A stretch of DNA of 64,000 nt from assembly GCA_001655195.1 (NCBI GenBank), contig LPNY01000042.1:195331-259330 (forward strand). The letters run 5' to 3'. Below, piece after piece: positions 1-64,000 of this stretch (within the stretch, counting starts at the first letter, position 1; every line of letters starts with the position of its first letter). The position numbers and the translations under genes are program-made. Below the pieces are notes generated by a model. That model ran no database searches, was not told the origin of the DNA, and worked only from the letters and a program-made list of their open reading frames with translations. The DNA is from Arcobacter sp. EP1 (GTDB lineage Bacteria > Campylobacterota > Campylobacteria > Campylobacterales > Arcobacteraceae).

Positions 1-435
1 AAATCGAAAGAGTGAAGAGACTTTTGTAAAGTCATAATCATTATAAGTAATAAAGATATTAAATTTTTCACCCAATGAAAGCAGGTTAATAACTGAAACA
101 ATCTCTTTAAAGAAAATAGCTGAACCATTAGAGGTTAAGTTGTTTAGACGTTTTTTAACATTGGTCAACAGATGGGATTTATAGGTAGAACTTCCTTTTA
201 GAAGTACTGAAATATCTGTGGGTATTGGTTTGTTTAAATAGTATAAATCATTGATATAGTTAATAAGAGTAATGTATTGACTCTCTTCAGAGTCTGTGAG
301 GTGATTTGTGGATTTGATGATCTCATGTTTTTTTAATACAGTCATTAAATCTTGGTTGTCTTGCAAACTTACTAACTCTTCATTTCCCATTAGTGAAAAG
401 CTAGAATTTTTAAATGCATCTTCATCAATTATCAT
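1..435 (-). CDS. Hypothetical protein, C-terminus cut by window edge
   Basis: An open frame reads leftward from an ATG at 433-435 and stays open for 145 codons to the first base of the window, so its end lies outside. The visible part is soluble-looking, rich in Asn, Ser, Lys and Leu, begins MIIDEDAFKNSS and has no signal peptide, membrane segment or motif that I recognise. The start is preceded on the minus strand by a weak GGGTGG purine stretch. It diverges from thiC across about 157 bp. I assign no function. Coding is supported by the uninterrupted frame up to the edge and by codon use like that of its neighbours. Confidence 0.6.
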   Translation of the reverse strand, partial: MIIDEDAFKNSSFSLMGNEELVSLQDNQDLMTVLKKHEIIKSTNHLTDSEESQYITLINYINDLYYLNKPIPTDISVLLKGSSTYKSHLLTNVKKRLNNLTSNGSAIFFKEIVSVINLLSLGEKFNIFITYNDYDFTKVSSLFRF

Positions 436-558
436 GTAGCCACCCAAATTTCTTGATTTAATTTTGTTAAATTCTTATAAATTATATTCAAAAGTAACTT
501 ATATACTTAATAAATTCAATTTAGGTTACTAAATTAAGCAGTTATAAAATAAATTTGA

Positions 559-588
559 TATAATCTTCTCAAAAATATTTATAGGAAA
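559..588 (+). promoter_or_regulatory. thiC promoter -10 and RBS
   Basis: TATAAT lies at 559-564 and AGGAAA at 583-588, 4 nt before the thiC ATG. The leader is about 25 nt, too short for a TPP riboswitch, and I see no THI-box. Confidence 0.6.
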
Positions 589-592
589 TACA

Positions 593-1951
593 ATGAGAGA
601 TTGGTTAGACAATCATAAAGATGATGAAGTAAGAACGCAGATGTATTATGCCAAGCGTGGTATTATCACACCTGACATGGAATATGTAGCAAAAGTTGAA
701 AAAATTGATCCTGAATTAGTTCGAAGTGAAATTGCACGTGGACGATTAATTATTCCAGCGAATGTAAATCATAAACATTTAACACCTATGGCAATTGGTA
801 TTGCATCAAGCTGTAAAATCAATGCAAACATTGGTTCTTCTGCATTAGCATCAGATATTTCTGGAGAAATTGAAAAAGTTGATGTATGTTTAAAACATGG
901 TGCAGATACAATTATGGATTTAAGTACAGGTGGTGACTTAGACTCAATTAGAGAAGCGGTAGTTGAGCACTCAACAGTTCCTATTGGGACAGTGCCAATG
1001 TATCAAATTTTACACGATTGTAATGACAAAATTGAAGATTTAACCATTGAAAACATGCTAGCAGTATTAGAAAAACAAGCACAACAAGGTGTTTCATATT
1101 TTACTATTCATGCTGGTTTCCTTTTACAATTTATGCCGCACGTAGCAAAAAGAAAAATGGGAATCGTATCTCGAGGTGGTTCACTTATGGCTGCATGGAT
1201 GATGCACTACCATAAAGAGAATCCTTTCTATGATGCATATGATGAAATTTTAGACATTTGTCGAAAATATGATGTTTCTCTTTCTCTTGGTGATTCACTA
1301 AGACCAGGATGTTTAGCGGATGCCTCTGATGAAGCACAACTTTCTGAGCTTAAAATTTTAGGTGAATTAACACTTAAGGCATGGGAAAAAGATGTTCAAG
1401 TTATGATTGAAGGACCAGGTCATGTTCCTTTAAATCAAATTGAAAGAAACATGAAGTTAGAGCGAGAGTACTGTCATGAAGCACCATTCTATATTCTAGG
1501 ACCATTAACAACTGATATTGCTGCTGGGTATGATCATATCTCTTCTGCAATTGGAGCAGCTGTTGGTGGATGGCATGGAGCTTCTATGTTATGTTACGTT
1601 ACACCAAAAGAGCATTTAGGATTACCAAATGCTGAAGATGTACGAGAAGGTATCATTGCATATAAAATTGCAGCGCACTCAGCTGATATTGCTCGAGGAC
1701 GAAAAGATGCTCAAAAAATTGATGATGAAATGTCAGATGCTCGATATGCCTTTGATTGGAATAAACAGTTTGAATTATGTTTAGACCCAGAGCGAGCAAA
1801 AGAGTATCATGATGAAACTCTTCCTCAAGATGTATTTAAAGAAGCAGAATTTTGTTCAATGTGTGGACCAAAGTTTTGTTCATATAAAATTACACAAAAA
1901 ATTGTAGATGAGCACGGTGAAGACATGGCAGCAGGCGTAGCGTCAGCTTAA
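593..1951 (+). CDS. thiC: Phosphomethylpyrimidine synthase ThiC
   Basis: ThiC is a radical-SAM enzyme that converts 5-aminoimidazole ribotide to the hydroxymethylpyrimidine phosphate half of thiamine in the cytosol. At 452 residues it is the short form seen in Campylobacterota and archaea; the E. coli enzyme is about 630 residues and carries an extra N-terminal domain. The C-terminal cluster motif is intact: C421-x2-C424-x4-C429. Core blocks such as [13 protein letters not shown] and [20 protein letters not shown] are typical of the family. The ATG has a good RBS and a close TATAAT box. It is monocistronic, closed by a strong terminator. No thiamine riboswitch is visible, so control may differ from that in enterics. 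The identification is secure. Confidence 0.97.
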
Positions 1952-1964
1952 ACTGTTGAAAATA

Positions 1965-1998
1965 TAAAAAAGGTCAAGTTTTTACTTGACCTTTTTTT
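1965..1998 (+). terminator. thiC terminator
   Basis: AGGTCAAGT at 1971-1979 pairs with ACTTGACCT at 1984-1992 around a TTTT loop. Flanking A and T runs extend the stem and supply the U tract. Confidence 0.9.
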
Positions 1999-2022
1999 AT
2001 GTAAAATTTTTAAACAAGAAAT

Positions 2023-2063
2023 AAAAAAGGTAAAGAAAACTTTACTTTTTGAAACAAAGTTTC
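2023..2063 (+). terminator. Second hairpin after thiC
   Basis: GTAAAG (2030-2035) pairs with CTTTAC (2040-2045) and is followed by TTTTT. A small perfect GAAAC-AAA-GTTTC hairpin follows at 2051-2063. This looks like a backup terminator between thiC and mrp. Confidence 0.55.
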
Positions 2064-2125
2064 ACAAGTTAGTAGATTTTTTTAATTAACGTTTTTAATT
2101 AAGACAAAAATTATCCTATTTCAAA

Positions 2126-2157
2126 TATAATACAAAAAATTAATTTTTTACAAGGAA
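2126..2157 (+). promoter_or_regulatory. mrp promoter -10 and RBS
   Basis: TATAAT lies at 2126-2131 and AAGGAA at 2152-2157. The Shine-Dalgarno abuts the upstream ATG at 2158 but sits 6 nt from the ATG at 2164, which is why the second ATG is preferred. Confidence 0.6.
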
Positions 2158-2163
2158 ATGTAT

Positions 2164-3279
2164 ATGGCAACAGTAGCTGATATAAAGAAAGAATTAGAAT
2201 CTGTTCTTTATCCAGGATTTCAAAAATCAATCGTTGAGTTTGGCTTCGTAAAAGATGTTGATCTTGTAGACAGCGAGAGCTGTGTTATCCATTTGGATAT
2301 CACTTCAAGTGCTCCTGAAGTAGAACAACAATTACGTACTCAAATCACTGATAAATTATCAAAAATTGGTATTTTAACAGTAAATATTAATGTAAAAAAG
2401 CCTGAAGCACCACAACAACAAAGTAACAGCACAAGTGGAAGCAACATTGCACCACAAATTAAAAACTTTGTAATGGTAAGTTCAGGTAAAGGTGGAGTTG
2501 GTAAATCAACAACTACAGTTAACCTAGCAGTAGCTGCAGCAATGCAAGGTAAAAAAGTAGGTATTTTAGATGCAGATATCTATGGACCAAATATCCCTCG
2601 TATGATGGGATTAAATGGAAAAGAAGTTGAAGTTGTAGGAAACAAAGCTAAACCATTTAAAATCTATGGTGTTGATGTTATGTCAATGGGTTCTTTAATG
2701 GAAGAGGGTCAAGCGCTTATCTGGCGAGGGGCTATGATTATGAAAGCAATCCAACAATTACTACGAGATATTTTATGGGAAGAGTTAGATATTCTTTTCA
2801 TTGATATGCCTCCAGGAACAGGTGATGCTCAATTAACTTTAGCACAAAGTGTACCAGTTACTTGTGGTATTAATGTTACAACTCCACAACATGTAGCACT
2901 TGATGATTCTAGACGTTCTTTAGATATGTTCAAAAAACTTCATATTCCAATTGGTGGAATTGTAGAAAACATGAGTGGATTTATCTGTCCTGAGTGTAAT
3001 ACTGAATCAGATATTTTTGGAATGGGAACGTGTCACGAATTAGCAGAGCAGTATAATACTTCTGTTATTGGTCACTTACCAATTGAACCAGCAATTAGAG
3101 AGGGTGGAGATGCCGGTAAACCAGTTGTTTACTTCCAACCAGAATCTGAATCAGCTAAACGATATATGACAGCTGCAGCAAGTTTAATCACATATGTTGA
3201 TTCTGTTGCAGACCAAGCATCAAATGAAGCAATCCAGCCAACAACACCTCCTGGTGTTAGCGCTTGTTCTTCTCACTAA
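2164..3279 (+). CDS. mrp: Mrp/ApbC (NBP35-type) iron-sulfur carrier ATPase
   Basis: This is a P-loop NTPase that binds and hands over Fe-S clusters in the cytosol. The N-terminal 90 residues form an MIP18/DUF59 domain. After a Gln/Ser/Asn-rich linker, the deviant Walker A reads GKGGVGKST with K114 in the loop (numbered from the 2164 start). The bridging cluster motif CPEC (C275, C278) lies in the block ENMSGFICPEC. The block DMPPGTGDAQ is the family's switch/Walker B region. The protein ends in a Pro-Gly-Val tail with a late Cys. The reading frame also has an ATG two codons earlier, but RBS spacing favours 2164. It stands alone between thiC and the structured spacer at 3280-3674. Confidence 0.95.
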   Translation: MATVADIKKELESVLYPGFQKSIVEFGFVKDVDLVDSESCVIHLDITSSAPEVEQQLRTQITDKLSKIGILTVNINVKKPEAPQQQSNSTSGSNIAPQIKNFVMVSSGKGGVGKSTTTVNLAVAAAMQGKKVGILDADIYGPNIPRMMGLNGKEVEVVGNKAKPFKIYGVDVMSMGSLMEEGQALIWRGAMIMKAIQQLLRDILWEELDILFIDMPPGTGDAQLTLAQSVPVTCGINVTTPQHVALDDSRRSLDMFKKLHIPIGGIVENMSGFICPECNTESDIFGMGTCHELAEQYNTSVIGHLPIEPAIREGGDAGKPVVYFQPESESAKRYMTAAASLITYVDSVADQASNEAIQPTTPPGVSACSSH

Positions 3280-3329
3280 GCTATAGGTTATAGCAAAACA
3301 AAAAGTTTAGAAGACTTTTAAAAAACTTG

Positions 3330-3434
3330 AGGTCAGACCTCCAAACAGGCTTTCTCCCTTCTTTGGGTAGCAAGAATAGATGTAAAATTTGTGTGTAATT
3401 TCTTCCTTATCTATTCTTGGCCTGACCTTTTTTT
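3330..3434 (+). ncRNA. Candidate structured RNA ending in a terminator
   Basis: Three nested or adjacent pairings are visible. AGGTCAG (3330-3336) pairs with CTGACCT (3422-3428). CAAGAATAGAT (3371-3381) pairs with ATCTATTCTTG (3409-3419). CCAAA (3341-3345) can pair with TTTGG (3362-3366). The outer stem is followed by TTTTTTT, as in a Rho-independent terminator. The fold is more elaborate than a simple mrp terminator needs, so it may be a small RNA of about 100 nt or an RNA 3' end. It does not match 4.5S, 6S, tmRNA or RNase P signatures that I can recognise. Confidence 0.5.
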
Positions 3435-3608
3435 ATTTCCAACTTTAGAAAAAATCACTATTTTAAACCATTGATATTAGCGCAGCTTACGTCAGCTAAA
3501 TTCAAAATTGAAACTTGAATTAGCTTTGTCTAGTCCTGCGTTTAAATTTTGAATTAATCTAACACAATCTGTACTTTTCAAACAGCAATTTTTTCTAAAG
3601 TTGGAAAT
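3435..3608 (+). repeat. MITE-like element with 21-bp perfect inverted repeats
   Basis: The 21 bases at 3435-3455 (starting ATTTCCAACTTTAG) recur as an exact reverse complement at 3588-3608. Inside are CGCAG (3481-3485) with CTGCG (3536-3540), and AGCTAAATTCAA (3494-3505) with the near-complement TTGAATTAGCT (3515-3525). The 174-bp unit codes for nothing. Terminal perfect repeats with nested stems resemble a miniature inverted-repeat element or a long palindromic repeat. No clear target-site duplication is visible. With the RNA candidate before it, this accounts for the gene-free stretch 3280-3674. Confidence 0.55.
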
Positions 3609-3635
3609 ATCCTCACAGATGATTTATGAATCTGT

Positions 3636-3667
3636 TATAATAAATCTATAAATTTATTTCTACGAGG
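3636..3667 (+). promoter_or_regulatory. Promoter -10 and RBS of the MazG-like gene
   Basis: TATAAT lies at 3636-3641 and GAGG at 3664-3667, 7 nt before the ATG at 3675. The promoter is just outside the inverted-repeat element. Confidence 0.55.
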
Positions 3668-3674
3668 CAATTAT

Positions 3675-4022
3675 ATGGACTTAGAAAATATACAATCAGT
3701 AATCAAAAATTTCTCAAATGAACGAGACTGGGACCAGTTTCACAATCCTAAAAACCTTGCTATGGCACTATCTGTTGAAACAGCAGAGCTGGTTGAGATT
3801 TTTCAATGGTTAACCCATGAACAAGCTGATAATTTGCCTGCTGAAAAACAGACTCATTTAAAAGAAGAGGTTGCTGATGTTGCTGTGTATTTATTACGTA
3901 TTTGCATGGCTTATGATATTAATTTAGAAGAAGCTATTTTAGAAAAAATGGAAAAAAATGCAAAAAAATACCCTCTTTTTGATGAAAAGGGAGAGAAAAT
4001 TTCCTATGGAAAGAAAAAATAG
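3675..4022 (+). CDS. MazG-like nucleotide pyrophosphohydrolase
   Basis: This 115-residue all-helical protein belongs to the MazG/dUTPase-like group, closest to the dCTP pyrophosphatase (RS21-C6) type, which hydrolyses non-canonical or excess dNTPs to dNMP and pyrophosphate and so cleans the nucleotide pool. The metal-binding acidic motifs are visible as ExxE in the block SVETAELVEIFQW (about residues 34-46) and ExxD in KEEVADVAVYLL (about 65-76). The block NERDWDQFHNPKNLAMAL is typical of the family's N-terminus. Its length matches single-domain members. It is monocistronic with its own promoter. The substrate cannot be settled from sequence. Confidence 0.9.
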   Translation: MDLENIQSVIKNFSNERDWDQFHNPKNLAMALSVETAELVEIFQWLTHEQADNLPAEKQTHLKEEVADVAVYLLRICMAYDINLEEAILEKMEKNAKKYPLFDEKGEKISYGKKK

Positions 4023-4177
4023 TCAAATTTTTTTATTAGTCAATTTTTCTTAACTATTGATTTAAAGCCACTGTATTGGCAAATATAAAAAAGTAAAATA
4101 ATTATGACTTATAATAGTAAAATAAGTATTATAAGATAAAGTTATTATCTTTTATTCTTACATAAAGTGTTTGGGGT

Positions 4178-4218
4178 TATAATTTTTATAGAAACGTAAA
4201 ATTTTTTCTAAAGGAGAT
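4178..4218 (+). promoter_or_regulatory. Promoter -10 and strong RBS of the 32-residue ORF
   Basis: TATAAT lies at 4178-4183 and AAGGAGAT at 4211-4218, 3 nt before the ATG at 4222. Together they strongly support expression of the small gene. Confidence 0.6.
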
Positions 4219-4221
4219 GTT

Positions 4222-4320
4222 ATGTTTTTAGATAAAATTGCACTATTTGTTTTTGTAGGACTAGTTATTTTTATGGTATTAAGCTACGGAGTAAAGATTT
4301 TACGAAAGAAAAAACACTAG
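4222..4320 (+). CDS. 32-residue single-pass membrane miniprotein
   Basis: ATG at 4222-4224, stop TAG at 4318-4320. The product is MFLDKIALFVFVGLVIFM followed by VLSYGVKILRKKKH. One hydrophobic helix of about 20 residues is followed by a strongly basic tail, which predicts an inner-membrane protein with its C-terminus in the cytosol. A near-consensus RBS and a TATAAT box precede it, better signals than many long genes here have. Such miniproteins often modulate a transporter or oxidase, but nothing nearby identifies a partner. Function unknown. It is convergent with hisIE, 13 bp away. Confidence 0.65.
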   Translation: MFLDKIALFVFVGLVIFMVLSYGVKILRKKKH

Positions 4321-4333
4321 GTAGTCACTAGGA

Positions 4334-5011
4334 CTACTTAGTTCGTGAGTTTTTTTCATCAATTCCTGAAAGTCCAAACCGTCGTGCTAACTCCTGTTTT
4401 ACTCTATCAGGTGAGATATTCTTGCTTGCTAATGCAACAAGCATATGGTAAACAATATCAGCCGCTTCATAAACAGCTTCTTCATTGTCAGAATCTTTTA
4501 TTGCAAAAGTAAACTCTCCAGCTTCTTCTACAATCTTTTTAAGCATAGAGTTCTCTTCTCCTTGAAGAAGTTTTGCTGTGTATGATTTATTAGGATCATC
4601 GTTTTTACGTTCACAAATTGTGTGGTATAACGTATCAATAACACCATAAGCAGCAGTTGTATCAACCTCTTGTTTATGAATTTCTTCATTGGATTCTAAA
4701 TTGGTAAAGAAACATGATTTTCGTCCTGTATGGCACGCAACACCCTCCTGATCAACTTTTAAAAGTAAGGTATCATTATCACAGTCAATTAAAACATCTT
4801 TAACAGTTTGCAGATGACCCGAGCTCTCACCTTTTTTCCAAAGTCTCTGTTTAGTTCGGCTAAAGTAGTGAGCTTGTTTGGTGCTAAGTGTTAGTTCTAA
4901 CGCTTCTTTGTCCATGTAGGCCATCATTAAAACTTCGTTGCTTGTTGCATCTTGTGTTACAACTGGAAGTAATCCATTGATCTTTTCCCAATCAATTTTT
5001 TCGATACTCAT
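4334..5011 (-). CDS. hisIE: HisIE: phosphoribosyl-AMP cyclohydrolase / phosphoribosyl-ATP pyrophosphatase
   Basis: This bifunctional enzyme carries out the second and third steps of histidine synthesis. Residues 1 to about 110 are the HisI cyclohydrolase, with the block SRTKQRLWKKGESSGH and the zinc/magnesium motifs DCDNDTLLLKV and CHTGRKSCFF. Residues about 120-225 are the HisE pyrophosphatase, with EEAGEFTFAIKD and EAADIVYHMLVAL forming the helical MazG-like fold. The 225-residue length fits the fused form. The RBS on the minus strand is AGGATT, 6 nt from ATG. It lies 51 bp downstream of the SPFH gene with a terminator hairpin between them, so it probably has some transcription of its own. 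Confidence 0.95.
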   Translation of the reverse strand: MSIEKIDWEKINGLLPVVTQDATSNEVLMMAYMDKEALELTLSTKQAHYFSRTKQRLWKKGESSGHLQTVKDVLIDCDNDTLLLKVDQEGVACHTGRKSCFFTNLESNEEIHKQEVDTTAAYGVIDTLYHTICERKNDDPNKSYTAKLLQGEENSMLKKIVEEAGEFTFAIKDSDNEEAVYEAADIVYHMLVALASKNISPDRVKQELARRFGLSGIDEKNSRTK

Positions 5012-5035
5012 TGTAGAATCCTATTTTGTAGAGTT

Positions 5036-5062
5036 AAAAGAGGAGAGAAACTCCCCTTTTAG
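5036..5062 (-). terminator. Terminator after the SPFH gene
   Basis: AAAAG-A-GGAG pairs with CTCC-C-CTTTT around a short AGAAA loop, directly after the SPFH stop at 5063 on the minus strand. Confidence 0.6.
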
Positions 5063-6148
5063 TTATTGGCTGATTACTGCGTCTCTTGACTTGCTTTTAG
5101 TATCAACCCAGATGTTTGGTGTAGAACCACCAGGTGTTAAGAAGATTTTTGCATCTTTATTTGTTTTAAGTGCTTCATTGAATTTACCTTGAACTTCAAT
5201 TTGTTGCATCTTAAGAAGGTTTGGAGTTAAAGATTGTGCAATTGCTTTATTTGCCGCTGCTTGTGCTTTTGCTTCAATCGTTACAGCATCTGCTCGACCT
5301 TTTGCTTCAATTCTATTTGCTTCAGCATCACCAGTCGCTTTTGCAGCTCTTTTTTCAGCTTCTTGTTTAGTTCTTAAAACTTCATATCTAACTCGCTCAG
5401 ACTCTTGGTTAGCAATTTGAACTCGCTCAATTTGATCTTTGATTTTTTGAGGAAGTACAATCTCTCTTAACTGAACTGATTGTAAAAGAACTGGTTTATC
5501 TTCAAGTGAATCAATATCAGCTTGAATACCATTTTGAATCTTAACAGCAATTTCATTTCTTTTTGTTGGTAATTCTTCCGCTGTGTAATTACCTACAACG
5601 TTTCGTACAACATCTCTTACAACTGGGTTGATAATTTTATCTTCCCATGAAAGTCCCCAGTTAGCAATAGTATTTGGTGCACCATCTGCTGTTAATCTAT
5701 ATTGAACAGTTAGCTCAATAGAAACTGGTAATCCTCGTGCATCAAGGATAGAAATAGCAGGGTTAATTCTAATACCTGCATCAAAACCGCTCATCTCTTC
5801 AACAGTTTTATAGTTCATTAATCTTACTTTTGTATCAACTAAGATAACTTTTTGAAAAACTGGAATATAAAGATGAAAACCAGGTCTTAATGGATCTGCA
5901 TCATATTTACCTGTTGTTACTTTAATACCTACTTGACCTGATTCTACAATAACAAAAGGTTTGAAAACAAACATAATTGCTACTACAATAATTACAGCGT
6001 ATAAAATACCTGCTTTTTTACCTAAGTTTTTGAAAAACTCAGGTGGCTCGAAAGGAGGTTGATAGTTTCCACCACCTCCACCATTACCGCCAGAGTTTCC
6101 TCCACCGTTTTGTTGTCTATTTTTAAAATAATCGTTATCTATTGGCAT
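5063..6148 (-). CDS. SPFH/prohibitin-family membrane protein
   Basis: This is an inner-membrane protein of the stomatin/prohibitin/HflK superfamily, which forms oligomeric rings that scaffold membrane proteases. Residues 10-35 are a Gly/Asn-rich, flexible cytosolic stretch. One transmembrane helix spans about 47-65 (YAVIIVVAIMFVFKPF). The SPFH (Band 7) domain runs from about 68 to 240, with the block VESGQVGIKVTTGKYD. A long Ala/Glu/Lys-rich coiled coil follows (about 240-310, with TKQEAEKRAAKATGDAEA). The 361-residue length fits prohibitins better than HflK or HflC, and there is no partner gene next to it. The RBS is AAGGAA before ATG. Confidence 0.92.
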   Translation of the reverse strand: MPIDNDYFKNRQQNGGGNSGGNGGGGGNYQPPFEPPEFFKNLGKKAGILYAVIIVVAIMFVFKPFVIVESGQVGIKVTTGKYDADPLRPGFHLYIPVFQKVILVDTKVRLMNYKTVEEMSGFDAGIRINPAISILDARGLPVSIELTVQYRLTADGAPNTIANWGLSWEDKIINPVVRDVVRNVVGNYTAEELPTKRNEIAVKIQNGIQADIDSLEDKPVLLQSVQLREIVLPQKIKDQIERVQIANQESERVRYEVLRTKQEAEKRAAKATGDAEANRIEAKGRADAVTIEAKAQAAANKAIAQSLTPNLLKMQQIEVQGKFNEALKTNKDAKIFLTPGGSTPNIWVDTKSKSRDAVISQ

Positions 6149-6242
6149 AAATTTCCTTAATTGTTTACATTATGTTAAATTGTGTCATTATCTCATTATA
6201 ATGAATCACAGTAGAATAAAGTGACTTTACTCTACTGTAACC

Positions 6243-6266
6243 CAAAAAGGCTGGTTAGCCTTTTTT
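6243..6266 (-). terminator. ilvE terminator
   Basis: AAAAAGGCT pairs with AGCCTTTTTT around GGTT. The hairpin overlaps the ilvE stop codon on the minus strand and has a strong A/T-flanked stem. Confidence 0.85.
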
Positions 6267-7185
6267 AGTTAATGTACGTTAAATCTTTTAAATACTTTTC
6301 GTTTTTACCTGCAACTACATCAAAGTATGCTGTTTGAAGTGCTTCTGTTATTGGACCTCTCTCTCCTGCTCCAATAATTCGTGCATCAATATCTCGAATA
6401 GGTGTTACTTCAACAGCCGTTCCTGTAAAGAATGCTTCATCTGCAATATAAACTTCTTCTCGCGTAAGTCTTCTTCGAATCACTGTATATCCTAAGTCTT
6501 CAGCTAATTCAATCACTGTCTTTTGAGTAATTGATTCTAACGAGTTATCATTTGGTGGTGTAATAATAATTCCATCTCGTACAATAAAGAAACAAGCTCC
6601 AGATGCTTCAGCAATATAACCTTGGTCATCTCTAAGTAATGCTTCATCATATCCGCACTCAACAGCTTCACCTTTTGCCATTTGAGAGTTTAAGTAGTTT
6701 GCCACTGCTTTTGCTTTTCCCATACCAGAAGTATTTGAGTTTCGCGTCATTGAAGCAATCTTAACTCGAACGCCTTTTCTTAAGCCCTCGTCACCTAAAT
6801 ATGCTCCCCATTCCCATGCAGAAATAGATACATTTACAGGTGCTTCTTTATGGTAAAGTCCCATAACACCATAACCTAAATAAACAAGTGGTCGAATATA
6901 CGCACCTTCAGTCAATTCATTTTTTTGTAATAATTCAATTTGTGCTTTGTTTAATTCATCTTCTGTAAATGGTACATCAATGAGTGTCATTTTTGCAGAG
7001 TTAATTAATCTTTTTGTATGCTCTTGAAGTTTAAAAATTGCACATCGTCCATCATGTGTTTTATATGCTTTTGTTCCTTCAATGGCACCATTTCCATAGT
7101 GTAATGTGTGGCTGAGTACGTGAACTTTTGCATCATGCCAATCAACAAAGTTTCCATCCATCCAGATGTATTTTGCTTCAGTCAT
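6265..7185 (-). CDS. ilvE: Branched-chain amino acid aminotransferase
   Basis: This fold-type IV PLP enzyme makes the final transamination of valine, leucine and isoleucine synthesis in the cytosol. The 306-residue length is standard. The opening block KYIWMDGNFVDWHDAKVHVL, then HTLHYGNGAIEGTKAY, are hallmark N-terminal motifs. The PLP lysine lies in GMGKAKAVANYLNS (around residue 160). IAEASGACFF and FTGTAVEVTPI are the conserved cofactor and substrate-loop blocks. The start is ATG with AGGAA upstream. A 9-bp hairpin at 7203-7224 sits in its leader. It is monocistronic with its own terminator. Confidence 0.96.
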   Translation of the reverse strand: MTEAKYIWMDGNFVDWHDAKVHVLSHTLHYGNGAIEGTKAYKTHDGRCAIFKLQEHTKRLINSAKMTLIDVPFTEDELNKAQIELLQKNELTEGAYIRPLVYLGYGVMGLYHKEAPVNVSISAWEWGAYLGDEGLRKGVRVKIASMTRNSNTSGMGKAKAVANYLNSQMAKGEAVECGYDEALLRDDQGYIAEASGACFFIVRDGIIITPPNDNSLESITQKTVIELAEDLGYTVIRRRLTREEVYIADEAFFTGTAVEVTPIRDIDARIIGAGERGPITEALQTAYFDVVAGKNEKYLKDLTYIN

Positions 7186-7202
7186 CTATTTTTCCTATTA
7201 TT

Positions 7203-7224
7203 GGACAATAGCTATGCTTTGTCC
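7203..7224 (-). promoter_or_regulatory. Leader hairpin upstream of ilvE
   Basis: GGACAA-T-AGC pairs with GCT-TTGTCC around a TAT loop, with one bulged base, about 18 bp before the ilvE start. No U tract follows, so it is not a terminator. It may affect translation or mRNA stability. Confidence 0.35.
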
Positions 7225-7415
7225 CTTGATTTTTTTAGCTAATAGTTTATCCAAGATTGCTTTAAAAAAAAGTGAAGATATCTAAATTCATAAAAATGAG
7301 GATTTTTTTATAAGTTAAATTTATAAATTAAATTAATAAATTAAAAATTATTTAAATTATTTACATAACTTTATGATAAAGTATTTTTAAAGAAATAGGG
7401 AAAGGGGAAATGTAC

Positions 7416-8288
7416 ATGAAGAAAATGATTAAACTATCATTAATAAGTTTGATAGCTTCAGCATCAATTGTCGGCGCTGATTCATCAGATATGACGAGTT
7501 TAACAAATACTTTGTTAAATAAGCTAGAGATGCCAGAAGATAGTCCAGATTGGTTAAAACGTACTTCAATAAAAGTTCAAGTAGAAGAGGACTTTAAACC
7601 AACGTGGGAAATTGAGACAGTTCAACCAATTTACCAATCTTCAAAAGAAGATATGATGTTTTGGCAGTTTAACGCGAATACATCAGATGAAGTAGAGACT
7701 TACAATTTTGGGGTAGGGTACCGAAATATCGTTAATCCAGAATTGATGTTAGGGGTTAACAGTTTTTATGATTATCAAGAGAAATATGAGCATCGTAGAT
7801 GGAGTATAGGAGTAGAGGCTTTAGGGAAACAATATGAGTTTAGAGCTAACCGATACATGGCACTTTCAAATAAAAAAGAGGTGCAAACAGGTATTTTTGA
7901 AGAGGTACTTGATGGATGGGATGCCGAAATTGGGGGGAAACTGATTCCAAACTCTGAATTAAAAACGTACTATTCATATGCTCTTTGGGAAGGTATTGAT
8001 GCGGATGATTTAAAACAACAATCTTTTCGTATAGAGTACCCATTAAACGATACTATTACTTTTGAAGCTACATATACTAATGATAATAATGAACAAGCTT
8101 CAAATATTGATAGAAACCGTCTATCTGCTCAACTTTCAATTAGTCTAGGTAAGAAAACAATAAGTAGTAAAAACTTAGAAAGAAGTGATGACTTACATGA
8201 CAAGTTGTTAATTCCTGTTAAAAGAGAGAATAAGATTGTTGTGGAAAGAAAATCTGGATTATTAGTATCAGTTAAGAGAGGAACGTAA
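7416..8288 (+). CDS. Inverse-autotransporter beta-barrel protein without passenger
   Basis: The product is a secreted outer-membrane protein of the intimin/invasin (type Ve) barrel family. A signal peptide (MKKMIKLSLISLIASASIVGA) leads to a barrel of about 220 residues. The block LMLGVNSFYDYQEKYEHRRW matches the family pattern GxNxFYD...HRR, and strands follow in YEFRANRYMALS and SFRIEYPL. After the barrel, LLIPVKRENKIVVERK resembles the linker that threads the pore in intimin and invasin (D/PVxRENxIVxE). The protein stops about 20 residues later, so the usual Ig-like passenger is absent. ATG 7416 is preferred over 7410 because AAGGGG sits 8 nt before it. It is followed by a secreted protein gene one base away. 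Confidence 0.8.
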   Translation: MKKMIKLSLISLIASASIVGADSSDMTSLTNTLLNKLEMPEDSPDWLKRTSIKVQVEEDFKPTWEIETVQPIYQSSKEDMMFWQFNANTSDEVETYNFGVGYRNIVNPELMLGVNSFYDYQEKYEHRRWSIGVEALGKQYEFRANRYMALSNKKEVQTGIFEEVLDGWDAEIGGKLIPNSELKTYYSYALWEGIDADDLKQQSFRIEYPLNDTITFEATYTNDNNEQASNIDRNRLSAQLSISLGKKTISSKNLERSDDLHDKLLIPVKRENKIVVERKSGLLVSVKRGT

Positions 8289-8289
8289 G

Positions 8290-8913
8290 ATGTTAAAAAA
8301 AGTTATATTATTTATATGTAGTTTAGTATTAACCATGACTGCGGCAGAAGGACCAATAGCTCATACTGAAGTTACAGAATTTGGAGTAACAATCAAAAAA
8401 ATAGAATTAAAAAAAACAGATGGTAGTTACTATACGATGTTTGAAGGGAATCAAATAGTTGATATTGCTTCGGCAGAACCAGGTGCAGTTGCAGGATCTG
8501 TATTAGAAGAAAAAGTTCTTCCAGATGGAGAGTATACACATGTACGGATTACAGTGAGTAATTCTTTTACTGTAAAAGCTTGTGAGGATTTAGGAACAAC
8601 TGCAAATTGTACTGCTGGCCAACAAAATCCAGGTAGAAGTGGAAATGCTTGGGATATAGCAGCAACAGTCGCAAATGCTGCCCCTGTAAGTGTAACTATT
8701 ACTCCTTTACAAACAGACTTAGTTACGTCAGATATGGCATTCCCTGTAACTGTGACTAATGGTATTTGTTCCTTAACAAATGGATTCTCATTAAGTTTTG
8801 ATTTAAGTAATATTTTTACTTATGGAAATGTTGGAGCTAATGGTTGTAATGGGGGAGCAGCAGCTTGTATTTATTTAACTGCAGCACCTACAATAACATT
8901 AACTGCAAATTAG
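8290..8913 (+). CDS. Secreted protein of unknown function, partner of the barrel gene
   Basis: This 207-residue protein starts with a clear signal peptide (MLKKVILFICSLVLTMTAAEG). The rest is rich in Thr, Val, Ala and Gly with predicted beta strands, and has Cys residues that could form disulfides (CEDLGTTANC, then C residues in NGICSLTNG and GANGCNGGAAACIY). It has no membrane anchor and I do not recognise a family. It begins one base after the stop of the barrel gene, so the two are translationally coupled. Placement suggests an exported surface or periplasmic factor working with that barrel, but this is inference. A strong hairpin closes the pair. Confidence 0.75.
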   Translation: MLKKVILFICSLVLTMTAAEGPIAHTEVTEFGVTIKKIELKKTDGSYYTMFEGNQIVDIASAEPGAVAGSVLEEKVLPDGEYTHVRITVSNSFTVKACEDLGTTANCTAGQQNPGRSGNAWDIAATVANAAPVSVTITPLQTDLVTSDMAFPVTVTNGICSLTNGFSLSFDLSNIFTYGNVGANGCNGGAAACIYLTAAPTITLTAN

Positions 8914-8940
8914 ATAAAGGTAGGTTTTCCTACCTTTATC
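8913..8940 (+). terminator. Terminator of the barrel/secreted-protein operon
   Basis: GATAAAGGTAGG pairs perfectly with CCTACCTTTATC around TTTT, immediately after the stop codon. Confidence 0.85.
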
Positions 8941-9012
8941 ATAAAACTCATCAAAATTAAGCTATAATTCGGAAAATAAATTGATTTATTGAAAGTAAAA
9001 GTAGAATTATAG

Positions 9013-10515
9013 ATGAATAAAACTCCATTTAAGCCTATACCTTGTGGACAAACCCTTCCCATAAATAATATCCATGCTGTATCTGTAAGTATGCCTACTA
9101 TGAAAGATGTTATAGGGTATGAAGAGTTTGATGAAAGTGTCTTAGAAAAAATCAAAAGTGGTTACCCACGATTTATACTGCACCCTTATTTGAAAATTTT
9201 ATCTCAATATATTACTGAAAAATATAACATTAATAATGAGTATGAGGTAGTACTCCTTAGCTCACAAAAAGCAGTAGATATTGTGAGTGATACGTACTTT
9301 ATTCATAATAAAATTGAAATCAATGAACCTTTTGGAGTGATTTTAGTCCTTCGAGGTACCTGTCAACTTCAAAAAGTATTGACTTATATTCAACATGTTG
9401 GCTGTAACCTCTCTTCTCGATTGGCTGAAGTTTATCTTTATGAAAAAGGTTTGATTGATACCCTTCATGATGAAGCTCTTGAAAGTGAAAAAAGCGCAGA
9501 AGATACTCTTCTTTCGACTCTTGCCACAGCTTATAATCAACCCAAAGAAAATATTGTTTTAGCTCCTTCTGGGATGAATGCTGTTTATGCAGTATTAAAA
9601 GGACTCAAATCAATTCAAGCTCATAATGGGCGACCCATTATTGTGCAATTTGGGTGGCTCTATTTGGATACTATGAATATTGTTTCTCATCATTTTGAAC
9701 AAAGCAAAACCTTTTTGGATATTACTAATCTAGATGTTTTAGAAGAGTATTTAAAAACGGCTGGTTTTCAAGTATCTGCGGTGGTGACTGAAGTACCAAC
9801 AAATCCATTGTTACAATGTGTGGATGTAAAGCGACTTAAAAAATTGTGTGATATGTATAATATCCCCTTAGTAATTGATTCAACCATTGCAACACCCTAT
9901 GCTGTTGATTTAAAACCTTATGCTGATATTTATGTGGAATCGTTGACAAAATATGCCTGTGGAAATGCGGATGTTCTTATGGGGTGTTTTGTTCTCAATG
10001 AAAATAGTAAGTTATCAAACATGCCTGTTGAGTTTGCTAAACATGCGGATAAGGTTTATATCAAAGATATTCAACGCTTAGCTTTTCAAGTACAAGATTA
10101 TGAACAACGCATGAAAACTATTAGTGCAAACAGTAAAAAACTTATTGAGTATTTTGAAAACTGTTCTTATGTGGACAAAGTATTTCATTGTATGCAAGAA
10201 TCAAACCATGAGAACTATAGCAGTCTCATGCGTTACGAAGATGCCTATGCAGGTTTAGTTTCAGTAACTTTTTCAAAACCATTTCATCAAGTTTATGATC
10301 AACTTAACTTTGCAAAGGGTCCTAGTCTAGGGACAGAGTTTACGCTGCTTATGCCCTACGTCTATTTGGCACATTATGACTATATTACCTGCGAACAGGG
10401 GCAAAAGTTTTTGAAACAAAATGGCATTCCTATAGACTTATTGCGAATCTCTGTTGGTTGTGAAGACATTAAGTCAATTATTGCTGAGTTTGAGAGAGTC
10501 AAAAACTTGCTATAA
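9013..10515 (+). CDS. Cys/Met-metabolism PLP enzyme, cystathionine gamma-synthase-like
   Basis: This is a fold-type I PLP enzyme of the Cys_Met_Meta_PP family, which joins activated homoserine with a thiol or cleaves such thioethers. The Schiff-base lysine is K313 in SLTKYACGNADVLMG. TNPLLQCVD and IDSTIATPYAVDL are the cofactor-contact blocks. At 500 residues it is longer than the usual 380-400 because of about 130 extra N-terminal residues before the recognisable core. A TATAAT box is at 8963-8968. The location 1.1 kb before metH fits methionine metabolism. Sequence alone cannot separate cystathionine gamma-synthase from related sulfhydrylases or lyases. Confidence 0.85.
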   Translation: MNKTPFKPIPCGQTLPINNIHAVSVSMPTMKDVIGYEEFDESVLEKIKSGYPRFILHPYLKILSQYITEKYNINNEYEVVLLSSQKAVDIVSDTYFIHNKIEINEPFGVILVLRGTCQLQKVLTYIQHVGCNLSSRLAEVYLYEKGLIDTLHDEALESEKSAEDTLLSTLATAYNQPKENIVLAPSGMNAVYAVLKGLKSIQAHNGRPIIVQFGWLYLDTMNIVSHHFEQSKTFLDITNLDVLEEYLKTAGFQVSAVVTEVPTNPLLQCVDVKRLKKLCDMYNIPLVIDSTIATPYAVDLKPYADIYVESLTKYACGNADVLMGCFVLNENSKLSNMPVEFAKHADKVYIKDIQRLAFQVQDYEQRMKTISANSKKLIEYFENCSYVDKVFHCMQESNHENYSSLMRYEDAYAGLVSVTFSKPFHQVYDQLNFAKGPSLGTEFTLLMPYVYLAHYDYITCEQGQKFLKQNGIPIDLLRISVGCEDIKSIIAEFERVKNLL

Positions 10516-10581
10516 CTATCTACATACTACTTTAAACTTTTTTGGCTATGATGAAACTCATATGAAATTAAAGGGATAAAC

Positions 10582-11184
10582 ATGAGTCAACAAGCATTTT
10601 GGAATGAGAAATTTTCGCGAGAAGGTTATCTTTACGGAAAAGAACCCAATGCTTTTTTGTCAAACTGTTATAATAACTTTATAAAATCTGAAAGAATCCT
10701 GTGTTTAGGTGAAGGAGAAGGTAGAAATGCAATCTTCTTAGCTAAAAAAGGATACGAAGTTGCAGCTATTGATGCCTCTGATATTGGACTTAAAAAGCTA
10801 GAGTCTTTTGCCCAACAAGAGCATGTTAGTGTAACCACACGATGTCAAGATTTAAATGAGTGGGTACCAAATAAAAAGTATGGTGCTATTGTTTTTTCTT
10901 ATTTACATCTTTTAGATAATGAAAAGCAGTCTTTATTTACGAAAATTGAGACGTCTTTAATTCACCAAGGTTTTTTTATTGCTGAGGTTTTTTCAAAAAA
11001 TCAATTAAATTACAGCAGTGGTGGGCCAAAAGATGCTGAACTTTTATACTCTATTGAAGATTTTAAAAAAGCTTTTAAGCACTGCATTATTCATAAACTT
11101 GAAGAAGTGGAAGTGGAACTGGATGAAGGAAAAGGGCACAAGGGATTAGCTAGTGTGATTCGTATTATTGCCCAGCGCAACTAG
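10582..11184 (+). CDS. Class I SAM-dependent methyltransferase
   Basis: This 200-residue cytosolic methyltransferase opens MSQQAFWNEKFSREGYLYGKEPN, like the TehB/tellurite-thiopurine group. SAM-binding motif I is ILCLGEGEGRNAIFLAKKG (about residues 39-57), and the acidic end of strand 2 is AIDAS. Motif IV is probably GAIVFSYLHLL. The substrate is unknown. A good RBS (AAGGGAT) precedes ATG, 66 bp after the PLP enzyme gene and on the same strand, so they may be co-transcribed. The fold assignment is secure, the role is not. Confidence 0.88.
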   Translation: MSQQAFWNEKFSREGYLYGKEPNAFLSNCYNNFIKSERILCLGEGEGRNAIFLAKKGYEVAAIDASDIGLKKLESFAQQEHVSVTTRCQDLNEWVPNKKYGAIVFSYLHLLDNEKQSLFTKIETSLIHQGFFIAEVFSKNQLNYSSGGPKDAELLYSIEDFKKAFKHCIIHKLEEVEVELDEGKGHKGLASVIRIIAQRN

Positions 11185-11194
11185 TACAAATTAA

Positions 11195-11551
11195 TTAACA
11201 TAATGCTATTTGAGCCTTCTCTTTTTTTGTTAGTTTACTAAAAATTAAATCATAAGATTCATCAATCATATCTTGTAAGTTTTCTAGAGGTATTGAATCA
11301 TCTAAAATAACAGTGTTCCAGTGTTTTTTATTCATATGATACCCAGGAATAACACTTTCATAAATATCGCGCAAAGCTACCGCATTATTAGGCTCACACT
11401 TTAAATTCAGCCGTAAAGGCGTGTCGTTCAGACTCAATAGGGCAAACATTTTATTGGCTATTCGAAATACCATAACATCTTCACCAAATGGAAAATCAAA
11501 CTTAGCTGAGGGTTTTTTTAGTAGTATTGCTTCAATGGTTTCTTGTGTCAT
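11195..11551 (-). CDS. MmcQ/YjbR-family protein
   Basis: This is a small cytosolic protein with the CyaY-like YjbR fold, often called DNA-binding although the biochemical role is poorly defined. Conserved blocks are KPSAKFDFPFGEDVMVFRI, MFALLSL, LNLKCEPNNAVALRD, IPGYHMNKKHWNTVIL and the C-terminal helix LQDMIDESYDLI. The open frame extends ten codons upstream of the chosen ATG, but AAAAGGATT lies 5 nt before this one, so the start at 11551 is preferred. It gives about 118 residues, the family norm. It converges on the methyltransferase gene and diverges from metH. Confidence 0.85.
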   Translation of the reverse strand: MTQETIEAILLKKPSAKFDFPFGEDVMVFRIANKMFALLSLNDTPLRLNLKCEPNNAVALRDIYESVIPGYHMNKKHWNTVILDDSIPLENLQDMIDESYDLIFSKLTKKEKAQIALC

Positions 11552-11658
11552 GCTAATCCTTTTAGTCTCAGGGTAGTGCAAATGCTTAACACAATTTTAA
11601 CGCAACTTTTATTATACTCGCGTACATTATAAACCAAATAATCATATGAAGATAGAAC

Positions 11659-14600
11659 ATGCAAGAAAAACTAAACCAAATTATTGAAAACCAAGTATTA
11701 ATTATCGATGGGGCAATGGGTACCCAACTACAAATTGCGGATATTAAACCTGAGCAATGGATATGTGACGGAGAAGACTTAGAGGGGTGTAATGAACTTC
11801 TTAATGCAACAGCTCCTGATGTTTTACGTAACATTCATGATGCCTATGCAAAAGCTGGAGCAAACCTGATTACCACCAATACCTTTGGTACGATGCCATG
11901 GGTTTTAGATGAGTATGGAATTCCTGAACAAGCTTATGAATTATCACGTCTTGGAGCAGCTTTAGTAAAAGAGAGCTGTGATAAGTTTCAAAGCGAAGAA
12001 CAACCACGATTTGTTTTAGGTTCAATTGGTCCAGGAACAAAACTACCATCACTTGGTCATATTAAATATGACGAAATGTATGAAGGTTATAAAATAGTTG
12101 CTAACGGGTTAGCTGATGGTGGCTGTGATATTTTTCTATTAGAGACGTGTCAAGACCCACTACAAATTAAAGCAGCTCTTCATGCACTTAATGATACTCA
12201 CCCTGAAATTCCAGTCATGGTTTCAGTAACCATTGAGTTAACAGGAACAATGTTAATAGGAACCGATGCCTTAACTATTGCTGCAATCATGGAACCTTTT
12301 AATATTCTCTCACTTGGGTTTAACTGTGGAACAGGACCAAAACAGGTTCTTAAACATGTTAAAACACTTAGTGAAGTGTGTAAATTCCCAATTTCAGTTC
12401 ATGCTAATGCTGGGCTTCCACAAAACAAAGGGGGAGTGACTTACTACCCTATGGGACCAGATGAGTTTACAGCTTTACAAAAAGAGTTCTTAGAGATTAA
12501 CGGAGTGGCATTTTTAGGTGGATGTTGTGGGACAACACCTGCACATATTGAAGCTTTAGCAAAAGAAGTTGCTTTACTAAAACCAAAAAAACCGTCTGGA
12601 TTTTTAAAAGCTTCATTAGCCAGTCTATTTAATACTGTACCATTAAAACAAGACCCTGCACCACTGCTGATAGGTGAGCGTTCAAATGCAACTGGTTCTA
12701 AAGCTTTTAGAGAACTTTTAAAAGCCAATGATTATGAAGGAACACTTAGTGTTGGACAACAGCAAGTACGAGCTGGTGCACATATTATTGATGTATCTGT
12801 TGGTTTTGCAGGTCGAGATGAACGAGAAGATATGGATAAGGTTGTTGAACTTTATTCTCAAAAGATTTCATTACCTCTTATGCCAGATTCTACGCAAATT
12901 CTAGCACTTGAAGCTGCTTTAAAACAGATAGGTGGTCGACCCATTATCAACTCTGTTAACCTTGAAGATGGGGAAGAAAAGTTTGACAACGTTTGTAAAT
13001 TAGCCAAAAAATTCGGTGCCGCGTTAGTTTGTTTAGTGATTGATGAAGTAGGAATGGCAAAAACAAAAGAGGACAAACTTCGAGTTGCAGAACGAATCTA
13101 TGATTTATGTGTAAATCGACACGGCTTTAATCCAGAAGATTTAGTTTTTGATATGTTAACCTTTACCATTGGTTCAGGAGATGATGAATACCGAACTGCG
13201 GGAATTGAAACTTTAGAAGCCATTCGCGAGTTCCAAATAAGACATCCAGAAGTGGGTACCACTTTAGGTCTATCAAATATCTCTTTTGGACTTGATATCA
13301 AAGCACGGATTTTCCTAAACTCAATCTACTTAGACCATTGTGTGAAAGCAGGATTAACCAGTGCTATTGTAAATGTAAAACATATTGTACCCTTGAATAA
13401 AATCTCTGAAGAAGATAAAAAAGCATGTGATGATTTGATTTTTAACAATCAAGAAGATGGTGATCCCTTATTTGCCTTTATTGACCACTTCTCAAACGTA
13501 GCAGATGTACGAGAAACAAATGATGAAGAGTATCAAAAGTTAACAAGTATTGAAAAGGTAAAAAAACTTCTTTTAGATGGTGACAAAGATAGAATGCTTC
13601 CGTTAGTTGAAGAACTACGGCATGAAATAAAACCAGAGATAATAGTAAATGAATGGTTAATCGATGGTATGAAAGTTATAGGGGAGCTTTTTGGTTCAGG
13701 TCAAATGCAGTTACCATTTGTACTTCAAAGTGCAGAAACTATGAAAGCAACAGTTGATGCTTTAAATCCATATCTACCTAAAGAAGAGAAAGCCAGTGAA
13801 ACAGTACTCGTGCTTGGAACCGTAAAAGGTGATGTACATGATGTTGGTAAAAACTTAGTTGATATTATTCTGTCAAATAATGGATTTAAAGTTATCAATA
13901 TAGGTATCAAAGCTGATATCAATGACTTTGTAATTGCAGTAAAAGAGAACAACGCCCAAGCCATTGGTATGAGTGGACTGTTAGTAAAAAGTACTGCGGT
14001 GATGAAAGAGAACCTTGAAGAGCTAAAAAAACAAGGTATTGATGTACCTGTTCTTTTAGGGGGTGCGGCACTAACAAAATCATTTATTAACGACTATTGT
14101 CGACCAATCTATGATGGACCAATTTTTTACTGTCGAGATGCTTTTGATGGAGTTGTTTCGATGCAACGTGTGGAAGAGGGTGATTTAGAAAATACTGCTC
14201 TTGCGGCAGATTTAGTTGATGAAGAAGTGGTTACTAAAAAAGAGAAAAAAGAGGTAATTATTCCACCTTACGAAGAGATTGAATTACCTGAGCCTACTGC
14301 TTTTACCTTTCCACCATTGTGGGGGAAAGTGTCTCAAAATAGTGCTCATATCAATAAAGATTTGATTTTCTCATGGATAAATCATCGTGTTTTATTTAGA
14401 CAGCGATGGGGATACAAAAAGGGTAAAATGAAAGCTGATGAGTTTATGGCTCATGAAGAAGATGTAGTTAAACCACTTTATGAAGAACTCAAAGAGGAGT
14501 TCTTTGCAAAAGATATCTATGACCCTATTGCAATTTATGGATACTTCCCGTGTGTTTCTCACGATAACAAACTTTATATTTTTGATGAATCATACGCTTT

Positions 14601-15132
14601 TCACAGTGTTGCAGAAGCACAAAATGTACCATCACTGGATAAAGCTATTAAAGTTTTAGAGTTTCCACGACAAAGCAAAGCTCCACACCGATGTTTAGCA
14701 GATTTCTTTGCCAATGATAGACTGGATGTAGTTGCCTTTTCATTAGCGAGCTCTGGAACAAAACTCACCCCTTATGAAAATGAGCTGTATAAAAATAGTG
14801 AATTTAGTAAATATCATCAAATCCATGGGTTAGGTGTTGAATTAGCAGAAGGATTAGCCGAAGTTATTCACAAACAAGTACGACTAGATTTAGATATCGT
14901 GCCACGTGAGGGACATACTTTAAATGATGTTCAAATGAAACAGTATGTAGGATGTCGATACTCTCCAGGATATGCCGCGTGTCCAGATTTAGAGATGAGT
15001 GCTGATATTTTTGATTTATTGAAACCTGAAGAGTTTGGAATAACGTTAAGTGAGACGTTCCAAATGGATCCAGAGCAATCGACGTGTGCAATAATCGTAC
15101 CGCATCATAAAGCAAACTACTACAACATCTAG
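11659..15132 (+). CDS. metH: Cobalamin-dependent methionine synthase
   Basis: MetH transfers the methyl group of methyl-tetrahydrofolate to homocysteine through bound cobalamin. All four modules are present in 1157 residues. The homocysteine domain (about 1-310) has zinc ligands C223, C289 and C290 (GGCCGTTP). The pterin domain (about 330-600) begins at LIGERSNATGSKAFRELL. The cap and B12 domains (about 640-870) have the cobalt-ligand motif DVHDVG with H727. The reactivation domain (about 890-1157) binds SAM, with GCRYSPGYAACPDL near the end. It is slightly shorter than E. coli MetH (1227). No cobalamin riboswitch fits in the 77-bp gap from the YjbR-family start region. The RBS is weak (GAAG). 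Confidence 0.98.
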   Translation: MQEKLNQIIENQVLIIDGAMGTQLQIADIKPEQWICDGEDLEGCNELLNATAPDVLRNIHDAYAKAGANLITTNTFGTMPWVLDEYGIPEQAYELSRLGAALVKESCDKFQSEEQPRFVLGSIGPGTKLPSLGHIKYDEMYEGYKIVANGLADGGCDIFLLETCQDPLQIKAALHALNDTHPEIPVMVSVTIELTGTMLIGTDALTIAAIMEPFNILSLGFNCGTGPKQVLKHVKTLSEVCKFPISVHANAGLPQNKGGVTYYPMGPDEFTALQKEFLEINGVAFLGGCCGTTPAHIEALAKEVALLKPKKPSGFLKASLASLFNTVPLKQDPAPLLIGERSNATGSKAFRELLKANDYEGTLSVGQQQVRAGAHIIDVSVGFAGRDEREDMDKVVELYSQKISLPLMPDSTQILALEAALKQIGGRPIINSVNLEDGEEKFDNVCKLAKKFGAALVCLVIDEVGMAKTKEDKLRVAERIYDLCVNRHGFNPEDLVFDMLTFTIGSGDDEYRTAGIETLEAIREFQIRHPEVGTTLGLSNISFGLDIKARIFLNSIYLDHCVKAGLTSAIVNVKHIVPLNKISEEDKKACDDLIFNNQEDGDPLFAFIDHFSNVADVRETNDEEYQKLTSIEKVKKLLLDGDKDRMLPLVEELRHEIKPEIIVNEWLIDGMKVIGELFGSGQMQLPFVLQSAETMKATVDALNPYLPKEEKASETVLVLGTVKGDVHDVGKNLVDIILSNNGFKVINIGIKADINDFVIAVKENNAQAIGMSGLLVKSTAVMKENLEELKKQGIDVPVLLGGAALTKSFINDYCRPIYDGPIFYCRDAFDGVVSMQRVEEGDLENTALAADLVDEEVVTKKEKKEVIIPPYEEIELPEPTAFTFPPLWGKVSQNSAHINKDLIFSWINHRVLFRQRWGYKKGKMKADEFMAHEEDVVKPLYEELKEEFFAKDIYDPIAIYGYFPCVSHDNKLYIFDESYAFHSVAEAQNVPSLDKAIKVLEFPRQSKAPHRCLADFFANDRLDVVAFSLASSGTKLTPYENELYKNSEFSKYHQIHGLGVELAEGLAEVIHKQVRLDLDIVPREGHTLNDVQMKQYVGCRYSPGYAACPDLEMSADIFDLLKPEEFGITLSETFQMDPEQSTCAIIVPHHKANYYNI

Positions 15133-15135
15133 TAG

Positions 15136-15262
15136 AAAGGAATAGCCACTTTTGGCTGATTTCTGCGTTCAGCTTCAAAAATCAAGATAGTCACTTACTT
15201 TAGTAAGCTCCTACCTTGATTTTCTTGCTTGCCTTGAACTAAACCAAAATTGACTATTCTTT
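15136..15262 (+). repeat. Large imperfect palindromic element after metH
   Basis: The ends AAAGGAATAGCCACTTTTGG (15136-15154 with one bulge) and CCAAAATTGACTATTCTTT (15244-15262) are near reverse complements. Inside, AAAATCAAG (15177-15186) faces CTTGATTTT (15215-15223), and CTTAC-TTTA-GTAAG (15194-15207) is the apex. GTTCA and TGAAC add a further pair. The whole 127 bp can fold as one long stem. It looks like a dispersed non-coding repeat of the REP/palindromic-unit kind and may also serve as a convergent terminator. Confidence 0.55.
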
Positions 15263-15920
15263 AAATTCTCTCATCTAGTTTATTAAACATTAGACTTATA
15301 AGAAATAAAAAATGGATAGCTTTTTCTTTTGAAATATCAATGTTTTCATGAGCTTTTGGGTTTCTTATTCCTGTTATTGCACCAGCAAAAATTTCCATGT
15401 AGCCTTGTTGAATATTTTTTTCTGATTCACTTTGTTGATTAGATAGTTTAATTATTGGATTATTTGGAGAAAAAGCTTTTTTCATAAGCTTACTACCATC
15501 TAACTCTTCATTTGTTTTGTTTTTATATATTTTTTTAACTTCACTATTAAATTCTTTTAAACCAGATTCAATAGCATCTGCGTAGTGTCCGTCAAGAAAC
15601 TTTTGTTTTGATACGTCAACTAAACAATTATTTAGCAATGACCAGTTTATATCACTAATAGTTTTTTCATTTCTTGATTCCTCTTTCCAAGGTAATTTTT
15701 CACCACATTGTGAACAAAAGTCCGGAAACTTAGGTGTTTTCACAGGTTTCCCATTAAGTATGTGTGTTTGTATAGAGTTACCAATTGAATTTTGACAAGT
15801 TGGACAGTTTGTAATGAAGGGTTCTCCACATTTCTCACAATACGGAGTATGATTATGCTCTGTATATGAATAATACACATGTTTCTTTTTACAAGCTTTT
15901 ACAAAAATCTGCTTTTCCAT
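15261..15920 (-). CDS. Zinc-ribbon plus TIGR02391 (Ymh) HEPN-like protein
   Basis: The N-terminal 80 residues carry three CxxC knuckles (C28/C31, C39/C42, C69/C72), resembling DUF2321 zinc-ribbon proteins. Residues about 105-219 match the TIGR02391/Hypoth_Ymh pattern: KFLDGHYADAIESGLKEFN, then DGSKLMKKAFS, then GAITGIRNPKAHENI. The R186-N-x3-H191 motif has the RN-x3-H form of HEPN ribonucleases. In other genomes this domain occurs near restriction and abortive-infection genes. It is AT-rich and lies next to an unknown GNHR-motif gene and a large palindrome, so a defence or toxin role is plausible but inferred. The RBS is AAGGTAG. Confidence 0.75.
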   Translation of the reverse strand: MEKQIFVKACKKKHVYYSYTEHNHTPYCEKCGEPFITNCPTCQNSIGNSIQTHILNGKPVKTPKFPDFCSQCGEKLPWKEESRNEKTISDINWSLLNNCLVDVSKQKFLDGHYADAIESGLKEFNSEVKKIYKNKTNEELDGSKLMKKAFSPNNPIIKLSNQQSESEKNIQQGYMEIFAGAITGIRNPKAHENIDISKEKAIHFLFLISLMFNKLDERI

Positions 15921-15974
15921 ATACTACCTTTTTATAAATTAAATTATTTTACTCTCATCATTTTTAAAATATAG

Positions 15975-16436
15975 TTATTCATACTCAACAACTTCCACAT
16001 CTTCAATCTTGAGTTCTTCACAAACATCACTTAACGCCAAAAGAATAACAACCCTATGGTTCCCAGTTGAATTTAGAAAGTATTGGTTATTTCCATCTTC
16101 ATCTTTGATGAGGGTAAGGGATAGTTTAGTTTTACTATAGTCCTCTAATAAAAACTCTGGGTTATTGATGATGGCTTTGAGTGCATTGTCCATATTTTCT
16201 GCACTATTGATAATATCTAGGGGTGTTTTGTTATGATAGTTTGGATTGTTTACCCCTCGTATATCTTTTGCAAGGATTGTATCATTGGTGGTTATGAATT
16301 CTTTGTTTGTATCTTTTATCATATTACTATTTAGTGGTTTTAGGGCTAATTGTTTGCAGTTATCCTCAAAAAACTTTTTTAGTTCTGCTGTAGTATCAAA
16401 TTCTTCGATGATTTCTAATAGTTCATCTTTTCTCAT
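15975..16436 (-). CDS. Unknown protein with ParB/Srx-like GNHR motif
   Basis: The protein has 153 residues. Its N-terminal helical half (about 1-45, rich in Glu and Lys) is followed by a beta-alpha region. The segment YFLNSTGNHRVVILLAL (G125-N-H-R128) resembles the G-x-x-R nucleotide-binding loop of ParB and sulfiredoxin folds, as does the preceding LSLTLIKDEDGNNQ strand pair. I do not recognise a named family. It has a good RBS (AGGGGAA) and lies 54 bp upstream of the zinc-ribbon/HEPN-like gene on the same strand, so the two probably form an operon. It could be an accessory or immunity partner, but no direct evidence shows this. Confidence 0.6.
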   Translation of the reverse strand: MRKDELLEIIEEFDTTAELKKFFEDNCKQLALKPLNSNMIKDTNKEFITTNDTILAKDIRGVNNPNYHNKTPLDIINSAENMDNALKAIINNPEFLLEDYSKTKLSLTLIKDEDGNNQYFLNSTGNHRVVILLALSDVCEELKIEDVEVVEYE

Positions 16437-16591
16437 TATATTCCCCTAATAATCATATTTTATTGATGAAAAGTTTATCATTTTTTCTATTATTTCAAAA
16501 GAAGTATTGTTCGAAAAACCATAAAACGCAGTTTTTTACAATAAATATTTTTTTATTTCCTTTATACTGTTAAAAAATATGAAGGTTTTAT

Positions 16592-17188
16592 ATGTCATTT
16601 ACACTTTTATTAGCAATGTTCTCGTTGAGTCTTGTTATGTCAATTTCTCCAGGTCCAGTTAATATTATGATAGTGACCTCTGGAATCAATCATGGGTTTA
16701 CAAGAACATTTTCATTTATTTCTGGGGCAACTATCGGTTTTACGCTACTTTTAATTATGATTGCTTTTGGTCTTTCAAAAGTTTATGAACAATACTCAAG
16801 TACTTTTTCCATTCTCGAAGTATTAGGGGCTCTTTTTATTTGTTATATGGGGTATAAAATTGCAACCTCAAAAGGCTCTTTAGAGGTTAATGAAGATGAA
16901 AAAAAGTATCTGAAATTTCATGAAGGTTTTTTATTACAGTGGCTTAATCCAAAAGCTTGGGTTGCATGTATATCTGGGGTTGCAATGTTTTCTCAAAGTC
17001 AAAGTACATTGGTTGTATTTATTACTATTTACTTTTTTGTCTGTTATGCCTCTTTGTCTTTTTGGGGAGTTTTGGGTCAAAAAGCAACCTACTTTTTAAA
17101 TACAGATAAACGACTAAGGTATTTTAATATTTTTATGGGAACGATTTTGATTCTTTCTGCCTCTTTTATTGTCATATCAAATTTGTAG
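16592..17188 (+). CDS. LysE/RhtB-family amino acid exporter
   Basis: This inner-membrane exporter of the LysE superfamily expels amino acids or their analogues. It has 198 residues and about six hydrophobic segments. The hallmark SISPGPVNIMIVTSGINHG lies at about residues 18-36, and FLLQWLNPKAWVACISG is the second conserved loop. The length is typical. The RBS is GAAGG. The upstream gene diverges, and the alcohol dehydrogenase gene follows after 89 bp with its own promoter and inverted repeat. The substrate is not predictable. Confidence 0.92.
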   Translation: MSFTLLLAMFSLSLVMSISPGPVNIMIVTSGINHGFTRTFSFISGATIGFTLLLIMIAFGLSKVYEQYSSTFSILEVLGALFICYMGYKIATSKGSLEVNEDEKKYLKFHEGFLLQWLNPKAWVACISGVAMFSQSQSTLVVFITIYFFVCYASLSFWGVLGQKATYFLNTDKRLRYFNIFMGTILILSASFIVISNL

Positions 17189-17221
17189 AAATTGGCATAA
17201 CATTTATAAAATTGCCTCTTC

Positions 17222-17247
17222 TAAAATAGTGTGTTCTATTTTATAAT
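17222..17247 (+). promoter_or_regulatory. Promoter with operator-like inverted repeat before the first ADH gene
   Basis: TAAAATAG (17222-17229) and CTATTTTA (17236-17243) form a perfect inverted repeat with a 6-nt spacer that overlaps a TATAAT at 17242-17247. A repressor bound here would block the promoter. The repeat could alternatively terminate the LysE transcript. Confidence 0.5.
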
Positions 17248-17277
17248 ACATGTATAAAAAATATTAAGGAATTAACA

Positions 17278-18423
17278 ATGAGTTTAACATACGATTTTTA
17301 TAACCCTACAACAATCCATTTTGGAAAGGGACAAGTAGCATCACTGCCAAAACATTTAACAAAAGAGAATAAAATCTTAGTTGTTTATGGTGGTGGATCT
17401 ATTAAAAACAATGGTGTATATAATGAAATAGCAACTGCTTTAGAAGGTTATGATTGGTTAGAGTTTAGCGGAGTGGAAGCAAACCCAACCTATGAAACAA
17501 TGAACAAAGCAGTTGAATTAGTACGAAAAGAGAAAGTTGATTTTGTATTAGCTGTTGGTGGTGGTTCAGTGATTGATGGTTGTAAATATTTAGTTGCCGC
17601 TTCTTTATATGATGGTGATGGTTGGGACTTTTTAGATGGAAGTGCTGAAGTTGAAAAAGCTCTACCTTTAGGTGTTGTTTTAACTCTACCTGCAACAGGA
17701 AGTGAATCAAATATGGCATCGGTATTATCTCGACGGGAGACAGATGAGAAACGATTCTTTTTCTCACCTTGTGTTTTTCCAAAGTTTGCAGTTTTAGATG
17801 CAAGTTTTATGCAAACACTTTCAGATAGACAGTTAGCAAATGGTTTAGTGGATGCTTTTGTTCATATTTGTGAGCAGTATTTAACACTACCTAACAGTTC
17901 ACTGGTTCACGATGGTTATGCAGAAACACTTCTAAAAGGATTAGTAAAACTAGCAAATGATTGGGAAAACCGAAATGAGCCACTATGGCAAGAAAACTTG
18001 ATGTTACTTGCTAACCAAGCGCTTAATGGATTTATTGGTTCAGGCGTAGCTCAAGATTGGGCGACACACTTTATTGGACATGAGTTAACAGCCTTTTATG
18101 GTATTGACCATGCGCAAAGTTTAGCCGTAGTTCAACCTCAACTTCTTCGAGTTATGAGTAGTGAAAAAAATGAAAAGCTAGAACAACTTGGACGAAATGT
18201 TTTTGGTGTTAGTGGTGATGCTGAAGATACGATTGTATTACTTGAAAACCTTTATCAAAGTGTCGGAATTTCAACAAACTTAAATGACTATGCAAATGTG
18301 GATGATAAAGTTTTAGATAATATTATCCCTGCATTAGAAGCGCACGGCATGAGTGCTATTGGTGAAAATGGAACGATTACCTTAGAGGTTTCTAAACAGA
18401 TTTTAACAATGACACAAAAATAG
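17278..18423 (+). CDS. Iron-containing alcohol dehydrogenase (YqhD/BDH-like), copy 1
   Basis: This cytosolic NAD(P)H-dependent group III alcohol dehydrogenase reduces aldehydes or oxidises alcohols. The cofactor-binding Rossmann block is [16 protein letters not shown] with [11 protein letters not shown]. Metal ligands are D192 and H196 ([12 protein letters not shown]), then H268 and H278 ([15 protein letters not shown]). The 381-residue length is normal. It is closely similar throughout to the copy at 25236, but here the second residue of the AVVS block and several loops differ. RBS AAGGAA precedes ATG. It converges on an AraC regulator 11 bp away, and that gene pair is repeated at 25-29.6 kb. 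Confidence 0.95.
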   Translation: MSLTYDFYNPTTIHFGKGQVASLPKHLTKENKILVVYGGGSIKNNGVYNEIATALEGYDWLEFSGVEANPTYETMNKAVELVRKEKVDFVLAVGGGSVIDGCKYLVAASLYDGDGWDFLDGSAEVEKALPLGVVLTLPATGSESNMASVLSRRETDEKRFFFSPCVFPKFAVLDASFMQTLSDRQLANGLVDAFVHICEQYLTLPNSSLVHDGYAETLLKGLVKLANDWENRNEPLWQENLMLLANQALNGFIGSGVAQDWATHFIGHELTAFYGIDHAQSLAVVQPQLLRVMSSEKNEKLEQLGRNVFGVSGDAEDTIVLLENLYQSVGISTNLNDYANVDDKVLDNIIPALEAHGMSAIGENGTITLEVSKQILTMTQK

Positions 18424-18434
18424 CTAAAGAATAA

Positions 18435-19319
18435 TTATATAATTGGAAAAACATCAAAAGAGGGTTTTGCTTCTTTTGGTGGATATCCAAAAAAACTTTT
18501 AAAGTCTCTGCTAAATTGTGAACTGCTCTCGTAACCTATGGCATAAGCAGTATCATTAACTTGATAGTTTTGTCGTGTTAATAGTTCTTTTGCTTTATTC
18601 AACCGTATTTTTTTGATGTATTGCAGTGGTGTATGCGAGGTGATTTTTTTAAAGTGAGTATGAAATGAAGATGTACTCATATCCTCTTCTCTTGCCAATG
18701 TTGGTATATCTAAATGGTTACCAAAATTTTCATGAATTGTGCGTAAACTTCGCGCAATTTTTGCTTCTATTTTAGTATTTAAAAACATCTTATGCAAAAA
18801 GTAAGCGTGTTCTCCTGTAGCTATTCGATAATATAACTCTTTTAGTAATGATTCCCCAAGAATTTGTGACTCTTGTTTAGAACGAAGTGCATTTAGGATA
18901 CGCTCAATAGAGGTTTCAATTTCAGGGGTTACCTTATCTGAAAAGAGACCAAGTTGACTTTGTTTGCACTGCTTTGCGCTGTCACTTCCAAGTCTATCGA
19001 TGATTTCATACATGAGCTTTTTATCAATCGTAATCATCATACACATAAAAGGTTCTTCTTTTGATGCTATTGTTTCACATTCAAAAGGTATGGTTGTTGG
19101 AACAACAAGGTATTCTGACGCATTATAATTAAACACCTCTTCTCCAAGATAACCAATTTTACCCCCTTGTAGAACTAAAATAAGACATAAATCATAAAGT
19201 AATGGAGCTCTAGGAACGGCTTGGCTGGATTTAAAAAGGGCAATATCTTTGATAAAAGTTTGATGATAACCATCTTTTGGTAATAAGTTGTTAGCTTGAC
19301 TTAGAATTACTTGCGTCAT
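18435..19319 (-). CDS. AraC-family regulator, copy 1
   Basis: The protein has 294 residues. The N-terminal half (about 1-170) is an AraC_N-type ligand domain with LLYDLCLILVLQGGKIGYLG. Two helix-turn-helix units fill the last 100 residues: the first is LDIPTLAREEDMSTSSFHTHF and the second contains VNDTAYAIGYESSSQFSRDF, ending in FGYPPKE. This is the regulator type often found beside alcohol or aldehyde dehydrogenases, where it senses the aldehyde or alcohol. It is convergent with ADH copy 1 and paralogous to 28786-29649. The RBS is GAGGACTT. It probably controls the dehydrogenase, and the effector is unknown. Confidence 0.92.
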   Translation of the reverse strand: MTQVILSQANNLLPKDGYHQTFIKDIALFKSSQAVPRAPLLYDLCLILVLQGGKIGYLGEEVFNYNASEYLVVPTTIPFECETIASKEEPFMCMMITIDKKLMYEIIDRLGSDSAKQCKQSQLGLFSDKVTPEIETSIERILNALRSKQESQILGESLLKELYYRIATGEHAYFLHKMFLNTKIEAKIARSLRTIHENFGNHLDIPTLAREEDMSTSSFHTHFKKITSHTPLQYIKKIRLNKAKELLTRQNYQVNDTAYAIGYESSSQFSRDFKSFFGYPPKEAKPSFDVFPII

Positions 19320-19408
19320 AGAAGTCCTCAGTTTTTATTTCTATTATACAACATTAAAAAGAAAGGAAAATGACATATTCTTTAAAAGATATGTCAATTT
19401 ATATAAGT

Positions 19409-19765
19409 TTATAAAAGAGCATTAACTTTTTCTTCAAGCTCTTCAATTTGAATAGGTTTATTGAGAAAATCCATTGCTCCCTCACCAATACAATCGTAAG
19501 TGAGATTTCTATCATCAATAGAAGAGATCATTATAATTTGTGCATCTGGAAAATCAGCAATAATTTTTTTCACTGCACCCAAGCCATCAAGATTTGGCAT
19601 ATTGATATCCATAGTTACTATATCAGGTGTGTGTTCTTGATATTTTTCATAAGCAATTAGACCATCATCTGCTAATGCAATAACCTCATGTTCTAGTTTT
19701 TCAAGCATCCCTTGAAGTTGCATCTGAATGAGTTTTGAGTCATCAACTACTAATATTTTTGCCAT
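19409..19765 (-). CDS. CheY-type single-domain response regulator
   Basis: This is a stand-alone receiver domain of 118 residues. The acidic pocket is D8-D9, the phosphoacceptor is D53 in VTMDINMPNLDG, the switch residues are in MISSIDD, and the lysine lies in FLNKPIQ. It has no output domain, so it should act by binding another protein such as the flagellar switch. It starts right after the stop of the CheX-like gene and has a good RBS (AAAGGATAG). The operon is divergent from a binding protein and a CheA-like kinase, its likely phosphodonor. Confidence 0.93.
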   Translation of the reverse strand: MAKILVVDDSKLIQMQLQGMLEKLEHEVIALADDGLIAYEKYQEHTPDIVTMDINMPNLDGLGAVKKIIADFPDAQIIMISSIDDRNLTYDCIGEGAMDFLNKPIQIEELEEKVNALL

Positions 19766-20269
19766 TTAACTATCCTTTTGCTTTGAGGTACTAAAAATTA
19801 TCATCATATTTCCTTCTTTGAGGGTTAGTTTAATTTTACATACATAGAAATTTTTGTTATTAAATAGTTTACTCTCTCCGCTTAGTTCTAAAGGTGGTGA
19901 GAAGGTAAGTCGCGTATCACTATGAATATCTGCCATTGCATTTCCAATAACAATATTTAAAAACTCACTGACAGTTTCAATACTCAGTTCATCTTCCATA
20001 TCAGTACTGTATTCAAGATAGGGAAATTGGTGAAGTAATTTTTTGGCTAAACTTTTTTGAAAACTAAAAAGTAGACTTGCATTAACTGGCCCTGAAAGCG
20101 AGGACATAAAGTTTATACTATTAAGATTGAGTGAGTCTTGAATTTGCACTATTTCAATATCAAGAACATCAAGTGAGAACTCATTTTTCAGTAGTTCATA
20201 TGTTTTTAATACAAATGGTTTTGCTACTTCAATGTTTTTGCACTCTTCACAGTTTTTAAACTCTATCAT
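19766..20269 (-). CDS. CheX-like CheY-P phosphatase
   Basis: This 167-residue cytosolic protein belongs to the CheC/CheX/FliY phosphatase group, which dephosphorylates CheY. The catalytic ExxN is E102-F-L-N105 within ETVSEFLNIVIGNAMADI. SLSGPVNASLLFSF is the matching conserved strand region, and the domain is single, as in CheX. The N-terminal stretch has three Cys residues (CEECKN with a later match) of unknown meaning. It overlaps the cheY-like gene start and is the first gene of the operon. The pair would reset the signal of the divergently encoded kinase. The RBS is GGAAG. Confidence 0.8.
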   Translation of the reverse strand: MIEFKNCEECKNIEVAKPFVLKTYELLKNEFSLDVLDIEIVQIQDSLNLNSINFMSSLSGPVNASLLFSFQKSLAKKLLHQFPYLEYSTDMEDELSIETVSEFLNIVIGNAMADIHSDTRLTFSPPLELSGESKLFNNKNFYVCKIKLTLKEGNMMIIFSTSKQKDS

Positions 20270-20367
20270 ATGACTTCCAGTTTACAAGTTATTTAAATTT
20301 TAATGAATTAAAACTTACAGATGTGTTAACATTTGGCTTTAGATTAAAATACAAATAAATATATGTG

Positions 20368-20416
20368 TTGCAAGTTTTATCTCTTTTTATTTATAATCTA
20401 TAATATGATTTATAAT
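20368..20416 (+). promoter_or_regulatory. Promoter of the binding-protein/kinase operon
   Basis: TTGCAA at 20368-20373 and TATAAT at 20392-20397 have an 18-nt spacer. Two further TATAAT boxes lie at 20399-20404 and 20411-20416, giving tandem -10 options before the ATG at 20427. Confidence 0.6.
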
Positions 20417-20426
20417 AAGGATTATT

Positions 20427-21173
20427 ATGTCTGCTTTTTTCAAAACTAACTTGCTTGTATTATTGCTCTGTTTAGGTTTAGTTGCTAGTGAAATTGATGA
20501 CTTTAAGATGATGACAGAAAACTATCCTCCTTATAATATGAAAGTAGATGGTCAACTTCAAGGGATCTCTATTGATTTATGGGCCAAAATGTTGCCTATG
20601 ATTGGTTCTAAAAAAGGCATTAAAGATATTGAACTTTTACCCTGGGCAAGAGCTTATGATATTGTTCAAAAAGAGAAAAATACAGCACTTTTTGCCATGT
20701 TTCGAACTCCTGCACGCGAAAAAATGTTTAAATGGGTTGGTCCAATTGATAGCTCTGTTATTGGGCTCATCGCACGAAAAGATAAAAATATTGTAATAAA
20801 TAGCCTACAAGAGGTTAAAAAATATAAAATTGGTACTGTTAAAGATGATGTTGCAGAATTATTGCTCATTGAAAAAGGAGTAGATAAAAAAGAGTTAGAT
20901 TCTCTTTCTGGTACTAACTCAATCCTAAAATCGATACGAAAACTGAACTATGGAAGAATTGACTTGTTTGCTTATATAAATAACATCAAAGAGTGGAGCA
21001 TAGAAGGTGTTAATCCTAATGATTATGAAGTAGTGTATGTTTTACAACGTCAAGAGTTACATTTTGCTTTACATAAACAAAGCAGTGATCTATTAATCAA
21101 AAAATTACAAATGGCATTAGATGAATTAAAAACCTCTGGCATTTATGATGAAATATTAAAAAAGTATAAATAG
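20427..21173 (+). CDS. Periplasmic binding protein (SBP_bac_3), sensor-associated
   Basis: This 248-residue exported protein has a signal peptide (MSAFFKTNLLVLLLCLGLVAS). The mature part has the family-3 binding fold, with the typical start MMTENYPPYNMKVDGQLQG and later FRTPAREKMFKWVGPI and LYKIGTV-like strands. Such proteins usually feed amino acid ABC transporters. Here no permease or ATPase gene is near, and the next gene, starting 2 bp after this stop, is a membrane kinase with a periplasmic region. A role as ligand-binding input for that kinase is therefore likely. It is divergent from the CheX/CheY operon. Confidence 0.88.
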   Translation: MSAFFKTNLLVLLLCLGLVASEIDDFKMMTENYPPYNMKVDGQLQGISIDLWAKMLPMIGSKKGIKDIELLPWARAYDIVQKEKNTALFAMFRTPAREKMFKWVGPIDSSVIGLIARKDKNIVINSLQEVKKYKIGTVKDDVAELLLIEKGVDKKELDSLSGTNSILKSIRKLNYGRIDLFAYINNIKEWSIEGVNPNDYEVVYVLQRQELHFALHKQSSDLLIKKLQMALDELKTSGIYDEILKKYK

Positions 21174-21175
21174 TA

Positions 21176-23485
21176 ATGAAACTTGCCTATAAAATCGTTT
21201 TACCTTTAGTATTACTTATTACGGTATTGATTTTAGTGGTAACTAATAAATCCTTTAACTCCCAAGAGATGATGATTGAAAAAGCGCAAGCTGAACGCTA
21301 TGAAAAAATTCATGACCAGTTTGAAAAAAACCGTGATAATATTTTGGCAACTCAAAAAAAAGAGATAGCATTTATTGCCGAACTAGCAAGTGAAATATCT
21401 GTCAACTATCTTTATGATTTTGATTTTGATGCCTTAAGAAAACCATTATCAAAACTGCTCTCCCATGATGGAATTAAAGCAATTATGGTTATAGAAGCCT
21501 CTAAGGAAAATCCTGTTCTAAAAGTAGGTGTATTTGATAAAGGGTATAAAAAAATTGCTCGCGACGTAATTTGGAAAGAGAGTTCTTTACGATTAGGTCA
21601 TGTTGAAGTTTATTACGATAACAGTGCTATTCATGAATATTTTGAAGCTTCAGAAAAAGAGCTGATTTCTCAAATTGAAAAAAGTAAAATGATTCAAGAT
21701 AAAGAGTTGAAAAATATCTTGCAGCGACAAATTTTATTTGATTTAGTGATTACTTTTATTATTGTCGCACTGTTACTGGTTATGATTTATAAAGAGGTTA
21801 TCTCACCGTTGGGTAAATTAAAAGAGGGGCTCGATGCCTTTTTTGAATTTTTACAGGGAAAATCATCCCATACTAAACAAATTGAAATTAATACCAAAGA
21901 TGAGTTTGGGAAAATGAGCCGTTCTATTAATGAAAATATTCAAGTCTGTGCAAAAATGCATGAAGAGATTTATGAACTTAATAGTAATCTTGAAGCAAAG
22001 GTGCGAGAACGTGCGCAGCAACTTCTTGAAAAGAGTGAAAAGATTCGCCAACTTTTAGATAATTCTGCGGAAGGCTTTCTCTCTTTTGATGAAACCTTGA
22101 TGGTAGATAAAGAGTACTCAAAAGAGTGTGAAAATATTTTTAAAATGAGCATCGAGGGTAAATCGATTGTCGATTTATTGCACGATACAATCGATGAAGA
22201 GGATAAAAAACTCTTTGTCAAAATGGTACGAGATATTTTTGATCCAACAATACCAAAACGAAGAAAAGATGTACTATTGCGTCTTTTCTCAAAAGAGTTT
22301 GATATTTATGAAAAGAGTATTCGAGTTGATTATAAAATTATTGGTGATAAAAAGATCATGTTGATTTTAAATGATATTACCCAACAAAAGATGCTAGAAG
22401 AAAAAATAGAGTTAGAGAAAAAACGTCTAAAAATGGTAGTGAGTGTCGTAAGTAATCTCGAAGAGTTTCATGAAATGATTGAAGAGTTTATTCTCTTTTC
22501 TCATAACCGAGAAAACTCAGCAGTCAATGAGAATAACTTCTTAACAGTATTGACTCAATACTACAGAAGAATTCATACCTTTAAAGGAAATTTTGCCCAA
22601 AAAGAGTTAGTAAATATCGTGCCAAAACTGCATTCTTTAGAGTCAAAACTTAACGCACTTCTAAAAAATCCACAACGCCAATATAAAGATTTTAAAAAAC
22701 TACTCCAAGAAAATGACCTACGTTCGTGGTTAAATGAAGATATTCAAGTCTTAAAAGATGTCTTAGATGAGCGAATTTTAGAAAATCGTCATGAAATAGC
22801 AGTTTCAGCACCACTCATTGAGATGGTAGAAAAAAAGTTAAAAGTACTTGTGTCTCACCCTAAAAAAGAGCGTAATGTAACCTATGAAGAGATTTTAGAA
22901 GATGTCTCTAAAATGAAAAGACGATCATTAAGAGAATTGTTAAGCTCTTATCCAAAATCAGTTGAACAGTTGTCTTTTCGTCTGTCAAAACCTGTTTATC
23001 CAATGCAAATTTTAGGAGATGATTTATATGTCTCTTATGGTATTAAATCTTTTATAAAAAGTTTAGTGCATCTTTTTAGAAATAGTATTGACCATGGTAT
23101 TGAGACCTTAGAAGAGCGTTTAAACAGTGGAAAGAATGAAAAAGGAATGATTAGTTGTGTGCTTAGTTGTACCAAAGAAAACCTAGTTATTGAGATTGTT
23201 GACGATGGAAAAGGTATCCAGTTAGATAAAGTTAAAACAAAAGCATTAATCCAAGGACAAACAAAAGAGAGCTTAGAAAAGATGTCTGATAATGAAGTAT
23301 TATCACTAATTTTCTTAGATAGTTTTTCAACCAAAGAAGAGGTTACTGATCTTTCAGGTCGTGGTATGGGATTAAGCGCTGTTAAACAAGAGCTTGATAC
23401 TTTAGAAGGTACCGTTGATATAAAAACACAAATGGGAGTAGGGACTACGTTTACCTTTACTATACCACTTTCAAAAGTTACTTAG
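21176..23485 (+). CDS. Membrane-anchored CheA-like histidine kinase with PAS and Hpt modules
   Basis: The order of parts in 769 residues is as follows. There is a TM helix (about 5-22), a periplasmic region (about 25-185), and a second TM (about 187-205). A HAMP-like/coiled-coil segment follows, then a PAS-like domain (about 290-410). Next comes an Hpt-like segment with H467 in RRIHTFKGNFAQ. Last is a CheA-type ATPase with N-box HLFRNSIDHGIE (N636), DDGKGI, and SFSTKEEVTDLSGRGMGLSAV. The Hpt motif and VTDLSGRGMG signature are CheA-like rather than HisKA-like. There is no CheW-like P5 domain; the protein ends after the ATPase. It is coupled to the binding protein gene upstream, and CheX/CheY are divergent. 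Confidence 0.88.
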   Translation: MKLAYKIVLPLVLLITVLILVVTNKSFNSQEMMIEKAQAERYEKIHDQFEKNRDNILATQKKEIAFIAELASEISVNYLYDFDFDALRKPLSKLLSHDGIKAIMVIEASKENPVLKVGVFDKGYKKIARDVIWKESSLRLGHVEVYYDNSAIHEYFEASEKELISQIEKSKMIQDKELKNILQRQILFDLVITFIIVALLLVMIYKEVISPLGKLKEGLDAFFEFLQGKSSHTKQIEINTKDEFGKMSRSINENIQVCAKMHEEIYELNSNLEAKVRERAQQLLEKSEKIRQLLDNSAEGFLSFDETLMVDKEYSKECENIFKMSIEGKSIVDLLHDTIDEEDKKLFVKMVRDIFDPTIPKRRKDVLLRLFSKEFDIYEKSIRVDYKIIGDKKIMLILNDITQQKMLEEKIELEKKRLKMVVSVVSNLEEFHEMIEEFILFSHNRENSAVNENNFLTVLTQYYRRIHTFKGNFAQKELVNIVPKLHSLESKLNALLKNPQRQYKDFKKLLQENDLRSWLNEDIQVLKDVLDERILENRHEIAVSAPLIEMVEKKLKVLVSHPKKERNVTYEEILEDVSKMKRRSLRELLSSYPKSVEQLSFRLSKPVYPMQILGDDLYVSYGIKSFIKSLVHLFRNSIDHGIETLEERLNSGKNEKGMISCVLSCTKENLVIEIVDDGKGIQLDKVKTKALIQGQTKESLEKMSDNEVLSLIFLDSFSTKEEVTDLSGRGMGLSAVKQELDTLEGTVDIKTQMGVGTTFTFTIPLSKVT

Positions 23486-23502
23486 TCTATTTTTTTGTAA
23501 GG

Positions 23503-23754
23503 TCATAAAAGTCATCTGTTGGGAAAGTAGGGAGATAATATCGATGACTTCTATGATAATCTTAAAATGAGAAGTTTTTAAGAGTAATCTAAATAAAGAT
23601 TAAAAAGAGTATAGGAAAAAAAAGTAGAAAAAAAGTCGTAAATTTAACTTAGAAGATAAAACTGCCATGAAAATCATATTAGGGAAAACAACCGACTTAT
23701 AGAAGTGGAGAACAAATATAATTCGCATGTTTCCATGGACAGTTTTATCTTTTA
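23503..23754 (+). repeat. Cluster of inverted repeats in a gene-free spacer
   Basis: Between the kinase gene and the porin gene (23486-23789) there is no gene. TCATAAAAGTCATC (23503-23516) faces GATGACTTCTATGA (23543-23556) with one mismatch. AATCT-AAATAA-AGATT forms a small hairpin nearby. AAGATAAAACTGCCATGAAAA (23653-23672) faces TTTCCATGGACAGTTTTATC (23730 onward), near-complementary over 21 bp with one mismatch and one insertion. The last pair brackets about 57 nt and resembles a miniature inverted-repeat element or structured RNA. Confidence 0.45.
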
Positions 23755-23762
23755 AATTAAAC

Positions 23763-23782
23763 TCTCCCTCAAAAGAGGGAGA
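23763..23782 (-). terminator. Porin gene terminator
   Basis: TCTCCCTC pairs with GAGGGAGA around AAAA, 8 bp after the porin stop codon on the minus strand. A T-rich tail follows. Confidence 0.75.
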
Positions 23783-23789
23783 AAGTGTT

Positions 23790-24944
23790 TTAGAAAGAGT
23801 AAACTAATGTGATGTTAAGTTGATTGTAGTCTGATGCACCATCAACTTCATTTACCACTGTGTATCCTAAGTTTGCTTTTAAGTCTTTATTTACAGGATA
23901 TCCTAACCATAATGTAGTTTCATCCATATCTTTTTTAGTTGTACCGTCTAAGTATTCAGTTGTACCATAAAGTAATGTAGAACTTAAGTCACCAAATGAT
24001 TTACTAACTCCTACGTACATCGTTTCTGCACCTTTATTATAGATGTAATCACCCTCTTCAAATGGATCAATGGTTTCACCTGAACTTGTCCATCCTGGAA
24101 AATCTTTATCATCATCAACTTTGATATATCCAACATATGGAGTAAATCCTGCAATAGTAGTACTTGCTGTTAAGTGTAATAAGTTAGAGTCTTTTACTCC
24201 ACTAACATCTTCTTTACTTACTGCGTAGTGTGCTCCAACTTTTGCATTGTCAAATGTTAAGTTTACTTTCGCACCCATGATATCTCTTACATCTGGTGCA
24301 ATCCAGTCATATGCAGTTGCCGAAATCATATCGTTAAACTTGTGAGATAATGCTAGTTGATAAATACCGTCATTTTTGTTTGTTTTTGTCATTGGTCTAT
24401 AATCTCTTGAATAAACTCGACCATGTCTTCCTGCCCAGATTGCTTCTAAAGAAGTATCTCCAAATTTTGCATCAAGTTTTACTGCATCATTTGTTTTATT
24501 TACCCAGTGTGATGAGATAAACTGTCGACCAGCTTTGATAGTTACATCTTTAGTTGGCGTGTAAGTTAAGAATAACTCTTCAAAGTCAGTTGCGTTATCA
24601 CTTCCATCTTTTTCCCAGAATCTTCCACTTGCATCACCATTACCTTTTCCTGTAGCTTCTGTATCACTATCTTCAAAAAGTGTTCTATATGCTCTGAATT
24701 TTGCAGTTAAACTTAAATCATTCCAAGTCCCTGATTCATATTTAAGTGCAAAAGAACCAACTCCATAACCAGAGTCTCTGTCCCCATCACTGTCTCTTTT
24801 ATCGAAGTTTCTTTGCTCATGAGTTGCAGTTACTTCACCACTTACTTTTCCACTTTTTAAGGCTTCACCTAAACTATTTGCTTGCGCACAACTTAGTGTT
24901 GACAGTGTCGCGATAACTGCCAAGCTTAAATTTAATTTTTTCAT
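23790..24944 (-). CDS. Outer-membrane porin (OprD-like)
   Basis: This 384-residue protein has a signal peptide (MKKLNLSLAVIATLSTLSCAQA). A beta-barrel of short amphipathic strands with acidic loops follows, ending in an aromatic residue (LNITLVYSF), as barrel-assembly substrates do. The opening LGEALKSGKVSGEVTATHEQR and later FLTYTPTKDVTIKAGRQFISSHW resemble the Campylobacterota OprD-type porins for small solutes. It is divergent from the second alcohol dehydrogenase gene across 291 bp that contains repeated TCGA/A-tract motifs, suggesting shared control. A hairpin closes it. The solute is unknown. Confidence 0.85.
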   Translation of the reverse strand: MKKLNLSLAVIATLSTLSCAQANSLGEALKSGKVSGEVTATHEQRNFDKRDSDGDRDSGYGVGSFALKYESGTWNDLSLTAKFRAYRTLFEDSDTEATGKGNGDASGRFWEKDGSDNATDFEELFLTYTPTKDVTIKAGRQFISSHWVNKTNDAVKLDAKFGDTSLEAIWAGRHGRVYSRDYRPMTKTNKNDGIYQLALSHKFNDMISATAYDWIAPDVRDIMGAKVNLTFDNAKVGAHYAVSKEDVSGVKDSNLLHLTASTTIAGFTPYVGYIKVDDDKDFPGWTSSGETIDPFEEGDYIYNKGAETMYVGVSKSFGDLSSTLLYGTTEYLDGTTKKDMDETTLWLGYPVNKDLKANLGYTVVNEVDGASDYNQLNITLVYSF

Positions 24945-25025
24945 TGTATCTCCTTATTTACATACAGTTAAAAAGCTAAACGACAACCATTTAACTTTTT
25001 GATGACGAAAGCTTAACGCAGAAGA

Positions 25026-25117
25026 ATCGAAAAAAAATCGAAAAAGAAAATATTTTTTTTCGACTATTTTTACACTAAATTATGCCTCATGGGAAAAAAA
25101 TCGAAAAAAAATATAAT
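25026..25117. promoter_or_regulatory. Repeated TCGA/A-tract operator sites between porin and ADH genes
   Basis: ATCGAAAAAAAATCGAAAAA starts at 25026, with two TCGA cores 11 bp apart. A reversed copy TTTTTTTTCGA lies at 25053-25063, and AAAAAAATCGAAAAAAAA at 25094-25111 runs into a TATAAT at 25112-25117. The same 17-base core recurs in reverse before torA at 29728-29745. The 11-bp period and A-tracts suggest curved DNA with direct-repeat protein sites, possibly for one of the AraC regulators. Confidence 0.55.
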
Positions 25118-25196
25118 TTCTTGAAATTTCAACAAATTTGTAAAAAATGTAGGGTCATTTGTAAAAATTGTTATTCAAAAAAATTCTTTATCTTCT

Positions 25197-25228
25197 TATA
25201 ATTTCGCCACAAAAATTTAAAAAAGGAA
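25197..25228 (+). promoter_or_regulatory. Promoter -10 and RBS of the second ADH gene
   Basis: TATAAT lies at 25197-25202 and AAGGAA at 25223-25228, 7 nt before the ATG. The operator cluster lies 85-170 bp further upstream. Confidence 0.55.
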
Positions 25229-25235
25229 TTAAAAT

Positions 25236-26375
25236 ATGGAATTTTCATATCATAACCCAACCGCAATTGAGTTTGGAAAAGGCAAAATCGAAGCAATTAC
25301 TAACTTAATCCCAAAGGATAATAAAGTATTAGTTGTTTATGGTGGTGGTTCAATTAAAAATAATGGAGCTTACGACCAAGTAGTAAAAGCGTTAGAAAAT
25401 CACGAATGGTTAGAGTTTTCAGGAGTTGAACCAAATCCAACAGTTGAAACAATGAATAAAGCAGTTGAAGTAATAAAAAATGAAAAAGTTGATTTTATTT
25501 TAGCCGTTGGTGGTGGTTCAGTAATTGATGGCTGTAAATATTTAGCAGCAGCTGCACTTTATGATGGAGATGCATGGGACTTTTTAGATGGAAGTGCAGA
25601 AGTTGAAAAAGCGATGCCTTTAGGTGTTGTTTTAACACTTGCAGCAACAGGAAGTGAGTCAAACAATTTAGCAGTAGTTTCAAGAAAATCGACAGATGAA
25701 AAGAGATTATACTTCTCAAACCACTCTTATCCACAATTTGCAATCTTAGATGCAAGTTTCATGAGTACATTAAGTGATAGACAACTTTCAAATGGTTTAG
25801 TGGATGCTTTTGTACATATTTCTGAGCAATATTTAACAAAAACAAATACAACTTTAGTAAATGATGGTTATGCTGAGACTCTATATAGAGGTTTAGTAAA
25901 ATTAGCAAACCGATGGGATGAGCGAAGAACTTACCTTTGGCAAGAAAACTTAATGCATATTTGTAACCAAGCACTTAATTTCCAATTGGGAGCAGGGGTT
26001 GTTCAAGATTGGTCAACGCATTTAATAGGACATGAGTTAACTGCTTTTTATGGATTAGACCATGGGCGGTCGTTAACTGTTGTATTACCACATCTTTTAC
26101 GAGAGATGATGGATGACAAAGGCGAAAAAATAGCTCAAATGGGTGAAAATGTATTTGGGATCAAAGATGATAATGAAGCTGTTATTCAAAAAATTGAAGC
26201 AGTATTTCATAGTATTGATGTTGCTACAAAATTAAATGAATATGATATTGATGATAAAGTTATTGAGAATGTGCAGTCTGCATTTAAGTCTCATGGTTAC
26301 TTAGAAATAGGCGAAAATGGTACTGTGACGTTAGATAAAGTTGCAAATATTTTAACACGATCTATGGTGGCATAA
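25236..26375 (+). CDS. Iron-containing alcohol dehydrogenase (YqhD/BDH-like), copy 2
   Basis: This is a 379-residue group III alcohol dehydrogenase, a close paralogue of 17278-18423. The cofactor block [16 protein letters not shown] and [16 protein letters not shown] are conserved, and the metal ligands appear in [12 protein letters not shown] and [15 protein letters not shown]. Differences from copy 1 cluster in [19 protein letters not shown] and the C-terminal helices. It is divergent from the porin and followed by a chemoreceptor, then an AraC regulator. A hairpin with ACAAAG/CTTTGT arms follows the stop. Promoter context differs from copy 1, so the two are probably regulated differently. 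Confidence 0.95.
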
Positions 26376-26376
26376 T

Positions 26377-26412
26377 ACTTTTTTACAAAGGGGCTAGTCC
26401 TCTTTGTAAAAG
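26377..26412 (+). terminator. Hairpin after the second ADH gene
   Basis: ACTTTTTTACAAAG pairs with CTTTGTAAAAGT across a GGGCTAGTCC-containing loop just after the stop. A T-rich stretch follows after a few bases, so it is a likely but not ideal terminator. Confidence 0.55.
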
Positions 26413-26434
26413 TAGTTCTTTCTTTTTTTATAAA

Positions 26435-26459
26435 TCGACTTTTTTTCTATTTTTTTTCA
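26435..26459 (+). promoter_or_regulatory. Degenerate TCGA/T-tract site before the chemoreceptor gene
   Basis: TCGACTTTTTTTCTATTTTT at 26435 aligns with TCGATTTTTTTTCGATTTTT before torA with two mismatches in the core. It may be a third member of the same operator family. Confidence 0.35.
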
Positions 26460-26506
26460 ATAAGTTATTTTTTCAAAATAACATCTTTTTAAGGAGAACA
26501 AAGAGA

Positions 26507-28783
26507 ATGAAAAACGTGACTTTCTCAAAAAAATTATTATTATTTGTATTACTTGTTTTATTTACATCACTTGGTATTAATGTTACCTTGACTGCAATAA
26601 AGAGTTTTGATAGTTCAAAAAAAGCTTCTAGTAATTATATAAAAGAGGTAACACAAAAAAATGCATTGCTTATACAAGAGTCATTAAATGATTCTTTAGG
26701 CATTTCAAAGCAGTTAACAACGGCAATTATCTCAATGAAAGAGAATAATTTACAGAATAAAGACGTTATTATTAGTATGATGAGTAACATAACTTTGAAT
26801 AATACGTTTATAAAAGGGGTGTTTATTGATATTGATTCAAATAAACTTTTTCCCAATGATACATCATTAAAAGACCTCTCTACTCATGATGACATTGGAC
26901 GATTTGCTCCTTATGTTATACGCACAAAAGATACAATAGATATTGAACCTTTGCCAGTTGAAACAACAAAAGATAGACGATGGTATACCCAAACTAAACT
27001 TCATGGCAAAGAGTTTATTCTTGAGCCTTACTTTTACGAAATAGAGGGAAAAAAAGAGTTAATCACAGCATTAGTTGTTCCCGTTTATGAAAAAGGAACT
27101 TTTATTGGTGTGATAGGAATTGACCTTCTTTTTGAAAGCATTAATCAACGTATTGATAACCTTAAACTGTATGAAACAGGTTATGCATTTTTGACAACAA
27201 GTTCTGGGAAAATAATTGCACATAAAAAGAGACAAGTAATTGGGAAAAATATTGCAGAACTAACAAAAGATAAAAAATTATTAGCTATTATTGAGAGTGT
27301 AAAAAAAGGAAAAGATTATGAAACAGATGCCTCTTTTGCAAAAAAAGGCGTCTTGAATCATTACTATATCAATAGTTTTGAGGTGGGAAAAAGTGGCATA
27401 AACTGGGGGTATGGAGTTAGTGTTCCTATTGATGAATACATAGCAACAGCAAAAGAGATTCGATTTTTTAATATTTTAGCGGGATTAGCAACTTTAATAT
27501 TAGTCTCTCTTGTGATTTTCTTTTTTTCAAAAAAACTTGAGAAAAATTTAAGAAATATTACCACAGGGCTTAACTCTTTTTTTGATTTTTTAAATAGAAA
27601 AACTACGAGTAGTCAACATATTCAAATTAGTAGTAATGATGAATTTGGACAAATGGCACAGACGATAAATAATAATGTTGATCAAGTTGAACAGGCATTA
27701 AAAGAGGATAATGATATTATTCATGAAGTGCAATTGATAGTTCAAAATGTAAAAGAGGGAACCCTTTCTAAAAGAATTCACAAGCAGACAAATAATCCGT
27801 CATTAACAGAACTAAAGATTGCTTTTAATGAAATGTTAGATGTATTGATGAATGATATCTCAAGTGATACAAAAAAACTCACCCTTGCTCTTGAAAAGTT
27901 TTCATTCTTGGATTTTACAAAAAGAGTGGATGATGATGGTCAAACTGCACAAGGGTTAAACAATCTTGCAATGACGATTACAGAAATGCTTATTGAAAAT
28001 AAATCCAATGGTTTAACGCTACAAAATAGTTCTGAAGTTTTAATGAATAATGTAACAATCTTGAATAACTCATCAAATCAAGCTGCCGCAAGTTTAGAAG
28101 AAACCGCCGCTGCAATTGAACAAATAGCCGCTAATATAAACAGTAATAATGAAAATGTTATTAAAATGGCGCAATATGCACAAGAGTTAAAAAAATCAGC
28201 TTCTAGTGGAAATGCGTTGGCAAATGATACTACAATAGCAATGGAAAAGATTGATGAAGAGGTTAATGCAATTAGTGAAGCTATCTCTATTATTGACCAA
28301 ATTGCATTTCAAACAAATATTTTATCTTTAAATGCCGCAGTAGAGGCGGCCACTGCTGGAGAAGCAGGCAAAGGGTTTGCCGTGGTTGCACAAGAAGTAC
28401 GAAATTTAGCTTCACGAAGTGCAGAGGCAGCTAGTGAAATTAAAATTTTGGTTGAAAGTGCTACTTCAAAAGCAAATGATGGTAAAGAGATTGCTAATAA
28501 AATGATTGAAGGTTATAGTTCTTTAAATGAAAACGTGACAGAGACTTTAGCTCTTATAAGTAATGTTGAAATAGCATCAAAGGAACAACAATCAGGAATT
28601 GAACAAATCACGAATGTGGTAAATGAGTTAGATAAACAAACTCAAGAGAATGCGGCTGTTGCTAATAATACACAAACTATTGCAATGCAAACATTGACAA
28701 TATCTGAAACCATTGTCAATAATGCGAACCAAAAAGAGTTTATAGGCAAAGACCAAGTAAAAGCAAAAATATTAGATGAATAA
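26507..28783 (+). CDS. Methyl-accepting chemotaxis protein with double Cache sensor
   Basis: This 758-residue inner-membrane chemoreceptor has TM1 at about 8-28, a periplasmic dCache domain (about 35-300, with [20 protein letters not shown] and [19 protein letters not shown]), and TM2 at about 320-340. HAMP-like segments follow (about 345-500), then a signalling domain whose tip contains the hairpin [18 protein letters not shown]-type sequence, here [13 protein letters not shown] followed by [16 protein letters not shown]. It lacks a C-terminal CheR pentapeptide of the NWETF type. It sits between ADH copy 2 and AraC copy 2. An association with alcohols, acids or the ligand of the nearby redox genes is guesswork. 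Confidence 0.94.
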
Positions 28784-28785
28784 AC

Positions 28786-29649
28786 TTAAAGTGGTTTTAC
28801 TTCTTTAGGTGGATAACCAAAATAATTTTTAAAATCTCGGCTAAATTGAGATGCCCCATCATAACCTAAGGCATTGGCAGTATCAACTACTTGGTAGTTG
28901 TGTCGTGATAATAACTCTTTTGCTTTATTGAGTTTTATTTTTTTAATATATTGTAGTGGAGTAAAGGAAGTGATTTTTTTAAAATGTGTATGAAAAGAAG
29001 AGACACTCATCTGTTCTTTTCGTGCAAGGGTAGGAATATCTAATGCTTTATCATAGTTATCATGGATTGTTTTTAATGCCCGTGCAATTTTTGCTTCATG
29101 ATTGTTTTCCAAAAACATTTTATGTAAAAAATCGGCATTGTCTCCAATCGCTATACGATAGTAAAGCTCTTTTAAAACTAAGTCTCCTAGAATTTTTGAT
29201 TCCTCTGTAGATTCTAAAATATCTAAGAGTTTTTTTGTTGTGTTTTCTATATCTTGAGTTACTCTATCGCTAAAAATACCTAAAGAGTTTTCTTTTTTCT
29301 CATAAGAGGCTTTTTTTGAGACCATATCGATAATTTCAAACATCATCTCTTTATTAATTGAGATGATCAGACAGATAAATGGCTCCTCTTTTGAAGCATA
29401 GGTTTCACACTCCAAAGGAAGAGTAGTTGGTACAACCAAATAGTTATCACAATCAAAAACCAGTTGTGTACTGGAGAGATTTGCTATTTTTTTACCCTGA
29501 AGTACGAGTATTAAACAAACATCGTAAATAAGGGGTGCTTTAGGTTCATATTGTGTGGTTTTATAAATTTTTACCTCAGGTATATTAGTTGGGTGAATAC
29601 CATCTGTTTGGGATAGAAAGTTTCGATTGATTAAAATATTTTTGTTCAT
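28786..29649 (-). CDS. AraC-family regulator, copy 2
   Basis: This 287-residue paralogue of 18435-19319 has the same AraC_N domain (PLIYDVCLILVLQGKKIANL) and C-terminal double helix-turn-helix (LDIPTLARKEQMSVSSFHTHF, then VDTANALGYDGASQFSRDF, ending FGYPPKEV). It ends 2 bp from the chemoreceptor gene, convergent with it, and is divergent from torA across 139 bp that contain the TCGA/A-tract repeat. Control of the torA cluster, ADH copy 2 or both is therefore a reasonable inference. No clear Shine-Dalgarno precedes the ATG. Confidence 0.92.
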   Translation of the reverse strand: MNKNILINRNFLSQTDGIHPTNIPEVKIYKTTQYEPKAPLIYDVCLILVLQGKKIANLSSTQLVFDCDNYLVVPTTLPLECETYASKEEPFICLIISINKEMMFEIIDMVSKKASYEKKENSLGIFSDRVTQDIENTTKKLLDILESTEESKILGDLVLKELYYRIAIGDNADFLHKMFLENNHEAKIARALKTIHDNYDKALDIPTLARKEQMSVSSFHTHFKKITSFTPLQYIKKIKLNKAKELLSRHNYQVVDTANALGYDGASQFSRDFKNYFGYPPKEVKPL

Positions 29650-29727
29650 GTGTAGTTACTTTTTTAGTCCTGTTCTTTTTTATAAGCTACATAAAAAAAA
29701 CTTTATTTTTAGTAAAGAGATGTATAT

Positions 29728-29783
29728 TCGATTTTTTTTCGATTTTTTGTTGATACGATTTCAGTATAAACTTTAAAAAGGAT
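29728..29783 (+). promoter_or_regulatory. torA promoter with TCGA/T-tract operator
   Basis: TCGATTTTTTTTCGATTTTT starts at 29728, the reverse of the site at 25026. TATAAA at 29765-29770 is the probable -10, and AAAGGAT near 29777 is the RBS before ATG 29789. The operator sits about 25 bp upstream of the -10, where an activator would act. Confidence 0.55.
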
Positions 29784-29788
29784 AAGAG

Positions 29789-32197
29789 ATGAACAATTCA
29801 AGAAGAGATTTTCTTAAAAAAGGTGCAATCGGAACAGCAGCGGTTGCAGCAAGTGGTACGGTAAGTGGTGCTGTTGCAAAAGAGTTTGCTAACCGAACAA
29901 AGAAAATTCCTCATGCTTCGCATTTTGGACCATTCCATGCACATGTTAGAGATGGAAAAGTAGTAGACATTACTCCTCAATTAGATTCAGATGCTAACCC
30001 AACTGTAATGGTAAAAGGTTTAGCTGATAGAATGATTACTCCTAATAGAGTGAAATACCCAGTAGTAAGAAAAAGTTATTTAGAAGGTAAAGGACGAGGT
30101 GACTTACGTGGTAAAGAAGAATTCGTTCGTGTTTCATGGGAAGAGGCTTTAGATTTAACTGCAAAAGCAATTAAAAAAGCACAAGCAAAAGGTGGAAACA
30201 AAGCACTTTATAACTCTGCATACTCTGGTTGGGCACATCCTGGTGCATTTAAACCAAATGCGTTAGCTGGAAGATTCTTTAATCAAATTGGTGGTGCTGT
30301 TGGTACTGCTGGTGAATATTCAAATGGAGCAGCAGGTCCTACAAACCCAGTGATTGTTGGGGATATGGAAGTTTATTCTATTCAAACAGCACATGAGCAA
30401 ATTATTGAAAACACTGAAGTGATGATTCTTTGGGGAGCTGATTTATATAAAACTAACCGAATTGGTTGGGCAGTTCCAAACCATAGAAATATTGATGCTT
30501 ATGAAGAGTATAAAAAAGCGGGTATTAAATTTATCTCAATTGACCCAATTTATACTAATTCTGCACAAGAGTTTGATGCAGATTGGATTAAAATCAGACC
30601 AGGTTCAGATGTTGCATTTATGATGGGTATGATGCACTATTTATACAAATCTAAAAAATATGACGCTAAATTTATCAAAAAATATACACATGGATTTGAT
30701 AAGTTCTTACCATATTTATTAGGTAAAGTTGATGGTGTTGAAAAAACTCCTGAGTGGGCATCTAAACTTTCTGAAGTTCCAGTTAAAACAATTAAAAAGT
30801 TAGCAGATATTATGGTTTCAAAAAGAACATTTATCGCTGGTAACTGGGCAATGCAAAGAGCTGAAAATGGTGAACAAGTAGACTGGACAATTATTACATT
30901 AGCATCTATGATTGGTCAAATTGGACTTCCAGGTGGTGGTTTTGGATTCTCAATGCATTATGCTGGTGGTGGTGATGCCTCTTCTGGTAAAGTAACTGTT
31001 GGTGGAATGTCTCAAGGTGGAGGGAATAAAGTTAATATTAACATTCCAGCTTCTAGAATGAGTGATTTAATTAATAAGCCAGGTGAAACAGTTACCTTTA
31101 AAGGTGGAAAAGTAACCTATCCAAAAATTGAGTTAATGTTATGTACAGGGTCTTCTCCAATTGGACATCAACCTGATGTTAATGAGTTAGTTGAAGCGAT
31201 GAGAACATTAGATACTATTGTAACCGTTGATCCATGGTGGACACCAACGGCAAAAATGTCGGATATCGTTTTACCTGCAACAAATACAATGGAAAGAGAT
31301 GATATTACTTCGGGTATGTCTTACTCACAAGATAGAATTTTTGCAATGAAAAAAGTAGTCGATGCACGTTACGAATCAAAAGATGATTACGTAATCTTTG
31401 CAGAACTTGCTAAAAGATTTGGTAAAGAGAAGAAATTTACACGAGGTAAAACAGCATTACAATGGATTGAGAAATTCTATAAAAGATCATATGCAAATAA
31501 AGAGATGGGTATTAGTTTTAAAGAGTTCTGGGAAAAAGGTGTTGTTAAATATGATATCCCTGATAGTGCACGAAAATATGTACGACATGAAGCATTTAGA
31601 AAAGATCCTGTTAAAAATCCACTTAAGACTGAAACTGGAAAAATTCAAATCTTCTCTGATAAATTTGCTAGCTTTGGATATGAAGACTTTAAAGGTCACC
31701 CAATTTGGAGAGAACCATCAGAGTGGTTAGGAAACAAAAAATTAGTTTCTAAGTTCCCGTTACACTTAGTTTCTCCACACCCAACATACCGAGTTCACTC
31801 TCAGTTAGATAATACATGGGTACAAAATGTGCATAAAGTACAAGGAAGAGAACCAATTAGAATCTCACCTGAAGATGCTAAGAAGTTTGGTGTAAAAGAT
31901 GGTGAAGTTGTAGAAGTTTACAATGATAGAGGTTCTTTACTAGCTGGTGTTGTGGTTACCAATACAATTAGACCAGGTGTTGTTGCAATTGAAGAGGGTG
32001 CTTGGTACTCACCTGAAGATGCAACTAAAAAAGGTACACGATGTAACTCTGGTCAAGCTAACTTATTAACGTCATCACGACCAACGTCATCAATGGCACG
32101 AGCAACAACAGCTAATACGTGTTTAGTATCAATTAAAAAAGCTGGAACGGTTAAACCAAATATGGCATATCAACCACCAGTAATTGTAGGAGCTTAA
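29789..32197 (+). CDS. torA: TMAO/DMSO-type molybdopterin oxidoreductase
   Basis: This periplasmic molybdoenzyme of the DMSO reductase family reduces TMAO or related N- and S-oxides. A Tat signal (RRDFLKKGAIGTAAVAAS) opens it. There is no N-terminal 4Fe-4S Cys motif, as in TorA, DorA and BisC. The molybdenum ligand is probably S178 in EYSNGAAGP, the serine position of type III enzymes. MGD-binding blocks include LWGADLYKTNRIGWAVPNH and LIGLPGG-like SMIGQIGLPGGGFGFSMHY. The 802-residue length fits. The next gene encodes a monoheme cytochrome, as in the Campylobacter jejuni Cj0264c/Cj0265c pair. The exact acceptor cannot be fixed by sequence. Confidence 0.93.
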   Translation: MNNSRRDFLKKGAIGTAAVAASGTVSGAVAKEFANRTKKIPHASHFGPFHAHVRDGKVVDITPQLDSDANPTVMVKGLADRMITPNRVKYPVVRKSYLEGKGRGDLRGKEEFVRVSWEEALDLTAKAIKKAQAKGGNKALYNSAYSGWAHPGAFKPNALAGRFFNQIGGAVGTAGEYSNGAAGPTNPVIVGDMEVYSIQTAHEQIIENTEVMILWGADLYKTNRIGWAVPNHRNIDAYEEYKKAGIKFISIDPIYTNSAQEFDADWIKIRPGSDVAFMMGMMHYLYKSKKYDAKFIKKYTHGFDKFLPYLLGKVDGVEKTPEWASKLSEVPVKTIKKLADIMVSKRTFIAGNWAMQRAENGEQVDWTIITLASMIGQIGLPGGGFGFSMHYAGGGDASSGKVTVGGMSQGGGNKVNINIPASRMSDLINKPGETVTFKGGKVTYPKIELMLCTGSSPIGHQPDVNELVEAMRTLDTIVTVDPWWTPTAKMSDIVLPATNTMERDDITSGMSYSQDRIFAMKKVVDARYESKDDYVIFAELAKRFGKEKKFTRGKTALQWIEKFYKRSYANKEMGISFKEFWEKGVVKYDIPDSARKYVRHEAFRKDPVKNPLKTETGKIQIFSDKFASFGYEDFKGHPIWREPSEWLGNKKLVSKFPLHLVSPHPTYRVHSQLDNTWVQNVHKVQGREPIRISPEDAKKFGVKDGEVVEVYNDRGSLLAGVVVTNTIRPGVVAIEEGAWYSPEDATKKGTRCNSGQANLLTSSRPTSSMARATTANTCLVSIKKAGTVKPNMAYQPPVIVGA

Positions 32198-32199
32198 TA

Positions 32200-32757
32200 A
32201 TGTTACGATTAATACAAAGCGTGGCTCTTTGTATCGGTTTACTTGGGTTTTTTACCCAAGTAAATGCTAAAGAGCTATACGTATTTCAAGATGCACAATT
32301 GAAAGCAAAAGATGGTAAAAGTGCAAAGGTTTATTTAGGTGTACCTGTAAAAGTTAAAAAAGATATGGGTAAAGAGTCAAAAGTAGTTATTCACGGCTTT
32401 TTAGATGGTGATAATCTTTATTCAACAAAATCAAAAGAGTTATTAATTGCAAAGTTAGATAAAGGCTTTAAAGTTATCAAAAAATCAGCTTCTCAAGTAG
32501 AGTTAGTAGGTTCAATTGATAATGAATTATTAACTGAAAATGCAGCAGAAATCTGGGAAGAACATGAAGAATTTTATTTTGATATGTGTTCAGTGTGTCA
32601 TGCGGCACCTCAAGTTCCACACCACACAATGATTGAGTGGGAAGCACTGTTTACGCCAATGGTAGGTTTTGCAAAACTTGATAAAGAAGAAGCAAGTTAT
32701 CTGTTACGATATATTAAATCAAATGCTTCAAATGGTTTAGTTAAAGTTGAACACTAG
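32200..32757 (+). CDS. Monoheme cytochrome c, electron donor of the TorA-like reductase
   Basis: This 185-residue periplasmic protein has a signal peptide (RLIQSVALCIGLLGFFTQVNA). A middle region of about 90 residues, rich in Lys and Val (LGVPVKVKKDMGKESKVV), precedes the single heme motif C130-S-V-C-H134. The axial Met candidate is in WEALFTPMVGF. Heme attachment in the C-terminal half matches Cj0265c of C. jejuni, which donates electrons to the TMAO/DMSO reductase. It starts 2 bp after the torA stop, clearly co-translated. Unlike E. coli TorC, it is not a pentaheme membrane protein. Confidence 0.9.
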   Translation: MLRLIQSVALCIGLLGFFTQVNAKELYVFQDAQLKAKDGKSAKVYLGVPVKVKKDMGKESKVVIHGFLDGDNLYSTKSKELLIAKLDKGFKVIKKSASQVELVGSIDNELLTENAAEIWEEHEEFYFDMCSVCHAAPQVPHHTMIEWEALFTPMVGFAKLDKEEASYLLRYIKSNASNGLVKVEH

Positions 32758-32782
32758 GCTTGTTATACGGTTATCATAATAG

Positions 32783-32810
32783 TATAATAAACTTATAGCT
32801 TACAAGGAGG
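32783..32810 (+). promoter_or_regulatory. Internal promoter -10 and strong RBS before the response regulator
   Basis: TATAAT lies at 32783-32788 and AAGGAGG at 32804-32810, 5 nt before the ATG. The sensory genes can thus be expressed apart from torA. Confidence 0.5.
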
Positions 32811-32815
32811 TTGTC

Positions 32816-33502
32816 ATGCAAGATCTTTTTTTAGAAAAGTTAAAAAGTTTGACAATTCTTTATGCAGAAGATGAAGAAGGCATTAGACGTAATATTGCTG
32901 ACTCATTAAAATATTATGCAAAAGATGTTTATGAAGCCAGTAATGGACAAGAAGCATATGAAATCTACAGTGAAAAACAACCTGATATTATTTTAAGTGA
33001 TATTCATATGCCTATTCTTGATGGAATAGCGTTTATTAAAAAAATACGATTAGAGAACCGTGATATCCCAGTTGTCATGATAACAGCACATACGGATAAA
33101 AAGTATTTGCTTGAAGCAGTTGAACTGCATATGGAAAAATATATTGTCAAACCTGTTGATTTAGATGAGTTATTTGAGATTTTAGAAAAATGTGTCAATG
33201 TGATAGAGATTAATAATCAAGTTATTTTAAAAGTTGATAAAGATTATATTTATGATTATGATAGAAAAGAGTTACTCTATAAAGATGAATCCATTATTTT
33301 AAATAAAAAAGAGATGGCTTTTATTGAAATATTAATTTCAAATCAAAATAGAGTGGTCACCTATGAAGAGCTCCAAGAGTATGTTTGGGGTGATGATGTT
33401 ATGACCGATAGTGCCTTGCGTTCTTTGGTGCGAAATTTACGAAAAAAACTACCAACAGATATGATATTTAATTTATCAGGGGTAGGGTACCGTCTTGTTT
33501 AG
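32816..33502 (+). CDS. OmpR-family response regulator of the torA cluster
   Basis: This 228-residue two-domain regulator has receiver residues D19, D62 (DIILSDIHMPILDG) and a Lys in KYIVKPVD. The C-terminal winged helix (about 130-228) has EMAFIEILISNQNRVVTYEEL and ends in the wing motif LSGVGYRLV. It overlaps the binding protein gene by 8 bp. It is the counterpart of TorR and probably activates torA in response to the substrate, via the downstream binding protein and histidine kinase. The target sequence on DNA is unknown. Confidence 0.92.
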   Translation: MQDLFLEKLKSLTILYAEDEEGIRRNIADSLKYYAKDVYEASNGQEAYEIYSEKQPDIILSDIHMPILDGIAFIKKIRLENRDIPVVMITAHTDKKYLLEAVELHMEKYIVKPVDLDELFEILEKCVNVIEINNQVILKVDKDYIYDYDRKELLYKDESIILNKKEMAFIEILISNQNRVVTYEELQEYVWGDDVMTDSALRSLVRNLRKKLPTDMIFNLSGVGYRLV

Positions 33503-35156
33503 ATTTTTTTTACTTATATTAATGTTGTTTTATTCTTTGCAGGCAAGTTCAATTGAGCCTGCAAAGTTTAAAGAAGATGATGCAACACAACGTAAAGCAA
33601 AACCCCTACACCCACAATCTCACATTAAAGTTTTTCTTCCTAGTATTCCTTACTCATATATTGCAAAAAACACCAATGCAGGACTTATACGTTCCCATGA
33701 TAATGAGCAAGGCTGGGTTTATGATTTAGCAAAGTCACATCAACGACTGGATGATTTTACTTATATCTTTGAGATACGAAAAAATATGCGTTTTCAAGAT
33801 GGTAGTGCTTTTACCATTGATTCAGTGATTAAAAATTTGAATTATTTTAAAGCTTCCCCTTTTTTATATACCAATATTGATAATGTTGATTTTAGTGTTA
33901 CAAAACTTGATGAGTATCGTATAAAAATAGTTTTAAAACAAAAATATGAGATGTTTTTTTTAGATTTAGCACGAATCTATTTTTATACTGATAATTATTT
34001 GGATAAGTTTAAACCCAAAGGTGCTCAAACAGGATCAGCCAATCGAGCACCAGGGGCTTTTGGTATGGGTCCTTATATTCTAAAAAGTGGTTATGCTATT
34101 GGTAAAAAGCAGACCCCAAAGTTAGAATTGATTGCTAACCCTTATTATTGGGATAAACGATACCCCAAAATAGAACATATAACTGTTTTTACCCAGTTAA
34201 ATATGAAAGATGCCATGAATGATGTGGTGAATTATGAAGGTAAACTTGATATTTCTCCTATCCCTTTTAATAAAAAAATCGATGTTTTGATGTCCCCTTA
34301 TTCTAAACTGGTTATTAAAGAGTCAACCAATAATTTTTTAATTTTTTTTAATTTGATTAATGGCAATGAAAAACTAAAAGATGTCAATGTACGGCAAGCT
34401 CTCAATCAAGCCCTCAATCAAGAAAACCTTTTAAATTTTGTTTATAAAAAAGAGGGGAAAATATCCCCTTTTTCAACGTCAATTAATTATGATATTGTTG
34501 AAACCATTGCTAAGAAAAAAGCTTATAGCCCAAAATATTTAAGTGAGAGAGAGAAACATCATCTTTTAAACAATTTGACTCTTAATATTTTTACCCAAGA
34601 TAGGTTTATGTTTTTATGGAAAGGTATTGAGTTTCAGCTGAAAAAATATGGAGTTAAATTAAACTATACAGTAACCACCAGTGAAAAAGATATCTATGGT
34701 CAACTTCTGGCAACAAAAGCTTCAAAAAATAGTCATGCTTGGGATTTGCTCATTTGGGGTGACGATGACTGGTATTATCAAAATCCTTGGACGGTCTTTT
34801 TTATCTATGAAAATGATAGTCCATGGTCAACAATTCAAAATGATGCGTTAATGCATCACTATATTCAAAAACTATTTACAACTAATATTAAGACACAACG
34901 TTATGAAACTATCGTTTCAAGAATTTTATATCGTGCTAGAGATATGGCATACACATTACGTGTACCATCTCCTAATAAAGTTATTGCAGTTAATAAAGAG
35001 GTGATTTATAACCCTTACGAAGGGGGAATGATCCCTTTATGGGAGATTGAAATCACAAAAGATCACTGGTCTTTACGAAAACAAAAAAGTTATCCAAAAG
35101 TATTACAAAAAGCAGTGAAACCGCAAAGAGAGACTTCCAATGAAATATATCAATAA
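33495..35156 (+). CDS. Family-5 substrate-binding protein acting in a Tor-like sensor system
   Basis: This 553-residue exported protein has a signal peptide (FRFFLLILMLFYSLQASS) and the SBP_bac_5 (DppA/OppA) fold: WVYDLAKSHQRLDDFTYIFEIRKNMRFQDG-type start (in pieces), GMGPYILKSGY, LELIANPYYWDKRYPKIE and NVRQALNQALN. No ABC permease or ATPase is nearby. The gene is overlapped at both ends by the response regulator and the histidine kinase (8 and 17 bp), so it is almost certainly the periplasmic ligand receptor of that kinase. In E. coli TorT plays this part with a family-1 fold. The ligand may be an N-oxide, but this is inferred. Confidence 0.88.
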   Translation: MFRFFLLILMLFYSLQASSIEPAKFKEDDATQRKAKPLHPQSHIKVFLPSIPYSYIAKNTNAGLIRSHDNEQGWVYDLAKSHQRLDDFTYIFEIRKNMRFQDGSAFTIDSVIKNLNYFKASPFLYTNIDNVDFSVTKLDEYRIKIVLKQKYEMFFLDLARIYFYTDNYLDKFKPKGAQTGSANRAPGAFGMGPYILKSGYAIGKKQTPKLELIANPYYWDKRYPKIEHITVFTQLNMKDAMNDVVNYEGKLDISPIPFNKKIDVLMSPYSKLVIKESTNNFLIFFNLINGNEKLKDVNVRQALNQALNQENLLNFVYKKEGKISPFSTSINYDIVETIAKKKAYSPKYLSEREKHHLLNNLTLNIFTQDRFMFLWKGIEFQLKKYGVKLNYTVTTSEKDIYGQLLATKASKNSHAWDLLIWGDDDWYYQNPWTVFFIYENDSPWSTIQNDALMHHYIQKLFTTNIKTQRYETIVSRILYRARDMAYTLRVPSPNKVIAVNKEVIYNPYEGGMIPLWEIEITKDHWSLRKQKSYPKVLQKAVKPQRETSNEIYQ

Positions 35157-36813
35157 ATTTAATATCAAATGGAAACTGGGCATATTGTTTGTCATTTTAT
35201 GTTTTTCAATTTTTATTTTAGGGTTTACCTCCATTCAAATTAGTGAAAATGCAAAAGGTGAACTTAAAGCCGTACACACTAAGTCTCAAGCTGTGCTTCT
35301 GTTGGAAAAAGAGGTGATATCTCCTTTGTATCGTTTACGAGAACTGACACAATCTTTAGTGATGGCCCCTAACCAAACCCTGAGAGTCTCAATACGAGAG
35401 AAGTTACAAAAAACAGTTTATCAATTAGACAATGCTTTTGTAAAATATGAGATAAGCTACCAAGAAATATATTTTATGTGGATTAGTTATAAAGAGTTAA
35501 TCCAAACGACGCAAAGTTATCTTGATGATGATTTTGAAGAGGGCGCATATGTTAATGTCACAACGGCTAGTAAAGAGCAGTTTGACTTGATACTAAATAA
35601 ACTTCTTTCAATTCAAAGTCAATCATTAAATAATGCAAAAACTGCTTATACAAATGCCGTTGAAAACTCAAAAGAATTAAAAATTGAAATCATTAGTTAT
35701 TTGGCGGTGATTTTACTCTTTGCAATTATTGTTGGATGGTTTGTATCTAGTAATATTGTGAACTCAATCAACACTGTACAAGAGGGACTAACTCAGTTTT
35801 TTATGTATTTAAATCATAAAAAAAGTCGTGCTGATAAAATCGTACTGCACTCTCGTGATGAGTTTGCTCAAATGGCAAAAAGTATTAATCAAAATGTGGA
35901 ACTGGTTCAAAACAATATTGAAAAAAATGAATTAATGATTAAAGATGCCACCAAAGTTTTAGAAAATATTAAAAGTGGAAACCTAGGAACCCGATTAACC
36001 AAAGAGTCTAATAGTGATGCTCTAAATGAACTCAAACTTATGATGAATAATATGATTGATAATTTAGAGTTTAAAATTCAAAGTGAGATTGATAAACGCT
36101 TAGAGCAAGAACAGATGCTAATACAGCAAAGTAAACTAGCTGCCATGGGTGAAATGATTGGAAATATTGCTCACCAATGGCGTCAACCTTTGGCCCAAAT
36201 CTCGGCAATCTTTATGAATATGAAAGTCACCTACAAATTTAATAATTTTGATAAAACCTACTTAGAAGATAAAATACACGAAGCTAATACTTTAACAAAC
36301 TATATGTCCCAAACTATTTCTGATTTTCAGAACTTTTTTAATCCACAAGCAGAAAAAGAGTGTTTTAGTATTGAAAAAGCGTGTAAGGATGCTTATTTTA
36401 TTGTTGAATCATCTATGAAGTATCACAATATCAACTTAGAATTTAATGTGCTAGATGATATTGATGTGTACGGTTATAAAAATGAGTATTCCCAAGTAAT
36501 CCTCAATATTCTAAGTAACGCAAAAGAGGTGTTGTTAGAGCGAAAAGTTGAAAATCCATATATCAATATTGAAATCAAAAGTGGTGAAAATTTTGCCATT
36601 GTTAAAATAGAAGATAATGGTGGTGGGATTAATGAAGAGATTCTTGATAAGATTTTCGAGCCTTATTTTACAACACGTCATAAAACACAAGGTACAGGAA
36701 TAGGTCTGTATATGTCTAAAAATATTATTGAACGAAACATGAATGGTTTTATTAATGTCTACAATAACAATAAAGGTGCTTGTTTTACAATCAAAGTTGC
36801 AAAGAAAAGCTAA
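35140..36813 (+). CDS. Sensor histidine kinase of the torA cluster
   Basis: This 557-residue inner-membrane kinase has TM1 (about 9-30), a periplasmic helical region (about 31-180), and TM2 (about 183-205). HAMP and a coiled coil follow. The H-box is GEMIGNIAHQWRQPLAQIS with H345. The ATPase has NILSNAKEVLL, EDNGGGI, IFEPYFTTR and GTGIGLYMSK. The periplasmic part is helical like the TorS sensor region, suited to docking a binding protein. It overlaps the SBP_bac_5 gene by 17 bp. It lacks receiver or Hpt domains, unlike the phosphorelay TorS of E. coli, so a direct two-component route is expected. Confidence 0.93.
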   Translation: MKYINKFNIKWKLGILFVILCFSIFILGFTSIQISENAKGELKAVHTKSQAVLLLEKEVISPLYRLRELTQSLVMAPNQTLRVSIREKLQKTVYQLDNAFVKYEISYQEIYFMWISYKELIQTTQSYLDDDFEEGAYVNVTTASKEQFDLILNKLLSIQSQSLNNAKTAYTNAVENSKELKIEIISYLAVILLFAIIVGWFVSSNIVNSINTVQEGLTQFFMYLNHKKSRADKIVLHSRDEFAQMAKSINQNVELVQNNIEKNELMIKDATKVLENIKSGNLGTRLTKESNSDALNELKLMMNNMIDNLEFKIQSEIDKRLEQEQMLIQQSKLAAMGEMIGNIAHQWRQPLAQISAIFMNMKVTYKFNNFDKTYLEDKIHEANTLTNYMSQTISDFQNFFNPQAEKECFSIEKACKDAYFIVESSMKYHNINLEFNVLDDIDVYGYKNEYSQVILNILSNAKEVLLERKVENPYINIEIKSGENFAIVKIEDNGGGINEEILDKIFEPYFTTRHKTQGTGIGLYMSKNIIERNMNGFINVYNNNKGACFTIKVAKKS

Positions 36814-36816
36814 CGC

Positions 36817-37404
36817 CTACTTTGCAAGTTGAATTTTTGTCATACCCTCATCGGTTGTATAGGTATAAGTGGCTACCTTTTCTTCATCAATAGAGTAGTC
36901 ATAAACCAGTTTTGTGAGTTTCTCTTTTTCAAAATCTAATTTTTGGATGGTTATACCAAGTTTACGCATTTGGTGTTTGTCTCGAATCCAAACCTCTTGG
37001 GAAAAATAGTAAGGCTTCCCTATTTTCCAACCATACCCTAATGGAAAAGTTATTCCATTATTTAAATATGCATCATGTTTTTTGTCATAAACTTTGATGA
37101 CGCCTGCTGGATAAAAAGTAAAGAGTTCAATATTATTTTGACTGGTTCTTTTGTAAACCTGTAACTGCTTTTTTAAATAAGGGTGGTACCAAGAAAAAGG
37201 TCCTTTAAGTTCAAGGGAAGTTTTCAGTGTGGTATCAACTTCATGAAATGTCTTAGCACGTTTTCCATCCCACTTTACTCCCAACCAAAGCTCAAAAGGG
37301 ATAAAGTAAGTCATGTTTTTTTTATTTAAAAGATTGTTTTTATTCCACGCATCATTTGCAAAAAGTGAGGCGATAAATAATGAGATAATTAAAATATAGC
37401 GCAT
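36817..37404 (-). CDS. Secreted protein of unknown function
   Basis: This 195-residue protein has a short signal peptide (MRYILIISLFIASLFA). The mature part is rich in aromatics and Lys with alternating strand-like patterns (FSWYHPYLKKQLQVYKRT, WKIGKPYYFSQEVWIRD), suggesting a small beta-rich periplasmic protein. I recognise no family. It has a good RBS (AAGGAGT) and is convergent with the histidine kinase, only 3 bp away. The next gene diverges. No partner suggests a role. Confidence 0.75.
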   Translation of the reverse strand: MRYILIISLFIASLFANDAWNKNNLLNKKNMTYFIPFELWLGVKWDGKRAKTFHEVDTTLKTSLELKGPFSWYHPYLKKQLQVYKRTSQNNIELFTFYPAGVIKVYDKKHDAYLNNGITFPLGYGWKIGKPYYFSQEVWIRDKHQMRKLGITIQKLDFEKEKLTKLVYDYSIDEEKVATYTYTTDEGMTKIQLAK

Positions 37405-37526
37405 AAGAGACTCCTTAGATAAGCTATTTTAATTATATTCAATTCTTAAAAAAATGGCAATGCGTATTAACTACCTATTAATATTATTAAGATAAAATAC
37501 TACTATTATAATAAGAAGGAAGAAGT

Positions 37527-38009
37527 TTGTTAGATAAAATTTTGAATTATTGTTTTAACATGTCTAAACAACCCGTACTTTTAAAAGATCTTTTAATAGC
37601 GAATCGACAATTTAATGAAAAACTACAAGTAGACAATGTAAAACTAGGTTATCGTCTAAAGATTGGACGAGCTTATTTAGTCTATATTGTTTTAGTATCA
37701 ATTGCCGCAATACCTATTGCTATTATTACCCATAAAGCATTTGCTAGTGTTGATACACACGCTTCTATTATCGCGTCAATCCTATTTACAGCTATTATTT
37801 TTATCTGTTTTAATTTTTTTAGAATTTATTTAAAAGATCAAATGGCACAGAAAGTGATACGTGCTGCGTGGAAAAATCATTTCCCTTATTTTGCTTATGA
37901 TGAATATAAAATTAAAGTGGAAAAGATTTTTGAATCTGCAATGAAAGCAGAAGTTCCACGAAAAGATTTAGAAAAATATCTTTTAGATAACCTTGTAGAA
38001 GAGGATTAA
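37527..38009 (+). CDS. Two-TM membrane protein of unknown function (TTG start)
   Basis: The 160-residue product starts at TTG, supported by AAGGA 7 nt upstream; the nearest ATG is 11 codons inside. Two hydrophobic helices lie at about 51-69 (LVYIVLVSIAAIPIAII) and 81-101 (IIASILFTAIIFICFNFF). The C-terminal 55 residues are charged and probably cytosolic (KVIRAAWKNHFPYFAY, then KVEKIFESAMKAEVPRKDLE). I recognise no family. It lies 70 bp before the YbdK-like ligase gene, with a GAGGATTAATCCTC palindrome at the stop that may separate the transcripts. Confidence 0.7.
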   Translation: MLDKILNYCFNMSKQPVLLKDLLIANRQFNEKLQVDNVKLGYRLKIGRAYLVYIVLVSIAAIPIAIITHKAFASVDTHASIIASILFTAIIFICFNFFRIYLKDQMAQKVIRAAWKNHFPYFAYDEYKIKVEKIFESAMKAEVPRKDLEKYLLDNLVEED

Positions 38010-38079
38010 TCCTCTTTCTACCCTTTATAACTCTCAAATCTCTCTTTAGTATAAGATAACACATAGTACAATTAATTAT

Positions 38080-39159
38080 ATGATTTTTGAAAAATTTGAA
38101 AATGGTCAAAGTCAAAGTGTAGGTGCCGAGTTAGAACTACGTTTACTTTGTAAGAATAACCTATCTTTGAAAAATGAATTTTCATATGTTTATGAAAATA
38201 TTGATGACCAATATAAAAACAATTTGGCTTCAGAATTTTTAGCTTCGATGATTGAAATCAATACCCCAATTTTTTACAATGCCCATGATACTGCAAATTA
38301 TTTCAAAAATTCTGTGGCTAAAATTAATGATTGTTTAGTAGGACAAGATATTATCACAGGTACTAGCGGTGCTTATTGTTTAAAAAATGAAGACATAGCT
38401 ATTAGTAATAATGAACGTTATAAACAACTCTTTGATGAACACCAAGTATTACTCAATGATTTTCATATTTGTGGACTGCATGTGCATATTGGTTTTGAGA
38501 ATTTTGATGAAGCCTTAAAAGCATTTAATTTCTCTATTAAGTTTTTGCCATTTTTAGTAGCACTTTCTGCTTCTTCTCCATTTTTTAATGAAGAGTTGAC
38601 AGGGATTCACTCTTATCGTACCAAAATGTTTGATAGGTTACCCAAAGCTTCTATCCCAGAATACTTTAATTCTTACGAGGAGATGAAAAGTCTTTTTGAT
38701 ACTTTGTGTGATACGGGTGTTATTAAGAGTGAAAAAGATGTTTGGTGGGATATTCGAATACAACCAAATTTTAAAACCATCGAGTTCCGTGTTTGTGATG
38801 CGGTAGCAGATTTTAAACGTTTAGAGGTTATTATTGCTTTGGTTCGTGCTATTTGTAAATACTCAAAAATACGGGAAGTAAAAAAACTTCCTATGCAAAT
38901 ACTCAAACAAAATATGTGGTCAGCAACACGATACTCTATGGATGCGGATTTTATTAACTATACAGGGAAAACAAGCATTCGTGAAGCCATGCGAATACTT
39001 GTTAAAGATTTAATTGATAATAATCTTCTAGACTCGAAAGATTTAGTTTTAGAGTATATTGAAAAAGAATCAATTGCTCAAGATATGATAAAAAAATATC
39101 ACGAGAAAAATGACTTATTAGAAGTAGAAAGACTGGGTCTTTTTACCACTTCAAATTAA
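38080..39159 (+). CDS. YbdK-type carboxylate-amine ligase (GCS2 family)
   Basis: This 359-residue protein belongs to the glutamate-cysteine ligase family 2, whose YbdK members have weak gamma-glutamylcysteine synthetase activity and often an unclear natural substrate. The Glu-rich start SVGAELELRL binds metal and ATP. SEFLASMIEINTP, then HICGLHVHIGF, and DIRIQPNFKTIEFRVCDA are the family hallmarks. It is 30 bp upstream of a gamma-glutamyltransferase gene on the same strand, which supports a gamma-glutamyl substrate. No good Shine-Dalgarno precedes ATG. Confidence 0.88.
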   Translation: MIFEKFENGQSQSVGAELELRLLCKNNLSLKNEFSYVYENIDDQYKNNLASEFLASMIEINTPIFYNAHDTANYFKNSVAKINDCLVGQDIITGTSGAYCLKNEDIAISNNERYKQLFDEHQVLLNDFHICGLHVHIGFENFDEALKAFNFSIKFLPFLVALSASSPFFNEELTGIHSYRTKMFDRLPKASIPEYFNSYEEMKSLFDTLCDTGVIKSEKDVWWDIRIQPNFKTIEFRVCDAVADFKRLEVIIALVRAICKYSKIREVKKLPMQILKQNMWSATRYSMDADFINYTGKTSIREAMRILVKDLIDNNLLDSKDLVLEYIEKESIAQDMIKKYHEKNDLLEVERLGLFTTSN

Positions 39160-39189
39160 TATTAAACAAAGAACAATTTAGGAGAATAT

Positions 39190-40710
39190 ATGAAAGGTGT
39201 AGTTGCTGCTGGTGACCCACGAAGTGCCCAAGCGGGTGCAGACATTTTAAAAGAGGGTGGAAATGCCTATGATGCTGCTCTTGCAGTGATGTTAGCAGCC
39301 CCTATTTGTGAACCACTTTTTACCTCATTAGGAGGGGGTGGTTTTTTACTGGGACTTGAAAAAGATAAAAAACCTGAACTCTATGATTTTTTTGTAGAGG
39401 TTCCTAAAAAACGTATTGATGAACCAGAATTTTATCCGATTTATGTTGACTTTGGTGCAGCTGTTCAAGAGTTTCATATAGGTGCAGGCTCCATTGCCAT
39501 TCCTGGAATGATAAAAGGAATAGAAGCAGTCTATAAAGATAAGTGTACTCTTCCCATGAGTAAAATTATAGAACCAGCTGTTAAATATGCACGAGAAGGT
39601 GTTTATTTATCAAAAATGCAAGCAGGGTTTGTAAAACTTTTAGAGCCAATCTTTACATCAACGAAATCAAGTATGGATGTATATGGTATGGAAGATGGTA
39701 ACCTGATTGATGAAACACATCTTTACAAAAATCCACATTATGCTGACTTTTTAGAAGAGTTTGCAAAAGAGGGGGCGCGTCTTTTTTACGAGGGGCATGT
39801 TGCTGATGAAATTGAACAAATCACTAAAGAGCATGATGGTCTAATTTTAAAAGAGGATTTAAAAAATTATCAAATCATTAAACGAACTCCTATTGATTTT
39901 ATGTATAAAGATTATGAGATAGTCACTAATCCACCTCCTAGTGGCGGTGGGATTCTCATTGCATTTACCATGAAACTTTTAGAGAAATATGATTTAAAAG
40001 ATTTTCGATCCTATGAGCATGTCAAAGGTTTAATTGAAGCATTTAATACGACAAGTGATTTTAGAAAAGAGCATGTGGATGAGTTTTTGCATGATGAGAA
40101 ACTCAAAGAGATTTTAGATAATGATAGATTAATTAAAAACTATTGTACAACCATGCATAGTCGACTGAATCTTTGGGGGAATACTACGCATCTATCTGTT
40201 ATTGATGAAGAAGGAAATGCTGTATCTGTTACAACTACTAATGGTGAAGGATGTGGTCATGTGGTACCTAGTTCTGGAATTATGTTAAACAATATGATGG
40301 GAGAAGAGGATTTAAATCCTCATGGTTGGTTTGCTTGGGATGAAGGAATACGACTCCCTTCTATGATGGCTCCAACGGCTGTTTTAAAAAATGGAAAACC
40401 TAAACTTATTTTAGGAAGTGCGGGAAGCAACCGTATTCGCTCGGCAATTACAGGAACAATGATAAATAACTTAGAGTATGGAATGGATTTAAATGCAAGT
40501 ATCAATGCTCCAAGAATTCATTTTGAAAAAGGGGTTGTTTGTATGGAACCAGACGTAAATGAGTTTATCAAAGCAGAACTTGCAAAACATTATGAGTTAC
40601 AATACTTTGATGATTTAAATGTCTTTTTTGGTGGAGTTCAAGCTGTTGATGGTAACCTAAATGGTGGATGTGACAGCAGACGAGGTGCGGCTGTTGTTAA
40701 AGTAGAATAG
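39190..40710 (+). CDS. ggt: Gamma-glutamyltransferase without signal peptide
   Basis: GGT cleaves or transfers gamma-glutamyl groups, usually from glutathione. The start GVVAAGDPRSAQAGADILKE and GGNAYDAALAV match the family. The autocleavage nucleophile is probably T332 in NTTHLSVIDEEGNAVS, giving large and small subunits. GGGG in TSLGGGGFLLG, and PSSGIMLNNMMGEEDLNP are typical. GSAGSNRIRSAI is the C-terminal binding loop. At 506 residues it is shorter than E. coli Ggt (580) and begins at the mature domain, so it looks cytosolic. A good RBS (AGGAGA) precedes ATG. The ligase upstream suggests an intracellular gamma-glutamyl pathway. Confidence 0.93.
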   Translation: MKGVVAAGDPRSAQAGADILKEGGNAYDAALAVMLAAPICEPLFTSLGGGGFLLGLEKDKKPELYDFFVEVPKKRIDEPEFYPIYVDFGAAVQEFHIGAGSIAIPGMIKGIEAVYKDKCTLPMSKIIEPAVKYAREGVYLSKMQAGFVKLLEPIFTSTKSSMDVYGMEDGNLIDETHLYKNPHYADFLEEFAKEGARLFYEGHVADEIEQITKEHDGLILKEDLKNYQIIKRTPIDFMYKDYEIVTNPPPSGGGILIAFTMKLLEKYDLKDFRSYEHVKGLIEAFNTTSDFRKEHVDEFLHDEKLKEILDNDRLIKNYCTTMHSRLNLWGNTTHLSVIDEEGNAVSVTTTNGEGCGHVVPSSGIMLNNMMGEEDLNPHGWFAWDEGIRLPSMMAPTAVLKNGKPKLILGSAGSNRIRSAITGTMINNLEYGMDLNASINAPRIHFEKGVVCMEPDVNEFIKAELAKHYELQYFDDLNVFFGGVQAVDGNLNGGCDSRRGAAVVKVE

Positions 40711-41272
40711 ATATAGCCTTCATTTTTTTCTCATTTTATAGTTGAATTTTTTAACGTAGATAATACTTATTGTAAAAAGATTTGACTGTAGCTGAAAGTG
40801 AGTTTTTTAATTTTCTGAATATAAACTACAATACATTACTAGAATCTGACTTAATCCATATTCCCCTATAAGATACACATAATAGAACATTTAAAAATTA
40901 TTTTTATTTTTAATGAAACTAATTTATGACTTATGTATATTTAAAAATCTAATAAGTTACTTTATATAATTTTTTTAAATTAAAATAATAATATAGATAG
41001 TATAAAAAAGATTTAATAAAGAAAATAAATTATTTTTTATGAATTTATATTTACTTTATAAATAATAAATGATTTGTTTTGTTTATCCTACCAATAATAC
41101 GGAGTTATATCTGACTTAGTGGATGATATAATTTGAATTGTATTATTAATAAAAATTATTTTTTATCTAATGTATATTATCAAATTTACTTATGCTAAAT
41201 AAAAAGTTAAGTTTATTTTACTTATAGTTCATAAAACTTAAAAAATAATCTAATACTATAAGGAAAGAAATA
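40711..41272. other. Gene-free, very AT-rich spacer upstream of the autotransporter
   Basis: This 562-bp stretch holds no open frame of note and is far richer in A+T than the flanking genes, with long T and A runs. A TATAAT-like site (ATATAATTT) is near 41126. The base composition and position suggest the autotransporter and its promoter region were acquired together. No riboswitch or hairpin of note is visible. Confidence 0.5.
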
Positions 41273-43507
41273 ATGAAGAAAATAAATTATTATTTTAGTT
41301 TCATTCTATTCGTTTTAAATATGACAGTAGTAAATACACCTCTGTTTTCTGCTGATTATTCGCTTAATAGTTCTTCAACAACTACCAATGATGGAAATAC
41401 TCTTGATGGAGATGATTCATTAACTGTTACAAGTGAAGGTTCTCTCTCTACTGGTTCTGCGGGTGTTAATTCTATAGAAACTACTGGAAATAATAATACT
41501 ATAAATAACTCTGGGACTATTAATATCACGGGTGGTGCTGGGGGAGATGCTATTAATGTGAGTTCAGGTACTAAAAATACAGTAATTAACTCAGGAACAA
41601 TAACCATTAGCGGGGCAGGTAGTGATAATTATGGTATTTTTATTGATGCTGATTATACTACGGTAGAAAACTCAGGAACGATAACTGGCATAAATAAAGA
41701 AGCTATCTATTTAGAACAAAATAGCCACTATAGTACGATAACAAACTCAGGAACAATAACTACTTCAGGATCTTCATCAGATGGTATTACTGTTTATAGA
41801 AGTAATTATGTAACTGTGACAAACTCTGGTGATATTAGTACCACAGGAGATACGGCTCACGGTATATTTCTGGATATGGCAGAAAATTCTATTGTAAATA
41901 ATTCTGGCACAATTAATACAACTGGAGATGATGCAAATGGAATGATGATTCTCAATAGGAATAACACTGTAACCAATGATGGAACAATAACAACTACTGG
42001 GGATGATGCATATGGTATTGAACTTCGTACAGATAATACACTGACAAATAATGGAACAGTAAGTACTTCGGGAAGTAATTCCTCTGCAATTTACTCATAC
42101 AATAATAATACTATAACAAATAAGGGTACACTTGAAACAACAGGAACAGGGGCTCATACTGTCCGTTTATATAATAGAGCTACGTTTACAAATACAGGTT
42201 CAATAACTGCTACGGGTACTTCTTCTAATGCTTTTTATATATGGGATTCATCCAGTGATGGAGTAGAGAATGTAACCATAAATAACAGTGGGCTGATTTC
42301 CGCAACTGGTTCGTCAGGTTATGCAATCTATAATGCCAGTGGTAATGATGGTACAGATATCATACTAAATTTGCAAGCAGGTTCAAGAATACTGGGTGCA
42401 ATTGATTTAGGTGATAATACAGATACCGTAAATATTTATGGAGGAAGCCCTTCTGCGAGTTTAACAATACAAAATGCAGAAACAATAAACTTATATACTT
42501 CAGGAATAAAAGTTGGAAATACCGTTACTACAGTTGATTCAACTTCTCAAAAAGCAGTGAGTGTTGGACTTACAACATTATCTAATTCAATTCATAACAC
42601 TATTAATCAAAGAACTTTTATTTCTGAACTCAAACCAATAAAAGTTGCTTCATTAAAACTATCAGCTGATATGCTAAGTCAAAAACAAGAACCAGAAGTT
42701 TGGATAAAAACATTTGGAGGAATAAGAGACTTTGGAGGAACAGATAATACAACATCTTACGACCATAAACATTATGGAGTTAATATAGGATATGAATGGG
42801 ATTATAAAGATTCACGAGTTGGTTTAACAGGTGGGGTTGCAAAATCAGAAGCTCAATCAGATTTAAAATCTTTTGAAAATGAATCAAAACATCTTTTTTT
42901 AGGTGTTTATAGAATTTTTAACTTAGACAGTGTAAAACTATTGACAACTGTTTTAACAGGTTTTAGTGATGATGAAAATAAGAGATATGTATATGATAAT
43001 ACAAATGGATTAGAAACAGCAACATCGGATACAAACACTTTTTTTATAAGCCCATCAATAAATTTATGGAGTGCATATAAATTTAAGAAAGATTATGAAT
43101 TTAGACCTTCCTTTAATTTAGCGTATCACCTATCATATATAAAAGGTTATAATGAAGTAGGAACAACACAATCAAACTTAGAAATAGATGATAGAAAAGC
43201 GCATGAATTCACTTCAAAGATACAGTTAGCATTAGCACAAAAAATTGATATTGAAAAAGAAGTAGAATTTCGAACTGGGGTAAATGCAAGATATAGAGAT
43301 GATGATAATGTAGATGCAACAATAAGTGGAACAAGTTTTGATTATTCTATTGATGGTGATGATTCTGTATATGGTTTATATGCGGGAGTTAACTTTCAAA
43401 TATCGGTTAGAGATAATTTAGCATTTATATCAGATATAGAAGTAGGTAAATTCCAACATAATGAAGAATATATAAATATGAATTTTAAACTGAAATATCA
43501 ATTTTAG
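41273..43507 (+). CDS. Autotransporter with repeat-rich passenger
   Basis: This 744-residue type Va autotransporter has a signal peptide (KINYYFSFILFVLNMTVV, then NTPLFSA). Residues about 30-440 are a beta-helix of about 12-18 degenerate repeats built on N-[ST]-G-[TS]-I-[ST]-T-[ST]-G-x5-[AG]-I (for example TNSGTITTSGSSSDGI). The passenger is Thr, Ser, Asn and Gly rich and almost free of Cys. A linker near 440-480 leads to a 12-stranded barrel (about 480-744) with WIKTFGGIRDFGG and a final aromatic (NFKLKYQF). It is probably a surface adhesin. It lies in AT-rich DNA with a 17/18-base near-direct repeat at each side, suggesting acquisition. Confidence 0.9.
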   Translation: MKKINYYFSFILFVLNMTVVNTPLFSADYSLNSSSTTTNDGNTLDGDDSLTVTSEGSLSTGSAGVNSIETTGNNNTINNSGTINITGGAGGDAINVSSGTKNTVINSGTITISGAGSDNYGIFIDADYTTVENSGTITGINKEAIYLEQNSHYSTITNSGTITTSGSSSDGITVYRSNYVTVTNSGDISTTGDTAHGIFLDMAENSIVNNSGTINTTGDDANGMMILNRNNTVTNDGTITTTGDDAYGIELRTDNTLTNNGTVSTSGSNSSAIYSYNNNTITNKGTLETTGTGAHTVRLYNRATFTNTGSITATGTSSNAFYIWDSSSDGVENVTINNSGLISATGSSGYAIYNASGNDGTDIILNLQAGSRILGAIDLGDNTDTVNIYGGSPSASLTIQNAETINLYTSGIKVGNTVTTVDSTSQKAVSVGLTTLSNSIHNTINQRTFISELKPIKVASLKLSADMLSQKQEPEVWIKTFGGIRDFGGTDNTTSYDHKHYGVNIGYEWDYKDSRVGLTGGVAKSEAQSDLKSFENESKHLFLGVYRIFNLDSVKLLTTVLTGFSDDENKRYVYDNTNGLETATSDTNTFFISPSINLWSAYKFKKDYEFRPSFNLAYHLSYIKGYNEVGTTQSNLEIDDRKAHEFTSKIQLALAQKIDIEKEVEFRTGVNARYRDDDNVDATISGTSFDYSIDGDDSVYGLYAGVNFQISVRDNLAFISDIEVGKFQHNEEYINMNFKLKYQF

Positions 43508-43613
43508 TATTTTATCAAAAAGGTTATCGGAAATGGAGCTCTTTCTTCCCTTGAGGAGTTCGAGCCATTGCTTTAGTCAATATGGTATGGTAGTGATTAA
43601 TGTAGAATAGATA

Positions 43614-45926
43614 TTACGATTGACTATGTGAGTCTTTTTGAAGTTTAAGTGGTAAAGAGACTGTAAATTCTGCTCCCTTATAGTCTTTATTTTTATAACT
43701 AAAACTTTTGTTTTTAACGTTAAGACTTCCCTTTAGATGTTTGACAACAATCTCTTCACACATATAAAGTCCTATTCCCGTTCCTTGACTTTGATGTTTT
43801 GTTGTAAAGTAGGGTTCAAAAATTCTTGAAAGGATTTCTTCTTTTATCCCTTCTGCATTATCTAATATGTTAATAACAACACTATCCTCATTTGTAGAAG
43901 TGGTAATAAAAATAAATCGATTTTCTTTTCTTCTTAAAATAAGGGCATCTTTGGCATTATTTAATAGATTGATAAGAACTTGAAGCAATTCATTTTCTAA
44001 AGAATTTAAAGTACTATTTTCAATATCATCAATAATTTGAATATTATTTTCAATACATTGTGTTCGCATGAGGCTAAGCGCTTTTTCGATGGTTGGTTTT
44101 AATAAAAAATTTGTGATATCTTTATTAGATTTATAAAAGTTTCTAAAGTCTTCAATGGTTTGAGATAAATATTGAGCAGACTTATTAATAGCATCCATAG
44201 AGTGATTAAATTCATCGTCGGATAAAAGACCTAACTCCTTTTGGATTTTCATTCCCGTTGAAGCAGTTGAAATTGTTGAAAGGGGTTGTCTCCATTGGTG
44301 GGCAATATTTCCAAGCATTTCACCCATTGCTGCCATTTTACTTTGTTGATAAAGAAGTTCTTCTTTTTGGTGCTTTTCCAACTCTAACATTTTATTATCG
44401 GTAATATCTTGAATAACTCCACTGATGAGTTGTTTATTTAAATCAACTTGTCCTCGACAGTCTATCCAACGAATATCTCCATTTGGACGAATAATCCGGT
44501 AGTTACAATGATGCTCTTCTCCCGTTTCCATCGCCTTTTGTAGTGATGCTCCAAAACATGACCAATCATCAGGGTGCATAATTGTTTTCAAAAATTTAGG
44601 ACCAATGTTTATAGGTTTTTCTTTGATACCAAATATTTTGAGAATTTGTTCTGACCAGGTGGCTTCCATAGTTTCTAAGTTTAATTCCCAGTCGCCAATT
44701 TTTGCCACTTCTTGTGCTTTTTTAAGCATAGTTTTCTGCTTGATATTTTCATTGATTTCATCTTTGAGTTGACGTTTATATCTGAAGAATTTTCGTTCCA
44801 AGATTTTTGCCACATAAAAAGAGATAATTAATAAAATAATGGTGATAATAAAACTTGAAATAATCATAGTGTGTAAGTAGTCTTTATATTTTGCTTCAAG
44901 GTAATTCTTTTTTTCTTTAAGTGTGCTTTGAATATCATCTAAATAAAAGCCCATAGAGACAAACCATTTCCATTTAGGAAAGGTTTTAACAAAAAAGAGT
45001 TTTGTTGTTTTTTGCCCTGTTTTTGGATGAATACTCAGTGCATTGGAGTAAAAAGCTTCTCGTTGGGGTATGATTTCTTGTAAATCTTTTAAAAGAGGTT
45101 TTAGCTTTAGAAGGTTTTTTTCTTCTTGAATATTTTTATAAAGAAGTCTCTCATTTGGATGAATTAAAAATGTTCCATCAAAACTTAACAAAATATGATG
45201 GCGATTATTTGCCATTTTAAGTGTGGAAAAGTACTCTAAAACAGATTCTTTGACCTTTTGTTCAAAATCCTTGAGGTATTCTCCTGTTCCAAAGATTAAA
45301 TTATAGGGTTCAAATTTTTCCGCATAAACAATCTTTTTTTGCTGTGTTGTTACATCCTGTGGATCAAACAAGTAAAAGGTTGCAAACCCTTTTTGTTGTT
45401 TTTTAATGATATTTTGAACTACTTTAAATCGATTTACCCCATTTTTATCTTTGTTTTGGGAGATATCAACGCCCTCTTTATTAGGTAATATTGGGTGTAG
45501 AACATTTACCCCATTCCTATGATGAATAAAAATATGACCGCGACCATCATTAAAACGTATTTTTCGTAATGCATCTTTAATCATTTGTAAAATTTCTGTT
45601 TTTGTTTTGATGTTTTTATTTTGTTCATAGATGCTTTGTGCAATAACTTTTGCATTGGCAACTCTTTTTTGAAGGCTTGTCTTTAAATGTATTTCCATTT
45701 TATTGTATCGTGTTTCAATAAAATCAACAGCTGTCTGTACATTTTGTTTAATAAGAAGTTTTTGTTCTCGTACATATTCTGCTTGAATACGTTTTTTTTC
45801 ATTTTTAAGAGTAGAGTTATAATCAATATAAAGTAGTAGGGTAATAAAAATACTTGCCAACATAATAATAAAGGGAGGAGTATATTTGATGATTTTTAAG
45901 ATGTTTTTCTCATCATTTCTTACCAT
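43614..45926 (-). CDS. Cache/PAS sensor histidine kinase
   Basis: This kinase is about 770 residues long. TM1 (about 17-37) is followed by a periplasmic Cache domain (about 40-345), with FNDGRGHIFIHHRNGVNVLHP and LIFGTGEYLKDFEQ. TM2 lies at about 350-372. A PAS domain (about 415-515) has WSEQILKIFGI, HPDDW and IRWIDCRGQV. The H-box is GEMLGNIAHQWRQPLSTIST with H543. The ATPase has LLNNAKDALI, DNAEGI, IFEPYFTTK and GTGIGLYMCE. The frame opens at GTG 45935, but AAGGTG lies 6 nt before ATG 45926, so that start is preferred. No response regulator is adjacent, so it is an orphan kinase. Confidence 0.92.
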   Translation of the reverse strand: MVRNDEKNILKIIKYTPPFIIMLASIFITLLLYIDYNSTLKNEKKRIQAEYVREQKLLIKQNVQTAVDFIETRYNKMEIHLKTSLQKRVANAKVIAQSIYEQNKNIKTKTEILQMIKDALRKIRFNDGRGHIFIHHRNGVNVLHPILPNKEGVDISQNKDKNGVNRFKVVQNIIKKQQKGFATFYLFDPQDVTTQQKKIVYAEKFEPYNLIFGTGEYLKDFEQKVKESVLEYFSTLKMANNRHHILLSFDGTFLIHPNERLLYKNIQEEKNLLKLKPLLKDLQEIIPQREAFYSNALSIHPKTGQKTTKLFFVKTFPKWKWFVSMGFYLDDIQSTLKEKKNYLEAKYKDYLHTMIISSFIITIILLIISFYVAKILERKFFRYKRQLKDEINENIKQKTMLKKAQEVAKIGDWELNLETMEATWSEQILKIFGIKEKPINIGPKFLKTIMHPDDWSCFGASLQKAMETGEEHHCNYRIIRPNGDIRWIDCRGQVDLNKQLISGVIQDITDNKMLELEKHQKEELLYQQSKMAAMGEMLGNIAHQWRQPLSTISTASTGMKIQKELGLLSDDEFNHSMDAINKSAQYLSQTIEDFRNFYKSNKDITNFLLKPTIEKALSLMRTQCIENNIQIIDDIENSTLNSLENELLQVLINLLNNAKDALILRRKENRFIFITTSTNEDSVVINILDNAEGIKEEILSRIFEPYFTTKHQSQGTGIGLYMCEEIVVKHLKGSLNVKNKSFSYKNKDYKGAEFTVSLPLKLQKDSHSQS

Positions 45927-45972
45927 TTGTGACACCTTATATCTTTTAGATTATAACACAATTCATGTAAAG

Positions 45973-46764
45973 CTAAAATTTTAATTGTAGATGAATCTCA
46001 ATAAAACGTAAAAGAGTATTCACAAACGCTTTTGCACATGCTTGACGACTCTGTTTTGAGTCACGACATCCCATATAGGGAAACTCTATTTGAATTCCGT
46101 TGATAACTCCGTTATCCAAAGAACCATAACGTATTGTATCGTAAGCGCCTTCAAAATAGTTGTCATCGCTGGCATAGGGTAGTTTAACTGATGGAATAGA
46201 ATCATAACCTTGGTTACACATTAAACTTCCAAGAGAGTGTGGCCCTCTTAGTTGGTCTATAAAAGACTCTTGTGAAAAATTTGAGAGGGTTTTGATACTG
46301 GAATTAATTTGTGCTTCTTTGAGTGTTGATTCATGCTGTTTTAAAACGTCATTTTTTAGTAAGTATCCAAACTCCAAATAACCTTTAGGGTGAGATTGTC
46401 CGTGGATATCAATGTAGATGCCTTTACCAAACTGTTTTTGAACTTTTTTACGTGAACTTTGAATCAAAAAATGAAACTGATTGTAGATAGTTCCCGCTTT
46501 TTCACCTTCATAAGCCTCTTTTGTTTCACGATTGATATCTACCTTTTCTCTGGAAATTGTAGCAATAATTCCATAGGGAGTTTTTCCCGTTTGTTTATGA
46601 AACTCTTGGATAATTTCTTGGGTGAGTTCCAGTGTATAATCATCTTTATCAAAAACTCCAGAGGTTCTGGTTTGGATATCTTCTGGTTTTTCATCACCTC
46701 CATGGGGAGCACTTAAGATAATAGGAAGGTCACCCTCATAGTATTGAATGTAGTGGTTAGTCAT
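45973..46764 (-). CDS. N-formylglutamate amidohydrolase family protein
   Basis: This cytosolic zinc-dependent hydrolase is related to HutG, which releases formate from N-formylglutamate. Conserved blocks are LPIILSAPHGGDEKPEDI (metal-binding HGG), DDYTLELTQEI, TISREKVDINRETKEAYEG (the R-x-K-x-D-x-N-R signature), YIDIHGQSHPKGYLEFGY and GIQIEFPYMGCRD. The length of about 263 residues is normal. The open frame extends four codons further, but the ATG at 46764 overlaps the preceding stop as ATGACTAA, a coupled start. No other histidine-degradation genes are present, so the true substrate could be another N-formyl or N-acyl compound. Confidence 0.85.
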   Translation of the reverse strand: MTNHYIQYYEGDLPIILSAPHGGDEKPEDIQTRTSGVFDKDDYTLELTQEIIQEFHKQTGKTPYGIIATISREKVDINRETKEAYEGEKAGTIYNQFHFLIQSSRKKVQKQFGKGIYIDIHGQSHPKGYLEFGYLLKNDVLKQHESTLKEAQINSSIKTLSNFSQESFIDQLRGPHSLGSLMCNQGYDSIPSVKLPYASDDNYFEGAYDTIRYGSLDNGVINGIQIEFPYMGCRDSKQSRQACAKAFVNTLLRFIEIHLQLKF

Positions 46765-47497
46765 TGGTTGAATCATATAGTGCTTTTGCCTTTCTATTTC
46801 GTTCTTGTTTGAGCTTCATATCGATGTATTTTGCGTCAATGTTTTGTTTGTTCTTAAATCCTAAGGTCTGTTTCTTTTTGATAGGTTTAATCTCATAAAT
46901 CTCAAAACCTGCTTCCCACATGGAAAGACGAATTGGTGTTGAAACTGAATAGGTTGTAATAATCGCATTGTCATTACAAGCAGTATAAATATCACTAAAA
47001 TACTCCACGGTCCAAAGTTCACTGTTTACTTCACTGGAAAAGGCATCTTGATAAACAACATCAATATTTTTTAATGATTTAATATAACTTCTCGCATCAC
47101 CAATATGCAGGGATATTTTTAAGTGTTCATTTTCGTAGTAGTGTTGAGTACTTAAGCTTTTGATGATAGGTTTGAGATTATCAAATTCATTTGGGTATTC
47201 AAAGTTGATTAATGAATCAATTAACGCTTTATCTAATTCAGGTGAAAAAATTTCAAGCTCTACTTGGAGTCTCTCTTTTTGGCAGTAATAAAGGGTGCTA
47301 AGGGTGTTGTAACCTAGTCCAAAACAGATATCTAAGATACGTAATTTTTTTGTCTTTCTATGAAAGTTAAATGCTGGGATAACATGTTTTGTGAGGGATT
47401 CTTGTATGGCTCCCGTTTTAATATCGTGAAAGTTTTGATTGTACTTTACTGAATAAAGGGTATTAGAACCATCACTTGTGGTAACAAGAGTGTCCAT
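46757..47497 (-). CDS. MnmD-like tRNA-U34 methyltransferase
   Basis: This 246-residue protein resembles the methyltransferase half of MnmC, which finishes methylaminomethyl-uridine at tRNA position 34. LRILDICFGLGYNTLSTL is the SAM motif. The catalytic block is VVYQDAFSSEVNSELWTVEYFSDI, followed by ITTYSVSTPIRLSMWEAGFEI and KKQTLGFKN, all family hallmarks. There is no fused FAD oxidase, so another enzyme must provide that step. It lies in the operon luxS-unknown-mnmD-amidohydrolase with 2-8 bp spacings. No Shine-Dalgarno is clear, so translation is coupled. Confidence 0.86.
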   Translation of the reverse strand: MDTLVTTSDGSNTLYSVKYNQNFHDIKTGAIQESLTKHVIPAFNFHRKTKKLRILDICFGLGYNTLSTLYYCQKERLQVELEIFSPELDKALIDSLINFEYPNEFDNLKPIIKSLSTQHYYENEHLKISLHIGDARSYIKSLKNIDVVYQDAFSSEVNSELWTVEYFSDIYTACNDNAIITTYSVSTPIRLSMWEAGFEIYEIKPIKKKQTLGFKNKQNIDAKYIDMKLKQERNRKAKALYDSTND

Positions 47498-47499
47498 AT

Positions 47500-47943
47500 T
47501 TATAGCCCACTACCCCACATATGCAGTTTTTTTGCCGTGATGATAACATACTCATCAAAGAGGTCAATATGATTGATAGCAACAAAAGAGGTTTTATCCA
47601 GTAAACTTTTGATTTCATCCACATTATTATGTGAAATTTTTTCTAAGATAATAATATTTGCTGAGTTTTCAAGTGCTTTATACATCATTTTTATGATTTT
47701 ACCTTTATTTGGGCAGTGTGATAGAATATCACTAAGAATAATATATTCAAATTCTCGTGCTGTTCCGCTAAGTTTTGCACTTGCTTCATTACTAAATTGG
47801 CGTGCATCTAACTCCCCATGTAAATCAGCCACTACCTCTTCAATAACAGGATTTAAAAAGTTAATCCCGTTATTAATATGAAGAATCTTAATATTTTCAA
47901 AAGGTTGAAATAAACCTTTAAAAAGAGTAAGTTCTTTTTGCAC
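47500..47943 (-). CDS. Unknown protein, degenerate methyltransferase-like fold (GTG start)
   Basis: This 147-residue protein starts at GTG directly after the luxS stop, with AGGAA 6 nt upstream in the end of luxS. The pattern ENIKILHINNGINFLNPVI, then FEYIILSDILSHCPNKG and SANIIILEKIS resembles a Rossmann-type methyltransferase core with a changed glycine loop, so SAM binding is doubtful. I recognise no named family. Its place between luxS and mnmD in a tight operon suggests a role near SAM recycling or tRNA modification, but this is inference. Confidence 0.7.
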   Translation of the reverse strand: MQKELTLFKGLFQPFENIKILHINNGINFLNPVIEEVVADLHGELDARQFSNEASAKLSGTAREFEYIILSDILSHCPNKGKIIKMMYKALENSANIIILEKISHNNVDEIKSLLDKTSFVAINHIDLFDEYVIITAKKLHMWGSGL

Positions 47944-48459
47944 TTAGATTCCTAATTTTTTCATTTTCTTTTCAGATAAGAAAAGTTCTTTATTACTCAT
48001 AACACCAATCTCTTGTTTGAGCATATCTTTTGCAATTTTTTTAGCATTTTTTAGTGAGTGCATTTTAAATGTACCACATTGGTAAACATTTAGTTCTGGA
48101 ATATCACCTTCACTTTTTACTTCTAAAATATCTTTGAACGCTTTTTTCATAGCTTTGGCAACTTTTTTCTCACTAGGTTTTCCTAAAACGCTCATGTAAA
48201 AACCAGTTCGACATCCCATTGGAGAACAGTCAATAATCTCAACATCTTTAGAGTTTAAATGGGCTCTAATGAATCCAGCAAAAAGATGCTCTAATGTATG
48301 AATCCCTTTTCCATCCATTTTATCAACATTTGGTTGGTAAAATCGTAAATCAAAAACAGTGATAATATCTCCACTTGGAGAGGTCATCGTTTTTGCAACA
48401 CGAACTGCAGGTGCATTCATCTTAGTATGGTCGACACAAAAAGAGTCTAATAATGGCAT
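47944..48459 (-). CDS. luxS: S-ribosylhomocysteine lyase LuxS
   Basis: LuxS splits S-ribosylhomocysteine into homocysteine and the AI-2 precursor, completing SAM recycling. The metal site is H54-T-L-E-H58 and C128. The catalytic cysteine is C83 in [11 protein letters not shown]. The 171-residue length and opening [20 protein letters not shown] are standard. Homocysteine made here can feed MetH, encoded at 11.7-15.1 kb. The RBS is AAAAGGATT. It is the first gene of a four-gene operon. Confidence 0.97.
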
Positions 48460-48482
48460 TGTATAATCCTTTTTTAATTTGC

Positions 48483-48506
48483 TTAGGATTTTATCCTAAT
48501 TTTTTT
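48483..48506 (+). terminator. Perfect plus-strand terminator between two minus-strand genes
   Basis: TTAGGAT (48483-48489) pairs with ATCCTAA (48493-48499) and is followed by TTTTTTT in the plus direction. Both neighbouring genes run the other way, where an A-run precedes and no U tract follows. It may end an antisense transcript or serve as a leader hairpin for luxS. Confidence 0.5.
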
Positions 48507-48528
48507 GAATAGGGCTTTAGTTTTTAAA

Positions 48529-48816
48529 CTAGCCTAAAATTTCCATATCATCTTTAAATTTTTCAGCACAAAATGGCTCGAAATTCTCTTTGTAGTGTTT
48601 ATAATGAGCGGTTTTACCGTGTGCATCTAGATAATCTTGGTTTTCCCATGTCTCTACAACTACAAACTCGGTAGGTTTATTTGGAAGTTGATAAATATTA
48701 TATAAAGTACATCCAGGTTCTGCCCGTGATGGTTCAATCATTGTAATGAGTAACTCTTTTAATTCATTGATAGACTCATCTTTTGCAATAAATACTACTT
48801 TTTTGGTAATTTCCAT
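48529..48816 (-). CDS. ABM-domain monooxygenase-like protein
   Basis: This 95-residue protein of the antibiotic biosynthesis monooxygenase/YgiN group is a dimeric ferredoxin-like fold that oxidises quinols or small phenolics without cofactors. Blocks EITKKVVFIAKDESINELKE, SRAEPGCTLYNIYQL, VVVETWENQDYLDAH and the final FEPFCAEKFKDD match the family. The RBS is AAGGACA. It lies 69 bp before luxS on the same strand, separated by a hairpin. Substrate unknown. Confidence 0.88.
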   Translation of the reverse strand: MEITKKVVFIAKDESINELKELLITMIEPSRAEPGCTLYNIYQLPNKPTEFVVVETWENQDYLDAHGKTAHYKHYKENFEPFCAEKFKDDMEILG

Positions 48817-48897
48817 AAAATGTCCTTAGGTTTAAGTAACTGAGATTTTATCTAAATTTGATTAAAGTGGCGATTATGAACTATTATCATTTTTTGA

Positions 48898-48903
48898 TAT
48901 AAT
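48898..48903 (+). promoter_or_regulatory. -10 box 6 nt before a kinase start (leaderless candidate)
   Basis: TATAAT at 48898-48903 ends 6 nt before the ATG at 48910, the distance to a transcription start. No Shine-Dalgarno is visible. The mRNA may start at the ATG itself. Confidence 0.5.
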
Positions 48904-48909
48904 TGCATA

Positions 48910-50682
48910 ATGAAATTGAATACAGATGATTTTAATATTTTTTCTCTTCACAACCGTTATATTCCTGCCATATTAATTATTGCAGTTTTTTCTTTTTTTG
49001 GTTATTTAAATGTAAAAGAGATTATGGTATCCATTAAAAATGATGGTTCTATCATTAATATGAGCGGAAAACAAAGAATGTTATCCCAAAAACTCGTTTT
49101 ATTGTCCCAAAACTATTTTTATAATCCAACGAAGAAAAATAAAGATGAGTTGTTAGAAAATATTGAAAAAATAGAATCCTTTCATAATATTCTAATGAAA
49201 GAGATCCCCACAGAAAAACTTCGACAAACCTATGCTTCTTTAGACCATGAATTAGTTGTTTTTATCTCGTTAATCAAAGATGTGTATAGTTCCGGAGATA
49301 ATAATATTTTAGAGAGCTTACATGATAAATCTAAAGAGCTGTTAGCATTATTTGATGATGCAGTAGTAGAGTACAAAAAAGTTAACGACTTAAAACTAGA
49401 GCGCCTAGAAGAGAATCAAAAGTATATTTTTATAACTATCCTAGTTCTGTTAATCTTAGAGGCTATTCTTATTTTTTATCCAGCAAGTAGACGTATAAAA
49501 CAAGATACCGAAGACCTTGAAAATGCAATTCAATATAAAACAAAAGAGTTACAAAAGTCCATTGATATTATTAGTAATCATGTTATTTACTCTCGAACGA
49601 ATTTAAATGGTGTTATTACTTACGCCAGTAGGGCCTTTAGTGAAGTTTCAGGTTTTACCAATGAAGAGTTAGTCGGTAAGCCTCATAACATAGTACGCCA
49701 TCCTGATATGCCAAAAAGTGCATTTAAAGATATGTGGAACACGATAAAATCAGGAAAACATTGGCGAGGTGAAGTTAAAAATAGGAAAAAAGATGGCGGC
49801 TTTTATTGGGTTGATGCATTTATTACCCCTGAGTATGATAACCGAGGAAACCTTATCGGTTATGCAGGAGTTAGACATAATATCACTTCAAAAAAAGCAA
49901 TTGAGTCTCTCAACCTTGATTTGAAGAAAAAAGTTAAAGATGAGGTTGAAAAAAACCGAGCCAAAGATGAAAAACTTCATGAACAAACCAAAATGATACA
50001 AATGAGTGAACTTCTTGGAAATATTGCTCACCATTGGCGTCAACCGTTAAGTGCTATTTCAACAGCATCAAGTGGCCTAATATTAAAAAAAGAGGTGGGT
50101 ATATTAAATGATGATGAATACATTGATACTCTGAAAAAAATCATGGTTATTACCAAAGATTTATCTCGAACCATTGATGAGTTTACTGGGTTTGTAAATA
50201 TTGATAAGCGACCAATCTCTTTTGAGCTGCAAAACCGTATGGAAGATACGCTAAGTCTTATCTCAAATACTTTAGATAATCATAATATTACTATCGTTAC
50301 TGATTACGAAAAAGAGCCTTTACTTATCTTTGGAGTGCCTTCATTACTTTCTCAAGCTATTTTAAATATTTTGACTAACGCCAAAGATGTTATTTTAGAA
50401 AAACATATTGAGTCACCAAAAATTTCCATAAAAATAAAAAAAGATGTTAACTTGGCATTTCTTACCATCGAAGATAATGCAGGTGGTATCGATGATACTA
50501 TTATTAATAAAATTTTTGAGCCTTACTTTACAACTAAACATCAAAGTCAAGGTACAGGAATGGGGTTACATTACACTTATAAACTTATTACCCAAGAGTT
50601 TCACGGGGAATTAGTTGTAGAAAATACATTACAAGGTGCGAAGTTTAGTATTCATATCCCCCTTAGGAGTATAGATGCTTAG
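48910..50682 (+). CDS. PilJ-type/PAS sensor histidine kinase
   Basis: This 590-residue inner-membrane kinase has TM1 (about 17-33). The periplasmic region (about 40-170) opens with the type IV pili chemotaxis-transducer N-terminal motif NMSGKQRMLSQKLVLLSQ, known from nitrate/nitrite sensors and PilJ. TM2 lies at about 174-192. An Aer-like PAS (about 215-330) has YASRAFSEVSGFTNEELVGK and HNIVRHPDMPKSAFKDMW. The H-box is SELLGNIAHHWRQPLSAIS with H374, then an ATPase with ILTNAKDVILE, EDNAGGI and GTGMGLHYTY. It overlaps the LysE gene by 8 bp. The Aer-like PAS suggests redox or energy sensing. Confidence 0.92.
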   Translation: MKLNTDDFNIFSLHNRYIPAILIIAVFSFFGYLNVKEIMVSIKNDGSIINMSGKQRMLSQKLVLLSQNYFYNPTKKNKDELLENIEKIESFHNILMKEIPTEKLRQTYASLDHELVVFISLIKDVYSSGDNNILESLHDKSKELLALFDDAVVEYKKVNDLKLERLEENQKYIFITILVLLILEAILIFYPASRRIKQDTEDLENAIQYKTKELQKSIDIISNHVIYSRTNLNGVITYASRAFSEVSGFTNEELVGKPHNIVRHPDMPKSAFKDMWNTIKSGKHWRGEVKNRKKDGGFYWVDAFITPEYDNRGNLIGYAGVRHNITSKKAIESLNLDLKKKVKDEVEKNRAKDEKLHEQTKMIQMSELLGNIAHHWRQPLSAISTASSGLILKKEVGILNDDEYIDTLKKIMVITKDLSRTIDEFTGFVNIDKRPISFELQNRMEDTLSLISNTLDNHNITIVTDYEKEPLLIFGVPSLLSQAILNILTNAKDVILEKHIESPKISIKIKKDVNLAFLTIEDNAGGIDDTIINKIFEPYFTTKHQSQGTGMGLHYTYKLITQEFHGELVVENTLQGAKFSIHIPLRSIDA

Positions 50683-51289
50683 TTTTGATTTTTTAATGAC
50701 AAGTTTAATCTTGGTACTTATTCCAGGAACAGGTGTTATTTATACGGTTTCAATTGGTTTATTTGTTGGTAAAAAACAAAGCGTTGCAGCTGCTATTGGT
50801 TGCACTTTTGGGATTGTTCCTCATTTATTAGCAACTATTTTTGGATTAGCGACTATTTTACATACGAGTGCTGTTGCTTTTCAAGTTGTAAAATTTTTAG
50901 GAGTAGCCTATTTGCTCTATTTAGCTTGGGGTATGTATAAAGCAGGAGGAAGTTTATCTATATCCAACGAGAATCAAAGTGAAAGCTTATTCTCTATATC
51001 AATTCGTGCAGTTTTAATAAATATTTTAAACCCAAAACTCTCTATTTTCTTTTTAACTTTTTTGCCACAATTTATTGAACCTACCTCAAAAACGGTATTG
51101 ACGGATATGATATATCTTAGTGTTATTTTTATGGTAATGACATTTGTGGTTTTTGCTTGTTATGGAGTATTTGCCAATAAAGCACGCATATTTATTACTG
51201 GTTCTCCCAAAATTATGGAACGTATTCAAAAAACTTTTGCAACTTTTTTTGTACTTTTTAGTGCAAAGTTGGCTTTTGCTGAACGATAG
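50675..51289 (+). CDS. LysE/RhtB-family exporter, second copy
   Basis: This 204-residue inner-membrane exporter has about six hydrophobic helices. LILVLIPGTGVIYTVSIGLF lies where the family has the PGP motif, here PGT, and VLINILNPKLSIFFLTFLP is the second signature. It overlaps the upstream kinase gene by 8 bp, so expression is tied to that sensor. A hairpin with AATCTA/TAGATT arms follows. Substrate unknown; amino acids or homoserine-like compounds are usual for the family. Confidence 0.9.
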   Translation: MLSFDFLMTSLILVLIPGTGVIYTVSIGLFVGKKQSVAAAIGCTFGIVPHLLATIFGLATILHTSAVAFQVVKFLGVAYLLYLAWGMYKAGGSLSISNENQSESLFSISIRAVLINILNPKLSIFFLTFLPQFIEPTSKTVLTDMIYLSVIFMVMTFVVFACYGVFANKARIFITGSPKIMERIQKTFATFFVLFSAKLAFAER

Positions 51290-51291
51290 TG

Positions 51292-51310
51292 AATCTATTA
51301 TTTAGATTTT
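51292..51310 (+). terminator. Terminator of the kinase/LysE operon
   Basis: AATCTA (51292-51297) pairs with TAGATT (51303-51308) around TTATT and is followed by further Ts. The hairpin begins just after the stop codon. Confidence 0.55.
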
Positions 51311-51383
51311 TTAATTACTTTAAATAAAACAGTATTTATGTGGCATTATAATGTTAGTATGCATAATTAAAAACGATCTAGAT

Positions 51384-51402
51384 TAGACTAAGATAGAGTC
51401 TA
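51384..51402 (+). promoter_or_regulatory. Operator-like inverted repeat before the hemerythrin gene
   Basis: TAGACT (51384-51389) and AGTCTA (51397-51402) form a perfect repeat with a 7-nt spacer, next to a GATCTAGAT palindrome. The site lies 36 bp before the ATG and could bind a dimeric regulator. Confidence 0.35.
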
Positions 51403-51437
51403 TTGTAACGTGGGTAAATTGTTGAAAGGAAAATAAT

Positions 51438-51854
51438 ATGACGTCTATGATCAAATGGAATGATGAAAAAATGTCTATTGGAATTGCATCAATTGACGCA
51501 GAACATAAAAAATTACTTGACTTAATCAACAAGATCATTGAATCAATAGAACACAATCATCAAATGAATGATATTGATAAATTTATTGAAGCAGTGTTTG
51601 ATTATGTGGAGTATCATTTTAAAAACGAAGAACAACTCTTTGTAAAATATAATATAAGTGAAAGTGCGGTGCTAAAACATCAAGAAGACCATCAAGAGTT
51701 TAAAAATATGGCTAACTCTTTGTATTATGATATCAAAGAGAATAAAAATGCAAAAAGTGAACATGGTATTGAACTTGTGACAAAACTCTATAACTTTTTA
51801 ATAAATTGGCTATTACATCATATTGTAGTGGAAGATAAAAAAATCTTTTGTTAA
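51438..51854 (+). CDS. Bacteriohemerythrin
   Basis: This 138-residue four-helix bundle holds a non-heme di-iron site that binds oxygen. Ligands are visible as H23, H60, E64, H81, H85, H128 and D133, in IDAEHKKLLD, VEYHFKNEEQLF, LKHQEDHQEF and LLHHIVVEDKKIF. The opening KWNDEKMSIGIASID is typical. There is no fusion to a signalling domain. A good RBS (GAAAGGAAA) precedes ATG. Likely roles are oxygen storage, delivery or sensing for a microaerophile. Confidence 0.95.
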   Translation: MTSMIKWNDEKMSIGIASIDAEHKKLLDLINKIIESIEHNHQMNDIDKFIEAVFDYVEYHFKNEEQLFVKYNISESAVLKHQEDHQEFKNMANSLYYDIKENKNAKSEHGIELVTKLYNFLINWLLHHIVVEDKKIFC

Positions 51855-51907
51855 TATAGTTTCTATCAAATCCCCCTTTGCGTTGCTTAGACTCTATAAA
51901 GGAAGTC

Positions 51908-52447
51908 TTAAAATCCATAAGTAATAGAAAGTTTTCCATCTTCAAGGATAATATTTTTTACTCTGTTTCGATGAAAAGAATCATTGGGAATTGTATAAAT
52001 TGGAAACTCTTCAAAGGCTTTGTTGACCATAGGATTCAGGGCTTTTAAAAAGGTGTTTGATAACTGTTTATTGAGTTTCATATTGGAAAAAGAGAGGGTG
52101 TGTATGGTTATCTCTTTTAGATAAATGGAACGATTTTTTGCATTAAATTTAGGAATACCAGAGAGAGCAAAACTTCCCTTTTGTTTGGGAGTAAAGAGTG
52201 TACTTAAATTCAAATCTACGGCGATATTCATACGTTTTGATGCTTTTTTCATGGTTATTTTAGGAGTATCAACAACGAGTTTTCCAAAAATGAAATCCTC
52301 CTCTAAAGGAAAAGAACTTTGCAAAGAGTCATTGAGTTCTGCTTCACTTAATGAAAATACAAAACTGGGGGTATTTGTTTTATTGGCACAGCCTACGAAA
52401 AAAAATGTTATTAGAAGTATTAAAAAATAGCGTAGATAAGTTTGCAT
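51908..52447 (-). CDS. YceB/DUF1439-family lipoprotein
   Basis: This 179-residue lipoprotein has a hydrophobic leader (FLILLITFFFVGC) whose lipobox FVGC gives Cys19 or so as the lipidated residue. The mature part resembles DUF1439 (YceB), a curved beta-sheet lipid-binding-like fold, with FSLSEAELNDSLQSSFP, VDLNLSTLFTP and ALSGIPKFNAKNRSIYLKEI. The end GKLSITYGF fits the final strand. YceB-like proteins sit on the periplasmic face of a membrane and their role is not well known. It stands alone between convergent hemerythrin and another minus-strand gene. Confidence 0.82.
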   Translation of the reverse strand: MQTYLRYFLILLITFFFVGCANKTNTPSFVFSLSEAELNDSLQSSFPLEEDFIFGKLVVDTPKITMKKASKRMNIAVDLNLSTLFTPKQKGSFALSGIPKFNAKNRSIYLKEITIHTLSFSNMKLNKQLSNTFLKALNPMVNKAFEEFPIYTIPNDSFHRNRVKNIILEDGKLSITYGF

Positions 52448-52508
52448 GATAGATATCCTTTGTATGGGACAATTTTATCATGATAAATATTACAAAAGCA
52501 TATTGATT

Positions 52509-53399
52509 TTATGTAGTCGTTTCTGCGAGTTGATGTTTTCTATCATAGAATTTTAATAAAGCCCAAGCAATAATAATTGCAGCAATTGTACGCACAACAA
52601 TAATCAATGTAATATTTGCGCCAAAAATAGCAAAAAGAAGGGTATCTTCAATAATCGCATGGCAAATGAGTAAAAATGTGGTCACATAAAAAAGGTCACT
52701 TCGACTCATGGATTTTGATTGTGCTTCTTGGATAAGAATACCAGCTCCATAAGTAATACCTAAAAATACTCCCACTCCCAATGAAAAACCTTTGCTCACA
52801 TTTTTCTTTGAATTTTTGATAAAAGACAAGGATTTAATAAAATCCATAATAAAAATAAGCGCAGTAATTAAAAGTATAATTTTGATAGTTAAGATAACTG
52901 CCTCACTAAGAGAGTTTTCAAGTAACATAAATATAGAGGCATGATTTTTTGCTTCAATGGTTTGATTAATAATAGTATCGCTAAAAAATGAGTGGGGTAA
53001 AAGGGTTGTTAAATACCCTACTAATAATCCTGCAATAATACGTAATGTATAGGAATAAAAAAGTGAAAACCCCAGTTTTTTGACAATGGCACCTTCAACA
53101 ATGAGTGAGTGACAAATACCTAAATAAACGGCCAATACCGTCCACTCTTTAGGAGTTAAATCAAGGGGTGCAGCAAATGCAATTGCTGCGTATAAATTCA
53201 AAAACATCCCCGATATAATGGCTAAAGCACTTTCAATGGGTAAATCTAATAGGGCTGTTATAGGTTCAAATAAGAACGCTACATGGGAGAGTACATTATA
53301 ATAAAACAGTACATCTGCTAAAATATAAATAGGAAGAATTAATTTAACAATAATCCATGCAGTCTTAAATGAAGTTTTTAGGGATGTTTTGTAATTCAT
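52509..53399 (-). CDS. Nucleoside-recognition (Gate) domain membrane protein
   Basis: This 296-residue polytopic inner-membrane protein has about eight hydrophobic segments. Two Gate-like repeats are visible: the first around IVKLILPIYILADVLF and GMFLNLYAAIAFAAPL, the second around SLGVGVFLGITYGAGILI. ICHSLIVEGAIVKKLG and ICHAIIEDTLLFAIFG are paired acidic/His signatures typical of the family. These relate to nucleoside transporters and spore-maturation SpmA/B, but the substrate of stand-alone bacterial members is not settled. No clear Shine-Dalgarno. It is followed by the lipoprotein gene. Confidence 0.82.
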   Translation of the reverse strand: MNYKTSLKTSFKTAWIIVKLILPIYILADVLFYYNVLSHVAFLFEPITALLDLPIESALAIISGMFLNLYAAIAFAAPLDLTPKEWTVLAVYLGICHSLIVEGAIVKKLGFSLFYSYTLRIIAGLLVGYLTTLLPHSFFSDTIINQTIEAKNHASIFMLLENSLSEAVILTIKIILLITALIFIMDFIKSLSFIKNSKKNVSKGFSLGVGVFLGITYGAGILIQEAQSKSMSRSDLFYVTTFLLICHAIIEDTLLFAIFGANITLIIVVRTIAAIIIAWALLKFYDRKHQLAETTT

Positions 53400-53443
53400 T
53401 AGGGAAGTCTAACAAAAATAAATGAACTCAATGGGAACTTTTA

Positions 53444-53920
53444 TTAAAAAAGTTTTTCAATATTGTTTTTCAGTTCTTGTGGTTTTGTTACAGAGGCAAA
53501 ACGTTCAACAACTTTTCCCTCCTTATTCACTAAAAACTTTGTAAAGTTCCATTTTATACTTTGTGTACCTAAAAATCCTGAAGCCTCTTTTTTTAGATAT
53601 TTATAGAGAGGATGCGTATTTTCTCCATTGACTTCAATTTTACTAAACATATCAAAAGTTACACCGTAAGTGAGTGAACAAAAGGATTCTATTTTTGCAT
53701 TGTCTTCTGGTTCTTGATTTGAGAATTGGTTACAGGGAAAGCCTAAAACCATGAAATTTTGCTCTTTATAGGCTTTATAAAGTTCTTCTAATCCCTCATA
53801 TTGGGGAGTAAAACCACATTTACTAGCTACATTAACAATGAGCAAAACTTTACCTTTATAGTGATTCATAGAGATTTTCTTTCCATCTATGGTGATTACT
53901 TCAAAATCGTAAATAGTCAT
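53444..53920 (-). CDS. Glutathione peroxidase (thiol peroxidase)
   Basis: This 158-residue thioredoxin-fold peroxidase reduces hydroperoxides. The peroxidatic cysteine is C35 in NVASKCGFTPQYEGLEEL, in place of selenocysteine. The second signature is LGFPCNQFSNQEP (Gln of the catalytic tetrad with C), and IKWNFTKFLVNKEG gives Trp and Asn. Bacterial members usually use thioredoxin as reductant. No signal peptide, so cytosolic. About 100 bp upstream is a terminator hairpin that ends a small candidate RNA or attenuates this gene. Confidence 0.94.
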   Translation of the reverse strand: MTIYDFEVITIDGKKISMNHYKGKVLLIVNVASKCGFTPQYEGLEELYKAYKEQNFMVLGFPCNQFSNQEPEDNAKIESFCSLTYGVTFDMFSKIEVNGENTHPLYKYLKKEASGFLGTQSIKWNFTKFLVNKEGKVVERFASVTKPQELKNNIEKLF

Positions 53921-54017
53921 GTAGGTTCCTTATAAGATGGCTAAAACTAATAATTACATTTCTTCTTTGAAGAAGTTATAAAAATAGAAAGTTAATTAGA
54001 GGAGGTAATTTTTGGGC

Positions 54018-54050
54018 AAAAAAAAAGAGGCTTCGCGGACCTCTTTTTTT
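54018..54050 (-). terminator. Strong bidirectional terminator hairpin
   Basis: The GAGG core with long A/T arms closes on a CTTCGCGGA loop. T runs on both strands let it act in either direction. It ends the candidate RNA on the minus strand. Confidence 0.85.
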
Positions 54051-54090
54051 GAAGAACAATGAAAATAAACGTTCGCATTCGTTTACTATG
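54018..54090 (-). ncRNA. Candidate 70-nt small RNA or attenuator leader upstream of the glutathione peroxidase gene
   Basis: On the minus strand an extended -10 (TGTTATAAT, box at 54101-54096) would start a transcript near 54090. Its 5' end can form a TAAACG/CGTTTA hairpin (54085-54066). A linker follows, then a textbook terminator with arms AAAAAAAGAGG and CCTCTTTTTTT (54050-54018) and a U run. No open frame fits. It is either an independent small RNA or a terminating leader for the peroxidase gene 98 bp downstream. Confidence 0.5.
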
Positions 54091-54186
54091 AAAAAATTAT
54101 AACAAGTAATGAACAATGAAAAACTAATAAAGGGTTAATCAAAAGTTAACGTTACGCATTTTTGATTAATTTAGCAGAAAAAAGAG

Positions 54187-55140
54187 TTAAAAACTATGCA
54201 AATAAGAGAGTAGGAACATATCAATGCCATCATTAGGTTTTTTGATTGAGGCGTTTGAATAGTGATAATATCCCAAATCAAAAGAGTGCTCTTTTGTTTT
54301 GACCCCTAAGCCAAATCTATCTTCAAATTGAAAAGAGGTCGAAAATTTCTTTTTCTTTGTTGAGGTTTTAGAAAAAAATGATGTTCCAATCCCTCCATAG
54401 ACAAAGGGTGTGACCTTTGTATTGGTTTTAAAGTAGTAGGCAAAAACTGGAGAAATATTAAGGGAATACAAGGATGAATCAACATCAAATTTATTGACTG
54501 ATACGTCGTAAAATCCACTAACATATCCTGTATTACTCTCAAAATATCTTTTTTCAAATTTTCGCTGAATACCCAAACGGTATGTTGCGTTGTTTTGTTT
54601 GTCTTGACCATACCCAAAAGAGAAAGAGTGAATAATTTTTGGTGCTTTTTTTGTAGTAACTTGTTGTTGGGTTGTTTTAGATTTTGTTTTGGGAATAACA
54701 ACCTCTTTAACTACGGGTTGTTTTATTTTTTCTATTTTAGGTTCTATTATTTGTTCTTTTATTGATACAAGTATATTACTACTGTAAATAATATCAGAAT
54801 GTTTTTGTGTTAAATCAATACGGGCTTCATAAGCAAAGGGGTGAAACTTTTTGAGTCTTTGAGGCAGGCTTGATAGTTCACTCTTTAGGGTTTCTTTTTG
54901 ATTAAAGCTTTTATAGGTAACAACATAAAATCCACGATGTGATTTTAAAATATAAAGGGGCTCTTTTACCTCTTTTAAATGGGTATCAATAAACGCATGG
55001 GCATTTTCTTCATTGGAAAGGGTAGAGAGAACAATTGTTTTACTATTGGGTATTGCTGAAAAAAGATGTAGGCTTAATGCCAAAATAAAAATAAATGGTT
55101 TTAACAATATGTATCTCTTTATAAATAGTTTAATAATCAT
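54187..55140 (-). CDS. SPOR-like domain fused to a PagL-like lipid A deacylase barrel
   Basis: This 317-residue protein has a basic, hydrophobic leader (PFIFILALSLHLFSAI). Residues about 33-105 look like a SPOR fold (KTIVLSTLSNEENAHAFID, then FYVVTYKSFNQKETLKSEL). A Lys/Thr/Gln-rich linker (about 125-175) follows, then a small beta-barrel (about 176-317) whose end YHYSNASIKKPNDGIDMFLL matches PagL, the outer-membrane lipid A 3-O-deacylase. Aligned to PagL's catalytic H-x-S and Glu, the residues are H293, S295 and D307, so Asp replaces Glu. N296 and N303 are kept. The N-terminal peptidoglycan-type module is unusual. A TTAATCAAAA/TTTTGATTAA hairpin follows. Confidence 0.72.
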   Translation of the reverse strand: MIIKLFIKRYILLKPFIFILALSLHLFSAIPNSKTIVLSTLSNEENAHAFIDTHLKEVKEPLYILKSHRGFYVVTYKSFNQKETLKSELSSLPQRLKKFHPFAYEARIDLTQKHSDIIYSSNILVSIKEQIIEPKIEKIKQPVVKEVVIPKTKSKTTQQQVTTKKAPKIIHSFSFGYGQDKQNNATYRLGIQRKFEKRYFESNTGYVSGFYDVSVNKFDVDSSLYSLNISPVFAYYFKTNTKVTPFVYGGIGTSFFSKTSTKKKKFSTSFQFEDRFGLGVKTKEHSFDLGYYHYSNASIKKPNDGIDMFLLSYLHSF

Positions 55141-55286
55141 AACAAAGCTACATAGAACGAAGAATTAATATATCTGATATTAAAAGATAATTTTTTCAAA
55201 AAAAGGGTAAAAAATAGGCTTTTAAACTATTTTTAAATATTGTCAAAAAATTCTTCAATAAATAGTAAACTCTAAAGAAGATAAAG

Positions 55287-55305
55287 TATAATGCACTGCA
55301 AGGAA
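55287..55305 (+). promoter_or_regulatory. Promoter -10 and RBS of the cytochrome b gene
   Basis: TATAAT lies at 55287-55292 and AAGGAA at 55300-55305, 4 nt before the ATG at 55310. Confidence 0.5.
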
Positions 55306-55309
55306 TTTT

Positions 55310-55969
55310 ATGGATAAAACATATGTGTGGACATTCCCTAATCGCGTGTTTCACCTCTTATTAATAGTGTTAACTCTCTTTATGTTTTTTAGTGATGATG
55401 ATAATATGCTTATTTACCATGTGATGGCAGGGTACTGTTTGGCATTAGTGCTTCTGTTTCGTATCGTATGGGGTTTCTTAGGTCCAAAATACTCAAAATT
55501 TAAAGATTTTCCACTGGAAAAAAATCAAGTTAAAATATTTATCGAAAAATTCTTTACTTCACCTTTTGCTTATGTGGGACACAATCCAATCGCTTCGTAT
55601 TTTATGATTGCGATGATATTTATCTCTGTTTGTTTAATCATCTCAGGTATTGCAACTTATGGTGCAGAAGAACACAAAGGACTATTTGCAAGTTTGAGTT
55701 GGGGAGGTTTTGAAGATATTCATGAAACTTTTTCTAATCTACTTATTCTATTAGTTCTGGGGCATCTTTTAGGAATTATTATTGACAAAGTGATGCACAA
55801 AGAGCATGAAACCTTAAAATCAATCTTTACAGGTTATAAAGTAACTTACAGCGATGAAAGCGTTAAGTTAGCATGGTGGCAGAAACTTATTGCTATCGTA
55901 TTTTTAGTGTTTTTTCTTTTTTTACTCTACTACTTTACAATTAATCCTCAAAATTTTCTAACAGCATAA
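55310..55969 (+). CDS. Cytochrome b561/b-type membrane subunit
   Basis: This 219-residue inner-membrane protein has about five hydrophobic helices. It resembles the di-heme cytochrome b561 (Ni/Fe-hydrogenase b-type) family. His residues at helix ends fit heme ligation: VFHLLLIVL near the start, YHVMAGYCLALVLLFRIVWG, then FEDIHETFSNLLILLVLGHLLG. The R-x2-WG motif in the second helix is typical. It stands alone with its own promoter, so its electron partner is unknown; a periplasmic cytochrome or a peroxidase is a possibility. Confidence 0.86.
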   Translation: MDKTYVWTFPNRVFHLLLIVLTLFMFFSDDDNMLIYHVMAGYCLALVLLFRIVWGFLGPKYSKFKDFPLEKNQVKIFIEKFFTSPFAYVGHNPIASYFMIAMIFISVCLIISGIATYGAEEHKGLFASLSWGGFEDIHETFSNLLILLVLGHLLGIIIDKVMHKEHETLKSIFTGYKVTYSDESVKLAWWQKLIAIVFLVFFLFLLYYFTINPQNFLTA

Positions 55970-56043
55970 AATAGCAATTTTGGAGAAGTTTTACATTTTC
56001 TAAATAGATATACTTGCAGAATATATTTTAAGGAACATGGTTA

Positions 56044-56877
56044 ATGAAACAGATAAATGAAAAAGTAATTAAAACAATTTTAGAAAGAATTGAGTCTAAT
56101 TTAGAGTATGTTAATATCACTGAACTTATTGAGTTGAGCGGTTTTTCCTATTTTCATTTTCACAGAATCTTTCATGCTTATGTTGGAGAAACACTCAAAC
56201 AGTACTTAAAAAGAATACGTTTAGAAAAATCTGCTTACGAGTTACAGTACAAAAAAGTACCTATTACTCAAGTAGCCCTCAATGCTGGATTTAGTACACC
56301 TTCTTCATTTAATAAAGCCTTTAAAGAGTTCTTTAATACTACTCCTTCAAAATATAAAAAAATGACTATACGAAAAGAGGAGTTTACAATGATTAAACCA
56401 ATTAAAACGGTTGATTTGGAGTCTATTGAGGTTTATAGTGTACGACATGTTGGTGCTTATACTGAAATAGGTAAAGCTTTTGAAAAACTAATGAAATGGG
56501 CATATACCAATAAAATTAAAAACAAAAAAAATCTTATGGGCAAAGGGCACTACTCTTATGGGATTAGTTATGATGACCCCAATGTTACTGAATTTTCAAA
56601 ATTAAGAAGCGATGCGTGTATTGATGCCAGTGATGAGGTGACACAAGAAGAGGGCATAAACAAACAAACGATTTCAGGTGGCAGATATGCTGTTTTTTTA
56701 CATAAAGGGGCGTATACTAATCTCAAAGAGACGTATAACGATATCTTTAGTTCATATGTGAGACAAAATGATGTTCAGCTTAGAAATGTTCCTGTTTTTG
56801 AACGATATTTAAATCGAGATCCTCGAAGAACAAAAGAGGAAAATTTAAAAACAGAGATTTATATTCCTATTGTTTGA
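56044..56877 (+). CDS. AraC-type regulator with GyrI-like effector domain
   Basis: This 277-residue regulator has its DNA-binding part first (about 1-108): VNITELIELSGFSYFHFHRIF and VALNAGFSTPSSFNKAFKEFF are the two helix-turn-helix units, followed by TTPSKYKK. The C-terminal part (about 115-277) is a GyrI/SbmC-like ligand domain, starting IKPIKTVDLESIEVYSVRHV and containing YAVFLHKGAYTNL. This is the Rob/SoxS-MarA-like plan seen in multidrug and stress regulators. It is alone and convergent with the di-heme peroxidase gene. Effector and targets unknown. Confidence 0.92.
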   Translation: MKQINEKVIKTILERIESNLEYVNITELIELSGFSYFHFHRIFHAYVGETLKQYLKRIRLEKSAYELQYKKVPITQVALNAGFSTPSSFNKAFKEFFNTTPSKYKKMTIRKEEFTMIKPIKTVDLESIEVYSVRHVGAYTEIGKAFEKLMKWAYTNKIKNKKNLMGKGHYSYGISYDDPNVTEFSKLRSDACIDASDEVTQEEGINKQTISGGRYAVFLHKGAYTNLKETYNDIFSSYVRQNDVQLRNVPVFERYLNRDPRRTKEENLKTEIYIPIV

Positions 56878-56896
56878 TTATTCTTTTTGTTTTACG

Positions 56897-56920
56897 ATAA
56901 AGAGCCCGAAGGCTCTTTAT
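56897..56920. terminator. Shared terminator of convergent genes
   Basis: ATAAAGAGCC (56897-56906) pairs with GGCTCTTTAT (56911-56920) around CGAA, the reverse of a stable TTCG loop. It lies between the AraC-GyrI gene and the peroxidase gene and can serve both. Confidence 0.75.
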
Positions 56921-57951
56921 TAGTTCATATCGGGTCTTGGTGTTTTATTTGTAATTACTGGAAGTTGTGGATATGATATTTTTGGTTTATCTCCTGTGAG
57001 CGACTTCAAGAATGTCGTGATTTGTTGTGCTTCTTTGTCATTTATCTTAACACCTAGTTGAACAGAACCCATCTCTTTAACTGCTGTTGTTAATGACCAT
57101 ACGTTTCCATTGTGAAAGTAGGGAGCTGTCTCTTCAATATTTCTCAGTGTTGGCGTTTTTACCATACCACTAGCATTTCCTTTGAAATCACCCTTAGCAT
57201 AAGCATATTTTGCATGTATTTCAAACGGTTGCATCGTCCCACCAAGTCCTACTCCTGTATGACAGGCAACACACCCTTTATCAATAAATGTTTGAAGACC
57301 TTTTTTTTCATTTTTTGTTAATGCTTTTGGATTGTTAGTTAAAAAGTCATCAAATCGTGAAGGGGTAACGAGTGTTCTTTCAAATACTGCAATCGTATCT
57401 GCAATAAGTTTAAAGGTAATCTTGACGTCTTGTCCATAGGTTTCTTTAAACTCTTTGATATAACCTGGCATAGAAGTCACTCTTTTTTCTACTAATTCTT
57501 TTGGTGCTGCCATTTCTGGGCCTGCTTGAATAGGTCCTTGTGCTTGTGCTTCTAAGTGGGGATCTCTTCCATCCCAAAACTGTACATCATTGAGTACTGA
57601 ATTGTACACTGTTGGCGAGTTTAGGTGATGTGGGTTTGGTGTCCACTTATGCCCAATAGCTGCACCTACGCCATCAACACCACCCATCGCGAGATTGTGA
57701 CAGGTATTACATGAGATTAAGCCACTTTTTGATAATCTTGGCTCGAAGTAAAGCTTTTTGCCGAGTTCTACTTTACTAGAAGTGATTGGATTTTTAGGAT
57801 CATCAACAAGTTTTAAAATCTCCAATTCACTTTTGGGTATGGGTTTTAACCCCGCCTCTTGCGCTTTCTTTACTAATGCCATATCACTTATCCCAAATGC
57901 TGACATACAGGTTAGTAGTGTACTACATACAACAATTTTCATCGTTCTCAT
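56920..57951 (-). CDS. Di-heme cytochrome c peroxidase
   Basis: This 343-residue periplasmic enzyme of the CcpA/MauG family reduces hydrogen peroxide with electrons from small cytochromes. A signal peptide (MKIVVCSTLLTCMSAFG) is followed by two heme motifs, CNTCH (in SKSGLISCNTCHNLAMGG) and CVACH (in FIDKGCVACHTGVGLGG). KVELGKKLYFEPRLS and TPTLRNIEETAPYFHNGNVW are family hallmarks. It is monocistronic, with a shared hairpin terminator. The frame starts two codons before the likely MKIVV start, so the exact ATG is uncertain. Confidence 0.95.
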   Translation of the reverse strand: MRTMKIVVCSTLLTCMSAFGISDMALVKKAQEAGLKPIPKSELEILKLVDDPKNPITSSKVELGKKLYFEPRLSKSGLISCNTCHNLAMGGVDGVGAAIGHKWTPNPHHLNSPTVYNSVLNDVQFWDGRDPHLEAQAQGPIQAGPEMAAPKELVEKRVTSMPGYIKEFKETYGQDVKITFKLIADTIAVFERTLVTPSRFDDFLTNNPKALTKNEKKGLQTFIDKGCVACHTGVGLGGTMQPFEIHAKYAYAKGDFKGNASGMVKTPTLRNIEETAPYFHNGNVWSLTTAVKEMGSVQLGVKINDKEAQQITTFLKSLTGDKPKISYPQLPVITNKTPRPDMN

Positions 57952-58476
57952 ACGAACTCCTTTGGTTAAATTTTCAAGAAAATCTTGAACACGATAATTA
58001 TACTCTCAATAAAATATAATTATTATTAAATGATAAAAATTATCCATTAATAATTAAAGTTAAGTAAAGTAATCTCAGAAGAGTTAGAACTGATATAGTC
58101 AGTTTCTATTTAAGCATAAGCTTTAGTTAAGTTTAATGACTAAATAGTGACCATTTTAAGACTACAATCTTTACTAAATTACTATGACAAAAGAAAGTTT
58201 TAAGCTGTAAAGTTAAAAGTGGAAAAAGTTATAAATTTATTTTAAGAATTAATATCAGTATTAAAGTACTTGAATTGTTGGGTTTTGTATCGAAAAGAGG
58301 AATACCTCTTTACGCTATGTAACTTTTGCCTTACAGACGTCAGTAACTTATTGGGGGCTAAGCCATGCGGTAACGTAGCGAGCAAATTCTTTGACAAAAG
58401 TAAGAAATAACCACTGAAAGTAGCACAAGAGCGATTCAAGACGAAGTCTTGCGTGTGTAGTTTGTTTTTTGGGTAC
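57952..58476. other. Gene-free spacer holding a GC-richer repeat-like block
   Basis: From 57952 to about 58240 the DNA is AT-rich with nothing notable. From about 58290 to 58455 it is visibly richer in G+C and full of small hairpins: AAAGAGG-AATA-CCTCTTT near 58294, ACTTTTG/CAAAAGT arms near 58322 and 58395, and CAAGAC-GAA-GTCTTG near 58437. A 78-codon minus-strand frame covers it, but composition and lack of RBS argue against a gene. It resembles a dispersed non-coding repeat. Confidence 0.45.
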
Positions 58477-58512
58477 AAAAAAAGGGGATAGACTTTTGTC
58501 TAACCCCTTTTT
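58477..58512 (-). terminator. Terminator of the pyruvate oxidoreductase gene
   Basis: AAAAAAAGGGG-A-TAGAC pairs with GTCTAACCCCTTTTT around a TTTT loop, 20 bp after the stop on the minus strand. Confidence 0.85.
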
Positions 58513-58532
58513 AGTTTCGAAGGAAACGCTTA

Positions 58533-61500
58533 TTAAGCGTTTGGTCCTTCTAACTCATCAGAATAGTCAGCAGCTGCCATTCTAACTAGTTGTCTATATC
58601 TGTATTGTGCATCAGATTTATTTTGTGCAAATAATCTATCTGCTTCTTCTGGATTTGCTTTTTTAAGGTTGATATATCTGTTTTCTTGCATTAAGAACTC
58701 TTCATATCTTGTCCAATCTGGTTTCTTACCAGAAATTTTAATTGGATTTTTACCTGCTTCAGCAAGTCTAGGATCAAATGTATAAATTGGCCAGTAACCA
58801 CAATCAGTAGCTAATTGTCCTTGGTCAACTGATTTCATTAATCCACCTTTGATACCGTGTGCAATACAAGGAGAGTAACCAATAACTAATGATGGACCAG
58901 GGTATGCTTCTGCATCTTTAATCGCTTTCATTGTCTGTTTTTGAGATGCTCTTGAGTTGATTTGAGCAACATAGATGTTACCGTAAGTCATAGTGATATA
59001 ACCTAAATCTTTCTTAGCACTTTGTTTACCATCATTTGTAAATTCTGCAATAGAACCAGCTCGTGCTGCTTTAGATGATTGTCCACCAGTGTTTGAGTAA
59101 ACTTCTGTATCCATTACAAGAACGTTTACATTTTCACCTGTTGAAAGAACGTGGTCAAGTCCACCGTAACCGATGTCGTATGCCCAACCGTCACCACCGA
59201 AGATCCATTGAGATTTTCTAACGATGTATTTTTTAAGAGAAATTAAGTCTTTAACACCTGGCTCATCAGCATATTTTTCTAATACAGGAACTAATCTATC
59301 TCTAATATCTTGAGTTTTAGTACCTTCATTTCTATGCTCAATCCACTCTTTGAATAGTGTTACTAATGGGTTAGAAACTTTATCCATGTTGTTTGTCATG
59401 ATAGTTTGAATTCTATTTCTGATTGTTTCATTTGCTGCATGCATACCGAAACCAAACTCAGCAGTATCTTCAAATAGTGAGTTAGCCCATGCTGGACCTT
59501 CACCCTTATCATTTTTAGTATATGGAGTAGATGGTGCAGAAGCTGCGTAGATTGAAGAACAACCAGTAGCATTTGCAATCATAGCTCTATCACCAAATAA
59601 TTGAGTAATTAGTGTGATATATGGAGTTTCTCCACAACCTGGACAAGCAGAGTGGAATTCGAATAATGGTTTAGCAAACTGAGAACCTTTTAATGTGTCT
59701 TTAGAAACAACATAATCTTTGTACTCAACTTCGTTGAATAAGTAGTCAGCGTTTTCTTGCTCACCTTTTGCAATCTCTTGTTCTGTTGGAACCATTACAA
59801 GTGATTTTTCTTCTGTAGGACAGATATCAACACAAACATTACAACCAGTACAGTCTAGAACTGAAACTTGGATTTTATATTTGTAGTTACCTTTAATTCC
59901 TTTACCAGTACCATCAATTGCTTTATCTTTAACACCTTGAGGTGCATTTGCAATATCTTCATCATTTAATAAGAATGGTCTAATAACTGCGTGTGGACAT
60001 TCAAATGCACACTGGTTACATTGGATACAGTTATCTTCAATCCACATAGGTGTAATATCTGAAATACCACGTTTTTCATATTTAGTTGATCCACCTTCAA
60101 GTGTACCGTCTTCTCGCTCTTCAAAAATAGAAACAGGAAGTTCGTTACCTTTAGCTGCATTTACAACTTTTGCAAAGTTTTCAACATAATCAGTACCTTG
60201 GTATTCAGAGTTAACAACTAATCCACCAACTTCTAAGTTAGACCATGCTGGATCTACTGCAACTTCTTCAAGTCCATCAGCACCATGCTCAATTGCTTCG
60301 AAGTTCATTTGTACAATCATATCACCCTTAGATGCATAAGATTTTTCAGCAAACTCTTTCATGTAACTTTTAGCTTCTTCAAATTCAATAACATTTGCAA
60401 GTTTAAAGAATGCAGATTGCATAATTGTATTTGTTCTAGTACCTAAACCTAAGTCTCTTGCAATTTTAGTTGCATTTAATACATAGAATTTAGCTTTTTT
60501 ATCAGCTAATAATTTTTTAACTCTATCAGGAATTAATTCAGCAACTTCTTTAGCTGTATGAATTGAGTTCATTAAGAAGGTACCACCGTCTCTTAATCCA
60601 TCAATTACTTCGTACTGCTCTAAGTAAACTTCTTTTGAACATGCTACAAACCCTGGGTTTGTTACAAGGTAAGTTGATCGAATTGGCTCTGGTGAGAATC
60701 TTAAGTGTGATCGTGTAAATCCACCTGATTTTTTTGAATCATATGCAAAGTATGCTTGTGCATATAAGTCAGTTTTTTCTCCAATAATCTTAACAGAGTT
60801 TTTATTTGCTCCAACAGTACCATCAGCACCAAGACCATAGAATAAACACTCTCTAACTTCATCAGAAGTAACAGATACGTTTTCACCAACTTCGATTGAA
60901 AGGTTTGTAACGTCATCATTAATACCAACAGTAAATCTGTTTTTAGGATTTGCAGATGCTAAGTTATCGTATACAGCAATAATATCATTTGGCTTAAAGT
61001 CTTTAGAAGATAAACCATATCGTCCACCAATAACTAGTGGTTGTTTTTCTTGATCATAGAATACGTTTCTTACGTCTAAGTACATTGGTTCACCTAAAGC
61101 CCCTGGCTCTTTAGTTCTATCAAGTACACAAATTCTTTCAACTGTTTCTGGTAATACGTCCATGAAGTATTTAGTAGAGAATGGTCGGTATAAGTGACAA
61201 ACTAATAAACCAATTTTTCTACCTTCTGTTTTTTGTAAGAAGTCAATAGTCTCTTTAATAGCTTCATTTGCAGAACCCATACATACGATGATATCTGTTG
61301 CATCATCTGAACCATAATAAGTAAATGGAGCATAGTTTCTACCAGTAATTTTTGAGATTTCTTGCATATAGTCATTTACGATATCTGGCATTGCATCGTA
61401 GAACTTATTACAGGCTTCTCTCCCTTGGAAGTAGATATCATCATTTTGTGCAGAACCTCTAGTAACTGGTGATTCTGGGTTAAGTGAAGTATCTCTAAAC

Positions 61501-62105
61501 TTTTGAATTGCATCATAGTCAACTAATCTATCAAACTCTTCATATGGCATTAACTCTACTTTGTTAATTTCATGCGAAGTTCTGAATCCATCAAAGAAGT
61601 GCATAAATGGAACTCTACCTTTAATAGCAGCTAAGTGAGCAACCCCACCTAAATCCATAACTTCTTGAACTGAACCAGTTGCAAGCATACAGTAACCTGT
61701 AGCACGCGCAGACATAACATCTTGGTGGTCACCAAAAATTGATAATGCGTGAGCAGCTAATGCACGTGCAGATACGTGAATAACACTTGGTAGTAATTGA
61801 CCTGCCATTTTATACATATTAGGTATTTTTAATAATAAACCTTGAGATGCAGTATAAGTAGTCGTTAACGCACCCGCTTGTAACGAACCGTGAACTGTAC
61901 CCGCAGCCCCTGCTTCTGATTGCATTTCAATAACTTTTGGAGTTGTTCCAAATAAGTTTAATTTACCTTGAGCAGCCCACTTTTCAGTGTTATCACCCAT
62001 TTGAGATGATGGTGTAATTGGATAAACTCCAGCAACTTCAGTAAATGCATAAGATACATATGCAGCAGCTTCGTTCCCATCCATTGTGCTTAATATTTTT
62101 GACAT
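58533..62105 (-). CDS. nifJ: Pyruvate:ferredoxin (flavodoxin) oxidoreductase
   Basis: This 1190-residue homodimeric enzyme turns pyruvate, CoA and ferredoxin into acetyl-CoA and CO2, and can run in reverse for carbon fixation. Domain order is the classic single-chain form. First is the TPP-domain half (about 1-250, with AYVSYAFTEVAGVYPITPSS), then the CoA-binding and transfer domains (about 260-640). A 2x4Fe-4S ferredoxin segment (about 680-760) follows, with CIQCNQCAFECPHA and CTGCNVCVDICP. Last is the TPP-binding part (about 820-1170), with HSACPGCGETPY, NATGCSSIYAAS and GDGWAYDIGYGG. It is oxygen sensitive, which suits a microaerophile. A long palindrome lies upstream. Confidence 0.97.
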   Translation of the reverse strand: MSKILSTMDGNEAAAYVSYAFTEVAGVYPITPSSQMGDNTEKWAAQGKLNLFGTTPKVIEMQSEAGAAGTVHGSLQAGALTTTYTASQGLLLKIPNMYKMAGQLLPSVIHVSARALAAHALSIFGDHQDVMSARATGYCMLATGSVQEVMDLGGVAHLAAIKGRVPFMHFFDGFRTSHEINKVELMPYEEFDRLVDYDAIQKFRDTSLNPESPVTRGSAQNDDIYFQGREACNKFYDAMPDIVNDYMQEISKITGRNYAPFTYYGSDDATDIIVCMGSANEAIKETIDFLQKTEGRKIGLLVCHLYRPFSTKYFMDVLPETVERICVLDRTKEPGALGEPMYLDVRNVFYDQEKQPLVIGGRYGLSSKDFKPNDIIAVYDNLASANPKNRFTVGINDDVTNLSIEVGENVSVTSDEVRECLFYGLGADGTVGANKNSVKIIGEKTDLYAQAYFAYDSKKSGGFTRSHLRFSPEPIRSTYLVTNPGFVACSKEVYLEQYEVIDGLRDGGTFLMNSIHTAKEVAELIPDRVKKLLADKKAKFYVLNATKIARDLGLGTRTNTIMQSAFFKLANVIEFEEAKSYMKEFAEKSYASKGDMIVQMNFEAIEHGADGLEEVAVDPAWSNLEVGGLVVNSEYQGTDYVENFAKVVNAAKGNELPVSIFEEREDGTLEGGSTKYEKRGISDITPMWIEDNCIQCNQCAFECPHAVIRPFLLNDEDIANAPQGVKDKAIDGTGKGIKGNYKYKIQVSVLDCTGCNVCVDICPTEEKSLVMVPTEQEIAKGEQENADYLFNEVEYKDYVVSKDTLKGSQFAKPLFEFHSACPGCGETPYITLITQLFGDRAMIANATGCSSIYAASAPSTPYTKNDKGEGPAWANSLFEDTAEFGFGMHAANETIRNRIQTIMTNNMDKVSNPLVTLFKEWIEHRNEGTKTQDIRDRLVPVLEKYADEPGVKDLISLKKYIVRKSQWIFGGDGWAYDIGYGGLDHVLSTGENVNVLVMDTEVYSNTGGQSSKAARAGSIAEFTNDGKQSAKKDLGYITMTYGNIYVAQINSRASQKQTMKAIKDAEAYPGPSLVIGYSPCIAHGIKGGLMKSVDQGQLATDCGYWPIYTFDPRLAEAGKNPIKISGKKPDWTRYEEFLMQENRYINLKKANPEEADRLFAQNKSDAQYRYRQLVRMAAADYSDELEGPNA

Positions 62106-62246
62106 AAATAATCCTCTTATAGTTATATGTGTGGTTGATAATATTTAAAGCAAACTTATAGAAATATAAAAGAGGATTAAATATAGAAATATTTAATAAA
62201 TTTCTTCAATTATATACAAAAATTAATGTAAATATAAGGGTTGTTG

Positions 62247-62331
62247 ACATATGTTCATAATATAATGTATAGTTATAATACATTAATCAAATGAACATAT
62301 GTAAAATGTATTAAAAGCGTACATAATGTAC
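62247..62331. promoter_or_regulatory. Nested palindromes upstream of nifJ
   Basis: ACATATGTTCAT (62247-62258) and ATGAACATATGT (62291-62302) are exact reverse complements. Inside, AATGTAT (62264-62270) and ATACATT (62278-62284) share the same centre. A separate perfect palindrome GTACAT-A-ATGTAC lies at 62319-62331. The sites lie 140-225 bp before the nifJ start and include TATAAT boxes, so they look like operators for a dimeric regulator. With the terminator at 62385 this accounts for the gene-free stretch 62106-62441. Confidence 0.5.
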
Positions 62332-62384
62332 ACTTCTCATACAAACATAACTATGACATAATTAAAAATAAAAATAGGAATTTA

Positions 62385-62410
62385 TAGAGCCGATTGAGGC
62401 TCTATTTTTT
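62385..62410. terminator. Hairpin with plus-strand U tract after the phosphatase gene
   Basis: TAGAGCC (62385-62391) pairs with GGCTCTA (62398-62404), followed by TTTTTT on the plus strand. On the minus strand it lies 32 bp after the phosphatase stop and can end that transcript with a weaker tail. Confidence 0.7.
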
Positions 62411-62441
62411 CTTGAATAAGTTTGGTAAAAGTTTAGGGGAG

Positions 62442-63095
62442 TTAGATTTTAAAATCTTGGATAATTTTGACGGCTTCTAGTGAATCAGTAGTAATAAAAT
62501 TTGTGAGTGTTTCTAAGTCTTCTTTTTTTCCATAACCACATGTCACACCAACTGAATTTATACCCGCAGAACTTGCAGCAATGAGATCTAATTCTGTATC
62601 ACCTACCATCCATATATTAGAGGTCTTTTCAATGTTCATTAAATCTAAGGTTCTCAAAATTGGTTCAGGATGAGGTTTAGGATGTTCTACATGTTCTCTA
62701 CCTGTCACAAACTCAAAGTAATCCATGATTCCTAAATGCTCAAGTAAAGGTTCCGTGTAGGCTCCTGTTTTTGTAGTAACAATTGAGAGGCGTGCAAAAC
62801 TGCTCGCTAATTCTAAAGCTTCTACCGCTTTATCTAAAAGTTCTGTTTGTGCTTTTGAAATAGTTTTGTATCTCTCTTTATAGGCTGCTACAAAATCCCA
62901 AACAACTTCTTGTTCAACGCCCAACTCTTGATACATAATATCTAAAGGGTGACCAATAAGTGAGGTGATATCTTCTTGTGTTCCTTGAAAATCAAATCCC
63001 ATTTTTTCAAATGAGTGATAAAATGTTGAAACGATTGCATCGGTTGAGTCAATGAGTGTTCCATCTAAATCAAATAATATAATGTTTTCTTTCAA
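62442..63095 (-). CDS. HAD-family phosphatase, phosphoglycolate phosphatase-like
   Basis: This 217-residue cytosolic phosphatase has all HAD motifs: I, ILFDLDGTLIDST (nucleophile and acid Asp); II, LSIVTTKTG; III, KPHPEP with its Lys; IV, WMVGDTELDLIAASSAG. A helical cap of Gph type (about residues 17-80) contains SLIGHPLDIMYQELG. The length fits Gph or pyrophosphatase PpaX-like members. The substrate cannot be fixed; phosphoglycolate is the usual guess. A poor purine-rich RBS (GAAGGAAA) precedes ATG. Confidence 0.9.
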   Translation of the reverse strand: MKENIILFDLDGTLIDSTDAIVSTFYHSFEKMGFDFQGTQEDITSLIGHPLDIMYQELGVEQEVVWDFVAAYKERYKTISKAQTELLDKAVEALELASSFARLSIVTTKTGAYTEPLLEHLGIMDYFEFVTGREHVEHPKPHPEPILRTLDLMNIEKTSNIWMVGDTELDLIAASSAGINSVGVTCGYGKKEDLETLTNFITTDSLEAVKIIQDFKI

Positions 63096-63197
63096 ATATT
63101 TCCTTCTTTATTATTGCTAATAGTGTGCGTATTCTATCATGAGAAGCTTAGAGTTGCTCTTAGGTGGATATATTATACAGTTTGTATAAAGATAAAA

Positions 63198-64000
63198 TTA
63201 AGGTTTTACCCAATCTTTTTCATTGTGCATGATACCTGTAAATGCAGGTTCAATGTTTTCTATCTCACTGTTAGCTACAGTGATACTGTTAGCAATATAT
63301 AAAAACAAATAAGGAACATCACTTACTATTTGTCTAAAAATTGTTTTATAGATTTCTGAGAGTTTTTCTCTATCAATAGTTGTTGAGCCTTTGATGATGA
63401 GTTCATCTACTTTTTTGTTATTGTATCCCACTAAATTAAAAGCACCAATTTTTCGAGAATTACTGTGCCATAATGGATAAGCATCAGGCATCAAAGCTAA
63501 TCCCCAACCAAGAAGCACGGTTTCAAAATTTCTAGGATGTACGACAGTGTTTAAAAATGCTTGCCATTCCATAACACGTATGGACATCTTGACCCCAATT
63601 TTTTCCAACTGGTATTGTAAAATTTGTGCAGCATTAATACGCGTTTCATTTCCTGTATTGGTAACCAGTTCAAAACTAAAAGGATTAGATTCATTATATC
63701 CTGCTTCTTTTAATAGTGCTTTTGCTTTTTGTACATTTTGAGTGATGGGTTTCACACTCTCATCATAGGCAAAGGTTCCTGGTAAAAAAGGACCATTACA
63801 CACTTCGCCATGACCAAAGAACAAAATATCAACCATCTCTTTACGATCAATAGCAAGAGAGAGTGCTTGACGAACACGAAGGTCTTTAAACTTTTCATTA
63901 TTAAGATTAAAGCCTAAATAGGTGTAACCAAAGTTTGGGCGTTCAATTATTTTATAATCTTTTTTAAACTGAGGACTAATTTGACGATCTATTTGTAAAG
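63198..64000 (-). CDS. Family-5 peptide/solute-binding protein, N-terminus beyond the window
   Basis: The frame reads leftward from the window edge to a stop at 63198 and stays open for 267 codons, so the internal Met at 63836 is not the start. The visible C-terminal half matches SBP_bac_5 (DppA/OppA type): NEKFKDLRVRQALSLAIDRK is the family hinge helix, followed by YDESVKPITQNVQKAKALLKEAGYN and VLLGWGLALMPDAYPLWHSN. It is an exported, periplasmic ligand-binding protein, probably for peptides. Associated ABC genes, if any, lie beyond the window or are missing, as for the paralogue at 33495. Confidence 0.9.
   Translation of the reverse strand, partial: LQIDRQISPQFKKDYKIIERPNFGYTYLGFNLNNEKFKDLRVRQALSLAIDRKEMVDILFFGHGEVCNGPFLPGTFAYDESVKPITQNVQKAKALLKEAGYNESNPFSFELVTNTGNETRINAAQILQYQLEKIGVKMSIRVMEWQAFLNTVVHPRNFETVLLGWGLALMPDAYPLWHSNSRKIGAFNLVGYNNKKVDELIIKGSTTIDREKLSEIYKTIFRQIVSDVPYLFLYIANSITVANSEIENIEPAFTGIMHNEKDWVKP

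Follow-up and report, generated by a model that had tools for sequence, protein, structure and literature searches.

A two-transmembrane CheA-like kinase of Arcobacter sp. EP1 encoded with a solute-binding protein, CheX and CheY, and the kinase family to which it belongs

Genes of the locus

The window, by which we mean the whole stretch of 64,000 nucleotides that was analysed (Arcobacter sp. EP1, contig LPNY01000042.1, from a genome of 3.0 Mb), contains a pair of divergent operons for which a preliminary description had listed four genes. Open reading frames were found at the corresponding positions, and matches to the Pfam families CheX, Response_reg, SBP_bac_3 and HATPase_c agree with that account. 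The features, in coordinates of the window, are:

19409-19765, minus strand: cheY, a CheY-type single-domain response regulator of 118 aa (Pfam Response_reg, 3.2e-27)
19766-20269, minus strand: cheX, a predicted CheX-type CheY-P phosphatase of 167 aa (Pfam CheX, 2.4e-9)
20270-20426: divergent intergenic region of 157 bp between cheX and the solute-binding protein gene
20427-21173, plus strand: SBP_bac_3 gene, a family 3 periplasmic solute-binding protein (SBP3) of 248 aa with an N-terminal signal sequence (Pfam, 6.9e-16)
21176-23485, plus strand: gene of a two-TM kinase of 769 aa
23763-23785: strong terminator-like hairpin between the kinase gene and a convergent porin-like gene

The minus-strand genes cheX (20269-19766) and cheY, read in this order, abut with a gap of 0 bp, while the plus-strand SBP3 and kinase genes lie 2 bp apart. 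The top promoter-like match within the divergent region is TTGCAA-18-TATAAT at 20368-20397 (plus strand), promoter-like sites being no more frequent there than in shuffled sequences. CheY has its phospho-acceptor at D53, where it had been placed before, together with the acidic residues D8/D9, S81 and K103. CheX scores 37.5 bits against a Pfam cut-off of 27 and carries the catalytic-type ExxN motif at E102/N105; across the kinase family described below, the Asn of this motif is present in 68/68 CheX sequences and an acidic residue likewise in 68/68 (61 Glu and 7 Asp). By its fold and its ExxN motif the protein of the window is a CheX, and its role as a CheY-P phosphatase is predicted.

No ABC transporter, CheW or flagellar genes were found between 15 and 28 kb in the window; since no transporter is nearby, the SBP3 protein probably serves in signalling only. 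An MCP gene lies at 26507-28783, about 3 kb beyond the kinase gene, and the kinase operon itself includes neither CheW nor MCP genes. No Sia genes occur in the window, and no output gene of the GGDEF, Sia or STAS type adjoins the module there. Two genes for iron-containing alcohol dehydrogenases (17278-18423 and 25236-26375), whose products are 64% identical, flank an AraC-type regulator, the module and the porin-like gene. The region may form a single metabolic island, or the enclosed stretch may have been inserted between two copies of a duplicated gene.

Domain architecture and input of the kinase

The kinase can be divided into the following regions, all on the plus strand:

21176-21736: residues 1-187, TM1 and periplasmic sensor domain, a mobile module linked to SBP3 genes
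21713-21937: residues ~180-254, TM2 and a HAMP-like linker (hydropathy; weak Pfam HAMP; NCBIfam chemoreceptor/SiaA linker matches)
22037-22399: residues 288-408, PAS-like domain (alignment; family signature NAGQGFLSF...EYSKEC)
22406-22768: residues ~411-531, Hpt/P1-type helical domain with the phospho-His H467 in HTFKGN and the conserved E489
22769-22897: residues ~532-574, short two-helix linker where CheA has P3 (helices of the AF2 model)
22898-23473: residues 575-766, CheA P4-type ATPase with the N box HLFRNSIDHGIE and the G boxes DDGKGI and SGRGMG

The ATPase is recognised by Pfam as HATPase_c (3.7e-16) and, more specifically, as the P4 domain of CheA by NCBIfam (1.8e-43) and by comparison with CheA in the PDB (1.5e-34). 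Structure prediction of the C-terminal part, which the preliminary description had proposed as a check of its CheA-type assignment, gave for residues 410-769 an AF2 model with a pLDDT of 90.5, whose top fold matches in the PDB are the P3-P4 and P4 structures of CheA. The chain ends 3 residues past P4 and has no match to PF01584, the CheW-like P5 domain, so that the earlier statement that P5 is missing holds. No HisKA domain, which that description had named as evidence against its reading, was detected by Pfam in the window kinase or in the cores of its family (0/49), and by this lack of HisKA/DHp the family differs from the classical HisKA histidine kinases.

The Hpt domain of the window kinase alone falls under the Pfam reporting limit, and a Foldseek search with its isolated model returned no significant match; the label is given because other members of the family match Hpt/P1. 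PF01627 is matched by 39/49 members (best 1.4e-7), the family profile matches the CheA P1 structure at 1e-7, and an HMM built from the kinase family alone matches P1 in 19/19 canonical CheAs. The previously suggested Hpt-like domain is thus corroborated at the level of the family, with H467 at the expected residue. This histidine is kept in 98/98 ungapped rows of the family alignment and E489 in 100/100, the N and G boxes of P4 are conserved as well, and the predicted phosphorylation site gives the family its signature peptide, HTFKGxF[ASL]Q. The region between Hpt and P4 is less clear: the dimerisation domain P3 (H-kinase_dim, PF02895) has no Pfam match in the window kinase and weak ones in 2/49 members, the two-helix segment of the AF2 model aligns with CheA P3-P4 structures but with a high rmsd, and the P3 region of E. 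coli CheA matches the kinase profile at 0.022.

Hydropathy places the TM segments at residues ~1-29 and ~180-213, in keeping with the two reported before. The PAS domain that had been assigned before is seen in profile-profile comparison (73% probability, P=3e-5; control 0.1%) but has no direct match in Pfam or PDB profiles, and we call it PAS-like.

Residues 1-187, which make up the sensor part, have no match in either Pfam or the PDB. The genetic context of this part is informative: an SBP3 gene is linked in 10/11 close sensor proteins, the window included, and lies directly upstream in 9/10 distinct ones besides the window, the exception being an MCP. The effector joined to the SBP3-linked sensor varies: it can be a kinase of the window type, a SpoIIE phosphatase or a hybrid kinase that bears a receiver. 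Among 10 more distant sensor proteins, SBP3 is adjacent in 4, fused in 1 and neither in 5. The window SBP matches AncQR in the PDB (7.9e-9), and its interaction with the sensor domain is a prediction from gene linkage. Other kinases of the family bear Cache, fused SBP3 or NMT1, Fe-hydrogenase-like, receiver or GAF domains, and one (L057) is adjoined by a Peripla_BP_6 protein; the common element of the family is a kinase that carries, or adjoins, its own input.

Some of these N-terminal regions are unusual. Six or seven family kinases begin with Fe-only hydrogenase large-subunit and ferredoxin domains, which suggests redox or H2 sensing. Three family members have Ser/Thr protein kinase and AAA domains in their N-terminal regions. 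Giant kinases of ~1980 aa each are encoded at L089:4549-10533, L141:4537-10473 and L148:4525-10467; they are probably the same three proteins, in which case they could be fusions of a Ser/Thr kinase with a histidine kinase.

Distribution, neighbours and outputs of the family

The family was searched for among relatives and in 84,980 species genomes. Matches with names come from Campylobacterota, Pseudomonadota, Bacillota, Thermodesulfobacteriota and one MAG labelled Bacteroidales; since several of them are MAG contigs, single taxon labels may be wrong. Within Campylobacterales the distribution is patchy (18/299 sampled genomes), and plasmids yielded just two weak matches. An unrooted tree of P4 domains groups 19 CheAs of Campylobacterales on a single branch (100/100), which is separate from every member of the family. 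Rather than being a one-off CheA, the window kinase belongs to a family of kinases that is both broad and separate.

Genes encoded in a co-directional run with the kinase, or fused to it, were scored for the 69 members of the family for which over 3.5 kb of downstream sequence was available. This survey of gene neighbourhoods, suggested in the preliminary description together with the remark that unconserved neighbours would speak against a common module, found CheX beside 49 relatives, a receiver (REC) beside 48 and both beside 41, as well as GGDEF beside 15; the neighbours do recur. Counted on named loci only (n=67), the figures are 50, 55 and 46 for CheX, REC and both. In 24/69 relatives CheX is fused to the C-terminus of the kinase, i.e. 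in the position of P5 in CheA, and about 30% have no CheX nearby. No CheX was found near canonical cheA in 19 loci (0/19, ~1.5 kb on each side).

The relatives also point to the output. Their CheY genes are followed by genes for PAS-GGDEF or GGDEF proteins, and in one case (L118) CheY is fused to GGDEF. Several CheYs from Bacillota have a conserved C-terminal domain, which is matched by Pfam STAS in 4/10 (best 0.0015) and whose best PDB profile matches are anti-sigma-factor antagonists (0.014-0.056); it is probably a STAS domain. Downstream CheY receivers with such a conserved C-terminal domain, barely recognised by Pfam and probably STAS, are encoded at L110, L120, L122, L127, L130 and L147. 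Genes of the SiaA/SiaB/SiaC type share an operon with three relatives (L072, L073 and L080), and one group of loci reads SBP3-SpoIIE, SiaB (DUF6272), SiaC, kinase-CheX, REC, REC, GGDEF. A diguanylate cyclase homologous over its full length to the cognate cyclase of the relatives was sought in the window's genome, where only the GGDEF part was matched. As judged from relatives, not from the window, these associations favour control of c-di-GMP or of a partner switch as the output of the family, which is probably not the motor alone.

Three other loci of the same genome deserve mention in their own right. At L183:7822-9792, CheY, a CheC-type phosphatase and a PAS-GGDEF protein are encoded as one run, with no family kinase adjacent; the locus is a further instance of CheC/X and CheY linked to c-di-GMP. 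At L184:7944-9969, a gene for a CheC-type phosphatase overlaps that of a PAS-PAS-HisKA kinase. At L185:4061-11001, an SBP3-PAS-SpoIIE protein of at least 1575 aa is followed by REC, SiaB-like, SiaC-like and GGDEF-like genes, a run that by its predicted domains is an SBP-driven Sia-type cassette.

Proposed signalling, alternatives and known systems

We consider it probable that the module is built around a receptor kinase that works independently of chemoreceptor arrays. The periplasmic SBP3 would bind a small solute and dock on the periplasmic domain of the kinase; the signal would cross TM2, the HAMP-like linker and the PAS-like domain and set the rate at which P4 phosphorylates H467 on the attached Hpt (P1) domain; the phosphate would then be handed on to CheY, at D53, although the cheY gene is divergent from that of the kinase; and CheX would strip it from CheY-P. 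CheW, a receptor array and methylation would not be required. The path from ATP through H467 to D53, the hydrolysis by CheX and the gating by SBP3 follow by analogy with the biochemistry of CheA, Hpt and CheX. Domain content and conserved linkage uphold this design as it was originally outlined, but not the motility output that it implied, as the relatives connect the module with diguanylate cyclases, SiaABC partner-switch proteins and STAS-like domains.

Alternatively, the kinase, or CheY on its behalf, could be an input branch to flagellar chemotaxis that delivers to the F7-type pool of CheY or to the motor, with CheX acting as sink or reset. The CheY of the window is indeed a single-domain receiver, the CheY of chemotaxis is a substrate of canonical CheX, which dephosphorylates it, and the genome possesses, besides the MCP gene of the window, a canonical operon (L186) in the order cheY-cheA-cheR-cheD-cheB, in which R, D and B were read from sequence. 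The CheA encoded there has all of the Hpt, H-kinase_dim, HATPase and CheW domains, and the gene order is that reported for the Arcobacter F7 system (PMC9321776), which, with relatives of the genome in Campylobacterales, points to Arcobacteraceae. The presence of this normal operon with a full CheA indicates that the window kinase is not the chemotaxis CheA of the organism. Against a flagellar branch, the operon of the window kinase lacks CheW and MCP, canonical cheA loci lack CheX, and in relatives the partners of the module are of the GGDEF, SiaABC and STAS-like kinds, not flagellar. We regard such a flagellar branch as unlikely.

The assignment of CheY to this kinase depends on the relatives, because in the window cheX and cheY are divergent from the kinase gene and not downstream of it. 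That the two operons are merely back to back by chance, and that the kinase signals to another receiver, would agree with this orientation and with the ~73 places in the genome that resemble the window receiver. It is nonetheless improbable, given that most relatives, from several phyla, have kinase, CheX and CheY encoded in one direction or as fusions, and that a second family kinase of the same genome (L054) is encoded with CheX and CheY as one run. There is similarly little to recommend the idea that the Hpt domain serves chiefly to take up phosphate from other hybrid kinases or to pass it on, with CheY as a phosphate sink: an N-terminal Response_reg is found in 10/79 N-terminal regions of relatives and some relatives cluster with hybrid kinases, but the catalytic motifs of P4 are intact and conserved in the family, and the window kinase has no receiver domain.

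The proposed array-independent receptor kinase resembles CheA in its separate Hpt/P1 phosphodonor, P4-type ATPase and predicted CheY-like substrate. It differs in having its own TM receptor and a PAS-like domain ahead of P1, in leaving no room for P2 and lacking both a P3 recognisable by Pfam and the P5/CheW domain, and in the absence of CheW, MCP, CheB and CheR neighbours. CheX belongs with the CheC/CheX/FliY phosphatases (Park et al. 2004, as cited in PMC8789113). The CheX of the window is like them in its above-threshold Pfam match and ExxN motif, whereas the CheX proteins of the family go with a receptor kinase, as gene neighbours or as fusions, and not with chemotaxis genes. In Rhodobacter sphaeroides CheA3, Hpt and CheY-P phosphatase activity are combined in one chain that has no P4 and whose phosphatase domain is unrelated to CheX; the kinase-CheX fusions would likewise join Hpt with a CheY-P phosphatase, but they have P4, with CheX after it. 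TorT-TorS and LuxP-LuxQ are examples of SBP-dependent sensor kinases, in which the kinase in the membrane probably receives the ligand by way of a binding protein in the periplasm. Those kinases use HisKA; the resemblance concerns the predicted input and not the transmitter, which here is CheA-like.

The Wsp system is a chemosensory pathway to c-di-GMP. Geobacter Esn is another pathway from a CheA-type kinase to c-di-GMP (PMC5585712). Both share with the family the logic of CheA-type kinase, receiver and diguanylate cyclase, but both need separate MCP and CheW-type proteins. SiaABCD of Pseudomonas aeruginosa (PMC8457831, PMC7647112) lacks a histidine kinase as well as CheX and CheY, and the window has no Sia genes. 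The operons of several relatives do include SiaB, SiaC, a SpoIIE phosphatase and GGDEF, and the SpoIIE protein bears the SBP3-linked sensor. Across the full text of 5.39 million open-access papers, no account of the kinase family or of the kinase-CheX fusions came to light.

More tentatively, though as a quite conceivable extension, we propose that the family may constitute a class of receptor-fused, array-free CheA cores that crosses phyla, in which CheX in the P5 slot would make kinase and phosphatase one chain and CheY would lead to c-di-GMP or a partner switch. Kinases of Campylobacterota have been counted as HisKA plus HATPase (PMC9239204), and such counts would miss the family. The additional CheYs of Arcobacter, one of them beside cheC, were assigned to chemosensing because of such neighbours (PMC9321776). 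CheX or CheY genes beside kinases of this family may be counted among the genes of chemotaxis. The usual picture of CheA is that of a kinase under the control of receptors, through CheW and arrays, and a receptor-fused and often phosphatase-fused family with the P1 and P4 domains of CheA would allow array-free control of CheA chemistry to be tested.

Follow-up and report, generated by a model that had tools for sequence, protein, structure and literature searches.

A SPOR-like module joined to a PagL-type barrel in Arcobacter sp. EP1, a candidate wall-placed lipid A deacylase

The gene, its neighbours and its barrel

The gene described here lies within a 64,000-nucleotide stretch of contig LPNY01000042.1 of Arcobacter sp. 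EP1, which we refer to as the window. It is a single unbroken frame on the minus strand (Table 1). From N- to C-terminus its product comprises a leader, a SPOR-like module, a linker rich in Lys, Thr and Gln and an eight-stranded PagL barrel. Read by eye, the leader has a basic N-terminus, a hydrophobic core and the residues SA at the likely cleavage point, and an AlphaFold2 model made from a 37-row alignment predicts a helix at residues 13-28 within it. In this model pLDDT falls below 50 at residues 91-141, and eight strands are predicted with high confidence at residues 172-316. Downstream on the same strand is a glutathione peroxidase gene, separated from the window gene by a terminator-like hairpin that does not figure in the list of our hairpin scan, since the scan counts loops of 3-8 bases. 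Upstream, on the opposite strand, is a cytochrome b561 gene. No operon partners were found among these neighbours, and the gene seems to stand alone.

Table 1. Coordinates, in the window, of the gene, its parts and the nearby hairpin
Feature	Position	Strand	Basis
Whole gene: leader, SPOR-like module, linker and PagL barrel, 317 aa	54187..55140	-	ORF, PF09411
Sec-type leader, residues about 1-30	55051..55140	-	read by eye
SPOR-like module, residues about 32-114	54799..55047	-	profile match; predicted b-a-b-b-a
Lys/Thr/Gln-rich linker, residues about 115-168	54637..54798	-	sequence; model confidence mostly low
PagL barrel, residues 169-317, eight strands, C-terminal Phe	54190..54636	-	HMM, PDB sequence match, model
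H293, aligned with the catalytic His of PagL	54262..54264	-	2erv alignment, PagL alignment
S295, aligned with the catalytic Ser of PagL	54256..54258	-	2erv alignment, PagL alignment
D307, at the place of the triad Glu	54220..54222	-	2erv alignment, locus counts
Terminator-like hairpin, loop of about 9 bases	54020..54049	.	read by eye

To which family does the barrel belong? The Pfam PagL profile (PF09411) matches it at 90.7 bits (E 1.1e-25, cut-off 23), and a sequence search of the PDB retrieves Pseudomonas aeruginosa PagL, 2erv, at E 1.7e-23, with 34% identity between the two barrels. The stretch HYSNASIKKPNDGID of the window barrel, which contains H293, S295 and D307, aligns with HYSNAGLKQPNDGIE of 2erv. 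When the predicted model is used as the query, Foldseek returns 2erv at E 3.2e-14, and VIA-align superposes the model on 2erv_B with a Z of 24.1 and an rmsd of 1.1 Å over 145 residues, OprF being the runner-up at Z 16.7. As judged by profile match and predicted model, the barrel is a PagL in both family and fold. It shares with 2erv and the PF09411 family the eight-stranded barrel, the His and Ser of the active site and the Asn residues; it differs from 2erv in the N-terminal SPOR-like module and linker that the window protein adds, and in having Asp for Glu. The initial annotation, made from the letters, had described the same succession of leader, SPOR-like region, linker and barrel, and the ORF and domain searches confirm this anatomy. 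Its assignment of the barrel as PagL-like is likewise borne out, by the Pfam score above cut-off and by the superposition. Strand number, which it had put forward as a check, comes to eight in the model, so that the barrel does not differ from PagL in this respect. Two other sets of matches were considered and set aside: T9SS PorG, the sole NCBIfam match, is sub-threshold (21.6 bits vs 130), and CutA and DsbG-type PDB matches to residues 36-169 (E 0.1-0.2) were rejected as chance.

The SPOR-like module, its relatives and its ligand residues

SPOR modules usually hold proteins to the cell wall. Scored alone against Pfam SPOR (PF05036), the N-terminal module of the window gene reaches 13.0 bits (E 0.13), below the cut-off of 21. 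On this HMM check, which the initial annotation had suggested, the module falls short, and we call it SPOR-like without assigning it to SPOR by its own score. The relationship emerges through relatives in other Arcobacteraceae genomes. In genome G091 a 743-aa frame holds three SPOR copies with a joint score of 91.4 bits; in genome G050 the SPOR match of a 385-aa protein reaches 33.6 bits. A profile built from these four modules, three copies of G091 and one of G050 with the window left out, picks the window module from its own genome at 49.2 bits and E 1.5e-12, while the next match there stands at E 0.5. For a window-free profile such a value lies far beyond chance. A seven-row profile with the window included matches the SPOR domains of DamX (E 0.0033) and CwlC (E 0.0065) in the PDB and, up to E 1, nothing besides them. 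At the structural level the signal is fainter. Modelled alone from its single sequence, the module is predicted as b-a-b-b-a with a pLDDT of 55.8, the last strand of the RNP-like b-a-b-b-a-b being absent. The top Foldseek match of this low-confidence model is the DamX SPOR domain, weak at E 0.06, and RlpA SPOR reaches a Z of 4.2, with unrelated rows at a similar Z. Because the model is poor and its structure matches in the PDB are weak, the SPOR claim rests on the sequence profiles. By these, the N-terminal module descends from SPOR domains, and the SPOR-like region of the initial annotation stands as a relationship by sequence. The lack of a SPOR fold, which that annotation had named as a refutation, is not what the b-a-b-b-a prediction shows, faint as this structural signal is. 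Compared with SPOR domains proper (PF05036; DamX 2lfv, RlpA 6i05), the module has in common the predicted b-a-b-b-a order and a descent traced via its relatives; it departs from PF05036 in falling below the Pfam cut-off when taken alone and in having V37 for the conserved Gln.

Where else are such modules found? The seven-row profile matches 58 of the 104 genomes of the family Arcobacteraceae, more distant SPOR domains included. According to frames that were read and sampled by Pfam, Arcobacteraceae modules lie N-terminal to YkuD L,D-transpeptidases and polysaccharide deacetylases, and this presence of module relatives on cell-wall enzymes helps the idea of a wall tether. One or two SPOR-like copies precede the YkuD L,D-transpeptidase at five loci (L070, L074, L085, L167 and L168), and a module precedes the polysaccharide deacetylase at three (L066, L068 and L069). 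Two genomes of another family carry two module copies before an apparent YkuD domain, as read by eye. SPOR domains are also seen C-terminal to the OEP part of outer membrane efflux proteins of the TolC-like kind (L090 and L092).

The modules closest to that of the window by identity are the G091 and G050 copies, at 36%, 35% and 28%, with a G091 copy at the top; the module tree leaves the placement of the window module without resolution. In G091 (L093, 660-2888) the three SPOR copies of the 743-aa frame are followed by a C-terminal probable outer-membrane barrel, and partial copies of this frame occur in G095. In G050 (L031, 1474-2628) the SPOR module precedes a probable barrel with a weak Opacity match (15.7 bits vs 21). 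Both C-terminal probable barrels end in Phe, and neither matches a Pfam family over cut-off. The two proteins resemble the window protein in the order of their parts and in having its closest modules, and differ from it in that their C-terminal part is not PagL.

Could the window module still bind its ligand? In PMC6895207, Q270 of RlpA is described as highly conserved, and R302, R309 and R311 as forming a basic patch. The window module has V37 at the place of Q270, hence no ligand Gln, and V73 and T75 at the places of R309 and R311. The position of V37 follows from reading IVLSTLSN against VQIGAFS of the canonical SPOR protein of the same genome and against DamX; the automatic alignment is one column off at the Gln, and the pattern and the DamX alignment were followed instead. 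In the nearest relatives of the module the Gln is absent too, but the R309 place still holds an Arg. The conserved Gln is missing as well from the aligned module copies of the five YkuD loci listed above. Since V37 replaces the conserved Gln, the window module is no more than a candidate wall binder. The replacement of the Gln and of two arginine places, together with the sub-threshold SPOR score and the fact that stand-alone PagL is the rule among the 125 PagL loci surveyed below, lends itself to a different reading, in which the protein is an ordinary active PagL and its SPOR-like module has ceased to bind denuded glycan and has become a spacer or a protein contact, or has drifted without a specific role. 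We regard this as a serious possibility that nevertheless falls on the doubtful side. It sits uneasily with the closest modules, which retain the Arg at the R309 place and precede other probable barrels. Moreover, PMC6895207 describes SPOR binding as mediated mainly by the main chain, with a basic patch made of different residues in different SPOR domains, and K66, H68 and R69 could form an alternative patch of this kind in the window module.

The third triad position and the origin of the pairing

The third triad residue of P. aeruginosa PagL is a Glu, which we take to be Glu140, and the 2erv alignment puts D307 of the window protein in its place. The residue is thus acidic, as Asp307, although not the Glu of a narrow definition. 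Among 26 Arcobacteraceae PagL loci, the window included, the position is Asp in 20, Asn in five and a shifted Asp in one, in which one inserted residue displaces it; Glu occurs in none. Thirty loci from the phylum, which overlap these 26, give Asp in 20, Asn in six, and one each of shifted, Gly, Ser and unscored. The 30 best-scoring Pseudomonadaceae loci all have Glu. Asp-bearing PagLs were also found in Halopseudomonas and Desulfobacter, in a search whose pattern required Asp; the 39 loci retrieved with the GID pattern are all Asp, and because the pattern demanded it they are no unbiased sample. Given its frequency in the family and its presence in Halopseudomonas and Desulfobacter, Asp is, on these alignments, a stable alternative at the third triad position and a habit of this lineage. 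The altered triad of the initial annotation is therefore right as to the letter, which is Asp and not Glu, but this letter is the common state of the lineage. The changed activity suggested there loses its claim to be something special, given that related PagLs of the phylum that stand alone usually have Asp. For the same reason (20 of 26 family loci and 20 of 30 phylum loci) we rejected the notion that Asp307 marks a loss of function peculiar to this protein. Four PagL relatives of one genus, g2 (L005, L006, L008 and L009), carry Asn at this position; they may have lost activity or rely on a different acid.

The same position bears on a second rival, namely that in vivo the barrel does something other than 3-O-deacylation, acting on another ester lipid substrate or serving as a lipid A sensor by binding only. 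The substitution of Asp for Glu and the Asn found in five of the 26 family relatives speak in its favour, but it is improbable in view of how common Asp is in the family and of its occurrence in the Halopseudomonas and Desulfobacter enzymes. The remainder of the site is also strictly kept, His, Ser and both Asn included: H293, S295, N296, N303 and G305 are unchanged across 17 of 17 aligned PagLs. The His and Ser are named as essential for PagL in PMC4958258, and the fold of the predicted model matches that of PagL at 1.1 Å.

What is unusual about this gene is the pairing of a SPOR-like module with a PagL barrel, seen in the window gene only among 125 PagL loci. In this set (2614 ORFs, searched with two SPOR profiles), which holds some genes twice, L001 and L002 both being the window gene, and leaves out long Pseudomonadaceae frames, one of them of 476 aa, no other PagL locus showed a SPOR module. 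Across the phylum PagL matches occur in 39 of 397 genomes (42 rows), and the longest PagL frame in that search is that of the window, at 325 aa, followed by one of 245 aa. Five other long frames (L099, L108, L138, L154 and L166; 263 to 347 aa) were considered as further fusions and rejected; Pfam finds in them PagL plus weak, sub-cut-off matches to barrels or surface antigens. The sister of the window barrel (L003/L094), 51% identical and joined to it at 100/99 support, has its own leader, different neighbours and no SPOR module. As the sister barrel is without the module and the pairing is limited to the window gene, the fusion probably arose on the window's branch. Occurrence in one genome also means that conservation provides no argument for function. 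That single occurrence might raise the suspicion that the fusion was created in assembly, or is recent and already dead, yet this is very improbable for a single open frame within a contig of 464 kb, with a clean domain boundary, an intact leader and C-terminal Phe, and a GC content that is similarly low in its two halves (0.29 and 0.33, against 0.32 for the window). No paper on a SPOR-PagL protein was found in the literature searched; PMC11768039 was rejected as one, SPOR serving there as an example and the 'PagL' match being an author name.

A proposed model: a PagL placed by the wall

Based on these observations, we propose that the window gene encodes a PagL-type lipid A 3-O-deacylase with an added N-terminal Campylobacterota SPOR-like periplasmic module, and that the wall keeps the enzyme in place or determines where it sits. 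We advance this reading tentatively, rating its chances at slightly under even. After export, the barrel would fold into the outer membrane so as to place its His-Ser-Asp site at the outer leaflet. The linker, long and flexible, would allow the SPOR-like module to contact peptidoglycan. The enzyme might thereby be held to, or concentrated at, particular regions of the wall, most naturally, one would guess, the division site. A tether to the wall or division site had been suggested in the initial annotation and is a reasonable possibility, although one key ligand residue is replaced. Catalysis with Asp, export, topology, wall binding and an effect on local curvature or vesicle release are all points that we infer.

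What are the implications of a wall-held PagL? PagL enzymes are generally regarded as working unrestrained within the outer membrane. If the model is true, wall remodelling would be directly linked to the local trimming of lipid A. Substrate chemistry is a point on the other side: in Campylobacter jejuni the lipid A chains at the 3-position can be amide-linked, and PagL is not expected to cleave these. In Salmonella, vesicle output rises about fourfold with active PagL but not with the inactive form, and deacylated lipid A is present in the vesicles (PMC4958258). In the light of this effect, a PagL stationed at wall sites could shape the membrane there. A more far-reaching version of the model would have the module read septal or altered wall and the barrel trim lipid A at that place, so that membrane shape or vesicle release becomes coupled to wall remodelling; in Arcobacteraceae, SPOR-like modules would moreover serve several outer-membrane barrels as N-terminal wall anchors that can be exchanged. 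We offer this joint version as speculation and think it unlikely as a whole.

A wall-binding module on an outer-membrane barrel has a parallel in OmpM of Veillonella, whose wall-binding stalk and barrel tether the membrane (PMC10628300). The comparison is one of how the proteins work only; OmpM has an SLH stalk, not SPOR, and is a trimeric porin, not an eight-stranded enzyme. As the modules closest to that of the window precede other probable barrels, they suggest a way of attaching the outer membrane that relies on SPOR and parallels those of OmpA and OmpM. Would the wall of the host offer a suitable ligand? Denuded glycan is made by enzymes of the Amidase_3 kind. An Amidase_3 gene is present in the host genome, so that denuded glycan can be made.
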